A DNA stretch of 64,000 nucleotides from Glycomyces luteolus (lineage in GTDB: Bacteria; Actinomycetota; Actinomycetes; Mycobacteriales; Micromonosporaceae), in contig NZ_JAPZVP010000010.1 in NCBI RefSeq assembly GCF_027622875.1, forward strand, positions 1-64,000. Direction: 5' to 3'. Shown here piece after piece: positions 1 to 64,000 of the stretch. The notes below the pieces were generated by a model. It did not search any database, was not told the DNA's origin, and was given only the letters and a program-made list of their open reading frames with translations. The position numbers and the translations under genes were made by a program. Every line of letters begins with the position of its first letter. Positions within the stretch are counted from its first letter, which is position 1.

Positions 1-93
1 GCGCACGAGGCGGGAGAACACCCTGGGCCGCAGCCCTGAGAACGGCTCGATCCAACACTCCTCAGCCGCTGTCACCACACCCACCCGGGCATC

Positions 94-297
94 CTAAACC
101 CCTGCAGCACAAGCAATAACGGGACAGCCTTTAGCGGTGAACCAAAGGCAGGTCAGGTCGTCACCGTTGACCGCACCAACTTCGACACCGGCATCGGACA
201 AGCACTCGCGCATCGCATGCAGGTCCTCGGCGATCAGATTGAACGGCGCCCACTTCAGACCGGGCGTCACGGGGATACCGCTCTTGAGTCCCATCAC
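94..297 (-). pseudogene. Remnant of a VOC/glyoxalase-like protein (C-terminal part)
   Basis: The 67-residue reading frame carries a stretch (PFNLIAEDLHAMRECLSDAG, then VEVGAV and LTCLWFTA) that resembles the second beta-alpha-beta half of VOC-superfamily proteins, where a phrase such as 'FRDPDGN' usually follows. Here the end runs into unrelated residues (KGCPVIACAAGV) and a stop. In the same frame upstream of the start are stops at about 340-360, preceded by more VOC-like residues (EFADPVGRV). I read this as a decayed gene, not a working enzyme. The family call rests on pattern recognition and is uncertain; it could also be a small orphan ORF. Confidence 0.35.
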
Positions 298-588
298 CCT
301 GCCGACCGGGTCGGCGAACTCGGGTGCGGCCGCATGCCCCAGCTACTGGCGACGGATAGCCTAAACACCCTCGAATACCACGCTGCTGCCGCTTACGGAT
401 CGCTGACCGGCAGGAACGCGCTTCCAATCTGCGTCATGCCGCGAGCCTAACCCGCACCACCGACAACACCAGCAACACACCTGCGAGCTGAGTGCACTTG
501 GGGCCAAAGCGAACTCACCCTGGGAAGAATCGAACGAGGTGGAGCAGTGACTAGACCTCGCGAGGAAACGTGACCGACGTCACGTAGC
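298..588. other. Non-coding stretch with one short palindrome
   Basis: No convincing gene is visible here apart from upstream debris of the VOC-like remnant. An imperfect palindrome with arms ACGTGA/TCACGT lies at 568-585, just before the next ORF, and could be an operator, but nothing ties it to a regulator. Confidence 0.4.
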
Positions 589-1182
589 TTGGGCAGATAC
601 TGCGGGCTACTGTCGGGGACGGATGCGCTGTCCCACGGACGAATGACGGACGAATCCGAGATTTTGAGAACTCCAGGCCAGAGACATAGTCTCTGGCCTG
701 GAGCAACGGTCGGCCTAACTCTCGCTTATTCGAACCTGAACCCGCAGATAGACGGCCTCCTCAAACGCCTGTCTGGCCCGTTGCCCGCCCGCGGACCCGA
801 AACCGGGCCCGTGGCCCCCGGCTTCCCCGGCGAACTCCCCGAGGTTGCCTACCCGTCAGCACCCCCGCGAGCTCTCGGCGAACGCCTCTCCCCCACCGAC
901 CGCGGCACCCTCATCGCCGCCTTCAACGCCGGCGCCAGCCAGAAGCAACTCGCCGCCGAGTACGGCATCAGCATCCGCAGCGTCAAACGCCTCGTCCGCG
1001 GCAACTCCAACCGACCCCAAGCCACTAATAATCGACTCACCCCCGACCAACGCCACACCATCGCCCACACCTACGCCACCACCGGTGCGACCCAAGCCGA
1101 ACTCGCCCGCGATTACAGCGTCGATCTCAGCACCATCAAACGCATCCTCCGCGAAGCTCGACCAGACGCAGGAGACGCCTGA
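589..1182 (+). CDS. Tandem helix-turn-helix protein, recombinase/transposase-like C-terminus
   Basis: The C-terminal half holds two consecutive helix-turn-helix units (QKQLAAEYGISIRSVKRLV and QAELARDYSVDLSTIKRIL) like those at the C-terminus of serine recombinases and in transposase DNA-binding domains. No catalytic domain is present. The listed TTG start is the longest possible. A 33-bp inverted repeat at 671-703 lies inside the first 40 codons, and residues 1-70 are low in pattern, so the real start may be an internal GTG such as 811. It may be a truncated recombinase or a stand-alone DNA-binding protein. Residues around 45-60 (NLNPQIDGLLKRL) might be the end of a lost recombinase core. Confidence 0.5.
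   Translation: MGRYCGLLSGTDALSHGRMTDESEILRTPGQRHSLWPGATVGLTLAYSNLNPQIDGLLKRLSGPLPARGPETGPVAPGFPGELPEVAYPSAPPRALGERLSPTDRGTLIAAFNAGASQKQLAAEYGISIRSVKRLVRGNSNRPQATNNRLTPDQRHTIAHTYATTGATQAELARDYSVDLSTIKRILREARPDAGDA
671..703. repeat. Perfect 14-bp inverted repeat, 5-nt loop
   Basis: Arms CTCCAGGCCAGAGA and TCTCTGGCCTGGAG are separated by CATAG. There is no T-tract, so a classical terminator is doubtful. The core GGCCAGAG/CTCTGGCC recurs in the hairpin at 3627-3658. Confidence 0.85.
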
Positions 1183-1318
1183 CAGTGTGACGAGTCGCCG
1201 CTTCCAAGGGGGACCAACATCGTCTTCGCAGGCTGCGCCCTTCATGCGGCACACCTGACCACGGACGCCCGGAAGATCGGGGCCATCGCCTGTCAAGGCT
1301 GACTTCCATGCGCCTTAC

Positions 1319-1384
1319 GCACTTGAAAGTGCCTTTTGCACGCCTCATTTCACGAACCTACGATGGTGTTACGCACTATCAGTG
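1319..1384 (+). promoter_or_regulatory. Possible HxlR-type operator half-sites upstream of the DsbA-like gene
   Basis: The sequence TTACGCACTT occurs at 1315-1324, where GCACTTGAAAGTGC (1319-1332) is a perfect palindrome with a 2-nt centre. TTACGCACTATC recurs at 1369-1380 within CACT-ATC-AGTG. A third related site, TAACGCACTTTC, lies at 2745-2756 between the hxlR-like gene and the azoreductase remnant. The shared motif suggests one regulator for both units; assigning it to the neighbouring HxlR protein is inference. Confidence 0.4.
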
Positions 1385-1394
1385 AGGTGAGAAA

Positions 1395-2075
1395 ATGGAA
1401 AGGAACCAAGCCGGAGCATCAGCCCCGGTCACCGTCGAAGTCTGGGCCGACCTGGGGTGCCCGTGGTGCTACGTCGGCAAGCACCGGCTCGAGGAAGCCA
1501 TCAGCCGCCGCCCCGACGCCGACCGCTTCATCGTCAAGATCCGCTCGTTCGAACTCAACCCGAACGCACCGCACGAGCCCGAAACGATCGAAAGCGCGTT
1601 CATCCGCTCGCACGGCGGTGACGCATCGGTCGTGATGGCGGCCGAGCGCCGCATCCAGGCGCTGGCCCGGCGCGAGGGGCTCGCGTTCGATCTCGACCGC
1701 CTGAACGCGAACACCTTCGACCTGCACCGCGTCATGCACTACGCCGACGAGTCGGGCCAGGGGGCCGAGTTCTTCTCACTGGTCCAGGACCGGTACTTCG
1801 CCGGGGACCTCAACCCGTTCGATCCGGAGGCGCTCGCCGGCGCGGCCGAATTGGTCGGGCTGTCGGGGCGGCGGGTGCACGAGATCCTCGCCGGCGACGA
1901 GTACGCGGCTGCGGTCCGCGCTGATGTGCAGGAAGGCCTCGAGCTCGGGGCGAGGGGCGTGCCGTTCACCGTGTTCGACCGGCGCCTGGCCGTCTCGGGG
2001 GCGCAGACTGTCAACGGCTACGCCCGCGCCCTAGACGAGGCGGTCGGGGCTGCGACGGAAGCGGTGTCGGCATGA
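1395..2075 (+). CDS. DsbA family oxidoreductase (FrnE-like)
   Basis: A 226-residue protein with an N-terminal thioredoxin-fold strand followed by the redox motif CPWC (in DLGCPWCYVGKHRLEEA), the pattern of FrnE/DsbA-like 2-hydroxychromene-isomerase-type proteins. The cis-proline region is seen near residue 190 (ARGVPFTVF). Length is normal for cytoplasmic FrnE-like proteins and there is no signal peptide, so it probably acts in the cytosol on disulfides or thiols. The ATG start has a good ribosome binding site (GAGGTGAG) a few bases upstream. It faces a redox-type HxlR regulator gene downstream, in keeping with an electrophile or thiol-stress role. Its substrate is unknown. Confidence 0.9.
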   Translation: MERNQAGASAPVTVEVWADLGCPWCYVGKHRLEEAISRRPDADRFIVKIRSFELNPNAPHEPETIESAFIRSHGGDASVVMAAERRIQALARREGLAFDLDRLNANTFDLHRVMHYADESGQGAEFFSLVQDRYFAGDLNPFDPEALAGAAELVGLSGRRVHEILAGDEYAAAVRADVQEGLELGARGVPFTVFDRRLAVSGAQTVNGYARALDEAVGAATEAVSA

Positions 2076-2260
2076 GCGGCACGGACATTCGCCCCGCACT
2101 GCGGGTCTTGGAATCGGATGCGTCAGGCTGGTGCGAGCCGGACTCCGACGTGTGCGCCGTTCCCGGCGCCGCGCCCCCCGGCAGTGCCGAAGACGCACCT
2201 GGTGAACCTGGCGGCATCGATGCGGAGGCTCACGCCGGAGCGGACCCTGACCGTGACTGA
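2072..2260 (+). CDS. Small hypothetical protein, coupled to the DsbA-like gene
   Basis: A 62-residue ORF whose ATG overlaps the TGA of the DsbA-like gene (ATGA), so translational coupling is likely. The first 30 residues look protein-like and contain two cysteines (GWCEPDSDVCAVPGA); the rest is acidic and low in complexity. It runs to within 10 bases of the converging hxlR-like gene. No family recognised. It could be a redox partner peptide or a spurious reading frame. Confidence 0.4.
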   Translation: MSGTDIRPALRVLESDASGWCEPDSDVCAVPGAAPPGSAEDAPGEPGGIDAEAHAGADPDRD

Positions 2261-2268
2261 GGCTTCGG

Positions 2269-2700
2269 TCAGCGAGCCGGGGCAGTGTCGGGAGCGGCGC
2301 TCCGCGTCTTCTCCCGGCCGACCCCGGTCCGCTCGTGCGCGCGGCGGCTGGCAGCGACGTCCTCGTGATGGGTCGCCGCCCACGCCGCGAGCGCCATCAC
2401 CGAGTCCAGCAACGACCGCCCCAGGGCGGTGAGCTCGTACTCCACACGAGGAGGGATCTCTGGGTAGGCGGTGCGCGAGAGCAAGCCGTCCCTCTCGAGG
2501 GCTTTGAGCGTGACGGTGAGCATCCGCTGCGAGATGCCCGGGATGCTCGCCTGCAGATCGGAGTACCGCATCGGCTCACCGGCGAGCGTGCTGATGACCA
2601 GCACGGTCCACTTGTCGCCGATCCGGTCCAGGACCTCCCGGATGAACCCGCTCTCCTCCGGCCAGGCCTGGCACGGCCCGCCGATCGTCCTCGCTGCCAT
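2269..2700 (-). CDS. HxlR family transcriptional regulator
   Basis: A 143-residue winged helix-turn-helix protein of the HxlR (MarR-like) family: an N-terminal cysteine (GGPCQAW), the characteristic IGDKWTVLVISTL helix, the recognition segment PGISQRMLTVTLKALERDG and the wing PPRVEYELTALG. The family senses quinones, aldehydes or thiol oxidants, often by an N-terminal cysteine. I start it at the ATG at 2700; a longer frame exists upstream but runs into the divergent promoter region. It is divergent from an azoreductase remnant and an NAD(P)H-binding protein, a usual arrangement for quinone-responsive HxlR genes. The C-terminal 30 residues are a polar tail. Confidence 0.9.
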   Translation of the reverse strand: MAARTIGGPCQAWPEESGFIREVLDRIGDKWTVLVISTLAGEPMRYSDLQASIPGISQRMLTVTLKALERDGLLSRTAYPEIPPRVEYELTALGRSLLDSVMALAAWAATHHEDVAASRRAHERTGVGREKTRSAAPDTAPAR

Positions 2701-2744
2701 CACCAACACCTTCCCGAACCGAATGCTACCGCACCAGCGGTATG

Positions 2745-2756
2745 TAACGCACTTTC
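2745..2756. promoter_or_regulatory. Possible regulator site in the hxlR divergent region
   Basis: TAACGCACTTTC lies between the divergent hxlR-like gene and the azoreductase remnant and matches the ACGCACT sites before the DsbA-like gene at 1315-1324 and 1369-1380. Confidence 0.35.
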
Positions 2757-2804
2757 GCGGACCGACCAGCCCGCGAATACCGACACACGTTGAAGGAACC
2801 ATCC

Positions 2805-2927
2805 ATGTCATATCTGCTGCACATCGACTCGTCCTCGCTCGGCGAAGCCTCGGCCTCCCGCCAGGTCGCACAGACCTTCGCCCACGCCCGCGCGCGGGAA
2901 CTCGCCGCCGCCATCGCCGCAGCCTGA
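2805..2927 (+). pseudogene. FMN-dependent NADH-azoreductase remnant with internal deletion
   Basis: The 40-codon frame begins MSYLLHIDSSSLGEASASRQ, which matches the N-terminus of AzoR-type flavodoxin-fold NADH-azoreductases. It then switches directly to an Ala/Arg/Glu-rich end (ARARELAAAIAAA) of the kind seen at the C-terminus of such enzymes. A family member needs about 200-210 residues, so roughly 160 codons are missing while start, frame and stop survive. An RBS (GAAGGAA) precedes the ATG. It sits between the hxlR-like gene and the NAD(P)H-binding protein gene, where a quinone reductase is expected. Confidence 0.65.
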
Positions 2928-2960
2928 CCTAAAAACCCGACTGAAGAAGGAGTCTCTCTA

Positions 2961-3623
2961 ATGGCGAACCTGCTTATCCTCGGCGGCAGCGGCCGCACAG
3001 GGATCCATCTGCTCAAGCAAGCGGCCTCCCGCGGCCACCGCGTCCGCGCTCTCGTCCGCGACCCCGGAGCGGTCGCGGCCCCGCCCGGCGTGGAACTGAT
3101 CCAGGGCACGCCCGCCGACACCGACGACCTCCGCGCCGCCGCCAAAGGAACCGACGCGGTCATCAGTGCGCTCAACAACGCACGGGCCTCAGACAACCCC
3201 TGGGCCAAGCCCGTCAGCCCGCCCGCGTTCATGACCGACGCCGTCCGCAGCGTCCTCACCGTCATGGGCGAGCAGGACATCCGCCGCATCGCCGTCGTCT
3301 CGACCATGGGCGCCGGCGACGACTGGCACCGGCTCAACCCGCTGGTCCGAGCCTTCATCAGCATGTCCAACATCAAGGCTGCTTTCGACGACCACACCGG
3401 CGTCGACCGGCTCGTCCGCGCCTCCGGAACCGACTGGACACTCGCCCGGGCCGTCGTCCTCAGCGACCAGACCGGGCTCGGCCCGGTCCGCGCCGGTGAA
3501 CGCGGCACCGTCAAACCCGGCAAGAAGATCAGCCGCGCCGACCTCGCAGGCTTCGTCCTCGACACCGTCGAACAAGGCACCTGGATCGGCCAAGCCCCAC
3601 TGGTTTGGAACAACCGAGCCTAA
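2961..3623 (+). CDS. NAD(P)H-binding protein, NmrA/SDR-like
   Basis: A 220-residue atypical short-chain dehydrogenase with the N-terminal dinucleotide motif GGSGRTGIHLLKQA (GxxGxxG), basic residues after strand 2 (RALVRD) suggesting NADPH preference, and the usual NmrA/SDRa5 pattern (TDAVISALN, IRRIAVVSTMGAG, TDWTLARA). The classical YxxxK pair is absent, as in other members of this group, which act as reductases or NAD(P)H sensors. An RBS (GAAGGAG) precedes the ATG. It follows the azoreductase remnant and diverges from the hxlR-like regulator, so control by that regulator is likely. Substrate unknown. Confidence 0.85.
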   Translation: MANLLILGGSGRTGIHLLKQAASRGHRVRALVRDPGAVAAPPGVELIQGTPADTDDLRAAAKGTDAVISALNNARASDNPWAKPVSPPAFMTDAVRSVLTVMGEQDIRRIAVVSTMGAGDDWHRLNPLVRAFISMSNIKAAFDDHTGVDRLVRASGTDWTLARAVVLSDQTGLGPVRAGERGTVKPGKKISRADLAGFVLDTVEQGTWIGQAPLVWNNRA

Positions 3624-3626
3624 GAG

Positions 3627-3658
3627 CTCTGGCCAGTCGATTGATCGACTGGCCAGAG
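3627..3658. terminator. 15-bp inverted repeat, likely bidirectional terminator
   Basis: Arms CTCTGGCCAGTCGAT and ATCGACTGGCCAGAG are separated by only TG. It lies between the 3' end of the NAD(P)H-binding gene and the 3' end of the converging tRNA-Pro. There is no strong T-run, which is common in actinomycetes. It shares its CTCTGGCC core with the repeat at 671-703. Confidence 0.65.
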
Positions 3659-3689
3659 CAGAGCTATATTCACATATTTATCTATACTG

Positions 3690-3763
3690 TCGGGACGACA
3701 GGATTTGAACCTGCGACCCCTCGCTCCCAAAGCGAGTGCGCTACCAAGCTGCGCCACGTCCCG
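3690..3763 (-). tRNA. tRNA-Pro (anticodon TGG)
   Basis: Read on the minus strand, the acceptor arms CGGGACG and CGTCCCG pair perfectly with the C1-G72 typical of bacterial tRNA-Pro and discriminator A. The D arm (GGCGCAGCTTGGTAGCGC), the anticodon stem-loop with TTTGGGA (anticodon TGG) and the T arm (GGTTCGAATCC) are all present. CCA is not encoded. tRNA 3' ends are common integration sites. The accessory-looking stretch on its left starts at this 3' end, but no duplicated tRNA end was found in the window. Confidence 0.95.
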
Positions 3764-4149
3764 ATCACCACCGCAAAGCGGCCTCAGCCAGGGTACAGCA
3801 CTACTGCCTCAAAACGCCGCCAGGTATTCCCGACGTTACAGACGTCGCTCGAGGTTTGGACCGCTGACTGACCTGCGCAACCCTGGTCATCTTGGCGCCT
3901 GCTACAGGGAGGTGCCGGTCATAGGTCACAGGGCAATCCCGCGTAGCGGCGACCGCAACCCCAGGCTCTCGTTGTGCCCCACAGTTCCGGCGGCGCTCGC
4001 CACCAGCATGAGTCTGTGGCGTGCCTGCGGCAGCCGCCCCGGCGGCGAACACCGCCAGGGCGGGGGTATGCACGTGGACCACGCTGCCAGGCACCACCGC
4101 AGTGAAGTCATTCGGCTCGTGGGGATATCGGTACGAGCCTCGCGCCGGC
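3764..4149. other. Gene-free stretch upstream of tRNA-Pro
   Basis: Reading frames here lack actinomycete codon bias and resemble no family. It must contain the tRNA-Pro promoter (minus strand), but no convincing -35/-10 pair stands out. Otherwise I see nothing in it. Confidence 0.5.
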
Positions 4150-4401
4150 TTACTTCTTACGATTGACCGCGCGCTGGAGCTCGGCCTTGTTCATCTTGGA
4201 TCGGCCTTTGATGTTCTTGCGCCGGGCTTCCTCGTAGAGCTGCTCCTTCGTGCGGCCCTTCGGCCCCGAGCGCGAGCGCTTCCCGCCGCGCCTTGAAGGC
4301 GACGTGTCCTTGGTGGAGCTGCGACTCGCGGTGCGGGTCTCGCCTTCCTGGGCACGCTGCTTGTTCACGGTGCGAGCGGCGATCTCCACCTCCGCGGCCA
4401 C
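4150..4401 (-). CDS. Small basic Rho-N/SAP-like DNA-binding protein
   Basis: An 83-residue, very basic protein. Its C-terminal half (TKEQLYEEARRKNIKGRSKM, then NKAELQRAV) matches the short helix-extended-loop-helix found in Rho N-terminal/SAP-like modules of small actinobacterial proteins, sometimes labelled plasmid stabilisation proteins. The N-terminal half is a charged, probably disordered tail. The GTG start directly abuts the TGA of csbD, so the two are translationally coupled and probably share the stress-type promoter upstream of csbD. Likely binds nucleic acid; the precise role is unknown. Confidence 0.75.
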   Translation of the reverse strand: MAAEVEIAARTVNKQRAQEGETRTASRSSTKDTSPSRRGGKRSRSGPKGRTKEQLYEEARRKNIKGRSKMNKAELQRAVNRKK

Positions 4402-4632
4402 TCACCGGTCCTCGTCGTCGGAGCCCCTGCCCATGAGGCGTTCCTTGCCTTCATGGAGCTTGTCGTCGGCCTCCTCGCGCAGGTCGTGGGCCTTTTCCTT
4501 CGCCTTGCCCTTGAGCTTCTCGGCGCGGCCCTCGTTCTCCAAGCGCTCGTTGTCGGTCGCGTCGCCGATCTTCTCCTTGACATGGCCCTTCAACTGTTCA
4601 GCCTTGTCCTTAGCCTTATCGACCCCGCCCAT
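4402..4632 (-). CDS. CsbD family stress protein
   Basis: A 76-residue, highly charged helical protein with the CsbD signature (DKAKDKAEQLKGHVKEKIGD), repeated as GRAEKLKGKAKEKAHDLREE. CsbD proteins are abundant SigB-regulated general-stress proteins in Bacillus and are common in soil actinomycetes; their molecular role is unclear. Length is normal. About 40 bases upstream lies GTGT-N15-GGGTAT on the minus strand, a good match to SigB/SigF-type promoters. It is first in a two-gene unit with the Rho-N-like protein. Confidence 0.9.
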   Translation of the reverse strand: MGGVDKAKDKAEQLKGHVKEKIGDATDNERLENEGRAEKLKGKAKEKAHDLREEADDKLHEGKERLMGRGSDDEDR

Positions 4633-4672
4633 GGCCTCGTCCTTTCTCAGATTGCCGATGATGCCTCCTCGA

Positions 4673-4697
4673 ATACCCGGTCAGCCGCTGAACACAC
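4673..4697 (-). promoter_or_regulatory. SigB/SigF-type promoter for csbD
   Basis: On the minus strand: GTGT, a 15-nt spacer, then GGGTAT, matching the GNNT-N14-16-GGGTAY consensus of actinobacterial general-stress sigma factors. The expected start site lies about 30 bases before the csbD ATG. Confidence 0.6.
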
Positions 4698-4839
4698 AGT
4701 GACGTTCCGGCACAGGACGCCGGATAGGGCCTAGAACAGCGCTCACGGCGCACCTTCAGCCCCGAGATCGCGACGTGTCGCCTCGCGTCCGACGGTTTCT
4801 CCCGCTCCCGAATCGGCGGCGTCAGCTTGACGTTGGCGG

Positions 4840-5103
4840 TCAGTGGGCGGGGCGGTGGCGGCTTTGGGCGATGCTCTCGGCGACGCCGATGAGCAGGACC
4901 GCCGCTATCACGGACACGACGAAGCCGAGGACGTTCAGTTCCCAGATGTCGCCGGTGCCGAGCAGGTTCGCGACCGTTCCGCCGATCACCGAGCCAACCA
5001 GGCCGAGGATGAGGGTGGCGAGGAGGCCGAGCCGCTGCTTGCCCGGCTTGATGAGGCGTGCGAGCACGCCGATGACGAGCCCTGCCACGATGAATCCGAT
5101 CAT
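4840..5103 (-). CDS. GlsB/YeaQ/YmgE family membrane protein
   Basis: An 87-residue integral membrane protein with the family pattern of three Gly-rich helices (MIGFIVAGLVIGVLARLI, LGLLATLILGLVGSVIGG, VLGFVVSVIAAVLLIGVAES) and the conserved LIKPGKQ loop. Members are called transglycosylase-associated or GlsB stress proteins; GlsB anchors the stress protein Asp23 in Enterococcus, Staphylococcus and relatives. Start ATG with RBS GGGAGGA. It lies about 50 bases downstream of a 40-residue membrane ORF, and both follow a SigB-like promoter at 5464-5488. Confidence 0.9.
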   Translation of the reverse strand: MIGFIVAGLVIGVLARLIKPGKQRLGLLATLILGLVGSVIGGTVANLLGTGDIWELNVLGFVVSVIAAVLLIGVAESIAQSRHRPAH

Positions 5104-5153
5104 GAAGTCCTCCCGTGTTCGTTTCGGTCCGGTAGCGCTCTAGCGCTGTCGAT

Positions 5154-5276
5154 TCAGCTTTGCGGTCGGGCGGTTGAGGGGTTTCGCCCGGCATGGCGGC
5201 GCATGATCTCGCGCAGCCCGTACCGCAGTACCGCCAGTACTGCCGCAAGCGCAATGTTCCTCACGAGCCAGCGCAT
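5154..5276 (-). CDS. 40-residue small membrane protein
   Basis: The frame starts ATG after a very strong ribosome binding site (GAGGAGGGTGAA) and encodes a short protein with one hydrophobic helix (LVRNIALAAVLAVLRYGL) followed by a basic tail (REIMRRHAGR). The RBS quality and the position directly before the glsB-like gene support a real gene. No family recognised; it could be a small stress-induced membrane peptide. Confidence 0.6.
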   Translation of the reverse strand: MRWLVRNIALAAVLAVLRYGLREIMRRHAGRNPSTARPQS

Positions 5277-5463
5277 TTCACCCTCCTCGTCTCCTACCGG
5301 TCAACCGGCCTCGTTGCTCTTGTCCGGCGGCCAGGGTCCAATGCTGTGCTGAATGCGGGAGCGCTTCGCGGGCCGGTTGTCGTCGGAGTCGTGGATGTTG
5401 GAAGCGCCCACGACCCAGGACGCCGCGCAGTCATCGCGGCCGCGCTCTTTCGGCTCGTGCCAA

Positions 5464-5488
5464 GTACCCGCCCCACCTCGCTGCAAAC
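5464..5488 (-). promoter_or_regulatory. SigB/SigF-type promoter toward the glsB unit
   Basis: On the minus strand: GTTT, 15-nt spacer, GGGTAC, fitting GNNT-N14-16-GGGTAY. The leader to the first well-supported ORF (5276) would be about 180 nt, which is long, so this assignment is less certain than that for csbD. Confidence 0.5.
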
Positions 5489-5600
5489 CGGGGCTAGCGT
5501 CGCGACTGAGCCGAAACGCACCGACGCGACGGGCGAATTGCCAGGTAGTCGACGCGCAATACGAGTCGGAAATCTCGCGAGCCGCCATTTGCCCTTGCCT

Positions 5601-5625
5601 GTTTCGGTGGTCACAGCACGGGTAT
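5601..5625 (+). promoter_or_regulatory. SigB/SigF-type promoter for the gas-vesicle operon
   Basis: GTTT, 15-nt spacer, GGGTAT, an exact match to the actinobacterial stress-sigma consensus, about 85 bases before the first gene of the gas-vesicle operon. Confidence 0.6.
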
Positions 5626-5711
5626 TCCGGGGCCGTTCATCGAGACGCACCCGCATCTTCTGTCTCACCGGTCACCGGTAGGGGGCGATTCGGGTCGAGA
5701 AGGCAGGGATT

Positions 5712-6416
5712 ATGAAACCGGGACTGAAAGTCGCCGGCGCGATCGGAGTGGGCTATGTGCTGGGGCGCAAGCACAAGATGCGCGCGGCGTTCACACTGGG
5801 CGCGATGGCGGCCGCCGGCCAGCTCGGTCACGTCCGCGACGTGCTGAAAGAGCAGGCAGCGGAGAAACTCGCCTCTTCTGAAGGCATGGGGAACCTCGCC
5901 GACCCCGGGAAGCGCCTGTTGGAAGCCGGAAGGACGGCCGCGGTGGCAGCCGTGGCCGATCGGATAGGGACGTTCAGCGACCAGCTCGAGGAGCGAGCCG
6001 AGGCAGTGCGCTACCCGAGAGGGAAGGCGGAGCAGGAGACCGAGGCCGAGCCGACAGAGGGCAAGGAATCCAAGGCGCACAAGGGCGAGGAATCCGAAGG
6101 CAAGGAGGACGAATCTGAGAAACCCAAGGCGAAGAAGGACGAGCGCAAGCAGACCAAGGGCAAGGAATCCAAGGGCAAGGAATCGGCAGAGAAGGACACC
6201 GAGGGCGATAAGGCCAAGAAGTCCAAAAAATCCAAGGACACCGAAGCCCAGGACGACGAGCCCGAGGCCGAGAAGAAAAAGAAGCCCGAACGGGCCAGCG
6301 AGCAGGACCAGTCTGAGGACGAACCGGACAGTGACGAGCAGGATGGCGAAAAGAAGCGCTCATCCTCTCGCGAGAAGGCCACCACTGGCGCACCGGTTCG
6401 GCGGAAGAGGACGTGA
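5712..6416 (+). CDS. gvpY: Gas-vesicle cluster protein, GvpY-like, with charged tail
   Basis: A 234-residue protein. The N-terminus (MKPGLKVAGAIGVGYVLGRK then HKMRAAFTLGAMAAAG) is the small Gly-rich segment found in actinomycete gas-vesicle clusters, where such genes are called gvpY or misannotated as DNA primase. From about residue 105 to the end it is a Lys/Glu/Ser/Asp-rich low-complexity tail, surely disordered. It is the first gene after a SigB-like promoter and overlaps the next gene by a GTGA. Role unknown; the N-terminal helix may contact membrane or the vesicle shell. The symbol follows the Streptomyces naming and is tentative. Confidence 0.7.
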   Translation: MKPGLKVAGAIGVGYVLGRKHKMRAAFTLGAMAAAGQLGHVRDVLKEQAAEKLASSEGMGNLADPGKRLLEAGRTAAVAAVADRIGTFSDQLEERAEAVRYPRGKAEQETEAEPTEGKESKAHKGEESEGKEDESEKPKAKKDERKQTKGKESKGKESAEKDTEGDKAKKSKKSKDTEAQDDEPEAEKKKKPERASEQDQSEDEPDSDEQDGEKKRSSSREKATTGAPVRRKRT

Positions 6417-6421
6417 GAGCG

Positions 6422-7399
6422 ATGGCTGAAGAATCGAAGAGCCCCTCGAATGGGGCCACCGGCATTCTCGGGAATGAAGTCCGCAAGCTGATGGTCGCGG
6501 TCGGTGATCGCGCCCTGGCAGGTGTGGCCCACAAGATGGACTCGGTCACCGATCGGTTGGCGGAGTACGCAAAGCACCCCGGTGACACCGGGCTCATCAG
6601 CGCGCTCACCGGCAAGAGTTCGAAGGACGGCCCCGGCGCGCTCGCTGGTACAGCAGCGCTCGCCGGCAAGGCCGGAGCCGCGATCGCACGCCCGGCGCAC
6701 CGGATCAAGGACGCATTGACCAGCCACGGAGACGGCAACGGCGGCAACGGCGGCGGCGGCGAAAAGACGAAAGTGACCAACATCGTCGAGGAAATCGACA
6801 TCGGCGCCCCGGTACGCGTGTGCTACGACCAGTGGACGAGGTTCACCGACTTCCCGACGTTCATGAAGAAGGTTGAGAACGTCGAACAGGAGTCGGACGA
6901 GAAGCTGAACTGGAAGGCCCAGGTCTTCTGGTCCCACCGCACCTGGCAGTCGACGATCATCGAGCAGGTTCCAGACCGACGCATCGTCTGGCAGTCGACC
7001 GGCGACAAGGGATATGTCGACGGCGCTGTCACGTTCCACGAACTGGCGCCGGAGATGACCCGCGTCATTCTGGTGCTCGAGTACCACCCGCAGGGACTGT
7101 TCGAACACACCGGGAACCTCTGGCGCGCCCAGGGCCGGCGAGCACGGTTGGAGCTCAAGCACTTCGCCCGGCACGTCATGACCCAAGCCGTCTTGCACCC
7201 CGGCGAGGTCGAAGGCTGGCGCGGGGAGATCCACGATGGCCACGTGGAGTCCGAGGAGTCCGAGGAGTCTGAGGAGTCTGAGGAGTCCGCGGAGTCTGAG
7301 GAGTCCGCGGAGTCCAAAGAGTCCGGGGAGTCCGAGGAATCGCCCGAAGATGCGGAATCGACATCGCGCGCGCAGGACCAGGACAAGGCCACCGATTGA
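6422..7399 (+). CDS. gvpZ: SRPBCC family protein of the gas-vesicle cluster, GvpZ-like
   Basis: A 325-residue protein with three parts: an N-terminal helical segment (residues about 10-100), a polyketide cyclase/SRPBCC fold (about 118-265, with VTNIVEEIDIGAPVRVCYDQ, FTDFPTFMKKVENVEQ, GAVTFHELAPEMTRVIL), and an acidic Glu/Ser repeat tail. SRPBCC proteins bind hydrophobic ligands; in Streptomyces gas-vesicle clusters this type is gvpZ. I prefer the ATG at 6422; a GTG at 6413 overlapping the previous stop is an alternative. The tail is encoded by a 9-nt tandem repeat (7246-7340). Confidence 0.75.
   Translation: MAEESKSPSNGATGILGNEVRKLMVAVGDRALAGVAHKMDSVTDRLAEYAKHPGDTGLISALTGKSSKDGPGALAGTAALAGKAGAAIARPAHRIKDALTSHGDGNGGNGGGGEKTKVTNIVEEIDIGAPVRVCYDQWTRFTDFPTFMKKVENVEQESDEKLNWKAQVFWSHRTWQSTIIEQVPDRRIVWQSTGDKGYVDGAVTFHELAPEMTRVILVLEYHPQGLFEHTGNLWRAQGRRARLELKHFARHVMTQAVLHPGEVEGWRGEIHDGHVESEESEESEESEESAESEESAESKESGESEESPEDAESTSRAQDQDKATD
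7246..7340 (+). repeat. 9-nt tandem coding repeat (Glu-Ser-rich tail)
   Basis: Approximate repeats of GAGGAGTCY encode the EESEESEES-type end of the SRPBCC protein. Such repeats are prone to in-frame copy-number change. Confidence 0.8.
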
Positions 7400-7444
7400 T
7401 CGAAGCACCGGCCCGGGACACCGGGCCGGTAAGGGAGCGAACCT

Positions 7445-7852
7445 ATGACTACCGATATAGAACCGGTCGGCGGAGGAGGCGGGGTGCAGCGCTCGCAGGC
7501 GGGCTCCAGCCTGGCCGACGTCGTCGACACGATCCTCGACAAAGGCCTCGTGATCGACGCGTATGTGTCGGCTTCGCTGGTCGGCATCGAACTGCTCACC
7601 GTCAACGCCCGCATCGTCGTAGCAAGCGTGGACACCTATCTCGATTTCGCCGAAGCGGCCAACCGATTGGACCTGTCCTCCAGCCAGGGCAAGGGACTGC
7701 CGGAGATCGTCGAGAACGTGCAGGAAGACGGATCGCAGAAGAAGTTGAAGGGCGCCACCAAAGGCGCACTGGAGGCCGCGGGCGAGAAGATCCGCAACGT
7801 CGCGGGCCTCGATGAGGAGAAGGAGCGGGAACCGTCCCGCAGCAAAGACTGA
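7445..7852 (+). CDS. gvpA: Gas vesicle structural protein GvpA (GvpA/GvpJ family)
   Basis: A 135-residue protein whose residues about 20-80 form the GvpA core: [20 protein letters not shown] (amphipathic helix 1), the beta-hairpin [20 protein letters not shown], and helix 2 [13 protein letters not shown]. GvpA polymerises into the ribs of the gas-vesicle wall. Of the three GvpA/J-family genes here it is closest to GvpA, although actinomycete GvpA has a C-terminal extension (here residues 80-135, charged) that cyanobacterial GvpA lacks. Start ATG with RBS GGGAG. It heads the canonical part of the operon. Confidence 0.9.
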
Positions 7853-7878
7853 TCAGTTGCACTTGAAGGAGGACGTCG

Positions 7879-8664
7879 ATGACACCGCCGGAAAACGGGA
7901 AGGCGGAGCGGCGAGTAGGGGTCTACGTCTACGGGATCGTCCCCGGGGATGTGGAACTCGTGCCCGACTCCAAAGGCGTCGGGGACCCGCCCGGCGAGAT
8001 CCAGTTGGTCCATCAAGGCGATGTCGCGGCCCTGGTGAGCGAGGTCGAATTGGACAAGAAGCTCGGGCGCGCAGCGGACCTCAAGCTGCACGAGCGCCTG
8101 CTCGACTCGACCGTCGCCGCGGAGATCCCGGTGCTGCCGCTGCGCTTCGGCGCGGTGCTGAGCAGCCGGGAGGCGGTCAGCGACGAGCTGCTGGGCACCA
8201 ACAGCGACTTGTTCGCATCCGCCCTTGAGGAGCTGGAGGGGCGCGCCGAGTACATCGTCCAAGGCCGGTACGAAGAGGAAGCAGTGTTGAGGGAGGTGCT
8301 GTCAGAGAACAGCGCCGCGGCGAGCCTCAAAGACCAGCTCAAGGACCTGCCTGAAGACGAGGCCGAGAATCTGCGGATCGAGCTGGGCGAGACTATCCAC
8401 CAGGCGGTCGAGGCCAAGAGGGAGGCGGACAGCGGGCGAGTGATCGAAGCACTCGCGGACCACGTCGTCGCCACCGCCGCCCGGGAGCCGAGCCATGAGT
8501 TGGATGCGGTCAACGTCGCGGTCCTCGCCAAGCTCTCCGATGAGAAGGAGATCGAGGAATCCGTCGAAGCGCTGGCCTCCGATTGGGAAGGCCGGGTCAA
8601 CCTGCGGCTGCGCGGGCCGCTCGCGCCGTACGACTTCGTGGTGCAGCTCAAGCCCGGAGACTGA
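7879..8664 (+). CDS. gvpF: Gas vesicle protein GvpF/GvpL family (first copy)
   Basis: A 261-residue GvpL/GvpF-family protein: start VGVYVYGIVPGDVEL, helix with DLKLHERLLDSTVAA, strand IPVLPLRFGAVLSS and the C-terminal ferredoxin-like part ending VNLRLRGPLAPYDFVVQL. These accessory proteins bind GvpA and are needed to begin shell assembly. Strong RBS (AAGGAGG) before the ATG. It comes directly after gvpA and just before gvpG, the usual F-G order, so I assign gvpF to this copy and gvpL to the later one. Confidence 0.92.
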   Translation: MTPPENGKAERRVGVYVYGIVPGDVELVPDSKGVGDPPGEIQLVHQGDVAALVSEVELDKKLGRAADLKLHERLLDSTVAAEIPVLPLRFGAVLSSREAVSDELLGTNSDLFASALEELEGRAEYIVQGRYEEEAVLREVLSENSAAASLKDQLKDLPEDEAENLRIELGETIHQAVEAKREADSGRVIEALADHVVATAAREPSHELDAVNVAVLAKLSDEKEIEESVEALASDWEGRVNLRLRGPLAPYDFVVQLKPGD

Positions 8665-8665
8665 G

Positions 8666-8953
8666 ATGAACCTGTTCTCGATCCTCCTGGAGCTCCCGCT
8701 GGCGCCGCTGCGCGGCGTGGTCGCCGTCTCGAGGATCATCCAGACCCAAGCCGAGCGCGAGCTGTACGACCCGGCGGCGCTGCGCCGCCGGATCGAGGAG
8801 ACGGACGCTGCGGTTGAGGCCGGGGAGCTCACCGAGGAGGAAGCCGAGCAGGAGCAGCAGGAAACCCTTGAAGCCGCCGTCGTGCCCACTGCCCCTGATG
8901 CAGCGGAGGCAGCCGAACCGGACGAGGACGACGGCGACGAGAGTGAGGAGTGA
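8666..8953 (+). CDS. gvpG: Gas vesicle protein GvpG
   Basis: A 95-residue protein with the GvpG pattern: hydrophobic N-terminus (MNLFSILLELPLAPLRGVV), helix with ERELYDPAALRRRIEE, and a coiled-coil AGELTEEEAEQEQQETLEA, then a Pro/Ala/Glu acidic tail. GvpG is an accessory assembly factor that interacts with GvpF/L. The ATG lies one base after the gvpF stop, so translation is coupled. Confidence 0.88.
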   Translation: MNLFSILLELPLAPLRGVVAVSRIIQTQAERELYDPAALRRRIEETDAAVEAGELTEEEAEQEQQETLEAAVVPTAPDAAEAAEPDEDDGDESEE

Positions 8954-8956
8954 CCA

Positions 8957-9262
8957 GTGGGAGAAGAGGCAGAGAAGTCCGAAGAGGAAACCTCTGAGGG
9001 CATGACCGCCGCGCGTGCCGCTCAGGTCGGCCTGCGGCAGATCTCCGAGCTGATCGACAAGGAGACCCTCGGAGTGACATCGGTGGAATCCGCGGAGGAC
9101 GGCTGGCGGGTCGGCGTCGAGGTGCTGGAGGACCGTCGCGTGCCCTCGTCCACCGACATGCTCGCCTTGTACGAGCTGCAATTGTCCGAGGACGGGACCC
9201 TGCAGGGGTACAGCCGCAAGCGGCGGTACTCCCGCGGGAGCAGCGAGAACAGGGGGCAGTGA
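8957..9262 (+). CDS. gvpO: Gas vesicle protein GvpO
   Basis: A 101-residue protein matching GvpO: AARAAQVGLRQISELIDKET, the strand pair VTSVESAEDGWRVGVEVLED, and the end YELQLSEDGTLQGYSRKRRY. GvpO is required for vesicle formation in haloarchaea and is conserved in actinomycete clusters. GTG start three bases after the gvpG stop. In the S. coelicolor-type order gvpO precedes gvpA; here it lies between gvpG and gvpJ, so the operon is rearranged. Confidence 0.9.
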   Translation: MGEEAEKSEEETSEGMTAARAAQVGLRQISELIDKETLGVTSVESAEDGWRVGVEVLEDRRVPSSTDMLALYELQLSEDGTLQGYSRKRRYSRGSSENRGQ

Positions 9263-9657
9263 TGACCGACGGACGCCAATCAGCGGTATCTCCCCAGTCC
9301 GGTGCGATGGCGCCCTCGGGCGGCCGCGACTCGACGAACCTCGGCGACATCTTGGAACGGGTTCTGGATCGCGGGCTGGTGATCGTGGGCGACATCCGCA
9401 TCAGCCTGCTCGACATCGAGCTGCTCACCATCAAACTGCGCCTTCTGGTGGCGTCCGTGGACACCGCCCGACAGTTGGGGATCGACTGGTGGGAGCACGA
9501 CCCGTGGCTCACCTCCGCGGCTCGCACGGAGTTGCCGGACAGTCAGCGCAGCGGCGAAATCGACCAGTCAGCAGAAGAGAACGAGCTTGAGGCCGGCGAT
9601 GAGGACGAAACGGCCTCCGAAGACGACGAAGCGGATGAGGAAGAAGAGGAGTCGTGA
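9262..9657 (+). CDS. gvpJ: Gas vesicle protein GvpJ (GvpA/J family)
   Basis: A 131-residue protein with a GvpA-like core at about residues 26-80 (LGDILERVLDRGLVIVGDIR, ISLLDIELLTIKLRLLVASV, DTARQLGIDWW). The ending IDWW is typical of GvpJ, a minor shell-tip component, not of the main rib protein. The C-terminal 45 residues are very acidic. The ATG overlaps the gvpO TGA; a GTG one codon earlier is possible. Confidence 0.88.
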   Translation: MTDGRQSAVSPQSGAMAPSGGRDSTNLGDILERVLDRGLVIVGDIRISLLDIELLTIKLRLLVASVDTARQLGIDWWEHDPWLTSAARTELPDSQRSGEIDQSAEENELEAGDEDETASEDDEADEEEEES

Positions 9658-10466
9658 TGCCCGGCAGCGGCGTGTGGCTCTACGCGGTGTCCTCCCGCCT
9701 GGTCTCCGAAGCAGGCCTGGCGGGGACGACCGGTGTCGACGCGGAGCGATTGCGAACCGTGGAACGGGACGGGCTGGTCGCGGTCGTCGGCTCGGTCGAC
9801 CTGGACGAGTTCGGCGAAGCGCCCTTGCGCCGCAAACTCGACCACCTCGAAACGCTGGAGGCGATCGCACGGGCGCACCACGCGGTCGTCGACGCCGCCG
9901 CCCGCCTCGCACCCGTGGTCCCGATCCGTCTCGCCACTGTGTACCGCGGCGACGACGGGATCGCCGATCTGCTCGCGCAGCGGCATGACGAACTCACCAC
10001 CGCGCTCGAACGCATCTCGGGACGCTTCGAGTGGGGTGTAAAGGCCTATGCGGCGCCCGCGTCGCCTGCCGAACCGGACGCGGAGGCGACCTCCGACGCC
10101 GGTCCTGGGACCGCGTACCTGCTGCGCCGCCGAACGCAACTGGAGACGCTGGACCGCGCCCGGCAGACGGCAGTGGACAGCGCCGAACACGTACACGCCA
10201 GGCTGAGCGAGATCGCGGTGGCGTCGCGTCGGCACGCCCCGCAGGACGCGCAGCTGACGGGCACGCCAGAGTGGATGGTGCTCAACGGCGCGTACCTGGT
10301 CGACGTGACGCGGGCCGATGAATTCGCGCACGCGGTCGACTCGCTGAAGGCCGCGCAGCCCACCGTCAGGCTTGAGCTGACCGGACCATGGCCGCCCTAC
10401 TCCTTCACCGCGGGCGAGCCGGCGGAAGCCGACGACGCCGCTCAGGAAGCAGAGGCCCGGACATGA
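9657..10466 (+). CDS. gvpL: Gas vesicle protein GvpL/GvpF family (second copy)
   Basis: A 269-residue second GvpL/F paralogue: VWLYAVSSRLVSEAGLA start, VDLDEFGEAPLRRKLDHLE, ARLAPVVPIRLATVYRGDDG, ERISGRFEWGVKAYAAP and the final VRLELTGPWPPYSFTAGE. GvpL forms a multi-subunit assembly complex with the other accessory Gvps. The ATG overlaps the gvpJ stop by one base. It is quite diverged from the first copy, consistent with distinct F and L roles. Confidence 0.9.
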   Translation: MPGSGVWLYAVSSRLVSEAGLAGTTGVDAERLRTVERDGLVAVVGSVDLDEFGEAPLRRKLDHLETLEAIARAHHAVVDAAARLAPVVPIRLATVYRGDDGIADLLAQRHDELTTALERISGRFEWGVKAYAAPASPAEPDAEATSDAGPGTAYLLRRRTQLETLDRARQTAVDSAEHVHARLSEIAVASRRHAPQDAQLTGTPEWMVLNGAYLVDVTRADEFAHAVDSLKAAQPTVRLELTGPWPPYSFTAGEPAEADDAAQEAEART

Positions 10467-10705
10467 CCGACGCGACTCCGGCACGCCGAACGGATCAGGC
10501 GATGGCGCCCCAGCGGATCGCGCTGGTCGACCTGCTCGACCGGGTACTCGCGACCGGGGTGGTCGTGACCGGCGACGTGACCATATCGATCGCCGACGTC
10601 GACCTGGTGTACATCTCGCTCCAGGCGCTCATCTCGTCCGTGCGGGCAGGCGGCCCCGGACCGCCGCCCCCGGCCGGCATGGACCAGCAAGCGGGGCGGT
10701 CATGA
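10463..10705 (+). CDS. gvpS: Gas vesicle protein GvpS (GvpA/J family, short)
   Basis: An 80-residue, minimal GvpA-family protein: PQRIALVDLLDRVLATGVVV, TGDVTISIADVDLVYISLQA, LISSV. It keeps the helix-beta-hairpin-helix order but lacks an extended C-terminus. In actinomycete clusters a third GvpA/J-type gene between gvpL and gvpK is called gvpS. The ATG overlaps the gvpL TGA (ATGA), as does the junction to gvpK. Confidence 0.85.
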   Translation: MTDATPARRTDQAMAPQRIALVDLLDRVLATGVVVTGDVTISIADVDLVYISLQALISSVRAGGPGPPPPAGMDQQAGRS

Positions 10706-11025
10706 GCGATCCCCAAGCGCCGCAACCGGAACAGCCGAGCTCCGGCTCCCTCCAGCCCCGGATCGAGGTCGACCGGGAATCCGTGGAACGGGGCGTCGCC
10801 GGGCTGGTCCTGACCATCGTCGAACTCGTGCGCCAACTCATGGAGCGGCAGGCGATCCGGCGGATCGACCAAGGCGACCTCACCGACGACCAGATCGAGC
10901 AGATCGGCGCCACGCTGATGGCGCTCGAGGAGAAGATGACGGAGCTTCGGGAGCACTTCGGATTGTCGCCCGAGGATCTCAACATCGACCTCGGCCCGCT
11001 AGGGCCGCTGCTGCCCCGGGAATGA
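10702..11025 (+). CDS. gvpK: Gas vesicle protein GvpK
   Basis: A 107-residue protein with the full GvpK signature: VERGVAGLVLTIVELVRQLM, ERQAIRRIDQGDLTDDQIEQ, IGATLMALEEKMTELREHFG and LNIDLGPLGPLL. GvpK is an essential accessory protein of gas-vesicle assembly. It is the last gene of the operon, coupled to gvpS by ATGA. No strong terminator follows. Confidence 0.95.
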   Translation: MSDPQAPQPEQPSSGSLQPRIEVDRESVERGVAGLVLTIVELVRQLMERQAIRRIDQGDLTDDQIEQIGATLMALEEKMTELREHFGLSPEDLNIDLGPLGPLLPRE

Positions 11026-11206
11026 CCAGCACGGACCGGGGCGCGCATCCGACCTCGTCGAGTGCTCGGTATCGGGCAGGGCCATTTCCCCCACGAGCGG
11101 CCTGCCTCACCACGACGATCGAACACCCCGGCCGGGAAACCGGAGGTCCGGCCGATGGGGCGGGCCCTGGCCTTGGCGTGGTCGAAGCGGCTGGCAGGTC
11201 CGGCGG

Positions 11207-11219
11207 CTTACGTTGTACG
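11207..11219. promoter_or_regulatory. Possible degenerate operator before the TetR gene
   Basis: CTTACGTTGTACG resembles the two perfect CTTAC-N3-GTAAG sites upstream of the dehydrogenase gene (one arm mismatch). It lies about 25 bases before the TetR start and could mediate autoregulation. Confidence 0.35.
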
Positions 11220-11244
11220 GTACGGTCGCCGGGAAGGGGTGGCG

Positions 11245-11934
11245 ATGGCTGGCGTGCGTGGAGGTTCGGGGCCAGGGCAGCAGGTCGGGTTGAGTCGGCC
11301 GCGGGTGCTGCGCGGTGCGGTGGCGATCGCGGACGAGCGCGGGCTGGCGGCGCTGACGATGCGGAGCCTGGCGGAGTCGCTGGGGGTCGAGGCGATGTCG
11401 CTGTACCACCATGTGGCGAACAAGGAAGCGGTGCTCGACGGGCTGGTCGAGGTCGTCATGGCCGAGATCGAGGAGGCCGTGGCGGGCCTCGACGCGCCCG
11501 CGCCCGAGGACGACTGGCAGCGGGCGATGCGGATGCGCGTGCTCGCCGCCCGCGAGGTGCTGGTCCGGCATCCCTGGGCCCCGAGTGTGTTCGAGACGCG
11601 GACCGGGACGAGCCTGGCGGTGGCCCGGTACTTCGACGGGGTGCTCGGGCTGATGCGGCGCGGCGGCTTCAGCTATGAGTTGGGGCATCGCGCCTTGCAC
11701 GCCTTGGGAAGTCGGGCACTCGGGTTCTCGCAGGAGCTGTTCGAGCCCGACGGGATCGAGGCTCCCGAGGAGGCGCTGGCGGCGATGGCCGAGGAGGTGC
11801 CGCATCTGGTGGCGATGATCGCGGACGCGTCGCACGGCGGCGCGGTGCTCGGCTGGTGCGACTACCAGGCCGAGTTCGAGTTCGGTCTGGATCTGATCCT
11901 GGACGGTCTGGAGCGGCTGCGCGCCGCCGGTTAG
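11245..11934 (+). CDS. TetR/AcrR family regulator (TetR_C type)
   Basis: A 229-residue TetR-family repressor. The N-terminal HTH is LSRPRVLRGAVAIADERGLA, LTMRSLAESLGVEAMSLYHH, VANKEAVLDGLV, and the C-terminus is of the tetracycline-repressor type (RHPWAPSVFETRTGTSLA, FEFGLDLILDGLERL). I start it at the ATG at 11245, six residues beyond a GGGGTGGCG site; longer frames upstream lack coding character. The downstream dehydrogenase promoter carries two perfect CTTAC-N3-GTAAG palindromes, probably its operators. Confidence 0.9.
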   Translation: MAGVRGGSGPGQQVGLSRPRVLRGAVAIADERGLAALTMRSLAESLGVEAMSLYHHVANKEAVLDGLVEVVMAEIEEAVAGLDAPAPEDDWQRAMRMRVLAAREVLVRHPWAPSVFETRTGTSLAVARYFDGVLGLMRRGGFSYELGHRALHALGSRALGFSQELFEPDGIEAPEEALAAMAEEVPHLVAMIADASHGGAVLGWCDYQAEFEFGLDLILDGLERLRAAG

Positions 11935-11978
11935 GCCGGTTTTCTCCCTGTTCACGCTGGTAGGGCATCGGTCGGCGC

Positions 11979-12007
11979 TTGACAAGCTTACAGCGTAAGT
12001 CTATTGT
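11979..12007 (+). promoter_or_regulatory. Promoter of the MDR dehydrogenase gene
   Basis: TTGACA (11979-11984), 17-nt spacer, TATTGT (12002-12007): a near-consensus housekeeping promoter. The spacer contains one perfect operator palindrome and a second follows the -10. Confidence 0.8.
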
Positions 12008-12022
12008 GGCTTACAACGTAAG
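11987..12022. promoter_or_regulatory. Two perfect TetR-type operators
   Basis: CTTACAGCGTAAG (11987-11999) lies between -35 and -10, and CTTACAACGTAAG (12010-12022) lies just after the -10. Both have CTTAC/GTAAG arms with a 3-nt centre, 23 bp centre to centre. Binding would block RNA polymerase. The adjacent TetR protein is the obvious candidate. Confidence 0.75.
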
Positions 12023-12039
12023 ATCGTGGAGGAGCTGTC

Positions 12040-13035
12040 GTGAGAGCCATCGTTCAGGAGCGCTACGGGCCACCCCGGGAAGTGCTCAGACTCAAGGAGA
12101 TCGACCGGCCGACGCCCGGTCCAGGCGAGGTGCTCGTGCGCGTGCGGGCCAGCAGCGTCAACACCCCCGACTGGATCGCCGTCACCGGCATTCCCTACGT
12201 GCTGCGGCTTCAAAGCGGCAGGCTTTCCGCCAATGTGGTGCGCGGCAGCGATGTCGCCGGGATCGTCGAAGCGCTCGGCGCGGGCGTCACGGATATCGGC
12301 GTGGGCGACGCGGTGTTCGGATCACTGTGGACGAGTCGGCTCGTGACGGCCGGGGCGTTCGCGGAATTCGCAGCGGTGCCCGCCGCTCAGCTCGCGCCGG
12401 TGCCGTCCGGCGTGGGATTCGGGGAGGCGGCGGCTTCGGTCATGTCGGGAGTGACCGCGTTGTGCGCCATGCGGGATACCGTGAGCGTCCGAAAGGGAAT
12501 GAAAGTGCTGGTGAACGGCGCCTCTGGCGGCGTGGGGACGTTCGCCGTCCAATTGGCCGCGAATTTCGGCGCCGAAGTGACCGGCGTATGCGGGCCCTCG
12601 AATGTCGAGATCGTGCGTGAACTCGGCGCGAGCCACGTCATCGACTACACCGAAACGGATTTCACTCAGGGGAATGAACAGTACGACGTCATCCTCGACA
12701 ATGTCCTCAATCATCCGCCGCGCCGCACAGCCCGGGCGCTGGCCCCCGGCGGCGTCCTCGTCCCCAACAGTGTCGGGAACAGCGGCGGACTGCTCGCCGG
12801 GCTCGGCCGGATGGCCCGCGCGAAGCTGCTGGGGCTGACCGGGCGCGCCGATGTGCGCTTCTCGCCCTCGGAGGCGACCCGCGAAAACCTCACGGCCATA
12901 GGGGAACTGCTCGGCTCGGGCGAGATCAGGGCGGTCATCGACCGCTCCTATCCGCTGGAGGAGACTCCGGAGGCCGTAGCCCACATGTTCGGGCACCACG
13001 CCCGCGGCAATGTCGTCATCACCGTGGCGGATTGA
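12040..13035 (+). CDS. NAD(P)-dependent alcohol dehydrogenase / quinone oxidoreductase (MDR)
   Basis: A 331-residue zinc-independent medium-chain dehydrogenase/reductase. The GroES-like N-terminus has PGPGEVLVRVRASSVNTPDW and RGSDVAGIVEALGAGV. The Rossmann domain carries VLVNGASGGVGTFAVQLAAN (GxGxxG-type) and GASHVIDYTETDF. Zinc-binding residues of true alcohol dehydrogenases are missing, so a quinone or enone reductase is likely. GTG start with RBS GGAGGAG. A TetR gene and clear operators upstream suggest induction by a small molecule, probably an electrophile or drug. Confidence 0.9.
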   Translation: MRAIVQERYGPPREVLRLKEIDRPTPGPGEVLVRVRASSVNTPDWIAVTGIPYVLRLQSGRLSANVVRGSDVAGIVEALGAGVTDIGVGDAVFGSLWTSRLVTAGAFAEFAAVPAAQLAPVPSGVGFGEAAASVMSGVTALCAMRDTVSVRKGMKVLVNGASGGVGTFAVQLAANFGAEVTGVCGPSNVEIVRELGASHVIDYTETDFTQGNEQYDVILDNVLNHPPRRTARALAPGGVLVPNSVGNSGGLLAGLGRMARAKLLGLTGRADVRFSPSEATRENLTAIGELLGSGEIRAVIDRSYPLEETPEAVAHMFGHHARGNVVITVAD

Positions 13036-13051
13036 CCCCCGGACACCATGA

Positions 13052-13084
13052 AAGCCGCTGTCCTTCGATGAAGGGCAGCGGCTT
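13052..13084. terminator. Bidirectional terminator hairpin
   Basis: AAGCCGCTG-T-CCTTC pairs with GAAGG-G-CAGCGGCTT around a 3-nt loop, between the convergent dehydrogenase and cold-shock genes. The A/T ends give a U-tract-like tail both ways. Confidence 0.85.
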
Positions 13085-13105
13085 CGTGTTTAAGAGCTGT
13101 GGAGG

Positions 13106-13309
13106 CTAGAGCGCGCGCAGGTTAGCGGCCTGCGGACCCTTGTTGCCCTGCTCGATGTCGAACTCGACGCGCTGGTTCTCTTCGAGCGACTTGTAGCCGT
13201 TGCCGGTGATCGCGGAGAAGTGAACGAAGATGTCGGGGCCGTCGCCCTCCGGAGCGATGAAGCCGAAGCCCTTCTCCGAGTTGAACCACTTAACGGTGCC
13301 TTGCGCCAT
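13106..13309 (-). CDS. Cold-shock protein (CspA family)
   Basis: A 67-residue single cold-shock domain with both RNA-binding motifs, KGFGFIAP (RNP1) and DIFVHFSAI (RNP2), start [18 protein letters not shown] and end [12 protein letters not shown]. It binds single-stranded nucleic acid and acts as an RNA chaperone. The start is the ATG at 13309. About 130-150 bases upstream have no gene and could be a long 5' leader as known for csp mRNAs, though no structure was verified. It is monocistronic, ending at a strong terminator. Confidence 0.97.
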
Positions 13310-13572
13310 GCTGAAATATCCTTGGTGTTGATGCTCAGACCGACGGTTTCGCAATCCGGGTTTTCACGCCCTGATCTTCAGCCGCCACACGGTCTGATAT
13401 TGCCGCCATTGCTGGCGCTTCACCACTCCGGTTCGCATTGCTTTGAACCGAGGTGACCCCTGGACACTACATCACCGCCGCCTCATTGCACCCGGCCAAC
13501 GCGGAAATTATTCTCGCATTTGGTTGTTTGTCCGGTAATGTCCCAGGTTTTTGCGCAGATTGGTGCCGAAGG

Positions 13573-14418
13573 TCATGTGCGAAGGGGCCGGTTCCCGGCG
13601 CGGCGGCGGGCGCTAGCGGCAAGCAAGAGCGTCTCGATCGCGCGGGCGACGCCGTCGTCGTCGTTCGGTCCGCAGCGGTGAGTGGCGGCCGCGGCCGCTT
13701 CGGGGTGGGCACCGGCGACGGCGTAGGACCGGCCCGCCCAGCGCAGCATCGGGACGTCGTTGGGCATGTCCCCGAATGCGGCCACCTCAGCCGATGCGAT
13801 GCCGCGAGCGGTGCACCAGGCGGCGAGCGCGGTGGATTTGGAGACGTCGGCGGCGGTGATCTCCAGCAGGCCTTCGCCGCCCGAGTGGGAGACGTGCACG
13901 CCGGGGAGCGCGAGGTCGCGGGCGGCGGTGAGCATCGCGTCGGCGCGGCCGTCGGCGTCGTGGACGAGCAGTTTCACGATCGGGGCGGCGGCGGTGAAGA
14001 TCTCGCCGAAGTCCTCGACGAAGACGCGATTGTCGCCGACGCTGTCCACTTTGCGGTAGCCCGGTTCGGCGACGACCTCGAAGCCGGTCTCGACCGCGGT
14101 CTTGACGCCGGGGAGGGCGGCCCGGAGCGTCTTCGCCACGGCCGCAGCGGTTTCCGGCTCGAGGGTGCGGGTCGAGTCGATCTCGCGCCGGGTAAGGGAG
14201 TAGACGATCGCGCCGTTCGAGCAGATCGCGGCGTCGAGTGAGGCGGCGAGGTCGGGCCATGCGTCGAAGACCCGGGGCGGGCGGGCCGTCACCGCGAGCA
14301 CGGCGATGCCTTGGGCTCGGGCGGCTTGCAGCGCAAGGCGGGAGCGTGCGGTGAGAATGCCTCCGGGGGCGAGGAGGGTGCCGTCGAGATCCGTTGCGAT
14401 GACGCGGGGTCGGTTCAC
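13573..14418 (-). CDS. HAD-superfamily hydrolase, Cof type
   Basis: A 281-residue Cof-type (class IIB cap) HAD phosphatase: motif I VIATDLDGTLLAP, motif II region VLAVTARPPR, the catalytic lysine region, and motif IV VAAFGDMPNDVPMLRWAG. These enzymes dephosphorylate sugar phosphates, phosphorylated cofactors or their intermediates; specificity cannot be told. I chose the GTG at 14418 (VNRPRVIATDLDG) because the longer frame upstream overlaps a terminator hairpin. Confidence 0.9.
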   Translation of the reverse strand: MNRPRVIATDLDGTLLAPGGILTARSRLALQAARAQGIAVLAVTARPPRVFDAWPDLAASLDAAICSNGAIVYSLTRREIDSTRTLEPETAAAVAKTLRAALPGVKTAVETGFEVVAEPGYRKVDSVGDNRVFVEDFGEIFTAAAPIVKLLVHDADGRADAMLTAARDLALPGVHVSHSGGEGLLEITAADVSKSTALAAWCTARGIASAEVAAFGDMPNDVPMLRWAGRSYAVAGAHPEAAAAATHRCGPNDDDGVARAIETLLLAASARRRAGNRPLRT

Positions 14419-14450
14419 CGGGCCAGTCTCGCAGGGCGCGGGTGAGCGCC

Positions 14451-14482
14451 GGGCCCGATCGCTTTGCGGGGCGATCGGGCCC
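14451..14482. terminator. 12-bp stem terminator downstream of the KilAC gene
   Basis: GGGCCCGATCGC and GCGATCGGGCCC pair around an 8-nt loop just after the stop of the KilAC gene and before the start of the HAD gene. Both are on the minus strand, so it separates their transcription. Confidence 0.8.
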
Positions 14483-14490
14483 ACTGGCGG

Positions 14491-15006
14491 TTACGGGCGG
14501 TTGTCCTCGGGCCGGGCGCGGTCGTTGTCGCGCTTGAGCGGCAGCGGGGCTGCGGTGCCGAGGCGCTGGCGCAGTTCGGAGAGGCCCTTCAGGGTGATGC
14601 GCAGCTGCGGTGCGTCCAGGAGGAGTTCGCCGGTGCGCGGGTGGTGGTGGGACTGCGGGATCTCGGTGAGCCAGCCGGCGTCGACGGCGGACTGGCGGGC
14701 GCGCCAGGCGCGGTCGCGCCGTTGGCGGTAGGCCCAGCGGAGGTCGCCGAGCGTCCTGAACAGACGGTTCTGGCCGAGGTCGATGGCCGGGTCGCGGGAG
14801 AGGATCTTCGCCGCGTCGGCAGCGGAGAAGGTGCCTCGCGCGGAGGCGAGGCGGTGCCATGATTCGGCGGCGGGCGCGAGGACCTCGAGGTGCGATTCGG
14901 CGGTGTCGGCCCGGTCGGCCTCCTCCAGGACCATGAGGGCGAGGTCGCGGTTGGTGAGGCCGCGGGGGTTGCGCTGTGCGATGCGCGGGCTTGGGGTGAC
15001 GTTCAT
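14491..15006 (-). CDS. Phage antirepressor KilAC-domain protein (orphan)
   Basis: A 171-residue protein matching the KilAC domain found at the C-terminus of phage antirepressors: LTNRDLALMVLEEADRADTA, TFSAADAAKILSRDPAIDLG, QNRLFRTLGDLRWAYRQRRD, IPQSHHHPRTGELLLDAPQL and ITLKGLSELRQRLG. The N-terminal Bro/Rha-type domain usually fused to it is absent, and no other phage gene lies nearby. Stand-alone KilAC proteins are frequent in actinomycete chromosomes, and their role is unclear. ATG start. The promoter region has two GTCGTACC repeats (15033-15040 and 15052-15059, read on the minus strand). Confidence 0.85.
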   Translation of the reverse strand: MNVTPSPRIAQRNPRGLTNRDLALMVLEEADRADTAESHLEVLAPAAESWHRLASARGTFSAADAAKILSRDPAIDLGQNRLFRTLGDLRWAYRQRRDRAWRARQSAVDAGWLTEIPQSHHHPRTGELLLDAPQLRITLKGLSELRQRLGTAAPLPLKRDNDRARPEDNRP

Positions 15007-15032
15007 GCATCCACTCCGTTCGTCGTGCTCTA

Positions 15033-15059
15033 GGTACGACTCTAGACGGGGGGTACGAC
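15033..15059 (-). promoter_or_regulatory. Direct-repeat operator candidate before the KilAC gene
   Basis: GGTACGAC occurs twice, 19 bp apart (15033-15040 and 15052-15059), about 30-55 bases upstream of the start, with TCTAGA between. The spacing of about two helical turns suggests a regulator site. Confidence 0.4.
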
Positions 15060-15117
15060 ATTTCCTCCCGCGCGCGAAGTGGCGGATGCACAGGTCAACG
15101 GCCGAATTTCAGGCCGG

Positions 15118-16281
15118 TCAGAGGGAAGCGAGATAGGACTCCAGGGTCGCGGCGTAGGCGGCCGGGTCCTCGTTCCAGGACGCGGTGTGGCCGGAGGCGG
15201 TCTCCATGACGGTGGTCTGCGCGGGGTCGAGCAGCTCGGCGAAATCGAGGGTCGCGGTGTGGTCGACGGTCTCGTCGGCGGTGTCGACGAACAGCAGGAT
15301 CGGGAGGTCGAAGTCGGAGGCGACGTTGCGCTGGTCGAGGTCGTCCAGGTCGATGTCCGCGCGGAATTCGACGATGCGCTTGGCGGCCCATGTGATCGGG
15401 GCGATGACGTTCCGGTCGGCGGCCTGCATGTCGAGGGTGGAGTTCCAGTCCATCACGGGCGAGTCGAAGACGAGTCCTTTGACGACCGAAGGGTCGTCGA
15501 GGTGGCGGTAGGCGGTGGCGATGACGGCGCCGCCCATGGACCAGCCGTGGAGGATGACGGACGTCGCGCCGTTCGCGAGCGCGTAGTCGACGGCGGCGAT
15601 CACGTCCTCGCTCTCGTACTCGCCGAGGCTGTGCATCCCGTTGGGGGCCTTGGGGGCGCCTTCGTCGTTGCGGTAGGTGACGGCGAGGACGGGGTGGCCG
15701 CGCTCCGCGTAGAGGCCGATGCCGCGCAGGGTCTCCGCGGGAGCGGCGTTGCGGCCGTGGACGGTGACGACCCAGGTGCCGGCGTTGGCGGAGGCGGCCG
15801 CGCTCGGTACGTACCAGGCGGGCATGTCCCCCAGGTCGGTCGGGACGTCGACGTTCTCGAAGTCGAGTCCGAGGCCGGTCTTCGGGTCGTCGCGGAAGGT
15901 CCATTTGTCCATGCGGGCCTGCGTGCCGGCGGCGAGTTCGCCGAAGAGGACCGAGTCGACCGCGCGGGTGACGGTCTCGGCGTCGCTGGCGAGGACCTCC
16001 CCGAGCACCGCCTGGCCGTCCTCCCACTGGAGTCCCCACGTGCCGGTCTGCTCGGTGGCGTCGGTGTGCGGCAGCGTCACCGTGGCGCCGTCGGCGGCGA
16101 TGACGGTGAGCCCGTACGGGTCTTCTTCGTGCGAGACGTTGATGACCTCGCCGGAGAAGTACCAGCCCGCCGCGCCGATCCCGCCGAGGGCGAGGACGAG
16201 GAGGGCGCTGAGCACGATGACGACGGGGCGCAGCCAGCGCCGCTTGCGGGCGGGGGCCTCGGTTTCGAGGGGAGTCTTCAC
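15118..16281 (-). CDS. Membrane-anchored alpha/beta hydrolase
   Basis: A 387-residue protein with a basic start, one N-terminal transmembrane helix (PVVIVLSALLVLALGGIGAA) and an extracellular alpha/beta-hydrolase fold. The nucleophile elbow is GWSMGG near residue 245. An acidic residue likely lies in DLPILLFVDTADETV and the final histidine in ASGHTASW. The HG-containing strand VVTVHGRN is the oxyanion-hole region. Similar proteins are serine peptidase/esterase-like hydrolases of unknown substrate. Monocistronic, downstream of the LigD polymerase-domain gene on the same strand. Confidence 0.88.
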   Translation of the reverse strand: MKTPLETEAPARKRRWLRPVVIVLSALLVLALGGIGAAGWYFSGEVINVSHEEDPYGLTVIAADGATVTLPHTDATEQTGTWGLQWEDGQAVLGEVLASDAETVTRAVDSVLFGELAAGTQARMDKWTFRDDPKTGLGLDFENVDVPTDLGDMPAWYVPSAAASANAGTWVVTVHGRNAAPAETLRGIGLYAERGHPVLAVTYRNDEGAPKAPNGMHSLGEYESEDVIAAVDYALANGATSVILHGWSMGGAVIATAYRHLDDPSVVKGLVFDSPVMDWNSTLDMQAADRNVIAPITWAAKRIVEFRADIDLDDLDQRNVASDFDLPILLFVDTADETVDHTATLDFAELLDPAQTTVMETASGHTASWNEDPAAYAATLESYLASL

Positions 16282-16362
16282 GGCGCGTCCTAGGCGGTCG
16301 GGAGGAGGGGGTGACCGCTCGATCTTAGTTCGCCCCGTCCCGAGTGGCCTCGGACGCCGGGG

Positions 16363-17271
16363 CTAGTCCCCCAGGGCGAGGAGGCGTTCGCGGGCGTCGA
16401 TCGCGGACGCGGCGTGGTCGTCGATGCGGGCCCACGGGTCGGTCTTGCGGGCGAGGCGCCTGCGGATGGAGGCGGGGTCCTGGCCGTTCGGGGTCGCGCG
16501 GCCCAGCTCGTCCCAGTCGAGCGGTGTGGCCACGGGCGCGCCGGGTCGGGCGCGGAGCGAGTACGGGCAGATGAACGTCTGGGCGTAGCCGTTCCGGTTG
16601 CAGTCCAGGAAGATCCGCTCGCCGCGCTTCAGTTTGCGCTGCGCGGTGGTCAGGTGGTCGGGGTCGGCGGCGGCGAGGCGGTCGGCGAGTTCGGAGGCGA
16701 AGTCGCGGACGAATTCGAAGTCGGCGGAGCGGTCGAGCGGCGCGACCACGTGGAAGCCGCGGCCGCCCGTGGCCTGTACGAACGGCGTCAAGCCGACGTC
16801 GGCGTACAGGTCGCGGGCCCGGCGGGCGACGTCTCGGAGTGTCGCCACCGGAGTGCCGTCGGGCGGGTCGAGGTCGATGACGAACCGGTCGGGGTGATCC
16901 GGTTTGTCGACTGTGGAGGGCCAGATGTGGAATTCGATGGCGGCCTGGTTCGCGAGGTAGACGAGGGTGGCCTCGTCGTCGCACACGACGTAGTCGACCG
17001 TGCCCCCTTCCGCGCGCATCGTCTCGGTGCGGACCCAGTCGGGGAAGTAGCCGGAGGCGTGCTTCTGGAAGAACCCGGAGTCGTCGATGCCGTCGGGGAA
17101 GCGGCGCAGTGTCAGCGGCCGGTCGGCCAGGTGCGGGAGCATCGTCTCCGCTACGGCCCGGCAGTGCTCGACGATGTCGCCCTTGCTGACGTGGTCGCGC
17201 GGGTACAGCTCCTTCTCGATCTTGGAGAGCTCGAGGTCGTGGCCGTTGATGTGCAGGGTCTGCGTCGCCAT
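16363..17271 (-). CDS. LigD-type polymerase/primase domain protein
   Basis: A 302-residue stand-alone NHEJ polymerase domain (PolDom) of the archaeo-eukaryotic primase family. The start LSKIEKELYP and KGDIVEHCRAVAETMLPHLA are typical, the metal-binding pair is in FVIDLDPPDGTP (DxD), and QATGGRGFHVVAPL follows. It lacks the ligase and phosphoesterase parts of full LigD, and no ku or ligase gene is nearby. Split LigD domains are common in actinomycetes. Predicted role: gap filling or ribonucleotide insertion during double-strand-break repair. GTG or ATG start within MATQTLHING; the ATG at 17271 is chosen. Confidence 0.92.
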   Translation of the reverse strand: MATQTLHINGHDLELSKIEKELYPRDHVSKGDIVEHCRAVAETMLPHLADRPLTLRRFPDGIDDSGFFQKHASGYFPDWVRTETMRAEGGTVDYVVCDDEATLVYLANQAAIEFHIWPSTVDKPDHPDRFVIDLDPPDGTPVATLRDVARRARDLYADVGLTPFVQATGGRGFHVVAPLDRSADFEFVRDFASELADRLAAADPDHLTTAQRKLKRGERIFLDCNRNGYAQTFICPYSLRARPGAPVATPLDWDELGRATPNGQDPASIRRRLARKTDPWARIDDHAASAIDARERLLALGD

Positions 17272-17308
17272 GCGCGGAAGGTACCCGCGGCGGGACGCGC
17301 GGAAACCG

Positions 17309-18412
17309 TCACACCGGGAGGGTCAGCGTGTTGCGCCAGCCGCCGTCAGGGGTGGCGGTCCAGGTGAGGGTGCCTCCGAGGAGGGCGGCGCGCTGGTGGA
17401 GGCCCAGGAGGCCGTGCCGGGAGCTCGGCAGCGGCACGGTGGGGCGGGTGGGCGCGGTGCTGGTGATCGTGACGGTGACGCCGCCGCTCTCGTGGGCGAT
17501 CGCGACCTCGGCGCTCGCGCCCGGGGCGTGCTTGCGGACGTTCGTCAGCGATTCCTGGACCGTGCGGTAGATCGCGCGTTCGGCGGGCGGGCCGAGTTCC
17601 GGGTGCGGGCCGATGCGCAGGGTCGCCTCGATGCCGCTGCCCGCGACCAGGTCCGCGAGCTGCGCGAGTGTCGGCTGCGGAGCGAGCTCGGTGGGGCCGG
17701 AGCCGCCCGCGCGCAGCACGTTCACCATGTGCCGCAGCTCGTCGAGGGTGCGGACGCTCAGTTTGCGGATGGTTCCGGCCGCTTCCTTCGCCTCCGCGTC
17801 GGCGGTGCTCACCTGGAGCGCGCCCGCGCGGACCGCGATCAGGCTGACCTGGTGCGACACCACGTCGTGCATCTCGCGGGCGAGCTGCGCGCGCTCCTCC
17901 GAGAGGACCTTCTGCGTGGCCATGAGCTGCTCGTGCTCGCGCGCTTCGGTGATCTCCGCGAGCCGCGCCGAGAGCTGGTGCCGGATCTGCACGAACTGGC
18001 CGAGGAACGCCGCCGCCGCGGCCGGGGCCAGCGCGTACGCGGCGTCCGCGAGGAGCCACGAGTCGACCGGCAGGTCCGCGATGCCGGTGCCGACCGGCCA
18101 GATCATGCAGAGCGCGAGGACCGCTGTGCAGGCGGCGAGCAGCCAGCGCCGGTGGGTGCGGGACGCGAGGGTGAACAAGGCGACGAGCGGGGCCGCGGCC
18201 GGGCCCATGAAGTACGCGGTCGGCATCGTCAGGAGGAAGACCGCGAGGGGCCAGCGGCGGCGCAGCAGGAGCGCGAAGACGCCCGCGCCCATGAACCACA
18301 CGTCCCAGGTCGCTTCGAGCCACCAGTAGACGAACCAGACGTCGAAGGCGCTCACCGCCACGAGCAGCACGTCGGTCATCCAGGGGCGCCACCAGCGCCG
18401 CAACCGGTTCAC
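17309..18412 (-). CDS. Two-component sensor histidine kinase (NarL/HisKA_3 type)
   Basis: A 367-residue sensor kinase with four to five N-terminal membrane helices (LLVAVSAFDVWFVYWWLEAT to about residue 145), a HisKA_3 dimerisation box with phosphoacceptor histidine in REMHDVVSHQVSLIAVRAG near residue 180, and a HATPase domain (N-box ESLTNVRKHAPG, G-box SRHGLLGLHQRA). The GTG start overlaps the stop of its response regulator (GTGA), so the two are coupled. No extracellular sensor domain is visible, so the signal may be membrane-derived. Confidence 0.95.
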   Translation of the reverse strand: MNRLRRWWRPWMTDVLLVAVSAFDVWFVYWWLEATWDVWFMGAGVFALLLRRRWPLAVFLLTMPTAYFMGPAAAPLVALFTLASRTHRRWLLAACTAVLALCMIWPVGTGIADLPVDSWLLADAAYALAPAAAAAFLGQFVQIRHQLSARLAEITEAREHEQLMATQKVLSEERAQLAREMHDVVSHQVSLIAVRAGALQVSTADAEAKEAAGTIRKLSVRTLDELRHMVNVLRAGGSGPTELAPQPTLAQLADLVAGSGIEATLRIGPHPELGPPAERAIYRTVQESLTNVRKHAPGASAEVAIAHESGGVTVTITSTAPTRPTVPLPSSRHGLLGLHQRAALLGGTLTWTATPDGGWRNTLTLPV

Positions 18413-19053
18413 CCGCGGTCCCGCAGAAGCCCGGCGCGTTCGGCGGCGAGGGCGGCCTGGACCCGGCCGGAGACCTCGAGTTTCGTGAGGATCGCGCTCA
18501 CGTGGTCCTTGACGGTGCCCACGCCGAGGTAGAGCCGGGCGGCGATCTCGCCGTTCGAGAGGCCGTCCGCGAGGAGCACGAGGATCTCGCGCTCGCGGGC
18601 GCTCAGGCGCTCGACGAGACCGCCCGTGGGCGTCCGCCCGGCGAGGTAGCCGTCGACGACGGTGGAGGTGACCTTCGGGGAGAGCACCACGCCGTCGGAG
18701 GCGAGCGTGCGCACCTGGAGGGCGAGGTGCTCGGGGTCGGTGTCCTTGAGGAGGAACCCGGCCGCGCCCATGCGCAGCGCGGCGGCCACGTACTCGTCGG
18801 TGTCGAAGGTGGTGAGCATGGCGACCACCGGCGGCCTGGGGAGGGCCCGGAGGCGCTTGAGCACGGTGAGGCCGTCCACGTCCGGCATGCGGATGTCGAG
18901 CAGCACCACGTCGGGATGGAGGCGCCCGACCTCGGCGAGCGCCTGGCGGCCCGAGACGGCGGCGACCACCTCGATGTCGCCCGCGGCGTTCAGGATGTGC
19001 TGGAAGCCGGTGCGGATGAGGGCCTCGTCGTCGACGACCAGTACCCGGATCAT
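18409..19053 (-). CDS. NarL/FixJ family response regulator
   Basis: A 214-residue response regulator: receiver domain with the acidic pocket VLVVDDEA, phosphoacceptor aspartate near residue 54 in VVLLDIRMPDVDG, Thr in MLTTFD and Lys in FLLKDTDPE; then a LuxR-type HTH (LSAREREILVLLADGLSNGE, IAARLYLGVGTVKDHVSAIL). The ATG at 19053 gives the correct N-terminus MIRVLVVDDEA. Cognate kinase follows immediately. Targets are unknown; the divergent membrane acyltransferase gene is a candidate. Confidence 0.96.
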   Translation of the reverse strand: MIRVLVVDDEALIRTGFQHILNAAGDIEVVAAVSGRQALAEVGRLHPDVVLLDIRMPDVDGLTVLKRLRALPRPPVVAMLTTFDTDEYVAAALRMGAAGFLLKDTDPEHLALQVRTLASDGVVLSPKVTSTVVDGYLAGRTPTGGLVERLSAREREILVLLADGLSNGEIAARLYLGVGTVKDHVSAILTKLEVSGRVQAALAAERAGLLRDRG

Positions 19054-19258
19054 GTGCGGCCTCCTCTCGTTTTCGCTGTGACGATTGGTAGCACGTTCCG
19101 GCCACTTCCCGCCTCCCCGGAACCGGGAGGTGTGGGCAAGACCCGCCGATCGGCGGGTGCGTTCCGGCCGGACGGCGGGTCGGTTGCTGCCCGGCAGCGG
19201 GCCCGGTCCCGCGCATCGCCGGATGGGAACGGGCCGCCGACCGCCGCACGCTGGCGTC

Positions 19259-20575
19259 ATGACCAACATCATCGCCTTCAAGCCGCGCGCGATCGCGGCC
19301 GAGCCGGAGGAGCCGCCCGCCCGCGACGCGTCCATCGGCCGCATCGTGGGCCTCGACGCCGCCCGCGCCCTCGCCGTGTTCGGCATGTACTACTCGCACG
19401 TCGGGCCTTGGGCGGAAGAGTCGGGCACGTGGAAGAGCTTCCTCATGGAGATCCCCCACGGGCGCTCCTCGGCGCTGTTCGCGACCCTCGCGGGACTCTC
19501 GCTCGTGCTCATCGCGGGCGGGAGCCGCCCCAAGACCGGACGGCCGATGCGGCAGGCGGTGGTGCGGATCGCCCTCCGCTCGGTGCTGCTGCTGGCCCTC
19601 GGTTCGTGGCTGGTCGCTCTGGGCACCTCGATCGTGGTGATCCTGGCGTACTACGGCCTGTTCTTCCTGCTCGCGCTGCCGTTCATCAAACTGCGGACGC
19701 GGACGCTCGCGATCCTCGCGGTCGTCTTCGGCATCGGCGGGCCGATGATCATCCAGTGGGCGTGGTCGTCCGACACCTCGTGGATGGAGGCGATCGACGC
19801 GAAGGACCCGCTCGCGATGTGGAGCGGTGAAGGCGTGACCTCGCTCCTGATCAACGGCACCTACCCGGGCATCGCGTGGATGGCGTACATGTTCGCGGGC
19901 ATGGCGATCGGCAAGCTCGACCTCACGAAGCTCGCGATCCAGGTGCGGCTCTTGATCATCGGCCCGGCGCTGGCCCTGCTCGGCTACGGCGGCGCCTGGC
20001 TGATCGGGAAGTTCCTGCCTTCGGCTGACACGTCGGCGATGGACGCGAAATGGTCGGCCTTCGACCAGGCCATGTCGAAGGCCCTGGAGGGCAAGGACAC
20101 CGAGAACTGGACCGAGGAGCAGTGGAAGGCCTTCGACGCCGAGCATGCTTCCATCTACGACTTGATGCCCGGCGACAAGGGCATGGGCGGCGGCTTCGAC
20201 TGGACCAGCCTGGTGGCCGCGAGCCCGCACTCGAACATGCCGTTCGAACTGGCCGGGAACATCGGCGTCGCGTTCACGATCATCGCCGGTCTCGTGCTCC
20301 TCTTGGGACGCTTCGGCAAGCTGCGGTTCTGGTTCGCCCCGCTCATCGCGGTCGGCTCGATGTCGCTCACGGCCTACGTGGCCCACATCGCGGCCGTCTG
20401 GTTCCTGATCGACCACCCTGCCAACGAGGTCGGCTACGCGACCGGCTGGAGGATGTGGGCGGTCTTCGTCGTGGCCATGCTCATCTTCGCCCCGATCTGG
20501 AAGCGGTTCCTCAAGCGCGGCCCGCTCGAGTACCCGATGCACTGGGCGACCCTGCCCGCCAAGCTCGTCAAATAA
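19259..20575 (+). CDS. Multi-pass membrane acyltransferase-like protein (HGSNAT/DUF418 type)
   Basis: A 438-residue membrane protein. It begins RIVGLDAARALAVFGMYYSH, the signature of heparan-alpha-glucosaminide N-acetyltransferase-like/DUF1624 proteins, and the C-terminal part (IAVGSMSLTAYVAHIAAVWF) resembles DUF418. About nine to ten helices are predicted by eye. A polar stretch of roughly 60 residues at about 265-325 interrupts the helices and probably forms an outside loop. Such proteins are thought to transfer acyl groups to cell-surface sugars. ATG start at 19259. It is divergent from the two-component system at 18409. Confidence 0.85.
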   Translation: MTNIIAFKPRAIAAEPEEPPARDASIGRIVGLDAARALAVFGMYYSHVGPWAEESGTWKSFLMEIPHGRSSALFATLAGLSLVLIAGGSRPKTGRPMRQAVVRIALRSVLLLALGSWLVALGTSIVVILAYYGLFFLLALPFIKLRTRTLAILAVVFGIGGPMIIQWAWSSDTSWMEAIDAKDPLAMWSGEGVTSLLINGTYPGIAWMAYMFAGMAIGKLDLTKLAIQVRLLIIGPALALLGYGGAWLIGKFLPSADTSAMDAKWSAFDQAMSKALEGKDTENWTEEQWKAFDAEHASIYDLMPGDKGMGGGFDWTSLVAASPHSNMPFELAGNIGVAFTIIAGLVLLLGRFGKLRFWFAPLIAVGSMSLTAYVAHIAAVWFLIDHPANEVGYATGWRMWAVFVVAMLIFAPIWKRFLKRGPLEYPMHWATLPAKLVK

Positions 20576-20595
20576 GGCCTCACACCGCAAGAAAT

Positions 20596-20637
20596 GGCGG
20601 ACCGGCACCGAACTGGGGGGTTCAACGCCGGTCCGCC
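20596..20637. terminator. Bidirectional 11-bp hairpin
   Basis: GGCGGACCGGC pairs with GCCGGTCCGCC around a 20-nt loop between the convergent acyltransferase and LysR genes. The right arm overlaps the last codons of the LysR gene. Confidence 0.65.
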
Positions 20638-21518
20638 GCCTCGCGGGCGGCGGCGATGAAGTCCCCTAGAACACTGGTCGGTCGCGCCGCTTTGGGCCAT
20701 ACCAGGGCCACTGTGCTCGGAGTGATGCCGGTGAGCGGGCGGTAGGCGATGTCGGGCCTGGCGTAGTAGCGGGCGGCGCTCTCCGGCGCGAGGGCGATGC
20801 CGTCGCCGTTGGCGATGGCGGTCAGCCAGTCGTCCGGGTGCTCGGTGACCGCGCCGATCTTCACCGGACGGCCGCCTCGCGCCTCGGCGCCGATCCAATG
20901 GTCGCGGAAGGCGCCGGTCGCTCCCGGGGCCGCGATGACAGGCTCGTCGAGGAGGTCCTCGAACCGAAGCGTTTCCTGTTGCGCCAGTGGATGGTTCGCG
21001 GCCATCGCCACGCAGCGGGGCTCGGTCAGCAGCTCCAGCAGGTGACAGTCCTCCTGGTTCGGGAACGGCAGCCGCATGAACGCCGCCACGACCTCGCCGG
21101 AGGCCAGCGCCGCGGCGGGCGCGCCCCAGCTCGCCTGGCGCAGCTCGACCCGCCAATCCGGCCTGCGCTTACGGAAGGCCGCGAGGATCGCCTGGGTCTT
21201 CTCGTTGGCGGCGCTGGCGAGGAAACCGACTCTGAGCACTTTGGACGCCTCGGCATCGGCGGCGCGCACGGCGCGTTCGGCCCGGTCCCAGGCGTCGAGG
21301 ACCGCGTCGATCGATTCGGCCAGCGCCGAACCGGGTCCGGTGAGGGCCATACCGGATCTGGAGCGCTCGAAGAGGGTCGCGCCGAGTTGGTCCTCGAGTT
21401 GGCGGATCTGCTTCGTCAGCGCCGGTTGCGAGATGTAGAGGCGCGCCGCGGCCTTCGTGAGGTTGCCTTCCTCGGCGACGGCCCGGAAGTAGCGGAGGAG
21501 CCTGGTGTCCACATCCAT
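20622..21518 (-). CDS. LysR family transcriptional regulator
   Basis: A 298-residue LysR-type regulator: N-terminal HTH (LLRYFRAVAEEGNLTKAAAR, LYISQPALTKQIRQLEDQLG, ATLFERSRSGMALT) and a periplasmic-binding-like effector domain from about residue 90 (LRVGFLASAANEKTQAILAA). It faces a divergent DoxX-family gene. A perfect palindrome ATAACC-GGA-GGTTAT (T-N11-A type) lies on its own ATG at 21517-21531, so autorepression is likely. No clear Shine-Dalgarno sequence precedes the ATG; a leaderless transcript or the GTG two codons later are options. Confidence 0.93.
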   Translation of the reverse strand: MDVDTRLLRYFRAVAEEGNLTKAAARLYISQPALTKQIRQLEDQLGATLFERSRSGMALTGPGSALAESIDAVLDAWDRAERAVRAADAEASKVLRVGFLASAANEKTQAILAAFRKRRPDWRVELRQASWGAPAAALASGEVVAAFMRLPFPNQEDCHLLELLTEPRCVAMAANHPLAQQETLRFEDLLDEPVIAAPGATGAFRDHWIGAEARGGRPVKIGAVTEHPDDWLTAIANGDGIALAPESAARYYARPDIAYRPLTGITPSTVALVWPKAARPTSVLGDFIAAAREAADRR

Positions 21519-21531
21519 AACCGGAGGTTAT
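21517..21531. promoter_or_regulatory. LysR-type binding box (T-N11-A palindrome)
   Basis: ATAACCGGAGGTTAT is a perfect palindrome with 6-bp arms and contains TAACCGGAGGTTA, i.e. T-N11-A. It overlaps the first base of the LysR start codon and lies about 80 bases before the DoxX gene. Confidence 0.6.
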
Positions 21532-21610
21532 CGATGCATGTATTGGACGGCGCTCGTGGGGCCTCGGAGACTGAAGGGGTCAACCGGAACCGCTTCAGGA
21601 AGCCGCCGTC

Positions 21611-21958
21611 ATGGTCATCGCGCTCGTCACCGTCACCTTTGTCAACATCCTGTTCAACGCGATCGAGTCCGTCGCGAACTTCATGCAGGCCGATTGGGTC
21701 AAGCGGAACTCGCACGCCGTCGGTGTGCCCGACTCGATGCTGCCGTTCCTCGGACTGGTGAAGGGCGCGGCCGCGGCGGGTCTCGCGGTCGGGTTGTTCT
21801 GGCGGCCCTTGGGGATCGCGGCCTCGGTGGGGCTCGTGGTGTTCTTCTTGCTGGCGACGGCGCTCCACATCAGGCACCGGGTCTTCCACAACTTCTACGG
21901 TCCGCTGCTGTTCCTGGCATTGAGCGTCGCGGTGCTGTGGCTGATGATCGTCGCCTGA
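21611..21958 (+). CDS. DoxX family membrane protein
   Basis: A 115-residue protein with four membrane helices (VIALVTVTFVNILFNAIESV, GLVKGAAAAGLAVGLFWRPL, VGLVVFFLLATALHIR, GPLLFLALSVAVLWLMIVA), the DoxX/MauE-like four-helix layout. DoxX-like proteins are membrane partners of redox enzymes or of unknown role. ATG preceded by AGGAAG. It diverges from the LysR regulator, a typical regulator/target pair. Confidence 0.85.
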   Translation: MVIALVTVTFVNILFNAIESVANFMQADWVKRNSHAVGVPDSMLPFLGLVKGAAAAGLAVGLFWRPLGIAASVGLVVFFLLATALHIRHRVFHNFYGPLLFLALSVAVLWLMIVA

Positions 21959-22017
21959 GGCGCGAGCGGCCGGCGGGACCCGAGGGTCCCACCGGCCTGG
22001 CGGGTCAGCTTGCGGCG

Positions 22018-23472
<1,455 letters not shown>

Positions 23473-23773
23473 CGTTCCTCCCGAAAAGTAAAGAGACTTA
23501 ACTGATAGGTATCTTTATTTTTACGTGAACGCAGATCGAAGTCAAGGATTTGCATTGAAAAATTTCAATAGCCCGGTAAGTCGGGAATGGGAGCGTGCTA
23601 TTGCGACGCAGCGCGACCGCCGCCTCCACACTTTCGCGTTGCACGGCACCGCTACAGTGGTCTGCGAAGGCAGGCAGGGCCAGAGGGGCGGCACCCTCGC
23701 GGCGCACTCGCGAGTCGAGTGCGGACGCGGCGGTACCGCCCCTCACTCGTCCCCCCGAGGCGGGCCCCGGACC
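23473..23773. other. AT-rich regulatory region upstream of the chitinase gene
   Basis: The region has unusually low GC for this genome near the chitinase start. TTGACT (minus strand, 23540-23545) is a -35 candidate, but the -10 is unclear. A palindrome ATTGAAA-AA-TTTCAAT lies at 23554-23569, just upstream of it. Between the palindrome and the corA stop I see no gene. The two flanking genes are on the same strand. Confidence 0.5.
23554..23569. promoter_or_regulatory. AT-rich palindrome, chitinase operator candidate
   Basis: ATTGAAA and TTTCAAT arms with a 2-nt centre, immediately upstream of the likely -35 of the chitinase gene. It does not resemble the known Streptomyces chitinase direct repeats. 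Confidence 0.4.
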
Positions 23774-24739
23774 TCAGAGCCAGCCGTTGCGCCGGAAGCC
23801 GCGGTACAGCAGAACGCACACGGCCGCCATCAGGAACAGCGCGAACGGGTAGCCGACCACCCAATGGAGTTCGGGCATGTCGTCGAAGTTCATGCCGTAG
23901 ATCCCGGCGATGATGGTGGGCGCGATGGCGATCGCGGCCCACGACGAGATCTTCTTCGTGTCCTCGTTCTGCCAGGTGCCGATCTGGCCCTGATGGGCGG
24001 TGAGCACGGTCGTCAGGAGGCTCATGCAGGTCTCGATCGTGGCGTCCACGCGGATGAGGTGCGCCGCGACCGTGCCGAATCCCTTGTGCTGCAGCACGCC
24101 CGCGCCGCCGTGCCGCTGCTTGAGCGAGCGGGCGAACGGCACGAGCGGGCGCACCGCGTTCTGGAACTCGAGGGTCTCGCGGATGAGGAAGTAGATCTCC
24201 TGGTTGCGGTCGATGCGCTCGCCGGAGAAGATCGCGCGCTCGAGGTCGCTCACGTCGTCGGCGAGATCCTCGACCGCGCCGTCGTACTGCTTGACGATCG
24301 CGTCGAACAGGGCGTGGACGACACCGGGCAGGCCCTCGGCGCGGAGCTCGGGTTCGGCGGCGAGGCGGCGGCGCACGGCGGGAACGGGATCGACGACGCC
24401 GCGGCGGAGGGTCACGAGCGAGCGGCCGTCGCTGTAGAAGGTGAGGTCGCCGGTCTCGACCTGCCGGGTCGACTCGATGTACCAGACGGTCTTCACGAGG
24501 ACGAGCACCGCGCCCTCGACCGTCTCGACCTTGGGGCGGCGGTGGATCGGGTGCGCGGGGTCGGTGCTGAAGCGGTCGAGGCCCAGCGCCTCGAGTGCGG
24601 CGGTGAGTCGTTCGGAACCAGGGGCGTCGAGCTCGACCCAGACGAAGGTGTCCTCGGGGGCAGCGGCCGCGCGCAGGTCTTCGGCGCTGCCGCTCTTGTC
24701 CTCGGCCCCATCGGGACCGATCACGGTGTAGTCGATCAT
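23774..24739 (-). CDS. corA: Magnesium/cobalt transporter CorA family protein
   Basis: A 321-residue CorA: soluble N-terminal alpha/beta domain, long stalk helix (about residues 150-250) and two C-terminal membrane helices (ISSWAAIAIAPTIIAGIYGM, YPFALFLMAAVCVLLYRGF) with the selectivity motif GMNF followed by DDMPEL. It forms a pentameric Mg2+ channel. I start it at the ATG at 24739 (MIDYTVIGPDG) with RBS CGGAGG; a longer frame is possible but unlike the family. No M-box riboswitch is visible upstream. Confidence 0.93.
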   Translation of the reverse strand: MIDYTVIGPDGAEDKSGSAEDLRAAAAPEDTFVWVELDAPGSERLTAALEALGLDRFSTDPAHPIHRRPKVETVEGAVLVLVKTVWYIESTRQVETGDLTFYSDGRSLVTLRRGVVDPVPAVRRRLAAEPELRAEGLPGVVHALFDAIVKQYDGAVEDLADDVSDLERAIFSGERIDRNQEIYFLIRETLEFQNAVRPLVPFARSLKQRHGGAGVLQHKGFGTVAAHLIRVDATIETCMSLLTTVLTAHQGQIGTWQNEDTKKISSWAAIAIAPTIIAGIYGMNFDDMPELHWVVGYPFALFLMAAVCVLLYRGFRRNGWL

Positions 24740-24988
24740 CCGCACCTCCGAATTCGGCTCGCGGCAACTGCCGTCCATAGCCCCCACCCACCACCAGAGG
24801 GGAAAGTACGTCTCCGCCGCGATCATGTCGCGCCCGCCCGACGAAAACCGCCGCCCAACGAACCCTAGCGGCCGAAGTTCACCGCATCGAGTGAAATGCA
24901 AGTCTCGCGGACGCCGGTGTGCGACGGCGGTCGGGGCTCGCGAGGGCGGTCGACTCGGTCGCGGAGGTGAACCGGCCCCGGCCGGCGC

Positions 24989-27619
24989 TCAACGCTCGTA
25001 GACGATCCGGTGCGCCGCGTCGTGGGCGCGACGCGTGAGCCTTCGATAATGATTGAGGAACCGCTCGGTGTCCTCGCCGAAGCCGAGGGTCTGCGCCAGC
25101 GCCGCGAGCTCGGGACCCGAGCGCGGCAGGTCGTCGCGCGGGACGCCCCGCGCGAGCGTCATGTCGTTGCGCACCCGCGACACGAACTCCCAGGCCTCGC
25201 GCAGCGCCGCCAGGTCGTAGCGGCTCAGGTACCCGGCCGCCGCGGCGGCCTCCAACGCGGGCACCGTCCGTGTCGTGTGCATCGAGACGTCGGCCCCGTG
25301 CTCGAGTTGCAGCAGCTGCGCGGTCCACTCGATGTCGACCAGCCCCCCGCGCCCGAGCTTGGTGTGGCCGTTGGGGTCCGCGCCTCGCGGCAGCCGCTCC
25401 GAGTCGACCCGCGCCTTCACCCGCCGGAACTCGGTCCGCTCGGCTTCGGTCAGCCCGCCGGGCCGGTACCGCACCCCGTCCGCGAACGCGGTCCAAGCCT
25501 CGCACAGCCCCGGGTCCCCCGCGACCGGCCGCGCCCGCAGCAGCGCCTGGCGCTCCCACAGCCGCGCCCGGTCCGCGTAATACCGCTGGTACGCGGCAAA
25601 GCTCGGTGCGATCGAGCCGCCCTTGCCCTCGGGCCGCAGGTCGAGATCGATCTGGAGTGGAGGGTCGGCGGTCGGGGCCGCCAGGAGCGCGCGCACCGAT
25701 TCGACGATCTTGGTGGCGGCCTTGCGGCTCGCGTCGCTCTCTCCGGTGTGGATGAACACGACGTCGGCGTCGGAGCCGAAGCCGGTCTCGCGCCCTCCCA
25801 AGCGGCCCATGCCGATCACGGCGATCGGCGGGGCGTCCGGGACGTCGCGGGAGGCGATCTGGAGGGCCGAGTCGAGCACCGAGTCGGTGAGGTCGGAGAG
25901 CGCGAGGCCCACGGCCTGGTCGTCGAGGAGCCCGAGGAGGTCGGCGGCCGCGATGCGGATGAGCTCGCGGCGTCGGATCGCGCGCACCGCGCCGATCGCG
26001 GCGGTGGGCTCGGTGTGCCGCGCGGCGGCCTGGCTCATGCCCATCGTGAGTTCGGCGCGCGAGCGCGGCGTGAGGTCGGCGTTGTCCGAGAGGTACCGAA
26101 GCGATTGCGGCACATGGAGCAGCAGGCTCGTGAAGTAGCGGGACGTGCCGAGGAGCCGGGCGAGGCGCACCGCCGCCGGGCCGCCGTCGCGCAGCAGCCG
26201 CAAGTACCAGGGCGTCGAGCCGAGCTTGTCGGAGACCTGCCGGTACGCGAGCAGCCCGCGGTCGGGCTCGGGCGAGTCGGCGAGTTCGTGGAGCACGACC
26301 GGAAGCAGGGCCTTCTGCACTGTGGCCGTGCGCGAGACGCCCGCGGTGAGCTGCTTGATGTGCGTGAGCGCGCTCGCGGGGTCGGCGAACCCGAGCACGG
26401 CCAGACGCGAGGCGGCCTCGGACTCGGTCATGCGCAGTTCGTGCGTGGGCACCCGTGTCACGGCGTCGAGCAGCGGCTTGTACAGCAGTTTCTCGTGCAG
26501 GCGGCGCGCGGTGGTCGCGTGGGCGCGCCACGCCGCGAGGAACGCCTCGTCGGTCTTGTAGCCGAGGGTCCGGGCGAGGTGGTGAAGCGGTTCGCCGCCT
26601 TCGGGGACGCGATGCGTGCGCAGCAGCCGCTGGAGCTGCAGCCGGTGCTCGACGGTGCGCAGGAAGACGTAAGTGTCGGCGAGTTCGTCGCCGTCGCGTC
26701 GCGACAGGAACCCGGCGGCCACCAGCACCTCGAGCGCTTCCAGGGTGGACCGCACGCGGAGGGTCGCGTCGCCGCGGCCGTGCACGAGCTGGAGCAGCTG
26801 GACCGCGAACTCGATGTCGCGCAGGCCGCCCGGGCCGAGTTTGATCTCGAAGCGGCGCTCGGCGCGCGGCACCGACTCGGCGACCTTGCGGCGCATGTCG
26901 CGGATGTCGGCCACGACGCCGGGCCGGTCGGCCGCGCCCCAGATGAACGGCTGCACGGCCGCGAGCCAGTCGAGCCCGAGCTGGAGGTCCCCCGCGGCGG
27001 GCCGGGCCTTCAAGAGCGCCTGGAACTCCCAGGTGCGGGCCCAGTCCTTGAGGTACGCGAGGTAGGAGTCGATCGAGCGCACGAGCGCGCCGTGGCGGCC
27101 CTCGGGCCGCAGGCCCGCGTCGACCGGCCAGGTCGCGGGGCCGACGATCTGGATCATGCGAGCGGCCTGCCGGGTGGCGAGGTCGAGGTCGCCTTCGGCG
27201 ACGAACACGACGTCCACATCGGAGACGTAGTTGAGCTCTTCCGCGCCGGTCTTGCCCATGGCGACGACCGCGAGCCTGGTCTCACCGGCGCTGTCAGAGG
27301 AGTCCAGCTCGTCGCGGGCGAGTTCGAGGCCGCGGGCGAGCACCGCGTCCGCCAAGCGGGACAAGGCGGCCGAGGTGGCGCGAAGGTCCGTCCCGCCGGT
27401 GAGGTCGCGGGCGGCGATCCGCAGCAGGTTCGCCTTCCACGCGGCGTTGAGCCCGAACGCGCCCGCTTCGCGGATGCGGGCGAGCCCGGCCTCCTCGTCC
27501 TCGGTGAGCGCGGCCTCCGTCTCGGGGTGGGCGCGCATGAAGTCGCCCAGCGCGTTGCTCGCCTCGATGACGGCGAGTCGGGCCTCGTCAGTGTTCGCGC
27601 TCTTCTCCGATTCAGGCAT
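24989..27619 (-). CDS. glnE: Glutamine synthetase adenylyltransferase/deadenylyltransferase
   Basis: An 876-residue bifunctional enzyme with two nucleotidyltransferase halves. The N-terminal (deadenylylating) half has LAVVAMGKTGAEELNYVSDV followed by DVVFV. The C-terminal (adenylylating) half has VIGMGRLGGRETGFGSDADV followed by VFIHTG and GGLVDIEWTAQLLQL. It controls GS activity by AMP transfer. It is somewhat shorter than typical actinobacterial GlnE (about 950-1000), mainly at the N-terminus. The start overlaps the preceding amidotransferase gene by 8 bases; the order glnA2-amidotransferase-glnE forms one operon on the minus strand. Confidence 0.95.
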   Translation of the reverse strand: MPESEKSANTDEARLAVIEASNALGDFMRAHPETEAALTEDEEAGLARIREAGAFGLNAAWKANLLRIAARDLTGGTDLRATSAALSRLADAVLARGLELARDELDSSDSAGETRLAVVAMGKTGAEELNYVSDVDVVFVAEGDLDLATRQAARMIQIVGPATWPVDAGLRPEGRHGALVRSIDSYLAYLKDWARTWEFQALLKARPAAGDLQLGLDWLAAVQPFIWGAADRPGVVADIRDMRRKVAESVPRAERRFEIKLGPGGLRDIEFAVQLLQLVHGRGDATLRVRSTLEALEVLVAAGFLSRRDGDELADTYVFLRTVEHRLQLQRLLRTHRVPEGGEPLHHLARTLGYKTDEAFLAAWRAHATTARRLHEKLLYKPLLDAVTRVPTHELRMTESEAASRLAVLGFADPASALTHIKQLTAGVSRTATVQKALLPVVLHELADSPEPDRGLLAYRQVSDKLGSTPWYLRLLRDGGPAAVRLARLLGTSRYFTSLLLHVPQSLRYLSDNADLTPRSRAELTMGMSQAAARHTEPTAAIGAVRAIRRRELIRIAAADLLGLLDDQAVGLALSDLTDSVLDSALQIASRDVPDAPPIAVIGMGRLGGRETGFGSDADVVFIHTGESDASRKAATKIVESVRALLAAPTADPPLQIDLDLRPEGKGGSIAPSFAAYQRYYADRARLWERQALLRARPVAGDPGLCEAWTAFADGVRYRPGGLTEAERTEFRRVKARVDSERLPRGADPNGHTKLGRGGLVDIEWTAQLLQLEHGADVSMHTTRTVPALEAAAAAGYLSRYDLAALREAWEFVSRVRNDMTLARGVPRDDLPRSGPELAALAQTLGFGEDTERFLNHYRRLTRRAHDAAHRIVYER

Positions 27620-28295
27620 CGAGTACCGGCAGCGCCTTCCGCTCGCCCGCGGTGACGCGCGCGAACCGCTGGAGGATCGGCTTCCAGGTGGCGACGATGT
27701 GCTCGTCCACCTCGGCGGCCTTGGCGAGCGCGGCTTGGTCGAAGGCGCCGAAGCCCGCGAGCTGCTCAGGGGTGAACTCGAAGTGGGACTGGACGCCCCA
27801 GGCCGTGTCGCCGATGCGGAAGACCTCGAGCGCCCCTTGCGGGGAGGCCGCGAGCAGCGTGGCCCCCGGCGGGAGCTCGACGAGTTCCTGGCGGCGCCAG
27901 CGGATCACGTCGAGGGTCATCGGGGCCGGGCCGAAGATCAGGTCGCGTCCGGCGGCGTCGCGCTTGGCGAGCATCCGGGGCCCGAAGGGCTCATCGCGGT
28001 CCTCGACCGCACCGCCGAAAGCGACGGCGAGCATCCGCGAAGAGGAGCAGATGGCGAGCACCGGGGTGGTGTCGGCGACCGCGGTCTCCATGAGCCCGGT
28101 GAGGTCGTCGGCCCAGTCCTTGCCGCGGCCGCCGCCGAGGGCGATGAGCGCGTCGTGCCCACCGGCGGAGTTCGGTACGGCCTCACCGAGGTGGGGCCGC
28201 ACCGTGTCGAATTCCATACCGGCTTCGGCGAGCCAGGCGGCGGCCCGCCCGAGCCCTTGCGCGGGGTCGTTCTCGATGACGAGTGCGGTGGTCAC
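27612..28295 (-). CDS. Class I glutamine amidotransferase-like protein
   Basis: A 227-residue GATase1 protein with a likely nucleophile cysteine in PVLAICSSSRMLAVAFGG and His/Glu in WGVQSHFEFTPEQ. The usual oxyanion stretch GxCxGxQ and the QFHPE motif are both altered (CSSSR, SHFEF), so activity is plausible but should not be assumed. Homologues sit next to glnA2/glnE in many actinomycetes; they may hydrolyse glutamine or gamma-glutamyl compounds. ATG start, 17 bases after the glnA2 stop. Confidence 0.85.
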   Translation of the reverse strand: MTTALVIENDPAQGLGRAAAWLAEAGMEFDTVRPHLGEAVPNSAGGHDALIALGGGRGKDWADDLTGLMETAVADTTPVLAICSSSRMLAVAFGGAVEDRDEPFGPRMLAKRDAAGRDLIFGPAPMTLDVIRWRRQELVELPPGATLLAASPQGALEVFRIGDTAWGVQSHFEFTPEQLAGFGAFDQAALAKAAEVDEHIVATWKPILQRFARVTAGERKALPVLDA

Positions 28296-28312
28296 TCCCC
28301 CATGCTAATCGG

Positions 28313-29665
28313 TCACAAGTTGATGTACCGCTTGCGTTCGAACGCCGTCACCTGGGTGCGGTAGTCCTCCCACTCCTGGCGCTTGTTCTTCAGGAAGTAG
28401 TCGAACACGTGCTCGCCGAGGACCTCGGCGACGAGCTCGGAGGACTCCATGGCGTCGAGCGCCTCCGCGAGGTTCCCCGGGAGCGGCTGGTAGCCGGCCG
28501 CGGTGCGCTCGGCGCTGGTGAGCGCCGAAACGTCGTCCTCGGTCCCCGGGGGCAGCTCGTAGCCCTCTTCGATGCCCTTGAGGCCGGCGCCGAGGAGCAC
28601 GGCGTAGGCGAGGTAAGGGTTGGTCGCGGAGTCGAGCGAGCGGATCTCGACGCGGGCCGAGTTCGGCTTGCCGTAGGCCGGGACGCGCACGAGCGCGGAG
28701 CGGTTGGCCTTGCCCCACGAGACGTACGAGGGCGCCTCGGAGATCTGGCCGGGCTGCGGGCTGGTGAACAGGCGCTTGTAGGAGTTGACCCACTGGTTGG
28801 TGATCGCGGTGAACTCGGGCGCGTGGCGCAGGAGCCCGGCGATGAAGGCCTTCGCGGTCTTGGAGAGCCGCTGCTCGTCGCCCGGGTCGTGGAAGGCGTT
28901 GTCCTCGCCCTCGAAGAGCGAGAGGTGGCTGTGCATGCCGGAGCCGGGCTGCGTGTTGTACGGCTTGGGCATGAAGGAGGCGGTCACGCCGGAGGTCAGA
29001 GCGACCTCCTTGATGGTGTGCCGGAACGTCATGATGTTGTCGGCGGTGGTGAGCGCGTCCGCGTAGCGGAGGTCGATCTCCTGCTGGCCGGGGGCGACCT
29101 CGTGGTGCGAGAACTCGACGGAGATGCCGATGCGCTCGAGGGCGAGGATCGCCTGTCGGCGGAAGTCGCGGGCCACGGAGTGCGTGGTGTGGTCGAAGTA
29201 GCCGCCGTCGTCGACGGGCTCGGGCTTGTCGCCGGTCTCCGGGAAGATGTCCTTGAACAGGAAGAACTCGATCTCGGGGTGCACGTAGAACGTGAATCCG
29301 CGGTCGGCGGCCTTGGAGAGCGAGCGGCGCAGCACGTGGCGCGGGTCGGCCCAGGACGGTGCGCCTTCGGGGGTGAGGATGTCGCAGAACATGCGGGCGG
29401 ACTCGCCGATGCCGCGGCCCTCGAACGGGAAGACCTGGAACGTGGTCGGGTCGGGCATGGCGACCATGTCCGACTCGTAGACCCGCGCGAAGCCCTCGAT
29501 GGCGGAGCCGTCGAAGCCGATGCCCTCGTCGAAGGCGGATTCAAGCTCGGCGGGCGCGACGCTCACTGACTTGAGCGTGCCGAGGACGTCCGTGAACCAC
29601 AGCCGCACGAAGCGGATGTCGCGTTCTTCGAGCGTGCGAAGCACGAACTCCTTCTGGCGTTCCAT
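28313..29665 (-). CDS. glnA2: Glutamine synthetase type I (GlnA2-like)
   Basis: A 450-residue GS: beta-grasp N-terminus (QKEFVLRTLEERDIRFVRLW), the catalytic domain with HPEIEFFLF, EVAPGQQEIDLRYADA, MPKPYNTQPGSGMHSHLSLF and KANRSALVRVPAY. The C-terminal part carries EGYELPP, where the tyrosine lies near the GlnA1 adenylylation position. GlnA2-type enzymes of mycobacteria and Streptomyces are accessory GS or gamma-glutamylpolyamine synthetases. I start it at the ATG at 29665 with RBS AGGAGG. Linkage with glnE matches the mycobacterial arrangement. Confidence 0.93.
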   Translation of the reverse strand: MERQKEFVLRTLEERDIRFVRLWFTDVLGTLKSVSVAPAELESAFDEGIGFDGSAIEGFARVYESDMVAMPDPTTFQVFPFEGRGIGESARMFCDILTPEGAPSWADPRHVLRRSLSKAADRGFTFYVHPEIEFFLFKDIFPETGDKPEPVDDGGYFDHTTHSVARDFRRQAILALERIGISVEFSHHEVAPGQQEIDLRYADALTTADNIMTFRHTIKEVALTSGVTASFMPKPYNTQPGSGMHSHLSLFEGEDNAFHDPGDEQRLSKTAKAFIAGLLRHAPEFTAITNQWVNSYKRLFTSPQPGQISEAPSYVSWGKANRSALVRVPAYGKPNSARVEIRSLDSATNPYLAYAVLLGAGLKGIEEGYELPPGTEDDVSALTSAERTAAGYQPLPGNLAEALDAMESSELVAEVLGEHVFDYFLKNKRQEWEDYRTQVTAFERKRYINL

Positions 29666-29805
29666 GGTGTGTCCTCCTAGGTCCTGGGGCCGCAATTGTC
29701 TCACCTGTTTATGTCACTGACGTTAACCGGCCTTGGCGAGCTTGCGAGGCTTAACTGAATGTGGTAGATGGCCGTTAAAACGTGAGCCTAGGTACATTGG
29801 TGAGC

Positions 29806-30510
29806 ATGTTCGCAGGCGAGATCAAAGAGTTGTGGCGCTACCCCCTCAAAGGGCTGCGGGGCGAGTCGCTTCGTTCCGCGGTGGTCGATTTCGACGGGTT
29901 GGCCGGGGACCGGCTGTTCGGCGTGTTCGAGCCGGGCTCGGACAAGGCGGTGTGGGGCGGCAGCCACCCGAAGCTGATGGGCTGGGAGGCGGCCTGGCCC
30001 GCGCAGTGCGGCTGCGCCGACGCGGTCTCGGGCGAACCGGTGCTGTACGAGCCGGGCGGGGCCGCCTGGGGCGCCGATGAGGCCGGGCTCCCCGAGCGGC
30101 TGGCCGAGACCGTCGACGCTGAGAAGGGCGTGGAGATCCGCAAGGTCAAGCGCGACTACGGCCGGATGCTCGTGGTCTTCGAGGCGAGTGTGCGCAAGCT
30201 CAGCGAGCAGCTGGGCCGCGACATCGACGCGATGCGGTTCCGGCCGAACGTGATCGTGGACGCCGACCTGGAGCCGTTCGCGGAGACCGCGCTCGAACCC
30301 GGCCTGGCAATCCGCTTGGGCGAGCACGAGTTCACGCTGCAGAAGCCCTGCGAGCGGTGCGTGCTCCCGAGCTGGGACCCGAACGGCGCCAACGTCCGCG
30401 ACAAGGACCTGCACAAGCACATCATTACCGAGCTGGGCAATCACTTCGGCGTATATGTGCGGATCAGCGAGCCGGTGACGATCAAGGTCGGCGACGCGAT
30501 CGCCGCGTAA
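29806..30510 (+). CDS. MOSC domain-containing protein
   Basis: A 234-residue protein with an N-terminal MOSC beta-barrel (IKELWRYPLKGLRGESLRSA, VVDFDGLAGDRLFGVFE) and a C-terminal MOSC domain: MRFRPNVIVDADLEPFAETA and the sulfur-carrier cysteine region KPCERCVLPSWDPN. These resemble the C-terminal part of molybdenum cofactor sulfurase and mARC-type proteins, binding a pterin or transferring sulfur. ATG at 29806; the GTG upstream would add eight residues. It is divergent from glnA2 and ends at a strong terminator. Confidence 0.9.
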   Translation: MFAGEIKELWRYPLKGLRGESLRSAVVDFDGLAGDRLFGVFEPGSDKAVWGGSHPKLMGWEAAWPAQCGCADAVSGEPVLYEPGGAAWGADEAGLPERLAETVDAEKGVEIRKVKRDYGRMLVVFEASVRKLSEQLGRDIDAMRFRPNVIVDADLEPFAETALEPGLAIRLGEHEFTLQKPCERCVLPSWDPNGANVRDKDLHKHIITELGNHFGVYVRISEPVTIKVGDAIAA

Positions 30511-30530
30511 AGCACCCTTGAACGAAAGGA

Positions 30531-30563
30531 CGCCCTGAGCCGGGGATCGGTCGGCTCAGGGCG
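30531..30563. terminator. 11-bp hairpin after the MOSC gene
   Basis: CGCCCTGAGCC pairs with GGCTCAGGGCG around an 11-nt loop between the convergent MOSC and HAD genes. Confidence 0.8.
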
Positions 30564-30626
30564 CATTCCCAGCATAAAGCGTGGGTGCGACAAGCAGGGT
30601 TCACGCGCTGCGCGGCCCGGCGAGCG

Positions 30627-31310
30627 TCACTTGCGCTCGGTCACCCAGCGGTGGATGAACGGGTACAGCTCCTCAAGGGACGCCGCCGAGACCGTGGCGC
30701 GCGGCCACGGCCGCCCGTAGTGGTCGATGTACGCGGTCGCGCAGCCGCGATCGGCGGCGGGGGCGAGGTCGTTGCGGGGAATGTCGCCGATGCTCAGCAG
30801 CGCCTCGGCGGGGCGCTCCTCCAGCAGCTCGTCGATGATCGAATCGAGTCCTTCGGGCTTGCCGGCGTCACCTATCACGTGATCGAAAAGGCCGTCGAGA
30901 CCCAGCCGCTCGAGGGTGTCCTCCAGGCCCGCCGCGGGGGCGTTCGTCACCAGCGCCACCTCGATGCCGCGCGGCAGGCTCCAGATGAACTCCTGGAAGC
31001 CCTTCGGCGCCCAGATCTCGAAATCACCGGCGGCCATGCGCTTGCGCGTCTCGACATACGCGTCGTGGCGGATCGACTCGTCGACGCCGTACTCGCCCGC
31101 GAGCCGGCGCACCGCGTTGTCGGCGTCGTAGGCGTCGAAAGTGGAGGCGGTCGTGGGCTTGCCCGCGACGAAGGCGGCGTGCGCGGCCAGGAAGGCGCGC
31201 TCGTCCACGGCGTCGAGGTGGGAGGCCACGAGACGGGCGTAATGGGTCGCGTGCTCGGAGCCGAGCCGCACGGTGCCGTCGTAGTCGAACAGCAGGATCG
31301 CGTCGTTCAC
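30627..31310 (-). CDS. HAD-superfamily hydrolase
   Basis: A 227-residue HAD hydrolase: motif I ILLFDYDGTVRLG, motif II VALVTNAP, motif III GDAGKPEG and motif IV SIGDIPRNDLAPA, with a small helical cap. A phosphatase of phosphoglycolate-phosphatase type is likely; substrate unknown. I chose the GTG at 31310 (VNDAILLFDYDG) because the longer frame runs through the panB terminator. Confidence 0.88.
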   Translation of the reverse strand: MNDAILLFDYDGTVRLGSEHATHYARLVASHLDAVDERAFLAAHAAFVAGKPTTASTFDAYDADNAVRRLAGEYGVDESIRHDAYVETRKRMAAGDFEIWAPKGFQEFIWSLPRGIEVALVTNAPAAGLEDTLERLGLDGLFDHVIGDAGKPEGLDSIIDELLEERPAEALLSIGDIPRNDLAPAADRGCATAYIDHYGRPWPRATVSAASLEELYPFIHRWVTERK

Positions 31311-31334
31311 GTACGGAGACGCTACGCGAAAGGC

Positions 31335-31357
31335 CGCCTCGCCCAAAGGGCAAGGCG
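31335..31357. terminator. Hairpin downstream of panB
   Basis: CGCCTCGCCC pairs with GGGCAAGGCG (one mismatch) around AAA, just after the panB stop on the minus strand. Confidence 0.55.
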
Positions 31358-31371
31358 ACCAGACTCACGCC

Positions 31372-32226
31372 TTATTCGAAGCTGTGGGCCTTCGTGGGGA
31401 ACTCCCCGGCCCGCACCTCGTCCGCGAACGCCTTCGCGGCGTCCTGCAGGACGTCGGCGACCTCGGCGTAGCGCTTGACGAACCGCTGCGGGCGGCCGCG
31501 CCGAAGCCCGGCCATGTCCTGCCAGACGAGGACCTGCGCGTCCGTGTCGGGACCCGCGCCGATGCCTACTGTCGGGATCGGGATCTGCTTGGTGATCTCG
31601 GCGGCGACCGACGAGGTGACCATCTCCAGGACCACGGCGAACGCGCCGGCCTCGGCGACGGCGTGCGCATCGGCCTCGACCTCGGCGGCCTGGGCGTCGC
31701 GGCCCTGCACGCGGTAGCCGCCCACCGCGTGCTCGCTCTGCGGTGTGAAGCCGATGTGGCCCATCACGGGGATGCCCGCGTTGGTGAGGGCCCGGATCTG
31801 CTCGGCCATGCGGCGGCCGCCTTCGAGCTTGACGGCGTGGGCCCCGGCCTTCATGAACCGCACGGCGGTCTCGAGGGCCTGGGCCGGGCCGGTCTCATAG
31901 GACCCGAACGGCAGGTCGGCGATGACGAGCGCCCGCTGGGTCGAGCGGGCGACGGCCGCGACCAGCGGCACGAGCTCCTCGACCGAGATCTGCAGGGTCG
32001 TCTCGTAGCCGTAGACGTTGTTCGCCGCCGAGTCGCCGATGAGCAGCGCCGGGATACCGGCTTCATCGAAGAGGGCGGCCGTGTACATGTCGTAGGAAGT
32101 CAGCATCGCCCACTTCTCACCGCGCTCTTTGGCTTCGATGAGGTGGCGGGTGCGGACGCGTTTGACGTTCTTGCCCGGCCCGTACAGGCTCGGGATCTCG
32201 TCAGGGGAAATCGATGAGGACGTCAT
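31372..32226 (-). CDS. panB: 3-methyl-2-oxobutanoate hydroxymethyltransferase
   Basis: A 284-residue PanB, the first step of pantothenate/CoA synthesis (ketopantoate from alpha-ketoisovalerate and methylene-THF). The TIM-barrel motifs are [73 protein letters not shown] and the catalytic glutamate in [14 protein letters not shown]. The Mg-binding phrase is usually GDSLG; here GDSAA, seen also in some actinomycetes. ATG start at 32226. The next gene upstream (nadE) is separated by a repeat-bearing gap. Confidence 0.95.
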
Positions 32227-32344
32227 CGTCGCTGCTCCAGAATCTCCTCGTGGCCGGCCAGGCCGGTCCCCGGGTAATACCGATCCAAACTAACGCTCAT
32301 CGATGTCCTTGTCATCCGGCGAAGCGCTTGCTGTGACAAATAAC

Positions 32345-32389
32345 CCCTCGGCGAAGCTTGCGAGCCGTAAATCGGCACAGGCCCGAGGG
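32345..32389. repeat. Intergenic hairpin carrying copy 1 of a 25-nt repeat
   Basis: CCCTCGG (32345-32351) pairs with CCGAGGG (32383-32389). Inside, CGGCGAAGCTTGCGAGCC begins a 25-nt unit (32349-32373) that is 23/25 identical to the unit at 36866-36890 and itself forms CGGC/GCCG around AAGCTT. It lies between nadE and panB. Confidence 0.7.
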
Positions 32390-32405
32390 CCGGGTGATCC
32401 AGCTA

Positions 32406-34157
32406 CTACTTCCCTCGACCGGGCTTTCCGCGGAAATGGTTCGTGATCGGCAGGCGCCGGTCCCGACCGAACGACTTCACGGTGATCTTCGTGCCCGGAG
32501 CGGACTGGCGGCGCTTGTACTCGGCGCGGTCCACGAGCCCGGCGATGCGCTCGACGACCTCGGCGGGGTAGCCCTGCTCTACTAGATCCTCGCGTCCCGC
32601 GTCGCCGTCCACGTAGCCGACGAGGATGCCGTCGAGCACCGCGTAGTCGGGCAGCGAATCGGAGTCGAGCTGGTCGGGCCGCAGCTCCGCGCTCGGCGGC
32701 TTCATGATGATGTTCTCGGGGATCGGCTCGGTCTCGCCGAGGCTGCGGGCCTTCTCGTTGCGCCAGTTCGCGAGCTCGTAGACGAGGGTCTTCAGCACGT
32801 CCTTGATCGGCGCGAAGCCGCCGCACGAGTCGCCGTACAGCGTCGAGTAGCCCACGGCGTACTCGCTCTTGTTGCCCGCCGCGAGCACCAGGTGCCCGTG
32901 CTGGTTCGACAGGGACATCCAGATCACGCCGCGCACGCGGGCCTGCAGGTTCTCCAGGGCGAGCCCCGAGACGGCGATCTCGGAGAGGTACGCGTCGACG
33001 ATCGGCTGGATCGGCTCCACGACGTGCGTGATGCCGCACCGCTCCGCCAGGTCGGCGGCGTCGTCGAGCGAGTGCTGCGACGAGAACTGGCTCGGGTTCG
33101 CGACGGTGAAGACGCGGTCGGCGCCGATCGCGTCGCGCGCCAGGACGGTGGTGACCGCCGAGTCGATGCCGCCGGAGAGACCGATCAGCACCGAAGGGAA
33201 GCCGTTCTTGTTCACGTAGTCGGCCAGACCGAGGCGCAGGGCCTCCCAGACCTCTTCGTGGTGGCCCAGCTCGGGCGCGAACGACGGCTCGACGCGGGTC
33301 TCCAGGACCTTCGGCTCGGCGGAGAGGACGTGGAGCGCGGTGCTCATCAGCTCCGAGGAGTGGTTCGCGATGTCGCGGCCTCCCGAAGCCGGGCACTCGA
33401 CATCGGTGACGAGCAGCTCGGAGGCGAAGCGGCGGGCGCTGGAGAGGACCGAGCCGTCCGCGGCGACGATGATCGAACCGCCGTCGAACACCAGGTCGTC
33501 CTGGCCTCCCACGGTGTTGAGGTACGCGACCGGGGCGCCGAGACCGGCGGCCCGCTCCTTGACGACCGCGAGTCGGCGCTCGTGCTTGCCCTGCTCGTAC
33601 GGCGAGGCGTTGATGTTGACCACGAGGCCCGCGCCGGCCTCCTCGGCGACGGTGAACGGCACGCCGCCCCACACGTCTTCGCAGACGGTGAAGGCCACAT
33701 CCACCCCGCCGATGCGCGCGAGGTGCAGTTCGTGGCCCGCGACGAACCAACGGTCCTCATCGAAGACGCCGTAGTTCGGAAGATGATGCTTGTAGTAGCG
33801 AAACAGGACCTTGCCGTCCTGAAGCAGCGCCAAGGCGTTTCGGATGCCGTGACCTGTGGTGGAACCGATGGGTCCGTCCGCGTCCAGATATCCGACGGCG
33901 ACGGGCAGCGATCCGTTCCCGTCCGCGGCGATCTCTTCGGCGAGTCGGACGAGGCGGTCGCGGCTGGCCTCCACGAAGGAGTGGCGCAGCGCGAGGTCCT
34001 CGACCGGGTAGCCGGTGAGGGACTGCTCGCCGGTCGCGAGCAGGTGCGCCCCGGCGGCCGTGGCCGCGGAGGCGGCCCGGCGGATGAGGTCGGCGTTGTG
34101 GTCGAGGTCGCCCACGATGGGGTTGTCCTGGGCGAGTGCGATTCGGAGCGTCGGCAT
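32406..34157 (-). CDS. nadE: NAD+ synthase (glutamine-hydrolysing)
   Basis: A 583-residue two-domain enzyme that makes NAD+ from deamido-NAD+, ATP and glutamine. The N-terminal nitrilase-like glutaminase (about 1-270) has the Glu in ATGEQSLTGYPVEDL, Lys in FRYYKHHLPNYGVFDE and nucleophile Cys in FTVCEDVWGG. The C-terminal synthetase has the ATP-binding P-loop LSGGIDSAVTTVLARDA. Start at the ATG at 34157. It follows a TauE-like gene by 60 bases on the same strand, and nadA lies 18 kb away. Confidence 0.95.
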   Translation of the reverse strand: MPTLRIALAQDNPIVGDLDHNADLIRRAASAATAAGAHLLATGEQSLTGYPVEDLALRHSFVEASRDRLVRLAEEIAADGNGSLPVAVGYLDADGPIGSTTGHGIRNALALLQDGKVLFRYYKHHLPNYGVFDEDRWFVAGHELHLARIGGVDVAFTVCEDVWGGVPFTVAEEAGAGLVVNINASPYEQGKHERRLAVVKERAAGLGAPVAYLNTVGGQDDLVFDGGSIIVAADGSVLSSARRFASELLVTDVECPASGGRDIANHSSELMSTALHVLSAEPKVLETRVEPSFAPELGHHEEVWEALRLGLADYVNKNGFPSVLIGLSGGIDSAVTTVLARDAIGADRVFTVANPSQFSSQHSLDDAADLAERCGITHVVEPIQPIVDAYLSEIAVSGLALENLQARVRGVIWMSLSNQHGHLVLAAGNKSEYAVGYSTLYGDSCGGFAPIKDVLKTLVYELANWRNEKARSLGETEPIPENIIMKPPSAELRPDQLDSDSLPDYAVLDGILVGYVDGDAGREDLVEQGYPAEVVERIAGLVDRAEYKRRQSAPGTKITVKSFGRDRRLPITNHFRGKPGRGK

Positions 34158-34217
34158 AGGCCTATTCTTCCGCGCCCGCGCCGCTCCCGTCACCGGAGTT
34201 CCGGGAAGTGGTCTGGA

Positions 34218-34976
34218 TCAGAGCGAGCGGACCAGGAGGACCGCGGAGAGCACGAGGCCGTAGACGACGATCGCGATCCGCAGCGGCCGTTCGGGAATCC
34301 GCTGGAAGATCCGCGCGCCGATGTACCCGCCGATGAACGTGGCGGGCACGAGCACGCCGATCGCCCACCACGCGACGTCGGCCCAGATCCCGTACATGAC
34401 GCTGGTGACGACGCCGACGAGCATCGTGCAGAAGTTCTTCAGGGCGCCCACGCGGCCGAGCGTCTCGGAGACGCCCATGGCGATCACGGCCATGAGGATC
34501 AGGCCCAGGGCGGCGTTGAAGTACGAGCCGTAGAGGCACCCGGCGAACACCCCGATGTGGAGGACCGCCGGGTGGAGTGCGCGGCCGCCGTTGAGCTTGG
34601 TCACCCTCCGGTTGACCCACGGGCCGATCGCCATGAGCACGGTCGCCGCGAGCACCAGGAACGGCACGATCGTCTCGAACACCGAATGCGGCGTGTTCAG
34701 CAGCAGCAGTGCTCCGCAGACCGACGCGACCAGGGCGGTCGGGATGAGCGTCAGCGCGCGGCGCTTCTGGCCGCGGAGGTTCTCGCGGGAGCCGACCGCG
34801 GCGGCCGTGTAGGCGGGCGCGACCGCGATGCCGTTCGTGGCGTTCGCCAGGAGCGGCGGCACGCCGACCGCCATCAGGGTCGGGTAGGTGATGAGCGAGC
34901 CGCCTCCGGCCACGGCGTTGAGCCCGCCGCCGAGCAGACCGGCGATGAGCAGTGCGGAGACCTGGAGCAGATTCAT
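34218..34976 (-). CDS. Sulfite exporter TauE/SafE family protein
   Basis: A 252-residue protein with about seven to eight membrane helices and the TauE/SafE duplicated pattern (LLGGGLNAVAGGGSLITYPT, MAVGVPPLLANATNGIAVAP, and GCLYGSYFNAALGLILMAVI in the second half). The family exports sulfite, sulfonates or other organosulfur anions. ATG start. Its 5' end abuts the rnpB gene, which is on the other strand. Confidence 0.92.
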   Translation of the reverse strand: MNLLQVSALLIAGLLGGGLNAVAGGGSLITYPTLMAVGVPPLLANATNGIAVAPAYTAAAVGSRENLRGQKRRALTLIPTALVASVCGALLLLNTPHSVFETIVPFLVLAATVLMAIGPWVNRRVTKLNGGRALHPAVLHIGVFAGCLYGSYFNAALGLILMAVIAMGVSETLGRVGALKNFCTMLVGVVTSVMYGIWADVAWWAIGVLVPATFIGGYIGARIFQRIPERPLRIAIVVYGLVLSAVLLVRSL

Positions 34977-35002
34977 GGCTCAGGCAGCGTACGCTTGAGC
35001 GC

Positions 35003-35420
35003 TGGAACGAGATGGCCAGGCGGTCGCGGCGGATGCGGGAGACCACATCCGGCGAGGAACGTCCGGGCTCCACAGGGCAGGGTGGTTGCTAACGGCAACC
35101 CGGGGCGACCCGCGGGACAGTGCCACAGAAAGCAGACCGCCGGTCTTCGGGCCGGTAAGGGTGAAACGGTGGTGTAAGAGACCACCAGCGCCGCCGGTGA
35201 CGGTGGCGGCTCGGTAAACCCCACCCGGAGCAAGGTCAAGAGGAGCCGTGAGGCTCTGCGCGAAGGTTCGAGGGCTGCCCGCCCGAAACCGGTCGATGCG
35301 CGCGAAAGCGACGCCTCGCCTTACCTTCGCGGGTAGACCGCTCGAGCGCGCCAGCGATGGCGCGCCTAGATGGATGGCCGCTCAACGACAGAACCCGGCG
35401 TATCGGCCATCTCGTTCCCA
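35003..35420 (+). ncRNA. rnpB: RNase P RNA, bacterial class A
   Basis: The catalytic RNA of RNase P, which matures tRNA 5' ends. The ends GGAACGAGATGGCC (35004-35017) and GGCCATCTCGTTCC (35405-35418) form the P1 helix exactly. Conserved elements in order: GAGGAACGTCCGGGCTCC (CR-I), GGGTGGTTGCTAACGGCAAC, ACAGTGCCACAGAAAGCAGA, AAGGGTGAAACGGTG and the universal 3' part CGACAGAACCCGGCGTA. Length (about 418 nt) fits actinobacteria. It is divergent from the TauE gene. Confidence 0.97.
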
Positions 35421-35444
35421 GTCGTTGCACGGCAGGATGGCCGT

Positions 35445-36224
35445 ATGCAGGTTTCCGCGTTCTCCTCGCCTGGTGGCGGCGCCCCGAATGAGGATCACTT
35501 TCTGGTCTGGGCTGAGTCGGCGCTGGTGCTCGACGGGATCACCCGGTATCCGGACGATGGTTGTGTTCACGATGTGCCCTGGTTCGTGCGGCGGCTCGGG
35601 GCTGCGGTGGGGCGTCGGATCGGGTCGCCTGGGGGTGGGTTGCGGCGGGTGCTCGCGGAGGCGATCGCCGAGATCGGGGAGGCGCATCTTGAGGCGGGGA
35701 CCTGCGATCTGGGCAATCCCGTGACACCGGGGTCGACTGTGGGGCTGGTCCGGCGAGAGGGGGATCGGCTCGATTGGCTGCTTCTCGGGGACTGCACTGT
35801 GGCGTGGCGCGATCGCGAGGGTCGGGTCGAATTTCGGTCGGATGACAGGTTGGCGCGTCTCGACGGTGTGCCTGCCGAGTCGGTGGGCGGGGTGCGGCGC
35901 TGGCCGATCGCGTATGTCGAGTCGGTGCGGAATCGAGAGGGCGGGTATTGGGTGGCGGCCGCGGATTACCGGGCCGCTTCGCAGGCGCTCACCGGGTCGC
36001 TGGCGATCGGCGAGGTGAGCGAGGTGCTGCTGTGCACCGACGGGTTGACGCGGCTCGTCGAGCGGTACGGGTACTCGTGGCCGGAGCTGTTCGAGCGGGT
36101 CGCGGAGGTCGGGGTGGAGGGATTGGTCGAGCTCGTCAGGGAGCACGGCGAGGCCGATACGCGGTTCCATCCCGAGGCGAAGCGGCATGACGACGCGACC
36201 GGGGTCCTGCTGCGGTTGGCGTAG
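35445..36224 (+). CDS. Protein phosphatase 2C-like domain protein
   Basis: A 259-residue protein with PPM/PP2C-like landmarks: N-terminal NEDHFLVW (position of the NxD/QD motif), VLDGITRY (DG), the core PGSTVGLVRREGDRLDWLLL with GDCTV, LLCTDGLTRLVE, and the final KRHDDATGVLLRL (DD metal ligand). Enough Asp residues remain to bind two metals, but the first motif differs from GxRxxNED. Predicted cytosolic serine/threonine phosphatase. ATG at 35445, 25 bases after rnpB. Confidence 0.8.
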   Translation: MQVSAFSSPGGGAPNEDHFLVWAESALVLDGITRYPDDGCVHDVPWFVRRLGAAVGRRIGSPGGGLRRVLAEAIAEIGEAHLEAGTCDLGNPVTPGSTVGLVRREGDRLDWLLLGDCTVAWRDREGRVEFRSDDRLARLDGVPAESVGGVRRWPIAYVESVRNREGGYWVAAADYRAASQALTGSLAIGEVSEVLLCTDGLTRLVERYGYSWPELFERVAEVGVEGLVELVREHGEADTRFHPEAKRHDDATGVLLRLA

Positions 36225-36253
36225 GCGAGCGGGTCGGCACGACCCGGGCTGCG

Positions 36254-36772
36254 CTAGGCGAGCGGGCCGATCTTGTAGTGGGCCAGGAGCTTCGCGGTCG
36301 CACGGGTCATTTCGGGGAGGTCGTCGACCGGGTGCCATCCGGCGTCCCAGACCTCGTGGCCGTCGACGAGGATCTGCGTGGTCTCGGGGTCGCGCTCGAG
36401 GTGGAAGACGTTGTCGACCCAGCGGCCTGAGGTGTGGACGACCGCGCAGGGGTTCGCGGGGACCAGTTCGTCGAGTTCGGCCTCGATGCCGGTCTCCTCG
36501 GCGAGTTCGCGGCGGGCGCCTTCGATGGGCTGCTCGCGGCGGTTGAGGAGGCCGGCCGGGAGCGACCAGCGCTTCCCCGGGGGCTGGCGCAGCATGAGCA
36601 GGCGTTCGCGGTCCGCGTCCATGACGAGGACGACCGAGCCGAGCGTGTAGGTGGGCGTGGCGATCCGTACGATCCGGCGCCGCATCGGGTGCGGCAGGTT
36701 GTAGAACACCACTCCGGCGAGGCGCCGCAGCAGCGGCGCCTTCCGGCGCTGCACAGAGGGAGTCACCGCCAC
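36254..36772 (-). CDS. NUDIX hydrolase
   Basis: A 172-residue NUDIX protein. The Nudix box reads GLLNRREQPIEGARRELAEE followed by TGIE, matching Gx5Ex7REUxEExGU. The N-terminal 35 residues are basic and amphipathic (VVFYNLPHPMRRRIVRIATP). Likely hydrolyses a nucleoside diphosphate derivative; specificity unknown. ATG start. Convergent with the PP2C-like gene. Confidence 0.92.
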   Translation of the reverse strand: MAVTPSVQRRKAPLLRRLAGVVFYNLPHPMRRRIVRIATPTYTLGSVVLVMDADRERLLMLRQPPGKRWSLPAGLLNRREQPIEGARRELAEETGIEAELDELVPANPCAVVHTSGRWVDNVFHLERDPETTQILVDGHEVWDAGWHPVDDLPEMTRATAKLLAHYKIGPLA

Positions 36773-36847
36773 ACCCTACCCAGGGGACCGGCGGACGCTG
36801 CACGACGGCGTCCCTTGCGCTGAGGGGTTGCCAAGGGCGGAAAGCGA

Positions 36848-36909
36848 AGAGGCCCGGACCACCCTCGGCGAAGCTTGCGCGCCGTGAATCAGGGTGGTTC
36901 CGGGCCTCT
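36848..36909. terminator. Long hairpin carrying copy 2 of the 25-nt repeat
   Basis: AGAGGCCCGGACCACCCT pairs with AGGGTGGTTCCGGGCCTCT (one bulge). It lies just downstream of ctaF on the minus strand and is its probable terminator. The 25-nt loop (36866-36890) is the second copy of the repeat seen at 32349-32373. Confidence 0.85.
36866..36890. repeat. 25-nt dispersed repeat, copy 2
   Basis: CGGCGAAGCTTGCGCGCCGT is the first part of the unit. It differs from copy 1 at two positions, one of which (A to C) lengthens the inner CGGCG/CGCCG stem. Confidence 0.7.
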
Positions 36910-36921
36910 CGACGTATCGCG

Positions 36922-37368
36922 CTACTGCGGGCCGAGCTTGCGGGTGCCCGTGTAGTACTCGAAGGTCAGGCCGCCCACTGCGAACAGGATCGCGACGCCG
37001 CCCGCGAAGATGAGCCACGGGAGCCAGAACACGACGCCCACACCGGCGAGCACGGCGGTCAGCGCCAGACCCAGCGGCCAGTACGAGCCGGGGCTGAAGA
37101 AGCCGACCTCGCCCGAGACGTCGGCGATCTCGCCGTCGGGGCGGTCCTCCGGGCGCGGGTCGATGCGGCGGGAGATCACCCAGAACACCAGCCACACCAT
37201 GCCGGTCAGCAGACCGGAGAAGATGAGGGCGACCGTGCCGACCCATTCGACGTGGTTCGGCACGCCGTAGGCCGGGTTGTCGTTGATCCAGGTGACGTAT
37301 CCGTAGATGGCCGCGAAGATGAACATCGAGATCATCACGATGAAAAAGAGGCGGTTCTCGGTCTTCAT
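36922..37368 (-). CDS. ctaF: Cytochrome c oxidase subunit IV (CtaF)
   Basis: A 148-residue actinobacterial subunit IV of the aa3 oxidase with four membrane helices (LFFIVMISMFIFAAIYGYVT, VALIFSGLLTGMVWLVFWVI, WPLGLALTAVLAGVGVVFW, LIFAGGVAILFAVGGLTFEY), and the conserved RPEDRPDGEI and GFFSPGSYWP loops. It follows ctaC by nine bases. ATG start with RBS GGGGAAC. Confidence 0.95.
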   Translation of the reverse strand: MKTENRLFFIVMISMFIFAAIYGYVTWINDNPAYGVPNHVEWVGTVALIFSGLLTGMVWLVFWVISRRIDPRPEDRPDGEIADVSGEVGFFSPGSYWPLGLALTAVLAGVGVVFWLPWLIFAGGVAILFAVGGLTFEYYTGTRKLGPQ

Positions 37369-37377
37369 GGCGTTCCC

Positions 37378-38298
37378 CTAGCTCGCTTCGCCAGTGGCCT
37401 GGTCGGTGTCGAACGGGTGGGTGGTGGTCGCGTACGGCGCCTGCCCGATCAGTTCGAGCGCCTCCGGCGTGGTCATGCCTTCGACACGGGCGTTCACGAA
37501 GGTCTCGTAGTCCTCCGGGGAGACCACGCGCATCTCGAAGTTCATGAAGGCGTGGTAGGCGCCGCAGAGCTCGGCGCAGCGGCCCACGAAGGTGCCCTCG
37601 GACTCGAAGTCGACCTCCCAGCGGGTGGTCTGCGCGTCCGAGCCCGGGATGAGGTCGCGCTTGAAGAGCAGGTCGGGGACCCAGAAGGAGTGGATGACGT
37701 CTTCGGCGTTGCCGACGAAGCGCACGTCCTCCTGGTTGGGGACCACGATGATCGGGATGTAGTCCGAGTCGCCGGTCTCGGTGACGGGCTGGCCGTCGGC
37801 GCCGACGAGCGGCTCGCACTGCTCGTCGGAGTAGGTGAACTGCCAGTTCCACTTGAACGCCGTCACGTTGGTGCAGGAGGTGGGCTCGTCGCTCATCTCG
37901 GTGACGTTGTCCTGCACGATGACCGTGTAGTAGAACAGGATGCCGATGAGCACGAACGGCAGCGCCGTGAAGGTGAGCTCGGCGGGCAGGTTGTACTTGG
38001 TCTGGCGGGGCAGCTCGGTGTCGCTGTCCTTCTTCTTGTAGGCGGCGATGCACCAGAAGGTCAGACCCCACACGATGACGCCGACCGCAAGCGCGGCGAC
38101 CGTGGAGCCGATCCACAGATCGAACATCTGCTCGGACTGGGACGTGGGGCGCGTGCGCGGCCAGCCCAGGTAGAACGCGTCGTCAAGGCTGCACCCCGCG
38201 AGCACGATCGGGAGCAGCGCGGCGATCCCGGTGAGACCTATCGCGCGGCGGGCTCGGCCGCGACGTTCTCGGGACGGTTTTCCGACCACCTGTCTCAT
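37378..38298 (-). CDS. ctaC: Cytochrome c oxidase subunit II (CtaC)
   Basis: A 306-residue lipoprotein subunit II. A lipobox (VLAGC, near residue 31) is followed by two membrane helices (about 55-77 and 100-120) and the cupredoxin domain with the CuA ligands: His in VIHSFWVPDLLF and CAELCGAYHAFM (CxExCGxxH). It accepts electrons from the bcc complex. Start at the ATG at 38298 (MRQVVGKPSRE). The gene order ctaC-ctaF without ctaD between them resembles mycobacteria, not Streptomyces. Confidence 0.95.
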   Translation of the reverse strand: MRQVVGKPSRERRGRARRAIGLTGIAALLPIVLAGCSLDDAFYLGWPRTRPTSQSEQMFDLWIGSTVAALAVGVIVWGLTFWCIAAYKKKDSDTELPRQTKYNLPAELTFTALPFVLIGILFYYTVIVQDNVTEMSDEPTSCTNVTAFKWNWQFTYSDEQCEPLVGADGQPVTETGDSDYIPIIVVPNQEDVRFVGNAEDVIHSFWVPDLLFKRDLIPGSDAQTTRWEVDFESEGTFVGRCAELCGAYHAFMNFEMRVVSPEDYETFVNARVEGMTTPEALELIGQAPYATTTHPFDTDQATGEAS

Positions 38299-38439
38299 GC
38301 CTTTCTCAGCGCTCGGCTCCGCGTCCGCCGCCGGGCGGGCGGCAAGGCGCAGATCTTGACGGCAAGAGCCTACTGCTTGGCCCGGGCCCGGAAGTGCAAG
38401 GGGTTGGGTTCGCGGCGAGAAGTCTTCTACATTTGACAG

Positions 38440-39555
38440 GTGACCGACACGTACTTCGACGGCGCGACCGCGCAGCCGCCCCATCCGGCGGCCCGCGATG
38501 CTTATGCTGCGGCTTTGTCGGAGGGCTGGGCGGGCCCCGGCCGACTGTACACATTGGGCCGGAGGTCCCGGATGCTGCTGGAGGCCGCCCGCCAGTCGGC
38601 GGCCGCCTCCCTGGGCGTGAGCCCTGATGAGGTCACTTTCACATCGAGCGGGACACAGGCCGTGCACGCGGGCGTACTCGGCGTCATCGCAGCCCGGAGC
38701 GATCCGGGGCCGCTGGTGCACAGCGCCGTGGAGCACTCGTCGGTGCTGCACGCGGCCCAGTGGCATGAGCTGAGGGGTGGGACCGCGGTCGCGGTCCCCG
38801 TGGACCGGCTCGGGCGCGTCGACGCCGACCCGCTGGCGGGGATCGAGGACGCCTCGGTGCTGGTCGTGCAGAGCGCGAATCACGAGGTCGGCACCAGGCA
38901 GCCGATCGCCGAGATCGCGGCGAACGCGGGCGGCGTGCCGCTGGTGTGCGACGCGGCCGCGAGCCTGCCGTGGGAGCCCGTGCCCGAGGGGTGGTCGGTG
39001 CTGGCCGCCAGCGCCCGGAAGTGGGGCGGGCTGTCAGGGGCCGGGATCCTGGTGGTGCGCAAGGGGACGCGCTGGCGGAACCCGTTCCCCGGGGAGGACT
39101 CCTCTATCCGCGAGGCGATCGGCGAGATCGACGTTCCGGCGGCGGTGGCCGCGGCGGCGTCGCTGCGTGCGGTGGCCGCTGAGCGCGATGCGCTGTCGAA
39201 GCGGGTGCGGGCGATGACGGAGCGGATCAGGGAGCACATCGCTGAGACGATTCCGGAGGTGGAGCTGCCGGGCGATCCGGTGGACCGGCTGCCGCACATC
39301 GTGACGTTCTCCTGCCTGGGGGTGGACGGTGAGGTGCTGCTGACGGAGTTGAACCGGGCCGGGTTCGCGGTGTCGTCGGGTTCGGCGTGCGCTTCGACGC
39401 GGTTGCGGCCTTCGCATGTATTGCAGGCGATGGGCGTGCTCAGTCACGGGAACGTGCGGGTGTCGCTGCACCGGGAGACCACGGAGGACGAGGTGGACCG
39501 GTTCCTCGAGGTGCTGCCGGGCCTGGTAGAGGGCATTCGGCGGTTGTCTCGATAG
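38440..39555 (+). CDS. Cysteine desulfurase-like aminotransferase (class V)
   Basis: A 371-residue PLP enzyme of the NifS/IscS group: TDTYFDGATAQPPHPAARDA, VTFTSSGTQAVHAGVLGV, HSAVEHSSVLHAA, the PLP-lysine in AASARKWGGLSGAG and the catalytic cysteine loop SSGSACASTRLRPSHVLQAM. It mobilises sulfur from cysteine for Fe-S clusters or thio-cofactors. It starts TYFDGAT in place of the usual YLDxxATT. GTG start. Divergent from ctaC, a common actinobacterial neighbour. Confidence 0.92.
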   Translation: MTDTYFDGATAQPPHPAARDAYAAALSEGWAGPGRLYTLGRRSRMLLEAARQSAAASLGVSPDEVTFTSSGTQAVHAGVLGVIAARSDPGPLVHSAVEHSSVLHAAQWHELRGGTAVAVPVDRLGRVDADPLAGIEDASVLVVQSANHEVGTRQPIAEIAANAGGVPLVCDAAASLPWEPVPEGWSVLAASARKWGGLSGAGILVVRKGTRWRNPFPGEDSSIREAIGEIDVPAAVAAAASLRAVAAERDALSKRVRAMTERIREHIAETIPEVELPGDPVDRLPHIVTFSCLGVDGEVLLTELNRAGFAVSSGSACASTRLRPSHVLQAMGVLSHGNVRVSLHRETTEDEVDRFLEVLPGLVEGIRRLSR

Positions 39556-39684
39556 GGTTTGCGCGTCTTCGGGTCCTCGACTGCACCACGACAAGCACCG
39601 CGCCGCTTATGTGAGGAGCGCGCGGCGGTCCGCGGGTTTCCAATCGGGTTGTCGCGCAAGGAGGGTGCTGGCAGGATTCGGACC

Positions 39685-40284
39685 ATGCCGACCCCCTCCC
39701 GCCAGATCCGCGCCGTCTTCGACGCGGACACGATCACCGTCTACCAGGCGTACTCCCCCGCGATCGCCGAACCGGCGCTCGCCGCGCAGACGTTCGCGCT
39801 GCCGTTCAAGCGCGAGCGCATGACCTGGATCAAGCCCTCGTTCCTGTGGATGATGTACCGCTGCGGCTGGGCCTCGAAGCCCGGTCAGGAGCGGGTCCTG
39901 GCATTGCGGATCACGCGGGAGGGCTTCGAGTGGGCGCTGGCGCATTCGTGCGGCAGCCGCCCGGCCGAGTGCGAGACCGAGGAGGCCTGGAAGGCACGGC
40001 TGGCGGCGTCGCCGGTGCGAGTCCAGTGGGATCCCGAGCGCGGGCCGGGTCTGGAGCGGCTGGAGCACCGGTCGATCCAGATCGGCCTCTCCGGCGAGGC
40101 CGTGGACCGCTACGTCGACCGCTGGATCACCGCGATCGAGGACGTCACCGACCTTGCCGTGCGCATCGGAGCGGAAGCCGGGGGCGGCGAGGAGGTCCGC
40201 CGCCTGCTGCCGGTCGAGCGGGCGTATCCGCTGGATGCGGAGCTCGCCGCATTCGTCGGCGCCTCCGATCAGGAAAGGCCGTAA
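39685..40284 (+). CDS. DUF4291 domain-containing protein
   Basis: A 199-residue protein matching DUF4291: RQIRAVFDADTITVYQAYSP, FKRERMTWIKPSFLWMMYRC, GQERVLALRITREGFEWAL and VRVQWDPERGPGLERLEHRS with IQIGL. Widespread in bacteria and fungi; biochemical role unknown. I use the ATG at 39685 because residues before it lack similarity. Its 3' end overlaps the converging TetR gene by 16 bases. Confidence 0.9.
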   Translation: MPTPSRQIRAVFDADTITVYQAYSPAIAEPALAAQTFALPFKRERMTWIKPSFLWMMYRCGWASKPGQERVLALRITREGFEWALAHSCGSRPAECETEEAWKARLAASPVRVQWDPERGPGLERLEHRSIQIGLSGEAVDRYVDRWITAIEDVTDLAVRIGAEAGGGEEVRRLLPVERAYPLDAELAAFVGASDQERP

Positions 40285-40883
40285 GCGACCAGTAGGGAGT
40301 CGAGCATCGCCTCCTGGGTTGCGGCGCTGTAGGACGCGGGGTCGAAGCAGCCGAGTTGGGCCGCGCCTTCGGTGGCGCCCACGAGGGCGAAGACCGCGGT
40401 GCGGACCCGTGCAGGCTCCCAGTCCGGGGCAGACGCCGCCACGAGGCGTTCGACGCGGTCGCGCCAGGCGCGGTTGTTCTTGCGGTGCAGGGCGATCAGT
40501 TCCTCGTCCCCCACCGAGGCCGCCAGGAACCCCATCCACACCAGCGCTTCCTGCGCCGAGTCCTCGCTCAGCGCCATGCCTTGCGCGAGGATTGCGCGGA
40601 GCGCCGCGCGCGGCGTCCCGGCCTCGGCTTCGAGGCGTTCGACACGCACCCGCGTGCGGGCGTGCAGCAGGTCCCGCGCGTGGGCGAGCAGCGCTTTGCG
40701 CCCGGGGAAGCGGTGCATGACCAGGCCGGTCGTGCACCCGGCCTCGGCCGCGACGGCGCGGATCGTCAGGTGCTCGATCCCCTTGCCCGCCAGAATGCTC
40801 CAGACCGCCTTCGAGATGCGCTCCTGCTGCGCCTCGTGATCCGCCCTGCGTGCGATGGCCCGCTCCCCTCGTTTTCGTAACAA
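40269..40883 (-). CDS. TetR family transcriptional regulator
   Basis: A 204-residue TetR protein: HTH in RISKAVWSILAGKGIEHLTI, RAVAAEAGCTTGLVMHRF, PGRKALLAHARDLL; C-terminal ligand domain without a recognised subtype (BetI-like). No ATG or GTG exists before the HTH, and an in-frame stop lies two codons upstream, so the start must be the TTG at 40883 or nearby. That TTG lies inside its own operator and has no Shine-Dalgarno sequence, which suggests a leaderless or unusual start. Divergent from a GNAT gene. Confidence 0.88.
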   Translation of the reverse strand: MLRKRGERAIARRADHEAQQERISKAVWSILAGKGIEHLTIRAVAAEAGCTTGLVMHRFPGRKALLAHARDLLHARTRVRVERLEAEAGTPRAALRAILAQGMALSEDSAQEALVWMGFLAASVGDEELIALHRKNNRAWRDRVERLVAASAPDWEPARVRTAVFALVGATEGAAQLGCFDPASYSAATQEAMLDSLLVAYGLS

Positions 40884-40905
40884 GTGTTACCGTAACATCT
40901 GTTAC
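40877..40905. promoter_or_regulatory. Tandem perfect TetR operators
   Basis: GTAACAAGTGTTAC (40877-40890) and GTAACATCTGTTAC (40892-40905) each have perfect 6-bp arms GTAACA/TGTTAC. They are 15 bp centre to centre and lie between the TetR and GNAT genes, overlapping the TetR start codon. Confidence 0.8.
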
Positions 40906-40928
40906 GACAACTGCGACGAGGAGGACCC

Positions 40929-41399
40929 ATGCCGACCACCGCCACCTGGACCATTGAAGCCCGCGACTGGGAAGACCCGCAGGGCGTCGCCCTCCGCACG
41001 TGCCAGCGCGCCGAACTCGACGAGCGGTACGGCTGCGACGACCACGAGCCCGGCCCGCTGCCGTCCGCCGAGGACGTCTCGGTCTTCCTCATGGCATTCG
41101 GCCCCGGCGGCGAGGCGATCGGATGCGGCGCGCTCCGCGAACTCGACGCCGAGTCGTCCGAGATCAAGCGCATGTACGTCGTCCCCGGATCACGCGGCTC
41201 CGGTGTGGCCCCGGCGCTGCTCGCCGCGCTGGAGGACGCCGCCCGCGAACGGGGCTGGGGCACGGTGAAGCTCGAGACGGGCGTCGCCCAGCCCGACGCG
41301 ATCCGCTTCTACGAGCGCGAGGGCTACCACCGGATCCCCCGTTTCGGGCACTACGCCGACTGGGACATCTCGGTCTGCTACGCGAAATTCCTCGCGTAG
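40929..41399 (+). CDS. GNAT family N-acetyltransferase
   Basis: A 156-residue GNAT: central strand SEIKRMYVVPGSRGSGVAPA with the acetyl-CoA pyrophosphate loop RGSGVA, then LLAALEDAARERGWGTVKLE and AIRFYEREGYHRIPRFGHYA. Substrate unknown. ATG with strong RBS (GAGGAGG). The promoter overlaps the TetR operators, so this is the probable regulated target. Confidence 0.92.
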   Translation: MPTTATWTIEARDWEDPQGVALRTCQRAELDERYGCDDHEPGPLPSAEDVSVFLMAFGPGGEAIGCGALRELDAESSEIKRMYVVPGSRGSGVAPALLAALEDAARERGWGTVKLETGVAQPDAIRFYEREGYHRIPRFGHYADWDISVCYAKFLA

Positions 41400-43159
41400 C
41401 AGCCGGCGGGGCGCAGGTGTGCGAGATGACCGTCGCGTTCGCCGGCCGCGCCGACGAGGTCGGGTACCTGGTGGCGTTCAGTGCCGCGGCGGACGCGGAA
41501 GCGCTGGCGGCCTATGCGGTGATCGAGACCGACCTCCTCACCTACCAGGAGCGGCTCTCCGGCGCCTTGAAAACCGCGCAGGACCTCCTCGAAGCCTGAG
41601 TGCCCGCCCCGCCGAGCGCCTAGGCTCGGCGGTGGGCCGCTCGCGGGAGCGCCCACCGAGCAGACGGGAGGTCGACCATGGCACAGCGGGACAGGCCGCG
41701 ACCCGAGGACGCCGAGAACCGCCTCGACGACGAGGGCCGCAAGACCGGCCTGTGGGCCGAGGAGGACGCCCACGGCGGCTTCGTCGTCGGCGAGTACGTC
41801 GCGGACCAGCGCGAGGGCATCTGGCGGCACTACGCGGACGACGGCCGCCTCCGCTCCGAGGGCGGCTATGCCGACGGGCTCCTGCACGGCCAGTGGACCT
41901 GGTGGCGCGCCAACGGCCAGGTCCTCCAGCGCGGCGACTTCGACCACGAGAAGCGCGAAGGCCTCTGGGAACGCTGGACCGTCGACGGCGCCCTCATCGA
42001 CAGCGGCCGCTACGAGCAGGACAAGAAGGTCGGCGAGTGGCACTACTACAACACCGACGGCACCATCAAGAAGACCACCGTCCACAAGGCCCGAAAGTAA
42101 GGCGGGACCCCCGAAGGTCGCTTCGACCGCTTCGAGGTTCGCTGTCCACCAGGCGATGAGGCGGTGGTCCCGGAAGAAGAGGTCGTCGCAGCCGGGGTCG
42201 CCCCGGTCGTAGTGGAAGTCGAGTTGCCAGCAGTGGGCGAGGATCTTCCACCAGCGGAGGCGGGCGGCAGCGGCCAGGTCTCCCGGGTCCATCGGGCGGA
42301 TGGCGCCGTAGCCGGTGAGGAAGGCCGCGACCTTCGGGAGGTCGATGCGCGCGTCGGGCGTGCAGAACTGGTAGGCCGCGGCGCGGGCGAGTTCTTCGGC
42401 GTAAGAGCCGACGCGGATGCGGTCCCAGTCGATGACGGCCTTGACGTGGTCGCCGGACCAGATGAGGTTGAAGTTCTGGCAGTCGCCGTGGGTCCAGCCG
42501 CGGGGGCCGGTGGCGGTGTTCGGGCCCGGGCGACGGTGAGCGTGGGCGGCGATGAGGTCGAGTCGCTGCCGGAGGACCGGGGCGGCGGCGCGGTCGAACG
42601 AGTCCTGGGCGGGGTGCCCCGCGGCGAGTTCGAGGAACCGTCCGGTCTCGGCGAGGGCTGCAGCCGGATCGGGGATGCCCGTCGGGACCTGCTGCGGTGC
42701 AGGGAGACCCAAGGCGGGGTCGGCGAGCGCGTCATGGATGCGGGCGATCAGGGCGCCCATGTGCTCGGCCTGGGCGGGGGTCAGCTCCGCGCCGGGGTGG
42801 GTGCCGTCGATCCATTCGCACAGGTAGTAGGCGTTGCCATCGATGTCGGTGACGAGTTCACCGGAGCGGTCGGCGACGGGCGCGGCGACCGGGATCCCAA
42901 CGGCGGCAAGGCGGTCGAGGAAGCCGAGGTTGCGGCGGACCGCCTCCGGGTCGCGGTCGGTCAGGTGTTTGAGGGCGAAGCGGCCGCGATCGGTGTCCAA
43001 GTACCAGTTCCGGTTCATGCGCCCGTCGGGAAGGTGGCGGATCTCGTGGAAGCCGCCGAGCCCGTAGGCCGAGGCCAGGGCGTCGAGGTCGGCCGGGGCG
43101 GCGGCGTACGGGTCCTGGGGCACCAGGGAAGGGTAGACCTCGGATCGCAGCGCATGCAC
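41378..43159 (-). CDS. Aminoglycoside phosphotransferase-like kinase with abnormal 3' extension
   Basis: Residues 1-352 (43159 to about 42104) are a normal APH/HSK2-type kinase: FALKHLTDRD (nucleotide Lys), YYLCEWIDG hinge, GWTHGDCQNFNLIW (catalytic HGDxxxxN) and VKAVIDWDRIRVGSYAEELA (metal-binding IDWD). The expected length is about 340-350. After EATFGG no stop appears, and the frame continues 240 more codons antisense through the MORN gene and the small ORF before it, ending at 41378. The extension is Val/Leu/Gly-rich shadow sequence. The stop is probably lost by mutation or a frameshift near 42100. Confidence 0.75.
   Translation of the reverse strand: MHALRSEVYPSLVPQDPYAAAPADLDALASAYGLGGFHEIRHLPDGRMNRNWYLDTDRGRFALKHLTDRDPEAVRRNLGFLDRLAAVGIPVAAPVADRSGELVTDIDGNAYYLCEWIDGTHPGAELTPAQAEHMGALIARIHDALADPALGLPAPQQVPTGIPDPAAALAETGRFLELAAGHPAQDSFDRAAAPVLRQRLDLIAAHAHRRPGPNTATGPRGWTHGDCQNFNLIWSGDHVKAVIDWDRIRVGSYAEELARAAAYQFCTPDARIDLPKVAAFLTGYGAIRPMDPGDLAAAARLRWWKILAHCWQLDFHYDRGDPGCDDLFFRDHRLIAWWTANLEAVEATFGGPALLSGLVDGGLLDGAVGVVVVPLADLLVLLVAAAVDEGAVDGPAFPEAFALLVVEVAALEDLAVGAPPGPLAVQEPVGIAALGAEAAVVRVVPPDALALVRDVLADDEAAVGVLLGPQAGLAALVVEAVLGVLGSRPVPLCHGRPPVCSVGAPASGPPPSLGARRGGHSGFEEVLRGFQGAGEPLLVGEEVGLDHRIGRQRFRVRRGTERHQVPDLVGAAGERDGHLAHLRPAGCYARNFA
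41426..41599 (+). CDS. Small hypothetical protein
   Basis: A 57-residue frame (60 from the GTG at 41417) with strong actinomycete codon bias: MTVAFAGRADEVGYLVAFSA and AAYAVIETDLLTYQERLSGA, then LKTAQDLLEA. No family recognised. It follows the GNAT gene by 26 bases. On the opposite strand lies the abnormal 3' extension of the phosphotransferase gene, so only one of the two can be real here. Confidence 0.4.
   Translation: MTVAFAGRADEVGYLVAFSAAADAEALAAYAVIETDLLTYQERLSGALKTAQDLLEA
41678..42100 (+). CDS. MORN-repeat (YwqK-like) protein
   Basis: A 140-residue protein of MORN-like repeats: EGIWRHYADDGRLRSEGGYA, GQWTWWRANGQVLQRGDFDH, GLWERWTVDGALIDSGRYEQ and GEWHYYNTDGTIKK. YwqK-type proteins with such beta-hairpin repeats occur as antitoxin-like partners or in scaffolding roles. 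Here no toxin neighbour is seen. ATG with RBS GGGAGG. The opposite strand is an open extension of the phosphotransferase frame, but codon use and repeat structure favour this gene. Confidence 0.82.
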   Translation: MAQRDRPRPEDAENRLDDEGRKTGLWAEEDAHGGFVVGEYVADQREGIWRHYADDGRLRSEGGYADGLLHGQWTWWRANGQVLQRGDFDHEKREGLWERWTVDGALIDSGRYEQDKKVGEWHYYNTDGTIKKTTVHKARK

Positions 43160-43252
43160 CTACATGGGCGGCTGCGCGACCCGCAGGAGGTTACCGCCGA
43201 CTTCGAGGTCGCGGTCGCCGGAGGCGTGCCTCCGGCGACCGCGGGGATAGGG

Positions 43253-45320
<2,068 letters not shown>

Positions 45321-45327
45321 TGCTCGC

Positions 45328-46248
45328 TCACCTCAGTTTCGGGTCGAGGGCGTCGCGCAGGGCGTCGCCGAAGGTCGCGAACGCGAACACGGTCAGGATG
45401 AGCATGACCAGCGGCCAGGCGAAGAGGTAGACGTAGCCGCCTCCGGCCCATTCGGTGCCCTTGGAGAGGAGCACGCCCCAACTGGTGGCCGGCGGCTGGA
45501 CGCCGATGCCGAGGACGGCGAGGGCGGCCTCGGTGACGATGATGCCGCCGATGGTGGTCGGGACGACGGCCGTGACCGGGACGATGGCGTTCGGGAGGAT
45601 GTGCCGGAACATGATGCGGCGGTCGCTCGCGCCGAGGCACTTGGCGGCGACCACGTAATCCAGGTGCTTCGTCTCCAATGTGGCCGCCCTGGTATACCGG
45701 CAGAACTCCATCCAGCCGAACAGCGCGAGCGCGATCGCCGGGGCGGCGATCGTCCCGACGAGGGTGTCGGCGGAGACGCGCCCGCGGAACAGGCTCAGGA
45801 TCAGGATGGCGCCCATGAGCATCGGGATGACGATGAAGACGTCGAGCGACCGCGAGATGAGGCTGTCGATCCAGCCGCCGTAGTAGCCGGCGAGCAGTCC
45901 GAGCACCAGTCCGACCAGGACCGACACGATGATGACGCTGAGCGCCAGTGCGATCGTGGGCCTCGTGCCGTGGACGAGCGTGGAGGCGAAGTCGCAGCCG
46001 AACGCGTCGGTGCCCATCGGGTGGTCGCCGGTGAACCAGGTGTCGGGCCGCAGTTTCGCCTCGCGTCCCAGGCACACGGTCGGGTCCTTGTCGGTGAACA
46101 GGCCCGGGAACGCCGCCATCGCGAACACGAGCAGGAGCACCGCGGTGGCGATGATGACATCGGGGCGTTTGCGCATGGTGCGGAAGGCGTCCGACCATAG
46201 GGAGGCCTGGCGTTCCTCGGCGGCGACGGGCGCGGTCAGCTCACTCAT
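45328..46248 (-). CDS. Peptide ABC transporter permease (DppC type)
   Basis: A 306-residue permease with six membrane helices and the EAA loop VAAKCLGASDRRIMFRHILP. The N-terminal OppC_N region (DAFRTMRKRPDVIIATAVLL) is followed by the periplasmic loop with HPMGTDAFGCDFASTLVHG, typical of DppC. It overlaps the DppB-type gene by 8 bases. Confidence 0.95.
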   Translation of the reverse strand: MSELTAPVAAEERQASLWSDAFRTMRKRPDVIIATAVLLLVFAMAAFPGLFTDKDPTVCLGREAKLRPDTWFTGDHPMGTDAFGCDFASTLVHGTRPTIALALSVIIVSVLVGLVLGLLAGYYGGWIDSLISRSLDVFIVIPMLMGAILILSLFRGRVSADTLVGTIAAPAIALALFGWMEFCRYTRAATLETKHLDYVVAAKCLGASDRRIMFRHILPNAIVPVTAVVPTTIGGIIVTEAALAVLGIGVQPPATSWGVLLSKGTEWAGGGYVYLFAWPLVMLILTVFAFATFGDALRDALDPKLR

Positions 46249-47251
46249 AGCGGATCCTCGGGTCGAGTGCGGCGTAGAGGAGGTCGACGATGAGGCTCAC
46301 GAAGACCACGACGAATGCCGAGACGGTGAGTCCCACGATGACGAGGTTGCCTTCTTGGCGCTGCACCGCCTGGAAGATCATTCGGCCCATGCCCGGGATG
46401 CCCATGACGCCCTCGGTGAGCACGGCCCCGGAGAGCATGAACGCGAACAGGAAGCCGATGCCGGTGACGATCGGGATCATCGAGTTGCGGATGACGTGCA
46501 CGATCGTGATGCGCATCGGCTTGAGGCCCTTGGCCTTCGCGGTGCGCACGAAGTCCGAGCCGAGGTTCTCCAGCTGGGCGGCGCGGATGAGGCGGGTCAT
46601 GGTCGCGAGGCCGACGGTCCCGACGATGATGCCCGGGATGATGATCGTCGTCCACGGGTAGTCGGCGTTGTAGTTCGGTCTGAACACCTGGCCCATGAAG
46701 GACTCGGTGCCCCAGATGCCCCTGGCCCAGCGGGTGAGCGGGACCGCCACGATGTACACGTAGGACAGCAGGATGAGGAACACCGGCACCGAGTCGGCCA
46801 GGATGGTCGTGCCGCGCACGGTGTGGTCGATGAACCTGCCGCGGTGGCGGGCGGCCCAGGTGCCGAGCACCATCGAGACGACGACGAGCGTGATCGTCGC
46901 GAACACGAACAGCCGCAAGGTGTTCGGAATGTAGATCCCGAGGAGCTGGCCGACGTCGCGGTTGCCGTTGAGGGTGGTGCCGAAGTCGCCTCGAACGAAG
47001 TTCTGGAGACGGTCGACGAATGGCGACAGGCACGGGTCGCCCACGCGCTCATAGCATTTGTTGTCGAGCCCGTAGAGCCGTTCGACCTGGGCGAGCATCC
47101 CCGGGTCGGGCGTGCGGTCCCCGCCGAAGAACAGCAGGGCGGGGTTGCCCCTGACCTGAACGGACAGCGCCGTCAGGTAGTGCAGCAGGAAGAGCACGAT
47201 CCCGAGGGTGAGAAGGGATTGGAGGAGGCGTCGGATGATGTAGCGTCCCAT
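46241..47251 (-). CDS. Peptide ABC transporter permease (DppB type)
   Basis: A 336-residue permease: start MGRYIIRRLLQSLLTLGIVL, a large periplasmic insert with PFVDRLQNFVRGDFGTTLNG, and the EAA loop RTAKAKGLKPMRITIVHVIR. I start it at the ATG at 47251; a TTG four codons earlier is less likely. The insert between helix 1 and helix 2 contains two cysteines (NKCYERVGDPCLS) that may form a disulfide. Confidence 0.95.
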   Translation of the reverse strand: MGRYIIRRLLQSLLTLGIVLFLLHYLTALSVQVRGNPALLFFGGDRTPDPGMLAQVERLYGLDNKCYERVGDPCLSPFVDRLQNFVRGDFGTTLNGNRDVGQLLGIYIPNTLRLFVFATITLVVVSMVLGTWAARHRGRFIDHTVRGTTILADSVPVFLILLSYVYIVAVPLTRWARGIWGTESFMGQVFRPNYNADYPWTTIIIPGIIVGTVGLATMTRLIRAAQLENLGSDFVRTAKAKGLKPMRITIVHVIRNSMIPIVTGIGFLFAFMLSGAVLTEGVMGIPGMGRMIFQAVQRQEGNLVIVGLTVSAFVVVFVSLIVDLLYAALDPRIRYE

Positions 47252-47347
47252 GGTTCTTTCCAAATCCAGAGCCCCCGAGGGGCCCCGCCGCGGGTCTGCT
47301 CGCGCAGCCGCGGCGGGTGCCGCCCGGGCGGTCTTCAGTTGTAGGCG

Positions 47348-49021
47348 CTACTCGACGACGGTGACTTCTCGGAGCTCGCAGTCGCCGCCCGGCCCGCTGT
47401 AGATCGGGTGGACGTACACGTTCTCGAGCCGGTCGGTGTAGAAGTAGTTGAAGCGCTCGCCGAAGATCGGGACGCTCGGCATGTCCTCGGCGAGGATGGC
47501 CTCGGCCTCGGCGTAGAGGGCCACGGCTTCGTCAAGGGTCGCCGCGGAGCCCGCTTCGGCGATCTTGGCGTCGTACTCGGCGTTCTCCCAGCCCTGGTCG
47601 TTGACCGAGGCGCCGCCGCCGTAGATCGGCTCCAGGTAGTTCTCGTTCAGGTTGTAGTCCGGGCCCCAGCCGGAGCGGAACGGTCCGTCGAGGTTGTGCT
47701 CCTCGCGGGTGGCGAGGAACTCGGGGAAGTCCATGGTGACGAGCTCGTACTCGATGCCGAGGCTGTCCTTGATGGAGTCGCCGATGGCGCGGAAGATGTC
47801 GACGTTGTCGCTGGCGTCGTTCACCCAGATCTTCAGCTTCTCGCCCTCGGGCCAGCCGCCGGCCTGTTCGAGCAGGTCAGCGGCAGCGGCAGCGTCGTAG
47901 ACGCAGTACTCACCGCAGGAGTGCGTGCCACCGCCGAGGATGGACTCGGGGACCCACTGGTCGAGCGGGTAGAAGCGCTCGGGGCCGACCACGTTCGCGA
48001 CGCCCTCGCGGTCGATCGCCATCGAGATGGCGCGGCGCAGGTTGACGTCCTGGAACTTCGGGTCGTAGAGCGGGAATCCGAGCATCAGGATGCTCGGGTC
48101 GTCCTGCTGGATGTGCCGCTCGCTCAGGTCGGGGTCGTTCATGGCGTTCTCGTAGTCGGCCGCGGTCGGGCGGCAGACGTCGATGTCACCGGTCAGGAAG
48201 TCCGCCCAGCAGTCGTCGCCTTCGAGGTAGACCTTCCAGTTGACCTCGTCGATCTGAGCCGGCATGTCGCCCTTGTAGTCCTCCCAGCGGACCGCCGTGC
48301 CGCCGTTCTCGATGTCGTACGGCTCTTCGAACATGAAGGGGCCGTTACCGATCGGCTTGGCTTCGCAGGCTTCGAGGTCAGCCAGGCATTCCTCGGCCAC
48401 CGGATAGAACGCCTCGTAGCCGAGCATCGTGGGGAAGCCGATGAACGGCGCGGTCAGCTTGACCTCGATGGTGAGGTCGTCGACCGCGGTCACACCCGAG
48501 AGGTGGGTGGTCTCGATCGGCGCCCACTCGGGGACCTCGGGGTCGGCCCACTGGTCTTCGGGCAGCGGGTCGGGGTTCATCTCCTCCCAGCCCTCGAAGG
48601 TCCCGAAGAAGTAGTTCAGCGGGAGCGAATTGGACGCGTAGGCGGTGCGGTCCCAGGAGCGGATGAACGCGTCGGCGTTGACCGGCTCCCCGTTGTGGAA
48701 GGTCAGTCCGTCCTTGATCTTGATGGTCCAGGTCTGGTTGTCGGGAGAGGAGATCTCTTCGGCCACCAGGTTTTTCGGCTCGCCGGTTTCGCGGTCGTAG
48801 TAGACCAGGCCGTCGTAGACGTTCTTGATGATCCGGTAGCCCTCGGACTCGCCGGAGCCTCCGGGGACGAGGCTGCGGATCTCGCCGATCTGCATGTTGA
48901 CGGTGCCGCCGCTGCCGCCGCCTTCACCACCGACGTCGCCTTCGTCTCCGGCGCAGGCGGCGGTCGCCGCCGTCATTCCGGCGGCGGCGATTGCGGCCAC
49001 CGTCATTCGCATTCGTTTCAC
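47348..49021 (-). CDS. Peptide ABC transporter substrate-binding lipoprotein
   Basis: A 557-residue family-5 extracellular solute-binding protein. It has a signal peptide with lipobox (ATAAC at about residue 23), then a Gly-rich linker and the SBP_bac_5 fold (GLVYYDRETGEPKNLVAEEI, WTIKIKDGLTFHNGEPVNAD, RRAISMAIDREGVANVVGPE). It captures peptides or other solutes at the membrane surface for the downstream permeases. The GTG start has RBS GGAGAC. First gene of the five-gene operon. Confidence 0.95.
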   Translation of the reverse strand: MKRMRMTVAAIAAAGMTAATAACAGDEGDVGGEGGGSGGTVNMQIGEIRSLVPGGSGESEGYRIIKNVYDGLVYYDRETGEPKNLVAEEISSPDNQTWTIKIKDGLTFHNGEPVNADAFIRSWDRTAYASNSLPLNYFFGTFEGWEEMNPDPLPEDQWADPEVPEWAPIETTHLSGVTAVDDLTIEVKLTAPFIGFPTMLGYEAFYPVAEECLADLEACEAKPIGNGPFMFEEPYDIENGGTAVRWEDYKGDMPAQIDEVNWKVYLEGDDCWADFLTGDIDVCRPTAADYENAMNDPDLSERHIQQDDPSILMLGFPLYDPKFQDVNLRRAISMAIDREGVANVVGPERFYPLDQWVPESILGGGTHSCGEYCVYDAAAAADLLEQAGGWPEGEKLKIWVNDASDNVDIFRAIGDSIKDSLGIEYELVTMDFPEFLATREEHNLDGPFRSGWGPDYNLNENYLEPIYGGGASVNDQGWENAEYDAKIAEAGSAATLDEAVALYAEAEAILAEDMPSVPIFGERFNYFYTDRLENVYVHPIYSGPGGDCELREVTVVE

Positions 49022-49205
49022 GAGGGTCTCCAGAGCGTGAGTGGGTCGTGGGATAACTCACACCATGGCGCACAACACCCTCAAAAGATAGAGTGCGTTG
49101 TGAAATCGTTACCGTGCAGACGGTTGGCAGAGACCTTGGGCTGCAATTATTTCGTCCGTATTGCCGTTGTAATCCCAATTAATGAGATGCAAGTTTCTCG
49201 TGATG

Positions 49206-49224
49206 TCCCAAGGGGCACTTGGGA
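49206..49224. terminator. 7-bp hairpin directly after the PfkB-like gene
   Basis: TCCCAAG and CTTGGGA pair around a 5-nt loop immediately downstream of the stop codon on the minus strand. No T-tract follows. Confidence 0.6.
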
Positions 49225-49929
49225 TCACTCCGGCAGCAGGTACGCGGAGGCCTCGGCCGCGGCGGCCGGGCCGTACGACTGCTCCAGCCGGTGCACGAAC
49301 TCCACGGGGTTCACCGCATAGCCCTGCGGCCCAATGGATTCAAGAGCCAGCGCGGTCATCTGCGAACCGACCTCGGCCGCGCGGCGCAGGCCCATCCCCC
49401 AGCCCAGACCGGCCAGGAGGCCGGCCGTGAAGGCATCCCCCGCACCGGCGGGGTCGATGATCTCGCGGGCGCGCGGAAAGGGCACGCGGACGCGTTCGAT
49501 GTCGTGGCCGGCGATCTCGACGCCGTCCTGGTCGAGAGTGGTCACCCGGACGCGCACCCGCTCCAGGATCTCGTCGTCGCTCAGGCCCGTGGTGGCCTGG
49601 AGCAGCTGGTAGCGGTCCTGGCTCGTGACGAGGAACTTGGCGCCGGTCAGGAAGTCAACGGCCTCTTCGCCTTCGAGGTCGCCGGGGTCGGCGCTGAACT
49701 CGAGGCCGAGGTCGCGGCACTGGTCGGCGTAGGCGTGCATGGCCTTGGCCTCGCCAGGCCCGATGTGGACGAGGCGGAGGGTACCGTCGCGCTCCATGAC
49801 CTCGATGAGGTCGAGTTCTTCGCCGTCGATCACGACCGGCGCTTGGCCGAGTCGGTTCATGCCGTGGCCGACCGTTTCAGCGGTCGCTCCGGTGACGGCG
49901 GTCTTCATGCCTTGCACGACAAGTGGCAC
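49225..49929 (-). CDS. Short PfkB-family carbohydrate kinase-like protein
   Basis: A 234-residue protein whose C-terminal half is PfkB: anion-hole motif DPAGAGDAFTAGLLAGLGWG (catalytic Asp) and MGLRRAAEVGSQMTALALES. The N-terminal part keeps GMNRLGQAPVVIDGEELDLI and VHIGPGEAKAMHAYADQCRD but is about 90 residues shorter than family members (about 320). The Gly-Gly substrate motif and lid strands are missing. I think an internal deletion removed the sugar-binding lid, so activity is doubtful. Homologues normally lie between the hesB/erpA and cta genes in actinomycetes. Confidence 0.75.
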   Translation of the reverse strand: MPLVVQGMKTAVTGATAETVGHGMNRLGQAPVVIDGEELDLIEVMERDGTLRLVHIGPGEAKAMHAYADQCRDLGLEFSADPGDLEGEEAVDFLTGAKFLVTSQDRYQLLQATTGLSDDEILERVRVRVTTLDQDGVEIAGHDIERVRVPFPRAREIIDPAGAGDAFTAGLLAGLGWGMGLRRAAEVGSQMTALALESIGPQGYAVNPVEFVHRLEQSYGPAAAAEASAYLLPE

Positions 49930-50120
49930 TGGGATTGTCCTCGTTCAGTCGGGGACGCGGAGAATGGTGGTCTTGCGAAACGCAAGCGCGCAAGGCGCAT
50001 CGGCTGCGCGCGGTACAGAAACGGGCGGTAGGCCCGTGGTGGGAGCAGCCAGCCTAGCGCATGGCTCAGCCCGGCCGATCCGGAGATCGACCGGGCTGGA
50101 GCGCTACCGATTCGATCCCT

Positions 50121-50492
50121 CTAGTGGAAGGAGTCGCCGCAGGCACAGGAGCCCTGGGCGTTCGGGTTGTCGATGGTGAAGCCCTGGGCGTCGATGCGGT
50201 CGGCGAAGTCGATGCTGGCACCGATGAGGTAGGGGATGCTCATCTTGTCGACCACGACGCCGAAGCCCTCGTAGTCCTGGACGGTGTCGCCCTCGCGCAC
50301 GTCGGTGTCGAAGTACAGGCCGTAGCGCAGGCCGGAGCAGCCGCCGGGGCTGACCTCCACGCGCAGGCGCAGGCCTTCCTCGCCTTCCTGCTCGATCAGG
50401 GCCTTGACCTTGGTGGCGGCCGCTTCCGTGAGCACGACGCCGACCTTGGTGGCGTTGTCCTTGACGTCGTCGGCCTGCTGGGTGGCGCTCAC
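50121..50492 (-). CDS. erpA: Iron-sulfur cluster carrier/insertion protein (HesB/ErpA type)
   Basis: A 123-residue A-type carrier: VVLTEAAATKVKALIEQEGE, the Cys in VSPGGCSGLRYGLYFD and the C-terminal pair NAQGSCACGDSFH, giving the three ligand cysteines. It delivers Fe-S clusters to target enzymes. I chose the GTG at 50492 (RBS GGGAG); the longer frame upstream is unlike the family. Located next to the PfkB-like gene, a common actinobacterial pairing. Confidence 0.93.
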   Translation of the reverse strand: MSATQQADDVKDNATKVGVVLTEAAATKVKALIEQEGEEGLRLRVEVSPGGCSGLRYGLYFDTDVREGDTVQDYEGFGVVVDKMSIPYLIGASIDFADRIDAQGFTIDNPNAQGSCACGDSFH

Positions 50493-50640
50493 TGGCAACT
50501 CCCTCGTGTGTGTGCGAGATCCAAGTCGATCGGGTCTCTTCGACAGGTCAACAGTACCCAACGGCGTCGCGTGTGTCGTTATTCCGGAGGTCACATACCC
50601 GTAGGTGTGACGTGCGCTGTCGACCAGTCCTCGACCGTAC

Positions 50641-51744
50641 CTACTCCTGCCATCCCTTCGCCACCTTCTCGGCGAGTGAGGTGAGTCCTTGCACGGGTTC
50701 GCGCATCGCGGCCTCGGGGCTGCCGAGGAGGTCGGTGACCGAGTGGACGCCCGCGAGGTCGGGGTGGGCGTCGACGTCGGAGCGGCCGGCCATGACGAGG
50801 CAGGGCTTCCCGTGGGCGCTCGCGCCCGAGGCGACCTCGGCGGCGAGCTTGCCGCGCAGACTCTGGGCGTCGAAGGAGCCCTCGCCGGTGATGACGAGGT
50901 CGGCTTCGGCGATCTGCGCGTCGAGTCCGACTGCGTCGCAGGTGAGGCGGGCGCCGGATTCGCGGTGCCCGCCGAGGAGGAAGAACGCGAAGCCGAGGCC
51001 CCCGGCGGCGCCGGCGCCGGGCAGCTCGGAGGCGCCGACCGGGCCGAGGCGGCGTTCGGCGAGTTCGGCGAAGGAAGAGAGGGACATCTCGAGGAACGGC
51101 AGCGCGTTGCCGCTGGCGCCCTTCTGCGGGCCGAACATGTAGGTCGCGCCGTGCGGGCCGAGGAGCGGCGAGTCGACGTCGGTGGCCGCGATGAACTCGA
51201 CGCCGCGGGTGCGGGCGTGGCCCTCGATCTCGGTGCAGGCGGAGAGGACGCCGCCGCCGTAGGGCAGTGCGGCGCCGGTCGAGTCGAGGAGGGTGAGGCC
51301 GAGGGCGGTGAGCATTCCCGCGCCGGCGTCGTTGGTGGCGGAGCCGCCGAGGCCGACGACGATGCGGCGGGCGCCGGTCTCGACGGCGTCGGCGACGATG
51401 AGGCCGAGGCCGTAGGTGGTGGTGCGGCGCGGGTCGCGTTCAGTGGCTTCGAGGAGGTGGAGGCCGCAGGCGGCGGCGGACTCGATGTAGGCGGTCTCGC
51501 CGTCGCGCAGGTAGTCGGCTTTGACGGGGCGGCCGAGGGGGTCGCAGGTCTCGACCGTGCGGCGGACCGCGGAGGGGAGGGCGTGGGCGAGGACGTCGAC
51601 GAAGCCGGGGCCGCCGTCGGCGAGCGGCAGCGTGACCGCGGTGTCCTCGGGTCGGCCGCGGAGCCAGCCCGCGGCTACGGCGTCGGCGGCTTCGGCGGCG
51701 CTCATGGTGCCGGCGAACTTGTCGGGAGCTATGAGGATGCGCAC
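50641..51744 (-). CDS. Glycerate kinase (type I, GK family)
   Basis: A 367-residue glycerate kinase of the GarK/GlxK fold: start MRILIAPDKFAGTMSAAEAA, VTLPLADGGPGFVDVLAHAL, and IVVGLGGSATNDAGAGMLTA, with the C-terminal ADLVITGEGSFDAQSL. It phosphorylates D-glycerate to 2-phosphoglycerate in glycerate or serine metabolism. Length is normal. Divergent from nadA. Confidence 0.93.
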   Translation of the reverse strand: MRILIAPDKFAGTMSAAEAADAVAAGWLRGRPEDTAVTLPLADGGPGFVDVLAHALPSAVRRTVETCDPLGRPVKADYLRDGETAYIESAAACGLHLLEATERDPRRTTTYGLGLIVADAVETGARRIVVGLGGSATNDAGAGMLTALGLTLLDSTGAALPYGGGVLSACTEIEGHARTRGVEFIAATDVDSPLLGPHGATYMFGPQKGASGNALPFLEMSLSSFAELAERRLGPVGASELPGAGAAGGLGFAFFLLGGHRESGARLTCDAVGLDAQIAEADLVITGEGSFDAQSLRGKLAAEVASGASAHGKPCLVMAGRSDVDAHPDLAGVHSVTDLLGSPEAAMREPVQGLTSLAEKVAKGWQE

Positions 51745-51882
51745 ACCGTGAGCCTAGTGGATGCCCGGAAGCTGGGTGTAACCGCTTTCCGATGGATCGG
51801 AGGGCCCAGCCTGTGGACGGCTTGTCCGCATGGCGGATTCAGGGAGTCCGAGGCGGGCTCGAAAAGGTCTAACATTGCCGCC

Positions 51883-53049
51883 ATGACGGGCTTCAACGAA
51901 CCTGCTTCCACTCAGACCGCGCTCCTGCTCCTGGGACGCGGCACCGACTCCGGCTCCGAGCGCGGCGTCGACTGCCCCGGTGAACTGCCCGCGCCCTCCG
52001 ACCCCGACCTGGTCGAGCGCGCCCGCGCCGCCAAGGAGAAGCTCGGCGGCAACGTCTTCATCCTGGGCCACCACTACCAGCGCGACGAGGTGATCCAGTT
52101 CGCCGACGTCACCGGCGACTCGTTCAAGCTCGCCCAGCAGGCCGCAGCGCGGCCCGACGCCGAGTACATCCTGTTCTGCGGCGTGCACTTCATGGCCGAG
52201 AGCGCCGACATCCTCACCGGCGACCACCAGCAGGTGATCCTGCCCGACCTCGCCGCGGGCTGTTCCATGGCCGACATGGCCACCGCCTCGCAGGTCGAGC
52301 AGTGCTGGGAGGACCTCAAGCGCGTCGGGATCGCCGACGTCACCGTCCCGGTGACGTACATGAACTCGACGGCCGCGATCAAGGGCTTCGTGGGCCGCGA
52401 GGGCGGCCTCGTGTGCACCTCCTCGAACGCCGAGCGGGCGCTGCGGTGGGCCTACGACCAGGGCGAGAAGGTCCTGTTCCTGCCCGACCAGCACCTGGGC
52501 CGCAACACGATGGTCCGCGAGATGGGCTACTCGCTCGAGGACTGCGTGCTCTACAACCCGCACAAGCCGAACGGCGGCCTCACCGACGAGGAGCTGCGGA
52601 ACGCCAAGATCATCCTGTGGAAGGGCCACTGCTCGGTCCACGGGCGCTTCACGCTCGAATGCGTGGAGGAGATGCGCCGCCTCGACCCCGAGGTCAACAT
52701 CCTGGTGCACCCCGAGTGCAAGCACGAGGTCGTCGAGGCCGCCGACTACGTGGGCTCGACCGAGTACATCATCAAGAAGCTCGAAGCGGCCGAGCCCGGC
52801 TCGTCGTGGGCCATCGGCACCGAGCTGAACCTGGTCCGGCGCTTGGCGAACCAGTTCCCGGACAAGAAGATCTCGTTCCTGGACAAGACGGTCTGCTACT
52901 GCTCCACCATGAACCGGATCGACCTGCCGCACCTGGTGTGGGCGCTCGAGGAACTCGTGGCCGGGCGCGTCCCGAACACGATCACCGTGGACGCCGAGAC
53001 CGCCGGGTACGCGCGCGAGGCGCTCGACCGGATGCTCGCGCTGCCGTAG
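51883..53049 (+). CDS. nadA: Quinolinate synthase
   Basis: A 388-residue NadA, which condenses iminoaspartate and DHAP to quinolinate in NAD biosynthesis using a [4Fe-4S] cluster. Motifs: GHHYQRDEVIQFADVTGDS, FCGVHFMAESADIL (first Cys), WKGHCSVHGRFTLECVEEM (second Cys) and KTVCYCSTMNRIDL (third). ATG at 51883. nadB and nadC do not follow in this window, so the gene is detached from the usual nadABC operon. Confidence 0.96.
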   Translation: MTGFNEPASTQTALLLLGRGTDSGSERGVDCPGELPAPSDPDLVERARAAKEKLGGNVFILGHHYQRDEVIQFADVTGDSFKLAQQAAARPDAEYILFCGVHFMAESADILTGDHQQVILPDLAAGCSMADMATASQVEQCWEDLKRVGIADVTVPVTYMNSTAAIKGFVGREGGLVCTSSNAERALRWAYDQGEKVLFLPDQHLGRNTMVREMGYSLEDCVLYNPHKPNGGLTDEELRNAKIILWKGHCSVHGRFTLECVEEMRRLDPEVNILVHPECKHEVVEAADYVGSTEYIIKKLEAAEPGSSWAIGTELNLVRRLANQFPDKKISFLDKTVCYCSTMNRIDLPHLVWALEELVAGRVPNTITVDAETAGYAREALDRMLALP

Positions 53050-53075
53050 AGCGAGTGCCGCCACAAGTGCAACCG

Positions 53076-53128
53076 CCGACGCGGGCCGCCGCGTGTTCCT
53101 GGAAGGGGCTCGCGGCGGCCCGCGTCGG
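53076..53128. terminator. Perfect 18-bp hairpin after nadA
   Basis: CCGACGCGGGCCGCCGCG and CGCGGCGGCCCGCGTCGG pair without mismatch around a 17-nt loop, 27 bases after the nadA stop. Confidence 0.85.
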
Positions 53129-53335
53129 GCGTTCACCAACGCTTTGACGGGTTCGTGCACTGGCCGGTTCCAGGTGCGCATGATCACCGTAGGTTATGTC
53201 GCTACCTGGGCGTTTCTCCCGTGGCTATTCCGTTATCGTTGGTCCGCCGAGTGATGCGAGGGTGAACGCACACCCAACGGACCACTCCCCAGTTCCCGGC
53301 CTCAGTCCCAGAACTCCACCCACCGAGGAGACCTC

Positions 53336-54727
53336 TTGAGCAGCACCGACGCCACCACCCCCGAAACCGCGCCTTCCGAAGACATGCTGATCATCCACGG
53401 CGGCACCCCCCTCGACGGCGAGGTCCAGGTCCGCGGTGCGAAGAACCTCGTCTCGAAGGCCATGGTCGCCGCCCTGCTGGGCACCTCCCCTTCGGTCCTG
53501 CGCTCGGTGCCCGCCATCCGCGACGTCGAGGTCGTGACCGGGCTGCTCCGCGTCCACGGCGTCGACGTCGATCTCGACGGCGACACGCTCTACATGGACC
53601 CCACCTCGGTCGAGTCCGCGGGCGTCGAGGAGATCAACGTCCACGCCGGGACCAGCCGCATCCCGATCCTCCTGTGCGGGCCCCTCCTGCACCGCCTCGG
53701 CCGCGCCTTCATCCCCGACCTCGGCGGATGCAACATCGGCGGCCGCCCCATCGACTTCCACCTCGACGCGCTCCGCAAGTTCGGCGCGGTCGTCGAGAAG
53801 AGCGCCGACGGCACGCACCTCTCGGCCCCCAACGGCCTCCACGGCATCCGCTACGAGCTCGAGTTCCCGTCCGTCGGTGCCACCGAGCAGGTGCTGCTCA
53901 CCGCCGTGATGGCCAAGGGCACCACCGAACTGCGCAACGCCGCGATCGAGCCCGAGATCATCGACCTCATCTGCATCCTGCAGAAGATGGGCGCGATCAT
54001 CAAGGTCCACACCAACCGCGTGATCGAGATCGTGGGCGTGGACGAGCTCAAGGGCTACTCGCACCGGGCCCTGCCCGACCGCATCGAGGCCGCCTCGTGG
54101 GCCTCGGCGGCGCTCGCCACCCAGGGCAGCGTGTACGTGCGCGGCGCGCAGCAGGCCGACATGATGACGTTCCTCAACGTGTTCCGCTCCATCGGCGGCG
54201 CGTACGAGGTGAACGACGACCCCATCGAGGGCGGCATCCGCTTCTGGCACCCGGGCACCCCGCTCAAGCCCGTCGCCCTCGAGACCGACGTGCACCCCGG
54301 GCTCATGACCGACTGGCAGCAGCCGATCGTCGTGGCGCTCACGCAGGCCGACGGCCTGTCGATCATGCACGAGACCGTGTACGAGAACCGCTTCGGCTAC
54401 ACCTCCGAGCTGCGCCGCATGGGCGCGAACATCGAGCTGTACTCCGACTGCCTGGGCGGCACGCCCTGCCGCTGGGGCCGCCGCAACTTCCTCCACTCGG
54501 CCGTCATCGCCGGGCCCTCGAAGCTGCACGCCGCCGACCTGCAGATCCCCGACCTGCGGGCCGGGTTCAGCCACCTCATCGCCGCGATGGCCGCCGAGGG
54601 CACCTCGCGCGTCTACGGCGTCGACCGCTACATCACGCGCGGCTACGAGAACTTCGAGGCGAAGCTCCTCGGTCTCGGCGCGAAGATCGAGCGGCCGACC
54701 TCGCCGACGCTTGCGGGCCGGCCGTGA
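53336..54727 (+). CDS. murA: UDP-N-acetylglucosamine 1-carboxyvinyltransferase (MurA type)
   Basis: A 463-residue EPT/MurA-family enzyme with duplicated inside-out barrel. It has EVQVRGAKNLVSKAMVAALL (Lys/Asn for UDP-GlcNAc) and the catalytic-cysteine loop DLGGCNIGGRPIDFHLDAL, where MurA has GGCAIGARP. Also present are LPDRIEAASWASAALAT and TDWQQPIVVALTQADG (DWQ). It makes the enolpyruvyl step of peptidoglycan synthesis. Start codon TTG with RBS GAGGAG. Since actinomycetes often carry two MurA-like genes, this could be the second paralogue. Confidence 0.93.
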   Translation: MSSTDATTPETAPSEDMLIIHGGTPLDGEVQVRGAKNLVSKAMVAALLGTSPSVLRSVPAIRDVEVVTGLLRVHGVDVDLDGDTLYMDPTSVESAGVEEINVHAGTSRIPILLCGPLLHRLGRAFIPDLGGCNIGGRPIDFHLDALRKFGAVVEKSADGTHLSAPNGLHGIRYELEFPSVGATEQVLLTAVMAKGTTELRNAAIEPEIIDLICILQKMGAIIKVHTNRVIEIVGVDELKGYSHRALPDRIEAASWASAALATQGSVYVRGAQQADMMTFLNVFRSIGGAYEVNDDPIEGGIRFWHPGTPLKPVALETDVHPGLMTDWQQPIVVALTQADGLSIMHETVYENRFGYTSELRRMGANIELYSDCLGGTPCRWGRRNFLHSAVIAGPSKLHAADLQIPDLRAGFSHLIAAMAAEGTSRVYGVDRYITRGYENFEAKLLGLGAKIERPTSPTLAGRP

Positions 54728-54826
54728 GCGGAGCGGCCCGCACCCGCTGAGCCGGAGCCGGTTGAATCCGCGTAGGTATGCTTGGAGGGCAGCATCCCGC
54801 AGCGAGTCGAGGAAGGCCTTAAGTCC

Positions 54827-55480
54827 GTGGCGAAGAAGTCCGTGCAGGCGGAGACACCTGCCCCCCAGGAAACCCAGCCGGCTTCCGCCACCGACAAGAA
54901 GGGGAAGGCCACTCCCAAGCGGCCCAACCAGTCCAAGGCGCGTCCCCCGGCCAACCCCCCGCTGACCGCGAAGGAGAAGCGGGAGGCCCAGAAGAAGGCC
55001 GGGCCGCTCACCAAGGAGCAGAAGAAGCAGGCGAAGGAAGACCTCCGCAACGAGCGCGCCCGCATCGCCGAGGGCCAGTGGAAGGGCGACCCGCTCTTCG
55101 ACAAGTACCACCTGCCGCGCGACCGCGGGCCCGAGCGGCTCCTGGTGCGCGACATCGTCGACTCGCGCTGGTCCGTCGGGCAGTACTACATGTTCGGCGC
55201 GTTCGCGATCCTGATCCTCTCCACCGGCTCGGTGCAGCTCCAGAGCTACCTGTTCATCGCGCTCGTCGTGCTGACGGCCGTCATCGTGTTCGAGTCGGTC
55301 CTGCTGGCGCGCCGCGTGAAGCGGATCGTGTCCAAGCGCCACCCGAAGACCGAGCTGCGCATGGGCTCCCTGTACTGGTACGCGATCCAGCGGAGCATCA
55401 TGCCACGCTCGATGCGCAACCCGCGCCCGCGCATGAGCTACAAGGCGAAGGAAGACGACCTCGGCAAGGTCGTCAAGTAG
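54827..55480 (+). CDS. DUF3043 membrane protein
   Basis: A 217-residue actinobacterial DUF3043 protein. A Lys/Pro/Ala-rich, basic cytoplasmic N-terminus (about 1-95, KKGKATPKRPNQSKARPPAN) is followed by KYHLPRDRGPERLLVRDIVD with SRW, two membrane helices (YYMFGAFAILILSTGSVQL, LFIALVVLTAVIVFESVLLA) and a basic C-terminus. Role unknown. I chose the GTG at 54827; a TTG at 54782 would add 15 residues and has no clear RBS. Confidence 0.88.
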   Translation: MAKKSVQAETPAPQETQPASATDKKGKATPKRPNQSKARPPANPPLTAKEKREAQKKAGPLTKEQKKQAKEDLRNERARIAEGQWKGDPLFDKYHLPRDRGPERLLVRDIVDSRWSVGQYYMFGAFAILILSTGSVQLQSYLFIALVVLTAVIVFESVLLARRVKRIVSKRHPKTELRMGSLYWYAIQRSIMPRSMRNPRPRMSYKAKEDDLGKVVK

Positions 55481-55644
55481 GACGGGCGGGCCAGCTCCAC
55501 GAATGCACGACTCGCAAGCGTCGTCGAGGAGCCTGTCCCGTTTTGCACCGGTCCGGCCCGGGATCGTTCTGCTGTCGTTCCCGGGTCTCCCATGGCCTAC
55601 CCTCGAATTGTCGTAGCCCTCTCTGACCCCGGAAAGTAGTCAAC

Positions 55645-56724
55645 GTGGTGGATGTCGCGGCGGACTTGCGGGCGGGGCTGTTCCGCGCCCTCGGCCCACT
55701 CGATCGCGCCACCATGCGGCACGCGATCGCCGACACCGTTGCCCTCCAGCAGATCCGCGAAGAGGCCACCATGCGCCTCGCCCGGTCCGCCGTCGAGGCC
55801 GACCAGTCGCGGCTGCTCGGCGTCCGGGCCGTGATCCTGCGCGTGCTCGGCGACTTCGACGGCGCCGAAGTGGACGCCGCCGCGGCCGTCAAATACGCCG
55901 AAGCGGTCGGTGCCGACCTGCTGCTGGCCCCCGCGAGGGCGCGGCTGGCGCAGGTGCTGCGCGTACGCGGCCGCTACGAGGAGGCCGACCAGCTGTTCGC
56001 GCTCGCCGAGGCCGGAGAGCTGCCGAGGACCCTCACCGGCGCCGTGCGGGCCTACGCGGGCCTCTCGTGCATCGCTCAGGGGCGCATCACCGAATCGCTC
56101 ATCCACGTGCAGCGCGCCTCCGAGCAGAACCCGCACGGGTTCGTCATGCAGATCGTCGAGACCGCGCTCTCGCTCATCGAGGAGCACGCCGCGAAGGCCG
56201 GTTTCGGACCGCCGCCGCGCGGCTGGCCCGAACGCGCCGGGTACCCCGCGCCCGACCGGTTCCAGGACCCGCAGACCGGCCGCTTCGGGTACCTCGGCGC
56301 GGACGGGCGGCCCGTCGTGCAGGCCGCGTTCAGCCAGGCCGGGGACTTCCGCGGCGGTGTGGCCGCCGTGTGCCAGGCCGACTGGGGCGCGATCGACCGC
56401 ACCGGCACCGTCGTCGTCCCGATGCTCTACGGCTCCATGGAGACCCCCACCGCCGACGGGCGCACCGTCACCGGATTCGTCAACGGCGTCGCCGTCGCCG
56501 CCCAGCGCGGGCGGGTGCTCGTGGTGCACAAGTCCGGGCGTGTGGTCGTGCCTCCTCGCTACCAGCGCGTCGAGGTGCACCCGTCCGGGTTCCTCGCCTC
56601 CGACGGGTACTCGTGGGGCGCACTCGGCTTGGACGGCAACGAGATCGTGCCGCTGCGGGTCGACCGGGCCGAGGCGCTGCGGACGCTCGACGCGGCCGTC
56701 TCGATCGACGACGGGCCGCTGTAG
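55645..56724 (+). CDS. TPR/WG-repeat protein
   Basis: A 359-residue protein. The N-terminal 180 residues are helical and TPR-like (DAAAAVKYAEAVGADLLLAP, GRYEEADQLFALAEAGELPR). The C-terminal part carries WG (KWG) repeats: GRFGYLGADGRPVVQAAFSQ, ADWGAIDRTGTVVVPMLYG, SWGALGLDGNEIVPLRVDRA. WG-repeat proteins are beta-rich and of unknown role, often at the cell surface, but no signal peptide is seen here. GTG start. Confidence 0.75.
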   Translation: MVDVAADLRAGLFRALGPLDRATMRHAIADTVALQQIREEATMRLARSAVEADQSRLLGVRAVILRVLGDFDGAEVDAAAAVKYAEAVGADLLLAPARARLAQVLRVRGRYEEADQLFALAEAGELPRTLTGAVRAYAGLSCIAQGRITESLIHVQRASEQNPHGFVMQIVETALSLIEEHAAKAGFGPPPRGWPERAGYPAPDRFQDPQTGRFGYLGADGRPVVQAAFSQAGDFRGGVAAVCQADWGAIDRTGTVVVPMLYGSMETPTADGRTVTGFVNGVAVAAQRGRVLVVHKSGRVVVPPRYQRVEVHPSGFLASDGYSWGALGLDGNEIVPLRVDRAEALRTLDAAVSIDDGPL

Positions 56725-56799
56725 CCGCTCACCGGCCGTTCGCCCGCCTGTGACCTTGGAGTCGTTGACGCTAGCCGCACGGCAGGTAATCTCTTGGGC

Positions 56800-57795
56800 A
56801 TGGAGTTTCGTCATCTCGGCCGCTCAGGCCTCGTCATTTCCGAACTGGTGTACGGCAACTGGATCACCCACGGCGGGCAGGTGGAAGAGGACGCCGCCGT
56901 CGCGTGCGTGAACGCCGCCCTCGACGCCGGCATCACGACCTTCGACACCGCGGACGTCTACGCGCAGGGCGCCGCTGAGGAAGTCCTCGGACGCGCGCTG
57001 AAGGACCAGCGCCGCGACGGCATCGAGATCTTCACCAAGGTCTACTGGCCGATGGGCGAGGGCAAGAACGACCGCGGCCTCTCGACCAAGCACATCAAGG
57101 AGTCGATCAACAACTCCCTGCGCCGCCTCCAGACCGACCGCGTCGAGCTGTACCAGGCCCACCGCTGGGACGTCGAGACGCCGCTCGAGGAGACCATGCA
57201 GGCGTTCGCCGACGTGGTGCACTCCGGCAAGGCCCACTACATCGGCGTCTCCGAGTGGACCGCCGACCAGATCCGGGCCGGCGCCGAACTCGCCAAGGAG
57301 CTGAAGATCCAGCTCGTGTCGAGCCAGCCGCAGTACTCCGCCCTGTGGCGGGTCATCGAGGCCGAGGTCGTCCCGGCCTCCGAGGAGCTCGGCATCGGCC
57401 AGATCGTCTGGTCGCCGCTGGCGCAGGGCATCCTCACCGGCAAGTACAAGCCGGGCCAGGACGCCCCCGCGGGCTCGCGCGGCGCGGACCCCAAGTTCGG
57501 CCGCTTCGTCGCGCAGTGGCTCAACGACGACGTGCTCGAGCGCGTCCAGCAGCTCGGCCCGATCGCCGAGGACCAGGGCCTCACCATCGCGCAGCTCAGC
57601 CTCGCCTGGGTGCTGCAGAACTCGAACGTGTCGGCCGCGATCATCGGCGCCACCCGCCCCGAGCAGGTCGTCGAGAACGTCAAGGCCGTCGGCGTGAAGC
57701 TCCCCGAGGAGGTCTACGCCAAGATCAACGAGATCCTCGAGCCGGTCGCCGTGACCGACCCGAAGGAGACCACGGCCCCCAACCCCCGCGCGTAA
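56800..57795 (+). CDS. Aldo/keto reductase (AKR, Kv-beta/YghZ-like)
   Basis: A 331-residue NADPH-dependent aldo/keto reductase. Catalytic tetrad: Asp and Tyr in TFDTADVYAQGAAEEVLG, Lys in IEIFTKVYWP, His in LYQAHRWDVETPLEE. The cofactor segments WSPLAQGILTGKY and IIGATRPEQVVENVKAVG are in place. Start MEFRHLGRSGLVISEL at the ATG at 56800. Convergent with miaA. Substrate unknown; YghZ-type enzymes reduce ketoaldehydes. Confidence 0.95.
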   Translation: MEFRHLGRSGLVISELVYGNWITHGGQVEEDAAVACVNAALDAGITTFDTADVYAQGAAEEVLGRALKDQRRDGIEIFTKVYWPMGEGKNDRGLSTKHIKESINNSLRRLQTDRVELYQAHRWDVETPLEETMQAFADVVHSGKAHYIGVSEWTADQIRAGAELAKELKIQLVSSQPQYSALWRVIEAEVVPASEELGIGQIVWSPLAQGILTGKYKPGQDAPAGSRGADPKFGRFVAQWLNDDVLERVQQLGPIAEDQGLTIAQLSLAWVLQNSNVSAAIIGATRPEQVVENVKAVGVKLPEEVYAKINEILEPVAVTDPKETTAPNPRA

Positions 57796-57796
57796 C

Positions 57797-57898
57797 TCAG
57801 CGCTTCGCAACCCCCGACCGCGACTCGATCGTCGCGAGCGCGAGCGGGAGGAGCTCCGGAACGGGCGCCTCGAGCCCCACCGAGGGGCCCGGGGGGGG
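57797..57898 (-). other. Probable detached 3' end of miaA
   Basis: In the miaA frame, after the stop at 57899-57901, codons read VGLEAPVPELLPLALATIES then RSGVAKR and TGA at 57797-57799. This looks like a typical MiaA C-terminus, and the spacing to the conserved Trp fits without net gain or loss of length. The stretch between is C-rich on this strand (CCC repeats). This is more consistent with base-call or assembly damage at G-runs than with a true frameshift. Confidence 0.6.
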
Positions 57899-58786
57899 TT
57901 ACCAGGCGGGGGGGGGGGGCGCGGAGCCGCGCCTGCCCTGCACGGTGAGCCGGAAGGCCTCGGCCTCGTCGTACTCGCCCGCGAAATGGGCGAGGACCTG
58001 CTGGTATCCGAGAGCGCGGGACGCGGTGCGGCCCTCGCGCAGTCCCCGTGACTCGAGTTCACGGACCTCATCGAGGAACCCGGCGTCCCACATGTGCTGG
58101 ACGCGGCGCTCGATGCGCTCGTCGAGGACCGCGGTGTCGAGGTCGACGCCGATGCGGATCGCCTCGAAATGGGCCTTCGGCACGGGCAGGCTCGCGGTGA
58201 ACGAACCGGTGAGCTCCACGACTTCCAGGGCGCGGACGACGCGGCGGCCGTTCGAGGGCAGGATCGCCTCGGCGGCGGCGGCGTCGAGGGCCTTGAGGCG
58301 CTCCCAGAGCGCCGCTGAGCCCTCCCGCTCCAGTTCGGCCTCGAGCCGGGCCCGGATCACCGGGTCGGTGCCGGGGAAGTCCATCTCGTCGAGCGCGGCC
58401 TGCACGTACAGGCCGGAGCCGCCCACGAGGACCGGGCGCTTCCCGCGGGAGCGAATGTCGGCGATCGCATCCCGGGCGAGACGCTGGTAACTGGCCACAT
58501 CGGCCGGCTCGGTGACGTCCAGGACGTCGAAGACATGATGCGGGATACCGCGCTTCTCAGCCTCGGTGATCTTCGCGGTGCCGATGTCCATGCCCCGGTA
58601 GAGCTGCATCGAGTCGGCGTTCACCACCTCGCCGTCCAGGGCTTCCGCCAGCGCGACCGACAGCGCGGTCTTCCCCGCCGCGGTGGGGCCTACGACGGCG
58701 ATCACCGGCGGCTGTAGGGTGGGGAGGCTGCCAGCGTGCGATGCATAGCCCAACTGAACGACCCCTTCGGTTCGTGTCGGCACCAC
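57899..58786 (-). CDS. miaA: tRNA dimethylallyltransferase (3' end disrupted)
   Basis: MiaA isopentenylates A37 of UNN-reading tRNAs. Motifs: P-loop IAVVGPTAAGKTALSVALAE, EVVNADSMQLYRGMDIGTAK, GIPHHVFDVLDVTEPADVAS, LVGGSGLYVQAALDEMDFPG, RVVRALEVVELTGS and RTASRALGYQQVL. After AFRLTVQ the sequence becomes GRRGSAPPPPAW and stops, at G-runs of 8 and 12 bases (57891-57898 and 57908-57919). Here MiaA should continue with an Arg-rich segment and WF. Beyond the stop the same frame continues to 57797 with a MiaA-like end (see next feature). The start may be a later GTG (58705), since about 27 residues precede the usual N-terminus. Confidence 0.85.
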   Translation of the reverse strand: MVPTRTEGVVQLGYASHAGSLPTLQPPVIAVVGPTAAGKTALSVALAEALDGEVVNADSMQLYRGMDIGTAKITEAEKRGIPHHVFDVLDVTEPADVASYQRLARDAIADIRSRGKRPVLVGGSGLYVQAALDEMDFPGTDPVIRARLEAELEREGSAALWERLKALDAAAAEAILPSNGRRVVRALEVVELTGSFTASLPVPKAHFEAIRIGVDLDTAVLDERIERRVQHMWDAGFLDEVRELESRGLREGRTASRALGYQQVLAHFAGEYDEAEAFRLTVQGRRGSAPPPPAW

Positions 58787-58868
58787 CCGGCTGGCGGCTA
58801 CCCGTCAACCACCGTAAGGTACGGGAAGTACGTCCCTAAGTTCGTGTGAAGGATTTGAGATTACCGCG

Positions 58869-60086
58869 ATGAGTGACCTCGGAGACTGGACCAGCTTCGG
58901 CCGCGTTGACGCCGACGGCACGGTCTATGTGAAAACCTCCTCCGGCGAGCGCGCGGTCGGCTCGTGGCAGGCCGGCTCCACGGAGGAGGGCCTCGCGCAC
59001 TTCGCGCGCAAGTACGCCGACCTCGTGGTCGAAGTCGATCTCATCGCCGCCCGCCTGAACTCGGAGTCCGCCGACGTCGAGCAGGCCGCCTCGCAGCTGC
59101 GCAAGCTCCGCGAAGGCCTCGACACCGCGGCCGTGGTCGGGGACGTCGACGCCCTCGCCGCACGCCTCGACGGACTCTCGAAGCACGCCGAGGAGAAGCT
59201 CGGCGAGTTCAAGGCCGCGAAGGACGCCGAGCGCGCCGAAGCGGTCGCCGCCAAGGAGGCCCTCGTGGCCGAGGCGGAGGAGCTCGCGGCGAAGGACAGC
59301 CACTGGAAGGCCTCGGGCGCGCGCTTCAGCGAGATCATCGAGGAGTGGAAGGCGATCCACGGGGTCGACCGGAAGACCGACCAGAAGCTGTGGCGCCGGT
59401 TCTCCGCCGCCCGCGACACGTTCACGCGCCACCGCGGCGCGTACTTCTCGCAGCTCGACGCCGAGCGCAAGGTGATCGGCTCCAAGAAGGAAGAGCTGAT
59501 CGCGCGCGCCGAGGCGCTCTCGACCTCGACCGACTGGGGACCGACCGCCGACGCGCTCAAGGGCCTCATGGCCGAGTGGAAGGACGCCGGGCGACTGGCG
59601 CCCGACGCCGAGCAGAAGGCCTGGAAGCGGTTCCGTGCCGCGCAGGACGTGTTCTTCAACGCCCGCTCCGAGGTCTTCTCGGCCCGCGACGCGGAGCTCG
59701 AGGCCAACCAGGCCGCGAAGGAGGAGCTCCTGAAGCAGGCCGAGGCGCTGGACATCGAGGCCGACCCGAAGGCCGCGCAGAACGCGTTCCGCGAACTGCA
59801 GGCCGGCTGGCACGACATCGGCGCGGTCCCGCGCAAGAACCAGGCCAAGCTGCAGCGGCGCCTGCGCAACGTCGAGGACAAGCTCCGCGACGCGCTGGAC
59901 ACCGCCTGGCGCAAGGTCCCGGTCGAGAAGAACCCGCTGCTGCTCCAGATGCGCCAGCAGGTCGCCGAGGCCGAGGAGAAGCTGGAACGCGCGAAGGCCG
60001 ACGGGAACGCGAGCCGCATCAAGAAGGCGGAAGCGGACCTGGCGAGCAAGAAGCAGTTCTTGCAGCTCGCGGAGGGAACCAAGTAG
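58869..60086 (+). CDS. DUF349 domain-containing protein
   Basis: A 405-residue helical protein with three DUF349 repeats: FSEIIEEWKAIHGVDRKTDQ (about 155-200), ALKGLMAEWKDAGRLAPDAE (about 230-275) and AFRELQAGWHDIGAVPRKNQ (about 305-350). A coiled-coil tail ends KKQFLQLAEGTK. DUF349 proteins are abundant and widespread in actinobacteria; the role is not established. ATG start, divergent from miaA. Its last codons are repeated in frame, in diverged form, directly after its stop. Confidence 0.9.
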   Translation: MSDLGDWTSFGRVDADGTVYVKTSSGERAVGSWQAGSTEEGLAHFARKYADLVVEVDLIAARLNSESADVEQAASQLRKLREGLDTAAVVGDVDALAARLDGLSKHAEEKLGEFKAAKDAERAEAVAAKEALVAEAEELAAKDSHWKASGARFSEIIEEWKAIHGVDRKTDQKLWRRFSAARDTFTRHRGAYFSQLDAERKVIGSKKEELIARAEALSTSTDWGPTADALKGLMAEWKDAGRLAPDAEQKAWKRFRAAQDVFFNARSEVFSARDAELEANQAAKEELLKQAEALDIEADPKAAQNAFRELQAGWHDIGAVPRKNQAKLQRRLRNVEDKLRDALDTAWRKVPVEKNPLLLQMRQQVAEAEEKLERAKADGNASRIKKAEADLASKKQFLQLAEGTK

Positions 60087-60119
60087 CTCAGCCTGCAGTT
60101 GGCTGAGGGTTCCAAGTAA
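60087..60119 (+). repeat. Diverged in-frame copy of the DUF349 gene's final codons
   Basis: After the TAG, the same frame encodes LSLQLAEGSK and TAA, nearly the same as the gene's own end FLQLAEGTK. The codons differ at several synonymous positions (CTC/TTG, GCG/GCT, GGA/GGT), so it is not a fresh duplication. Confidence 0.75.
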
Positions 60120-60285
60120 ACGAAACCTGCCGTTGTCCCCGGATTCGCGGGAACGCATGAGCGCGTTCGCGGACGGGTCGGGATAATGGGGCAGGGCTAC
60201 AACGGCGTGGACCGCTTCGGTTCACGCCGTTCGCTTTGCCCCGCCGTTCCCCGCCGTGCACCCGTCGAAAGGAAGGCAGTCGCCC

Positions 60286-61044
60286 ATGGGCATGGAAATC
60301 ACCGCACTGGAGACGCTCCCCCCGCAGTTCATCCCGACCGTGAACGTGTTCAACCTCCGCGACATCGGCGGCTGGAACGCCCGCGACGGCAAGAAGGTCA
60401 AGACCGGCCAGGTCTTCCGCTCCGACAACTTCGGCAACGCGACCGAGGCCGATATCGACCACGTCGTGAACCACCTCGGCGTCAAGCACGTGATCGACCT
60501 GCGCCGGGCCGAGGAGTGGGACGAGTCCGCACGGTTCCCGGACCTCGACGGCGTCGACTTCCACCACTTCGAGATGCTCCACATCAAGTGGGAGCAGATC
60601 GGGCTGCGCGTGAACGGACTCTCCGATGAGGCCGAGCTCATCGAGTTCCTGCGTCACCGGTACACCGGGATGATGGAGTCCGGGTACCTGTCGGTGCGCG
60701 ACTCGCTCGAGGTGATCGCGAGCGGCGAACCGGTGGTCTTCCACTGCATGGCCGGGAAGGACCGGACCGGGATCATCGCGGCCGTGCTGCTCTCGATCCT
60801 CGGCGTGGACGACGAGGACATCGCCGCCGACTACGCGCTCACCAGCTTCGGCTCGGCGCGCTGGCGCGCGTGGCGCGACGAGAACTTCGGCAAGCCCGAG
60901 GTCGAGAGCGGCCTGGCCACCCCGGCCGAGGCGATGCTCCAGACCATCAGGGAGATCAACGCCCGCTTCGGTTCCATGGAGCGGTACGCCGAGGCGACCG
61001 GATTCAAGGGTGCGGACGCGTTGCGCGACCTGCTGCTCCAGTAA
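60286..61044 (+). CDS. Tyrosine-protein phosphatase (DSP/lipid phosphatase-like)
   Basis: A 252-residue phosphatase: VNVFNLRDIGGWNARDGKKV and VFRSDNFGNATEADIDHVVN (start region of the Y_phosphatase3 family), then the P-loop PVVFHCMAGKDRTGIIAAVL (HCxxGxxRT, catalytic Cys). The family includes MptpB-like enzymes acting on phosphotyrosine or phosphoinositides. Start at the ATG at 60286, RBS AGGAAGG; earlier frames lack an RBS. Confidence 0.92.
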   Translation: MGMEITALETLPPQFIPTVNVFNLRDIGGWNARDGKKVKTGQVFRSDNFGNATEADIDHVVNHLGVKHVIDLRRAEEWDESARFPDLDGVDFHHFEMLHIKWEQIGLRVNGLSDEAELIEFLRHRYTGMMESGYLSVRDSLEVIASGEPVVFHCMAGKDRTGIIAAVLLSILGVDDEDIAADYALTSFGSARWRAWRDENFGKPEVESGLATPAEAMLQTIREINARFGSMERYAEATGFKGADALRDLLLQ

Positions 61045-61056
61045 TCCCGTCGGGTG

Positions 61057-61087
61057 CACCTGCCGGCCGCCTACCGGTCGGCAGGTG
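61057..61087. terminator. 13-bp hairpin after the tyrosine phosphatase gene
   Basis: CACCTGCCGGCCG pairs with CGGTCGGCAGGTG (one G-T mismatch) around CCTAC, followed by AAATTCGATT. Confidence 0.75.
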
Positions 61088-61131
61088 AAATTCGATTGCC
61101 CGGTGTCGTACCCTGCTCGTACGGTGGTCCG

Positions 61132-62970
61132 GTGGGCTCAGAGCGGTTGAAAACTCCAGAACTGTCCGAAACAGACGATCTCGAGCCGCAGCGTTCGGCA
61201 CCTGCCCGTACGACGGCACTGACGAACCTGTGGCGCATCAAGAAGTACCTGTACCCCTACCGGTTCCGGCTGGCGCTGCTGTGGACGATGGTGCTCCTGA
61301 ACATCGCCTCCGGCCTGGCCATCCCCCCGCTGGTCGGCAGGGCCATCGACGGCCCGATCGCCGACCGGGACATGCGGGGCCTGTGGATCATCGTCGGGTT
61401 CATCGCCCTCCTCGGCGCGGCCGACGCGATCCTCCAGCTCTCCCGGCGCTACATGCAGACCACGACCGCGATGGCGATCGAGGCGGACATGCGGGCCGGC
61501 CTCTACGAGCACCTCCAGCGGCTCCACACCGGATTCCACGACCGCTGGCAGACCGGGCAGCTGCTCGCCCGCGTCACCTCCGACCTCGGCATGATCCGGC
61601 GGTTCTTCGCCGGAGGCCTGGTCTTCGCCATCACCTCGATCGGCATGATCCTCATCATCATGGGCCAGCTGGTGTTCATCGAATGGCGGCTGGCCCTCAT
61701 CGTCGCGGCCTCGGCCGTGCCGCTGTTCCTCATCGGCCGCAAGTTCTTCAAGGGCTACCTGCCCGCGGCCAGGTCCGAGCAGGACCAGTCCGGCGAGGTC
61801 TCCAGCGCCGCGGAGGAATCCGCGCTCGGCATTCGGGCGATCAAGGCCCTCGGGCGCGGGCCGCTCATGGCGGCGCGCTTCGAGAAGGAGGCGGCCGAGC
61901 TGCGCGACCGGGGCATCAACAAGAGCCTCATCGCATCCCGTTCCTGGTCGGGCTACGACGCGATCGCGACCGCCGCGATCGGCGCGGTCCTGGTCTTCGG
62001 GTCGGTCATGGTCGCCGAAGGGCGGATGACCGTGGGCGACCTGACCGCGTTCGTCATGCTGCAGCTGGCGCTCCTGTGGCCGATCGAGGCCTCGGGCTGG
62101 GTCATGGCCCACGGCAACGAGGCCATGACCGCCGCCGACCGCGTCTACGAGGTCTTCGACACCGAACCGGCCATCAAGGACCGGCCCGGCGCGAAGGCGA
62201 TCGACCGCAGCGAGGTGCGCGGCGAGCTCGTCTTCGAAGACGTGCGCTTCGGCTACGAGGACGACTCGCGCGACATCCTGCGCGGCGTCGACCTGCGGGT
62301 GAAGCCGGGCGAGACCGTCGCGATCGCGGGCAAGACCGGTTCGGGCAAGTCCACGCTCGTGTCGCTGCCGTCCCGGCTGAACGACCCGACCGGCGGTCGG
62401 ATCCTGCTGGACGGCACGGACATCCGCGACCTGCGGCTGGCGAACCTGCGCTCGGTGGTGACCACCGCGTTCGAGGAGGCGACGCTCTTCTCGATGAGCG
62501 TGCGCGAGAACCTGGCGCTCGGCCGCCCCGACGCGGACGAGGCCGATCTCGAAGCGGCCCTTCGGGTCGCGCAGGCCGAGTTCGTGCACGACCTGCCGTA
62601 CGGGCTCGACACCCGCATCGGCGAGCAGGGCCTCTCGCTCTCCGGCGGCCAGCGCCAGCGCCTCGCGCTCGCCCGCGCCGTGGTCGTGCGGCCCGCGGTG
62701 CTGGTGCTCGACGACCCGCTGTCGGCGCTCGACGTGCACACCGAAGAACTGGTGGAGCGCGCGCTGGCGCAGGTGCTGCGGGAGACCACGGCGCTCGTCG
62801 TGGTCCACCGGCCTTCGACGGTGGCGCTCGCGGACCGCGTCGCGCTGCTGCACGAGGGCAGGATCGCGGCGTTCGGGAAGCACTCCGAGCTGATGGCCCA
62901 GAGCCCTGAGTACGTGGACGTGCTCTCGGCGGAGTTTGAAAGAAGCACGGTTGAGGAGGTGTCGGCATGA
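61132..62970 (+). CDS. ABC exporter half-transporter A (permease plus ATPase)
   Basis: A 612-residue exporter subunit: six membrane helices (about 40-320) and a C-terminal ATPase. Walker A is AGKTGSGKSTLVSL, signature LSLSGGQRQRLALARAV, Walker B VLVLDDPLSALDVHTE, H-loop VVVHRPSTV. The catalytic glutamate after Walker B is Asp (LDDP), as in the degenerate site of heterodimeric exporters such as TM287/288, and the Q-loop lacks its Gln (TTAFEEATLF). So it probably needs the next subunit to work. GTG start at 61132. Substrate unknown: drugs, lipids or peptides. Confidence 0.93.
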   Translation: MGSERLKTPELSETDDLEPQRSAPARTTALTNLWRIKKYLYPYRFRLALLWTMVLLNIASGLAIPPLVGRAIDGPIADRDMRGLWIIVGFIALLGAADAILQLSRRYMQTTTAMAIEADMRAGLYEHLQRLHTGFHDRWQTGQLLARVTSDLGMIRRFFAGGLVFAITSIGMILIIMGQLVFIEWRLALIVAASAVPLFLIGRKFFKGYLPAARSEQDQSGEVSSAAEESALGIRAIKALGRGPLMAARFEKEAAELRDRGINKSLIASRSWSGYDAIATAAIGAVLVFGSVMVAEGRMTVGDLTAFVMLQLALLWPIEASGWVMAHGNEAMTAADRVYEVFDTEPAIKDRPGAKAIDRSEVRGELVFEDVRFGYEDDSRDILRGVDLRVKPGETVAIAGKTGSGKSTLVSLPSRLNDPTGGRILLDGTDIRDLRLANLRSVVTTAFEEATLFSMSVRENLALGRPDADEADLEAALRVAQAEFVHDLPYGLDTRIGEQGLSLSGGQRQRLALARAVVVRPAVLVLDDPLSALDVHTEELVERALAQVLRETTALVVVHRPSTVALADRVALLHEGRIAAFGKHSELMAQSPEYVDVLSAEFERSTVEEVSA

Positions 62971-64000
62971 CGGTTATGCCTGCGAAGCAGGCTGACAAGC
63001 ACGTCTCCTGGCGGGGCCAGGCCGAGTCGGCCGAGGCCGACCGCACGAGCGCTGAAGTGGACGACGCGGCGTCGATCAAGGAGCTGCGGAGCCAGTCGCG
63101 CAAGCTCCTGGGTTCGATGATCCGGCCGCATAAGAAGGCGATCGCGTTCCTGTGCGGGATCCTGCTGGTGCAGAACTTCACGAGCATGGCCACACCGCTG
63201 CTCGTCATGTTCGGGATCGACAACGCGATCCCGGCGATCCGCGATCGCGGCGACTACTCGGTGCTGATCGGCATCGCGGTGGCGTTCGCCGTCGTCTCGG
63301 TCGTCAAGTACGTGTGCGTGCGGCTCTACATCGCGCAGTCGGCGAAGGTCGGCAACGCGATGCTGTTCGCGCTGCGCAACCGGGTGTTCCGCAAGTTCCA
63401 GGACCTCTCGGTGTCGTTCCACGAGCGGTTCACCTCCGGGCGGGTGACGGCGCGGCAGAGCTCCGACATGGAGTCGATCCGGGAGATGACCGAGAACGGC
63501 GTCGACGACCTGGTGCTCGCCGGGCTCAACGTCATCACGATCACGGTCGTCATGCTGGTGATCGACCCGCGTCTGGCGGCGGTGACGCTGCTGACCTTCC
63601 CGCTGATGATCCTGCTGGGCCGCTGGTTCAACAAGGTGTCGACGCTGGCGTACCGGCGGGCGCGCGAGACCGTGGCGCTCCTGATCGTCTACTTCGTGGA
63701 GTCGATGGGCGGGGTGCGCGCGGTGCAGGCGTACCGGCGCGAGGAGCGCGACCGGGAGCTGTTCGCGGGCCTGAACACGGACAACCGGTTCGCGCAGGCC
63801 AAGGGCCACCAGCAGAACGCGGTCATGTCCGGCGGGATGCGCGGCATCGGGCACCTCGCCACGGTCGTGGTGCTGGTGTTCGGCGGCTGGCAGGTCATGC
63901 AGGGCAACACCGAGGTCGGTGTGCTCGCGGCGTTCCTGCTGTACATGAAGCGGTTCTTCGACCCGCTGAACGAGCTGGTGCAGTTCTACAACGTGCTGCA
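62967..64000 (+). CDS. ABC exporter half-transporter B (partial, runs off the window)
   Basis: The ATG overlaps the stop of subunit A (ATGA). The frame stays open to the window end, at least 344 codons. After a polar N-terminus of about 50 residues come the first membrane helices (AIAFLCGILLVQNFTSMATP, VLIGIAVAFAVVSVVKYVCV), then SVSFHERFTSGRVTARQSSD (coupling-helix region) and more helices, the ABC_membrane domain. The ATPase domain lies beyond the window. Partner of the preceding subunit in a heterodimer. Confidence 0.93.
   Translation, partial: MTVMPAKQADKHVSWRGQAESAEADRTSAEVDDAASIKELRSQSRKLLGSMIRPHKKAIAFLCGILLVQNFTSMATPLLVMFGIDNAIPAIRDRGDYSVLIGIAVAFAVVSVVKYVCVRLYIAQSAKVGNAMLFALRNRVFRKFQDLSVSFHERFTSGRVTARQSSDMESIREMTENGVDDLVLAGLNVITITVVMLVIDPRLAAVTLLTFPLMILLGRWFNKVSTLAYRRARETVALLIVYFVESMGGVRAVQAYRREERDRELFAGLNTDNRFAQAKGHQQNAVMSGGMRGIGHLATVVVLVFGGWQVMQGNTEVGVLAAFLLYMKRFFDPLNELVQFYNVL

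Follow-up and report, generated by a model that had tools for sequence, protein, structure and literature searches.

In a 64,000-nucleotide stretch of the Glycomyces luteolus genome (the whole of the DNA analysed, hereafter the window), three closely spaced sequence boxes appear to be promoters of a single group-3 (SigB/SigF-type) sigma factor that would switch on a csbD unit, a glsB unit and a gas-vesicle (gvp) operon together. We put the probability of this reading at about 85%. RNA polymerase carrying such an alternative sigma factor would read all three boxes, transcribing csbD leftward, a 40-codon open reading frame (ORF) and glsB leftward, and, diverging from glsB, a gvp operon of ten genes rightward. 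Release of the sigma factor, most likely through partner switching, might be triggered by heat, osmotic or envelope stress, or by a stage of development, and CsbD, a GlsB-like membrane protein and gas-vesicle proteins would then be made. We infer the promoter activity, the identity of the sigma factor, the signal, vesicle formation and osmotic induction of gvp in G. luteolus.

The pattern GNNT-N15-GGGTAY matches exactly three times in the window, at 4673-4697 (minus strand), 5464-5488 (minus) and 5601-5625 (plus). Our pattern scan thus recovered the three sites, each with a 15-nt spacer, that an earlier sequence-only reading of this DNA had proposed as stress-sigma-type promoters. All have the group-3 promoter form (-35 GNNT, -10 GGGTA(C/T/G), spacer of 14-16 nt), and their placement relative to start codons fits promoters. 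The leftmost box (GTGT-N15-GGGTAT), identified by pattern match and congeneric conservation, has its -10 element 40 nt from the ATG (4632) of csbD (4402-4632, minus; Pfam CsbD at 65.5 bits, cut-off 40). A small basic ORF 3' of csbD (4150-4401, minus), with a weak Rho_N-like match below the cut-off (PF07498, E 0.04), may share its transcript. The middle box (GTTT-N15-GGGTAC) faces the gene for a GlsB-like (Transgly_assoc) small membrane protein (4840-5103, minus), which scores 25.2 bits, just below the Pfam cut-off of 25.3. The third box (GTTT-N15-GGGTAT) precedes the gvp operon, with 86 nt between its -10 element and the first ATG (5712).

The gvp operon begins with ORF1 (5712-6416, plus), which has no Pfam match over the cut-off and whose orthologues come first in most clusters of the family. 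It is followed by a gene for an SRPBCC (Polyketide_cyc) protein (6419-7399, plus), assigned by Pfam and by gene order in relatives, and by gvpA, gvpF, gvpG, gvpO, a gvpA-like gene, gvpL, a gvpS-like gene and gvpK (7445-11025, plus). Pfam cut-offs are exceeded by GvpA, GvpF/L and GvpO, which is the basis for naming gvpA, gvpF, gvpO and the gvpA-like gene; gvpF and gvpL are also matched by PF06386. The genes that we take to be gvpG, gvpS and gvpK are labelled from gene order and general knowledge, GvpK also by similarity among loci. Window proteins were compared by tblastn with 83 gvp loci (3 named and 80 fetched regions), and the order ORF1-SRPBCC-gvpA-F-G-O-A-L-S-K occurs in most of them, other orders being a minority. 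The window operon carries GvpA, GvpF/L, GvpO and GvpK in the order of these relatives, so the 5601-5625 box lies ahead of the leading gene of an operon whose gene order is conserved.

Relatives retain boxes at the orthologous places ahead of all three units. Conservation in orthologous intergenic regions was one of the checks proposed in the sequence-only reading, and with the window genome's own genes left out for csbD and glsB, it gave 18/20 for csbD, 13/14 for glsB and 42/51 for gvp; these results, together with a sigma factor of the right type in the genome, support the stress-sigma interpretation. CsbD is under SigB control in Bacillus. Across 22 congeneric genomes (the window genome included) there are 26 CsbD-like loci, 22 of them above the Pfam cut-off, and 20 of these 22 have GNNT-N14-16-GGGTAY in the 200 nt ahead of the CsbD domain. 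The two that do not read GGGTAA instead, and the pattern is absent from the 200 nt upstream of the four below-cut-off genes. The remainder of the csbD loci holds 2 N15 sites in 155,278 nt, counting both strands.

GlsB-like matches number 15, in 12 of the 22 genomes, and pass the curated cut-off in 5 genomes. Within 900 nt upstream, GNNT-N14-16-GGGTA[CTG] occurs at nine of the 15; within 200 nt, a looser box with GGG[TA]AN occurs at eight (background 0.066 per 200 nt). Counting both box types, near or distal, 14 of the 15 genes have one upstream. The sole gene with neither type upstream, at locus L157, sits after a CRISPR-like run of repeats (repeated CTCTCCACGGACGTGGAGGTGTTCC, by eye).

ORF1 was recognised in 51 gvp loci, those in which it is not first being scored as misses. 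GNNT-N14-16-GGGTAY lies within 300 nt ahead of ORF1 in 38 of the 51; allowing G as the last base (GGGTA[CTG]) raises the count to 44, of which 42 have GTTT at -35. The rest of these loci contains 4 GTTT sites in 1,118,370 nt, or ~0.001 per 300 nt. When SRPBCC or other gvp genes also serve as anchors and 900 nt are searched, GTTT boxes are found in 59/83 loci. The spacer is 15 nt in 58 of these 59 boxes, and 57 of the 58 spacers differ in sequence; the boxes themselves are invariant by selection, so the evidence lies in placement, spacer length and spacer diversity only. Outside the family, a box precedes ORF1 or the SRPBCC gene in 11/28 loci from a class-level search (best of 179 matching genomes). 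Where the gene order differs, the strict box falls within 300 nt ahead of the first recognised gvp gene in only 1/35 loci (L272).

One genus (g70, loci L254-L273) has a co-directional gvpO in 19/20 loci. There, a variant box, GTTTG-N13-15-GGNNAC, a pattern drawn up after the g70 sequences had been viewed, occurs within 900 nt ahead of gvpO in 13 of the 19 (background 0.003). Two loci of the genus have csbD beside the gvp cluster (L262 at ~9148-9228 and L265 at ~993, in gvp-oriented coordinates), and in L262 a GCTT-N15-GGGTAT box lies right ahead of csbD.

Two genes in the genome (C1:140406-141200 and C20:11049-11819) score above the TIGR02980 (SigBFG) cut-off, and a sigma factor of the required type is therefore present. 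Upstream of the C1 gene, 212 nt from its start, stands GTTT-N16-GGGTAC. Among the 22 best genus matches to this gene, its own included, 8 (7/21 congeneric) carry a GTTT box at 211-220 nt; the other 14 lack it, one showing a GCAT-type box at 163 nt instead and the remaining 13 no box in the 400 nt upstream. The neighbourhood of the C1 gene (G000:C1:140000-145100) is of a stress type: besides the SigB-type sigma gene it holds hemerythrin, CBS-domain and DUF4383 genes, and boxes stand in front of the sigma gene, the hemerythrin gene and the DUF4383 gene. The C20 gene is followed by one for a MEDS-HATPase protein, with a STAS gene divergent, an arrangement that could supply what partner switching needs.

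Could the boxes be chance matches? Dinucleotide shuffles of the window contain a mean of 1.14 matches and reach at least three in 10 of 100 cases, so the count in the window is not significant by itself. Over the genome (5,736,694 bases in 49 contigs) there are 72 GNNT-N15-GGGTAY sites against 115 for a reversed control pattern; the pattern is therefore not enriched genome-wide, and most sites may be fortuitous. These counts alone are insufficient to dismiss a chance origin. The clustering of the boxes is nevertheless unusual and beyond chance, since, with 72 sites scattered at random, three fell within 953 bp only 88 times in 20,000. The more specific GTTT-N14-16-GGGTAY matches three times in the window (5464-5488, 5601-5625 and 17281-17306) against 0.03 expected, and GTGT-N14-16-GGGTAY has the csbD box as its single match there, with 0.16 expected. 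What decides the matter is conservation of position and sequence in relatives, which at all three units greatly exceeds the local background; on this ground we reject a chance origin as very improbable. It is also improbable, though clearly less so, that the 5464-5488 box is not a promoter of glsB and that function is confined to the boxes of csbD and gvp. That box is 360 nt from the glsB ATG (5103), the gap holds ORFs of no Pfam family, including the 40-codon ORF (5157-5276, minus; MRWLVRN...), and eight of the 15 glsB genes have a near box instead. Against this, distal boxes precede glsB in L155, L158, L160, L161 and L162 as well, so the placement in the window is not odd, and we found no terminator-like site on the minus strand between the box and glsB. 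By eye, the box in L155, L161 and L162 comes ahead of a DUF4383-like gene, followed by glsB, and in L160 a 37-codon MRWLVRN ORF resembling that of the window is directly ahead of glsB.

The weightier alternative, unlikely but to be taken seriously, is that two group-3 sigma factors are involved: a GTTT-preferring, developmental SigF/SigH-like factor at gvp and a GNNT-reading stress factor at csbD, with the sigma gene and the glsB unit of the window perhaps on the GTTT side. The neighbouring units would then be only partly co-regulated. The -35 elements give this proposal its force, as GTTT is found in 0/20 csbD boxes (GTGT in 11) and 42/44 gvp boxes (Fisher p 1e-14, a value that ignores relatedness). 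The genome has two SigBFG-type genes to fill such roles, and GTTT is more strictly maintained in the SigF/H/N promoters of Streptomyces coelicolor than in those of SigB/L/M, according to the available part of one study (PMC8346170). The same part, however, describes wide cross-recognition between SigB homologues, and S. coelicolor gvp1 is reported, in sources available in part, to be SigB-dependent even though the gvpO-first clusters compared here are also GTTT-boxed. Since the csbD and gvp boxes are unlike at -35, their sigma factors may differ, and a developmental factor at gvp is possible; from the sequences compared, a single factor common to the three units appears likely rather than certain.

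The reading that one group-3 sigma factor serves all three units is favoured by the clustering and conservation of the boxes, the presence of the right sigma type, the lack of any sigma-70-type site and the precedent of S. coelicolor gvp1 (as given in the parts of that literature available). It is weakened by the lack of genome-wide enrichment and by the many sites inside predicted genes, as well as by the sigma genes that have no GTTT box and the near absence of the strict box from loci of other gene order. A housekeeping promoter was considered and rejected, as no sigma-70-type site was found in 3800-11100. A regulon defined from the motif alone is poor, many of the 72 sites falling inside predicted genes (as crudely called). 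We looked at the 69 sites beyond the three in the window, and those that convince as intergenic boxes belong to a second csbD and, close to the C1 sigma gene, to the hemerythrin and DUF4383 genes. A further box in the window, GTTT-N16-GGGTAC at 17281-17306 (minus), is 9 nt ahead of the ATG of an ORF (17271-16363), the transcript of which is possibly leaderless; we presume that this ORF resembles a LigD-type polymerase.

The csbD, glsB and gvp units together form a block of about 7 kb (window ~3830-11060) between tRNA-Pro and a TetR gene. ORF1 was found in 0/21 congeners, and GvpF/L had no match in the 20 congeners recorded as searched. In one congener (G010, locus L341), only ~350 nt separate the tRNA-Pro region (window 3689-3829) from DNA that corresponds to the TetR/ADH region of the window, starting at 11287. 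None of the other 20 congeneric tRNA-Pro loci, out of 21, has this TetR gene beside it. From these comparisons, the block was likely gained by the window genome.

In relatives, the ~125 nt between the box and ORF1 are conserved in 34 leaders of the family; they contain a covarying long-range helix, and sequence around the ribosome-binding site is conserved too (for example, L089:6763-6889, minus, and L079:4812-4934, plus). Cognate helix arms pair better than swapped arms, and 0/5000 permutations equal them. A structure taken from L088 was tested on 29 of the 34 leaders, aligned: it is 80.2% paired overall, compared with 33-47% when slid by 1-3 columns, the main helix being 92.7% paired and a second helix only 59.1%. 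Shuffles attained the paired percentage in 3/500 cases, the covariation score in 5/500, the number of cells changed on both sides in 0/500, the pairs changed on both sides in 48/500 and the pair types in 346/500; the permutation and shuffle controls correct only partly for relatedness. RNAalifold gave a weak result on the alignment, and the arm swaps and pair counts were used instead. Rfam returned no gathering hit for seven family loci and a piece of the window. By eye, the relatives' structure was not seen in the window, whose leader is no more stably folded than shuffled versions of it (z -0.96).

Stress-sigma control of gvp is known in kind, being in print for S. coelicolor gvp1 in the portions of the literature available. 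New here are the accessory csbD-glsB-gvp block, the conserved structured leader RNA in gvp operons of relatives and the box's spread through a second family. These findings bear on what gas vesicles do in actinobacteria: that gvp operons throughout a large family share one stress-sigma-type box speaks for a role in stress or development, not in buoyancy alone. More tentatively, and at rather less than even odds, the block may be a self-contained accessory stress cassette of ~7 kb (csbD, glsB and gvp with their own group-3-sigma promoters), able to enter the stress regulon of a new host immediately, and ORF1-first actinobacterial gvp operons may generally be group-3-sigma genes, with translation in some relatives additionally controlled by the structured leader RNA.

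How does this compare with known systems? No paper joining CsbD, gas vesicles and SigB was found, and CsbD and gas vesicles appeared together only in one on Rhodobacter RegA, as far as the accessible text of these papers goes. The csbD gene of Corynebacterium glutamicum is similar in having been tried as a candidate hyperosmotic-stress-inducible promoter, and differs in that it was picked as an MtrA-dependent gene, with no SigB-type promoter claimed in the available part of that work (PMC8334368). Promoters of the S. coelicolor SigB homologues resemble the window boxes in their GNNT or GTTT -35, GGGTA-type -10 and similar spacing; they were found with a two-plasmid system and ours from sequence only, and gvp is not mentioned in the part of that paper at hand (PMC8346170). 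In papers likewise available in part, S. coelicolor gvp1 (SCO6499-6508, or SCO6496-6508 in one paper) is described as salt-activated and SigB-dependent (PMC6629963, citing Lee 2005), with a promoter regulated by SigB (PMC5733086). Genes for gvp are also reported to be induced by heat (PMC2687793), by wall antibiotics (PMC3123327) and in an argR mutant (PMC5839063), and under acid shock 11 gvp genes go up and 2 down (PMC2631018). The gvp1 operon differs in gene order, gvpO being first by SCO numbering, and no csbD-glsB-gvp block is described with it in the available text (PMC6629963, PMC5733086); the gvpO-first loci of g70 differ from the window in their variant box. What the window, seen from its letters only, would share with S. 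coelicolor gvp1 is a gas-vesicle operon under SigB-type control, a wiring that would then not be peculiar to S. coelicolor.
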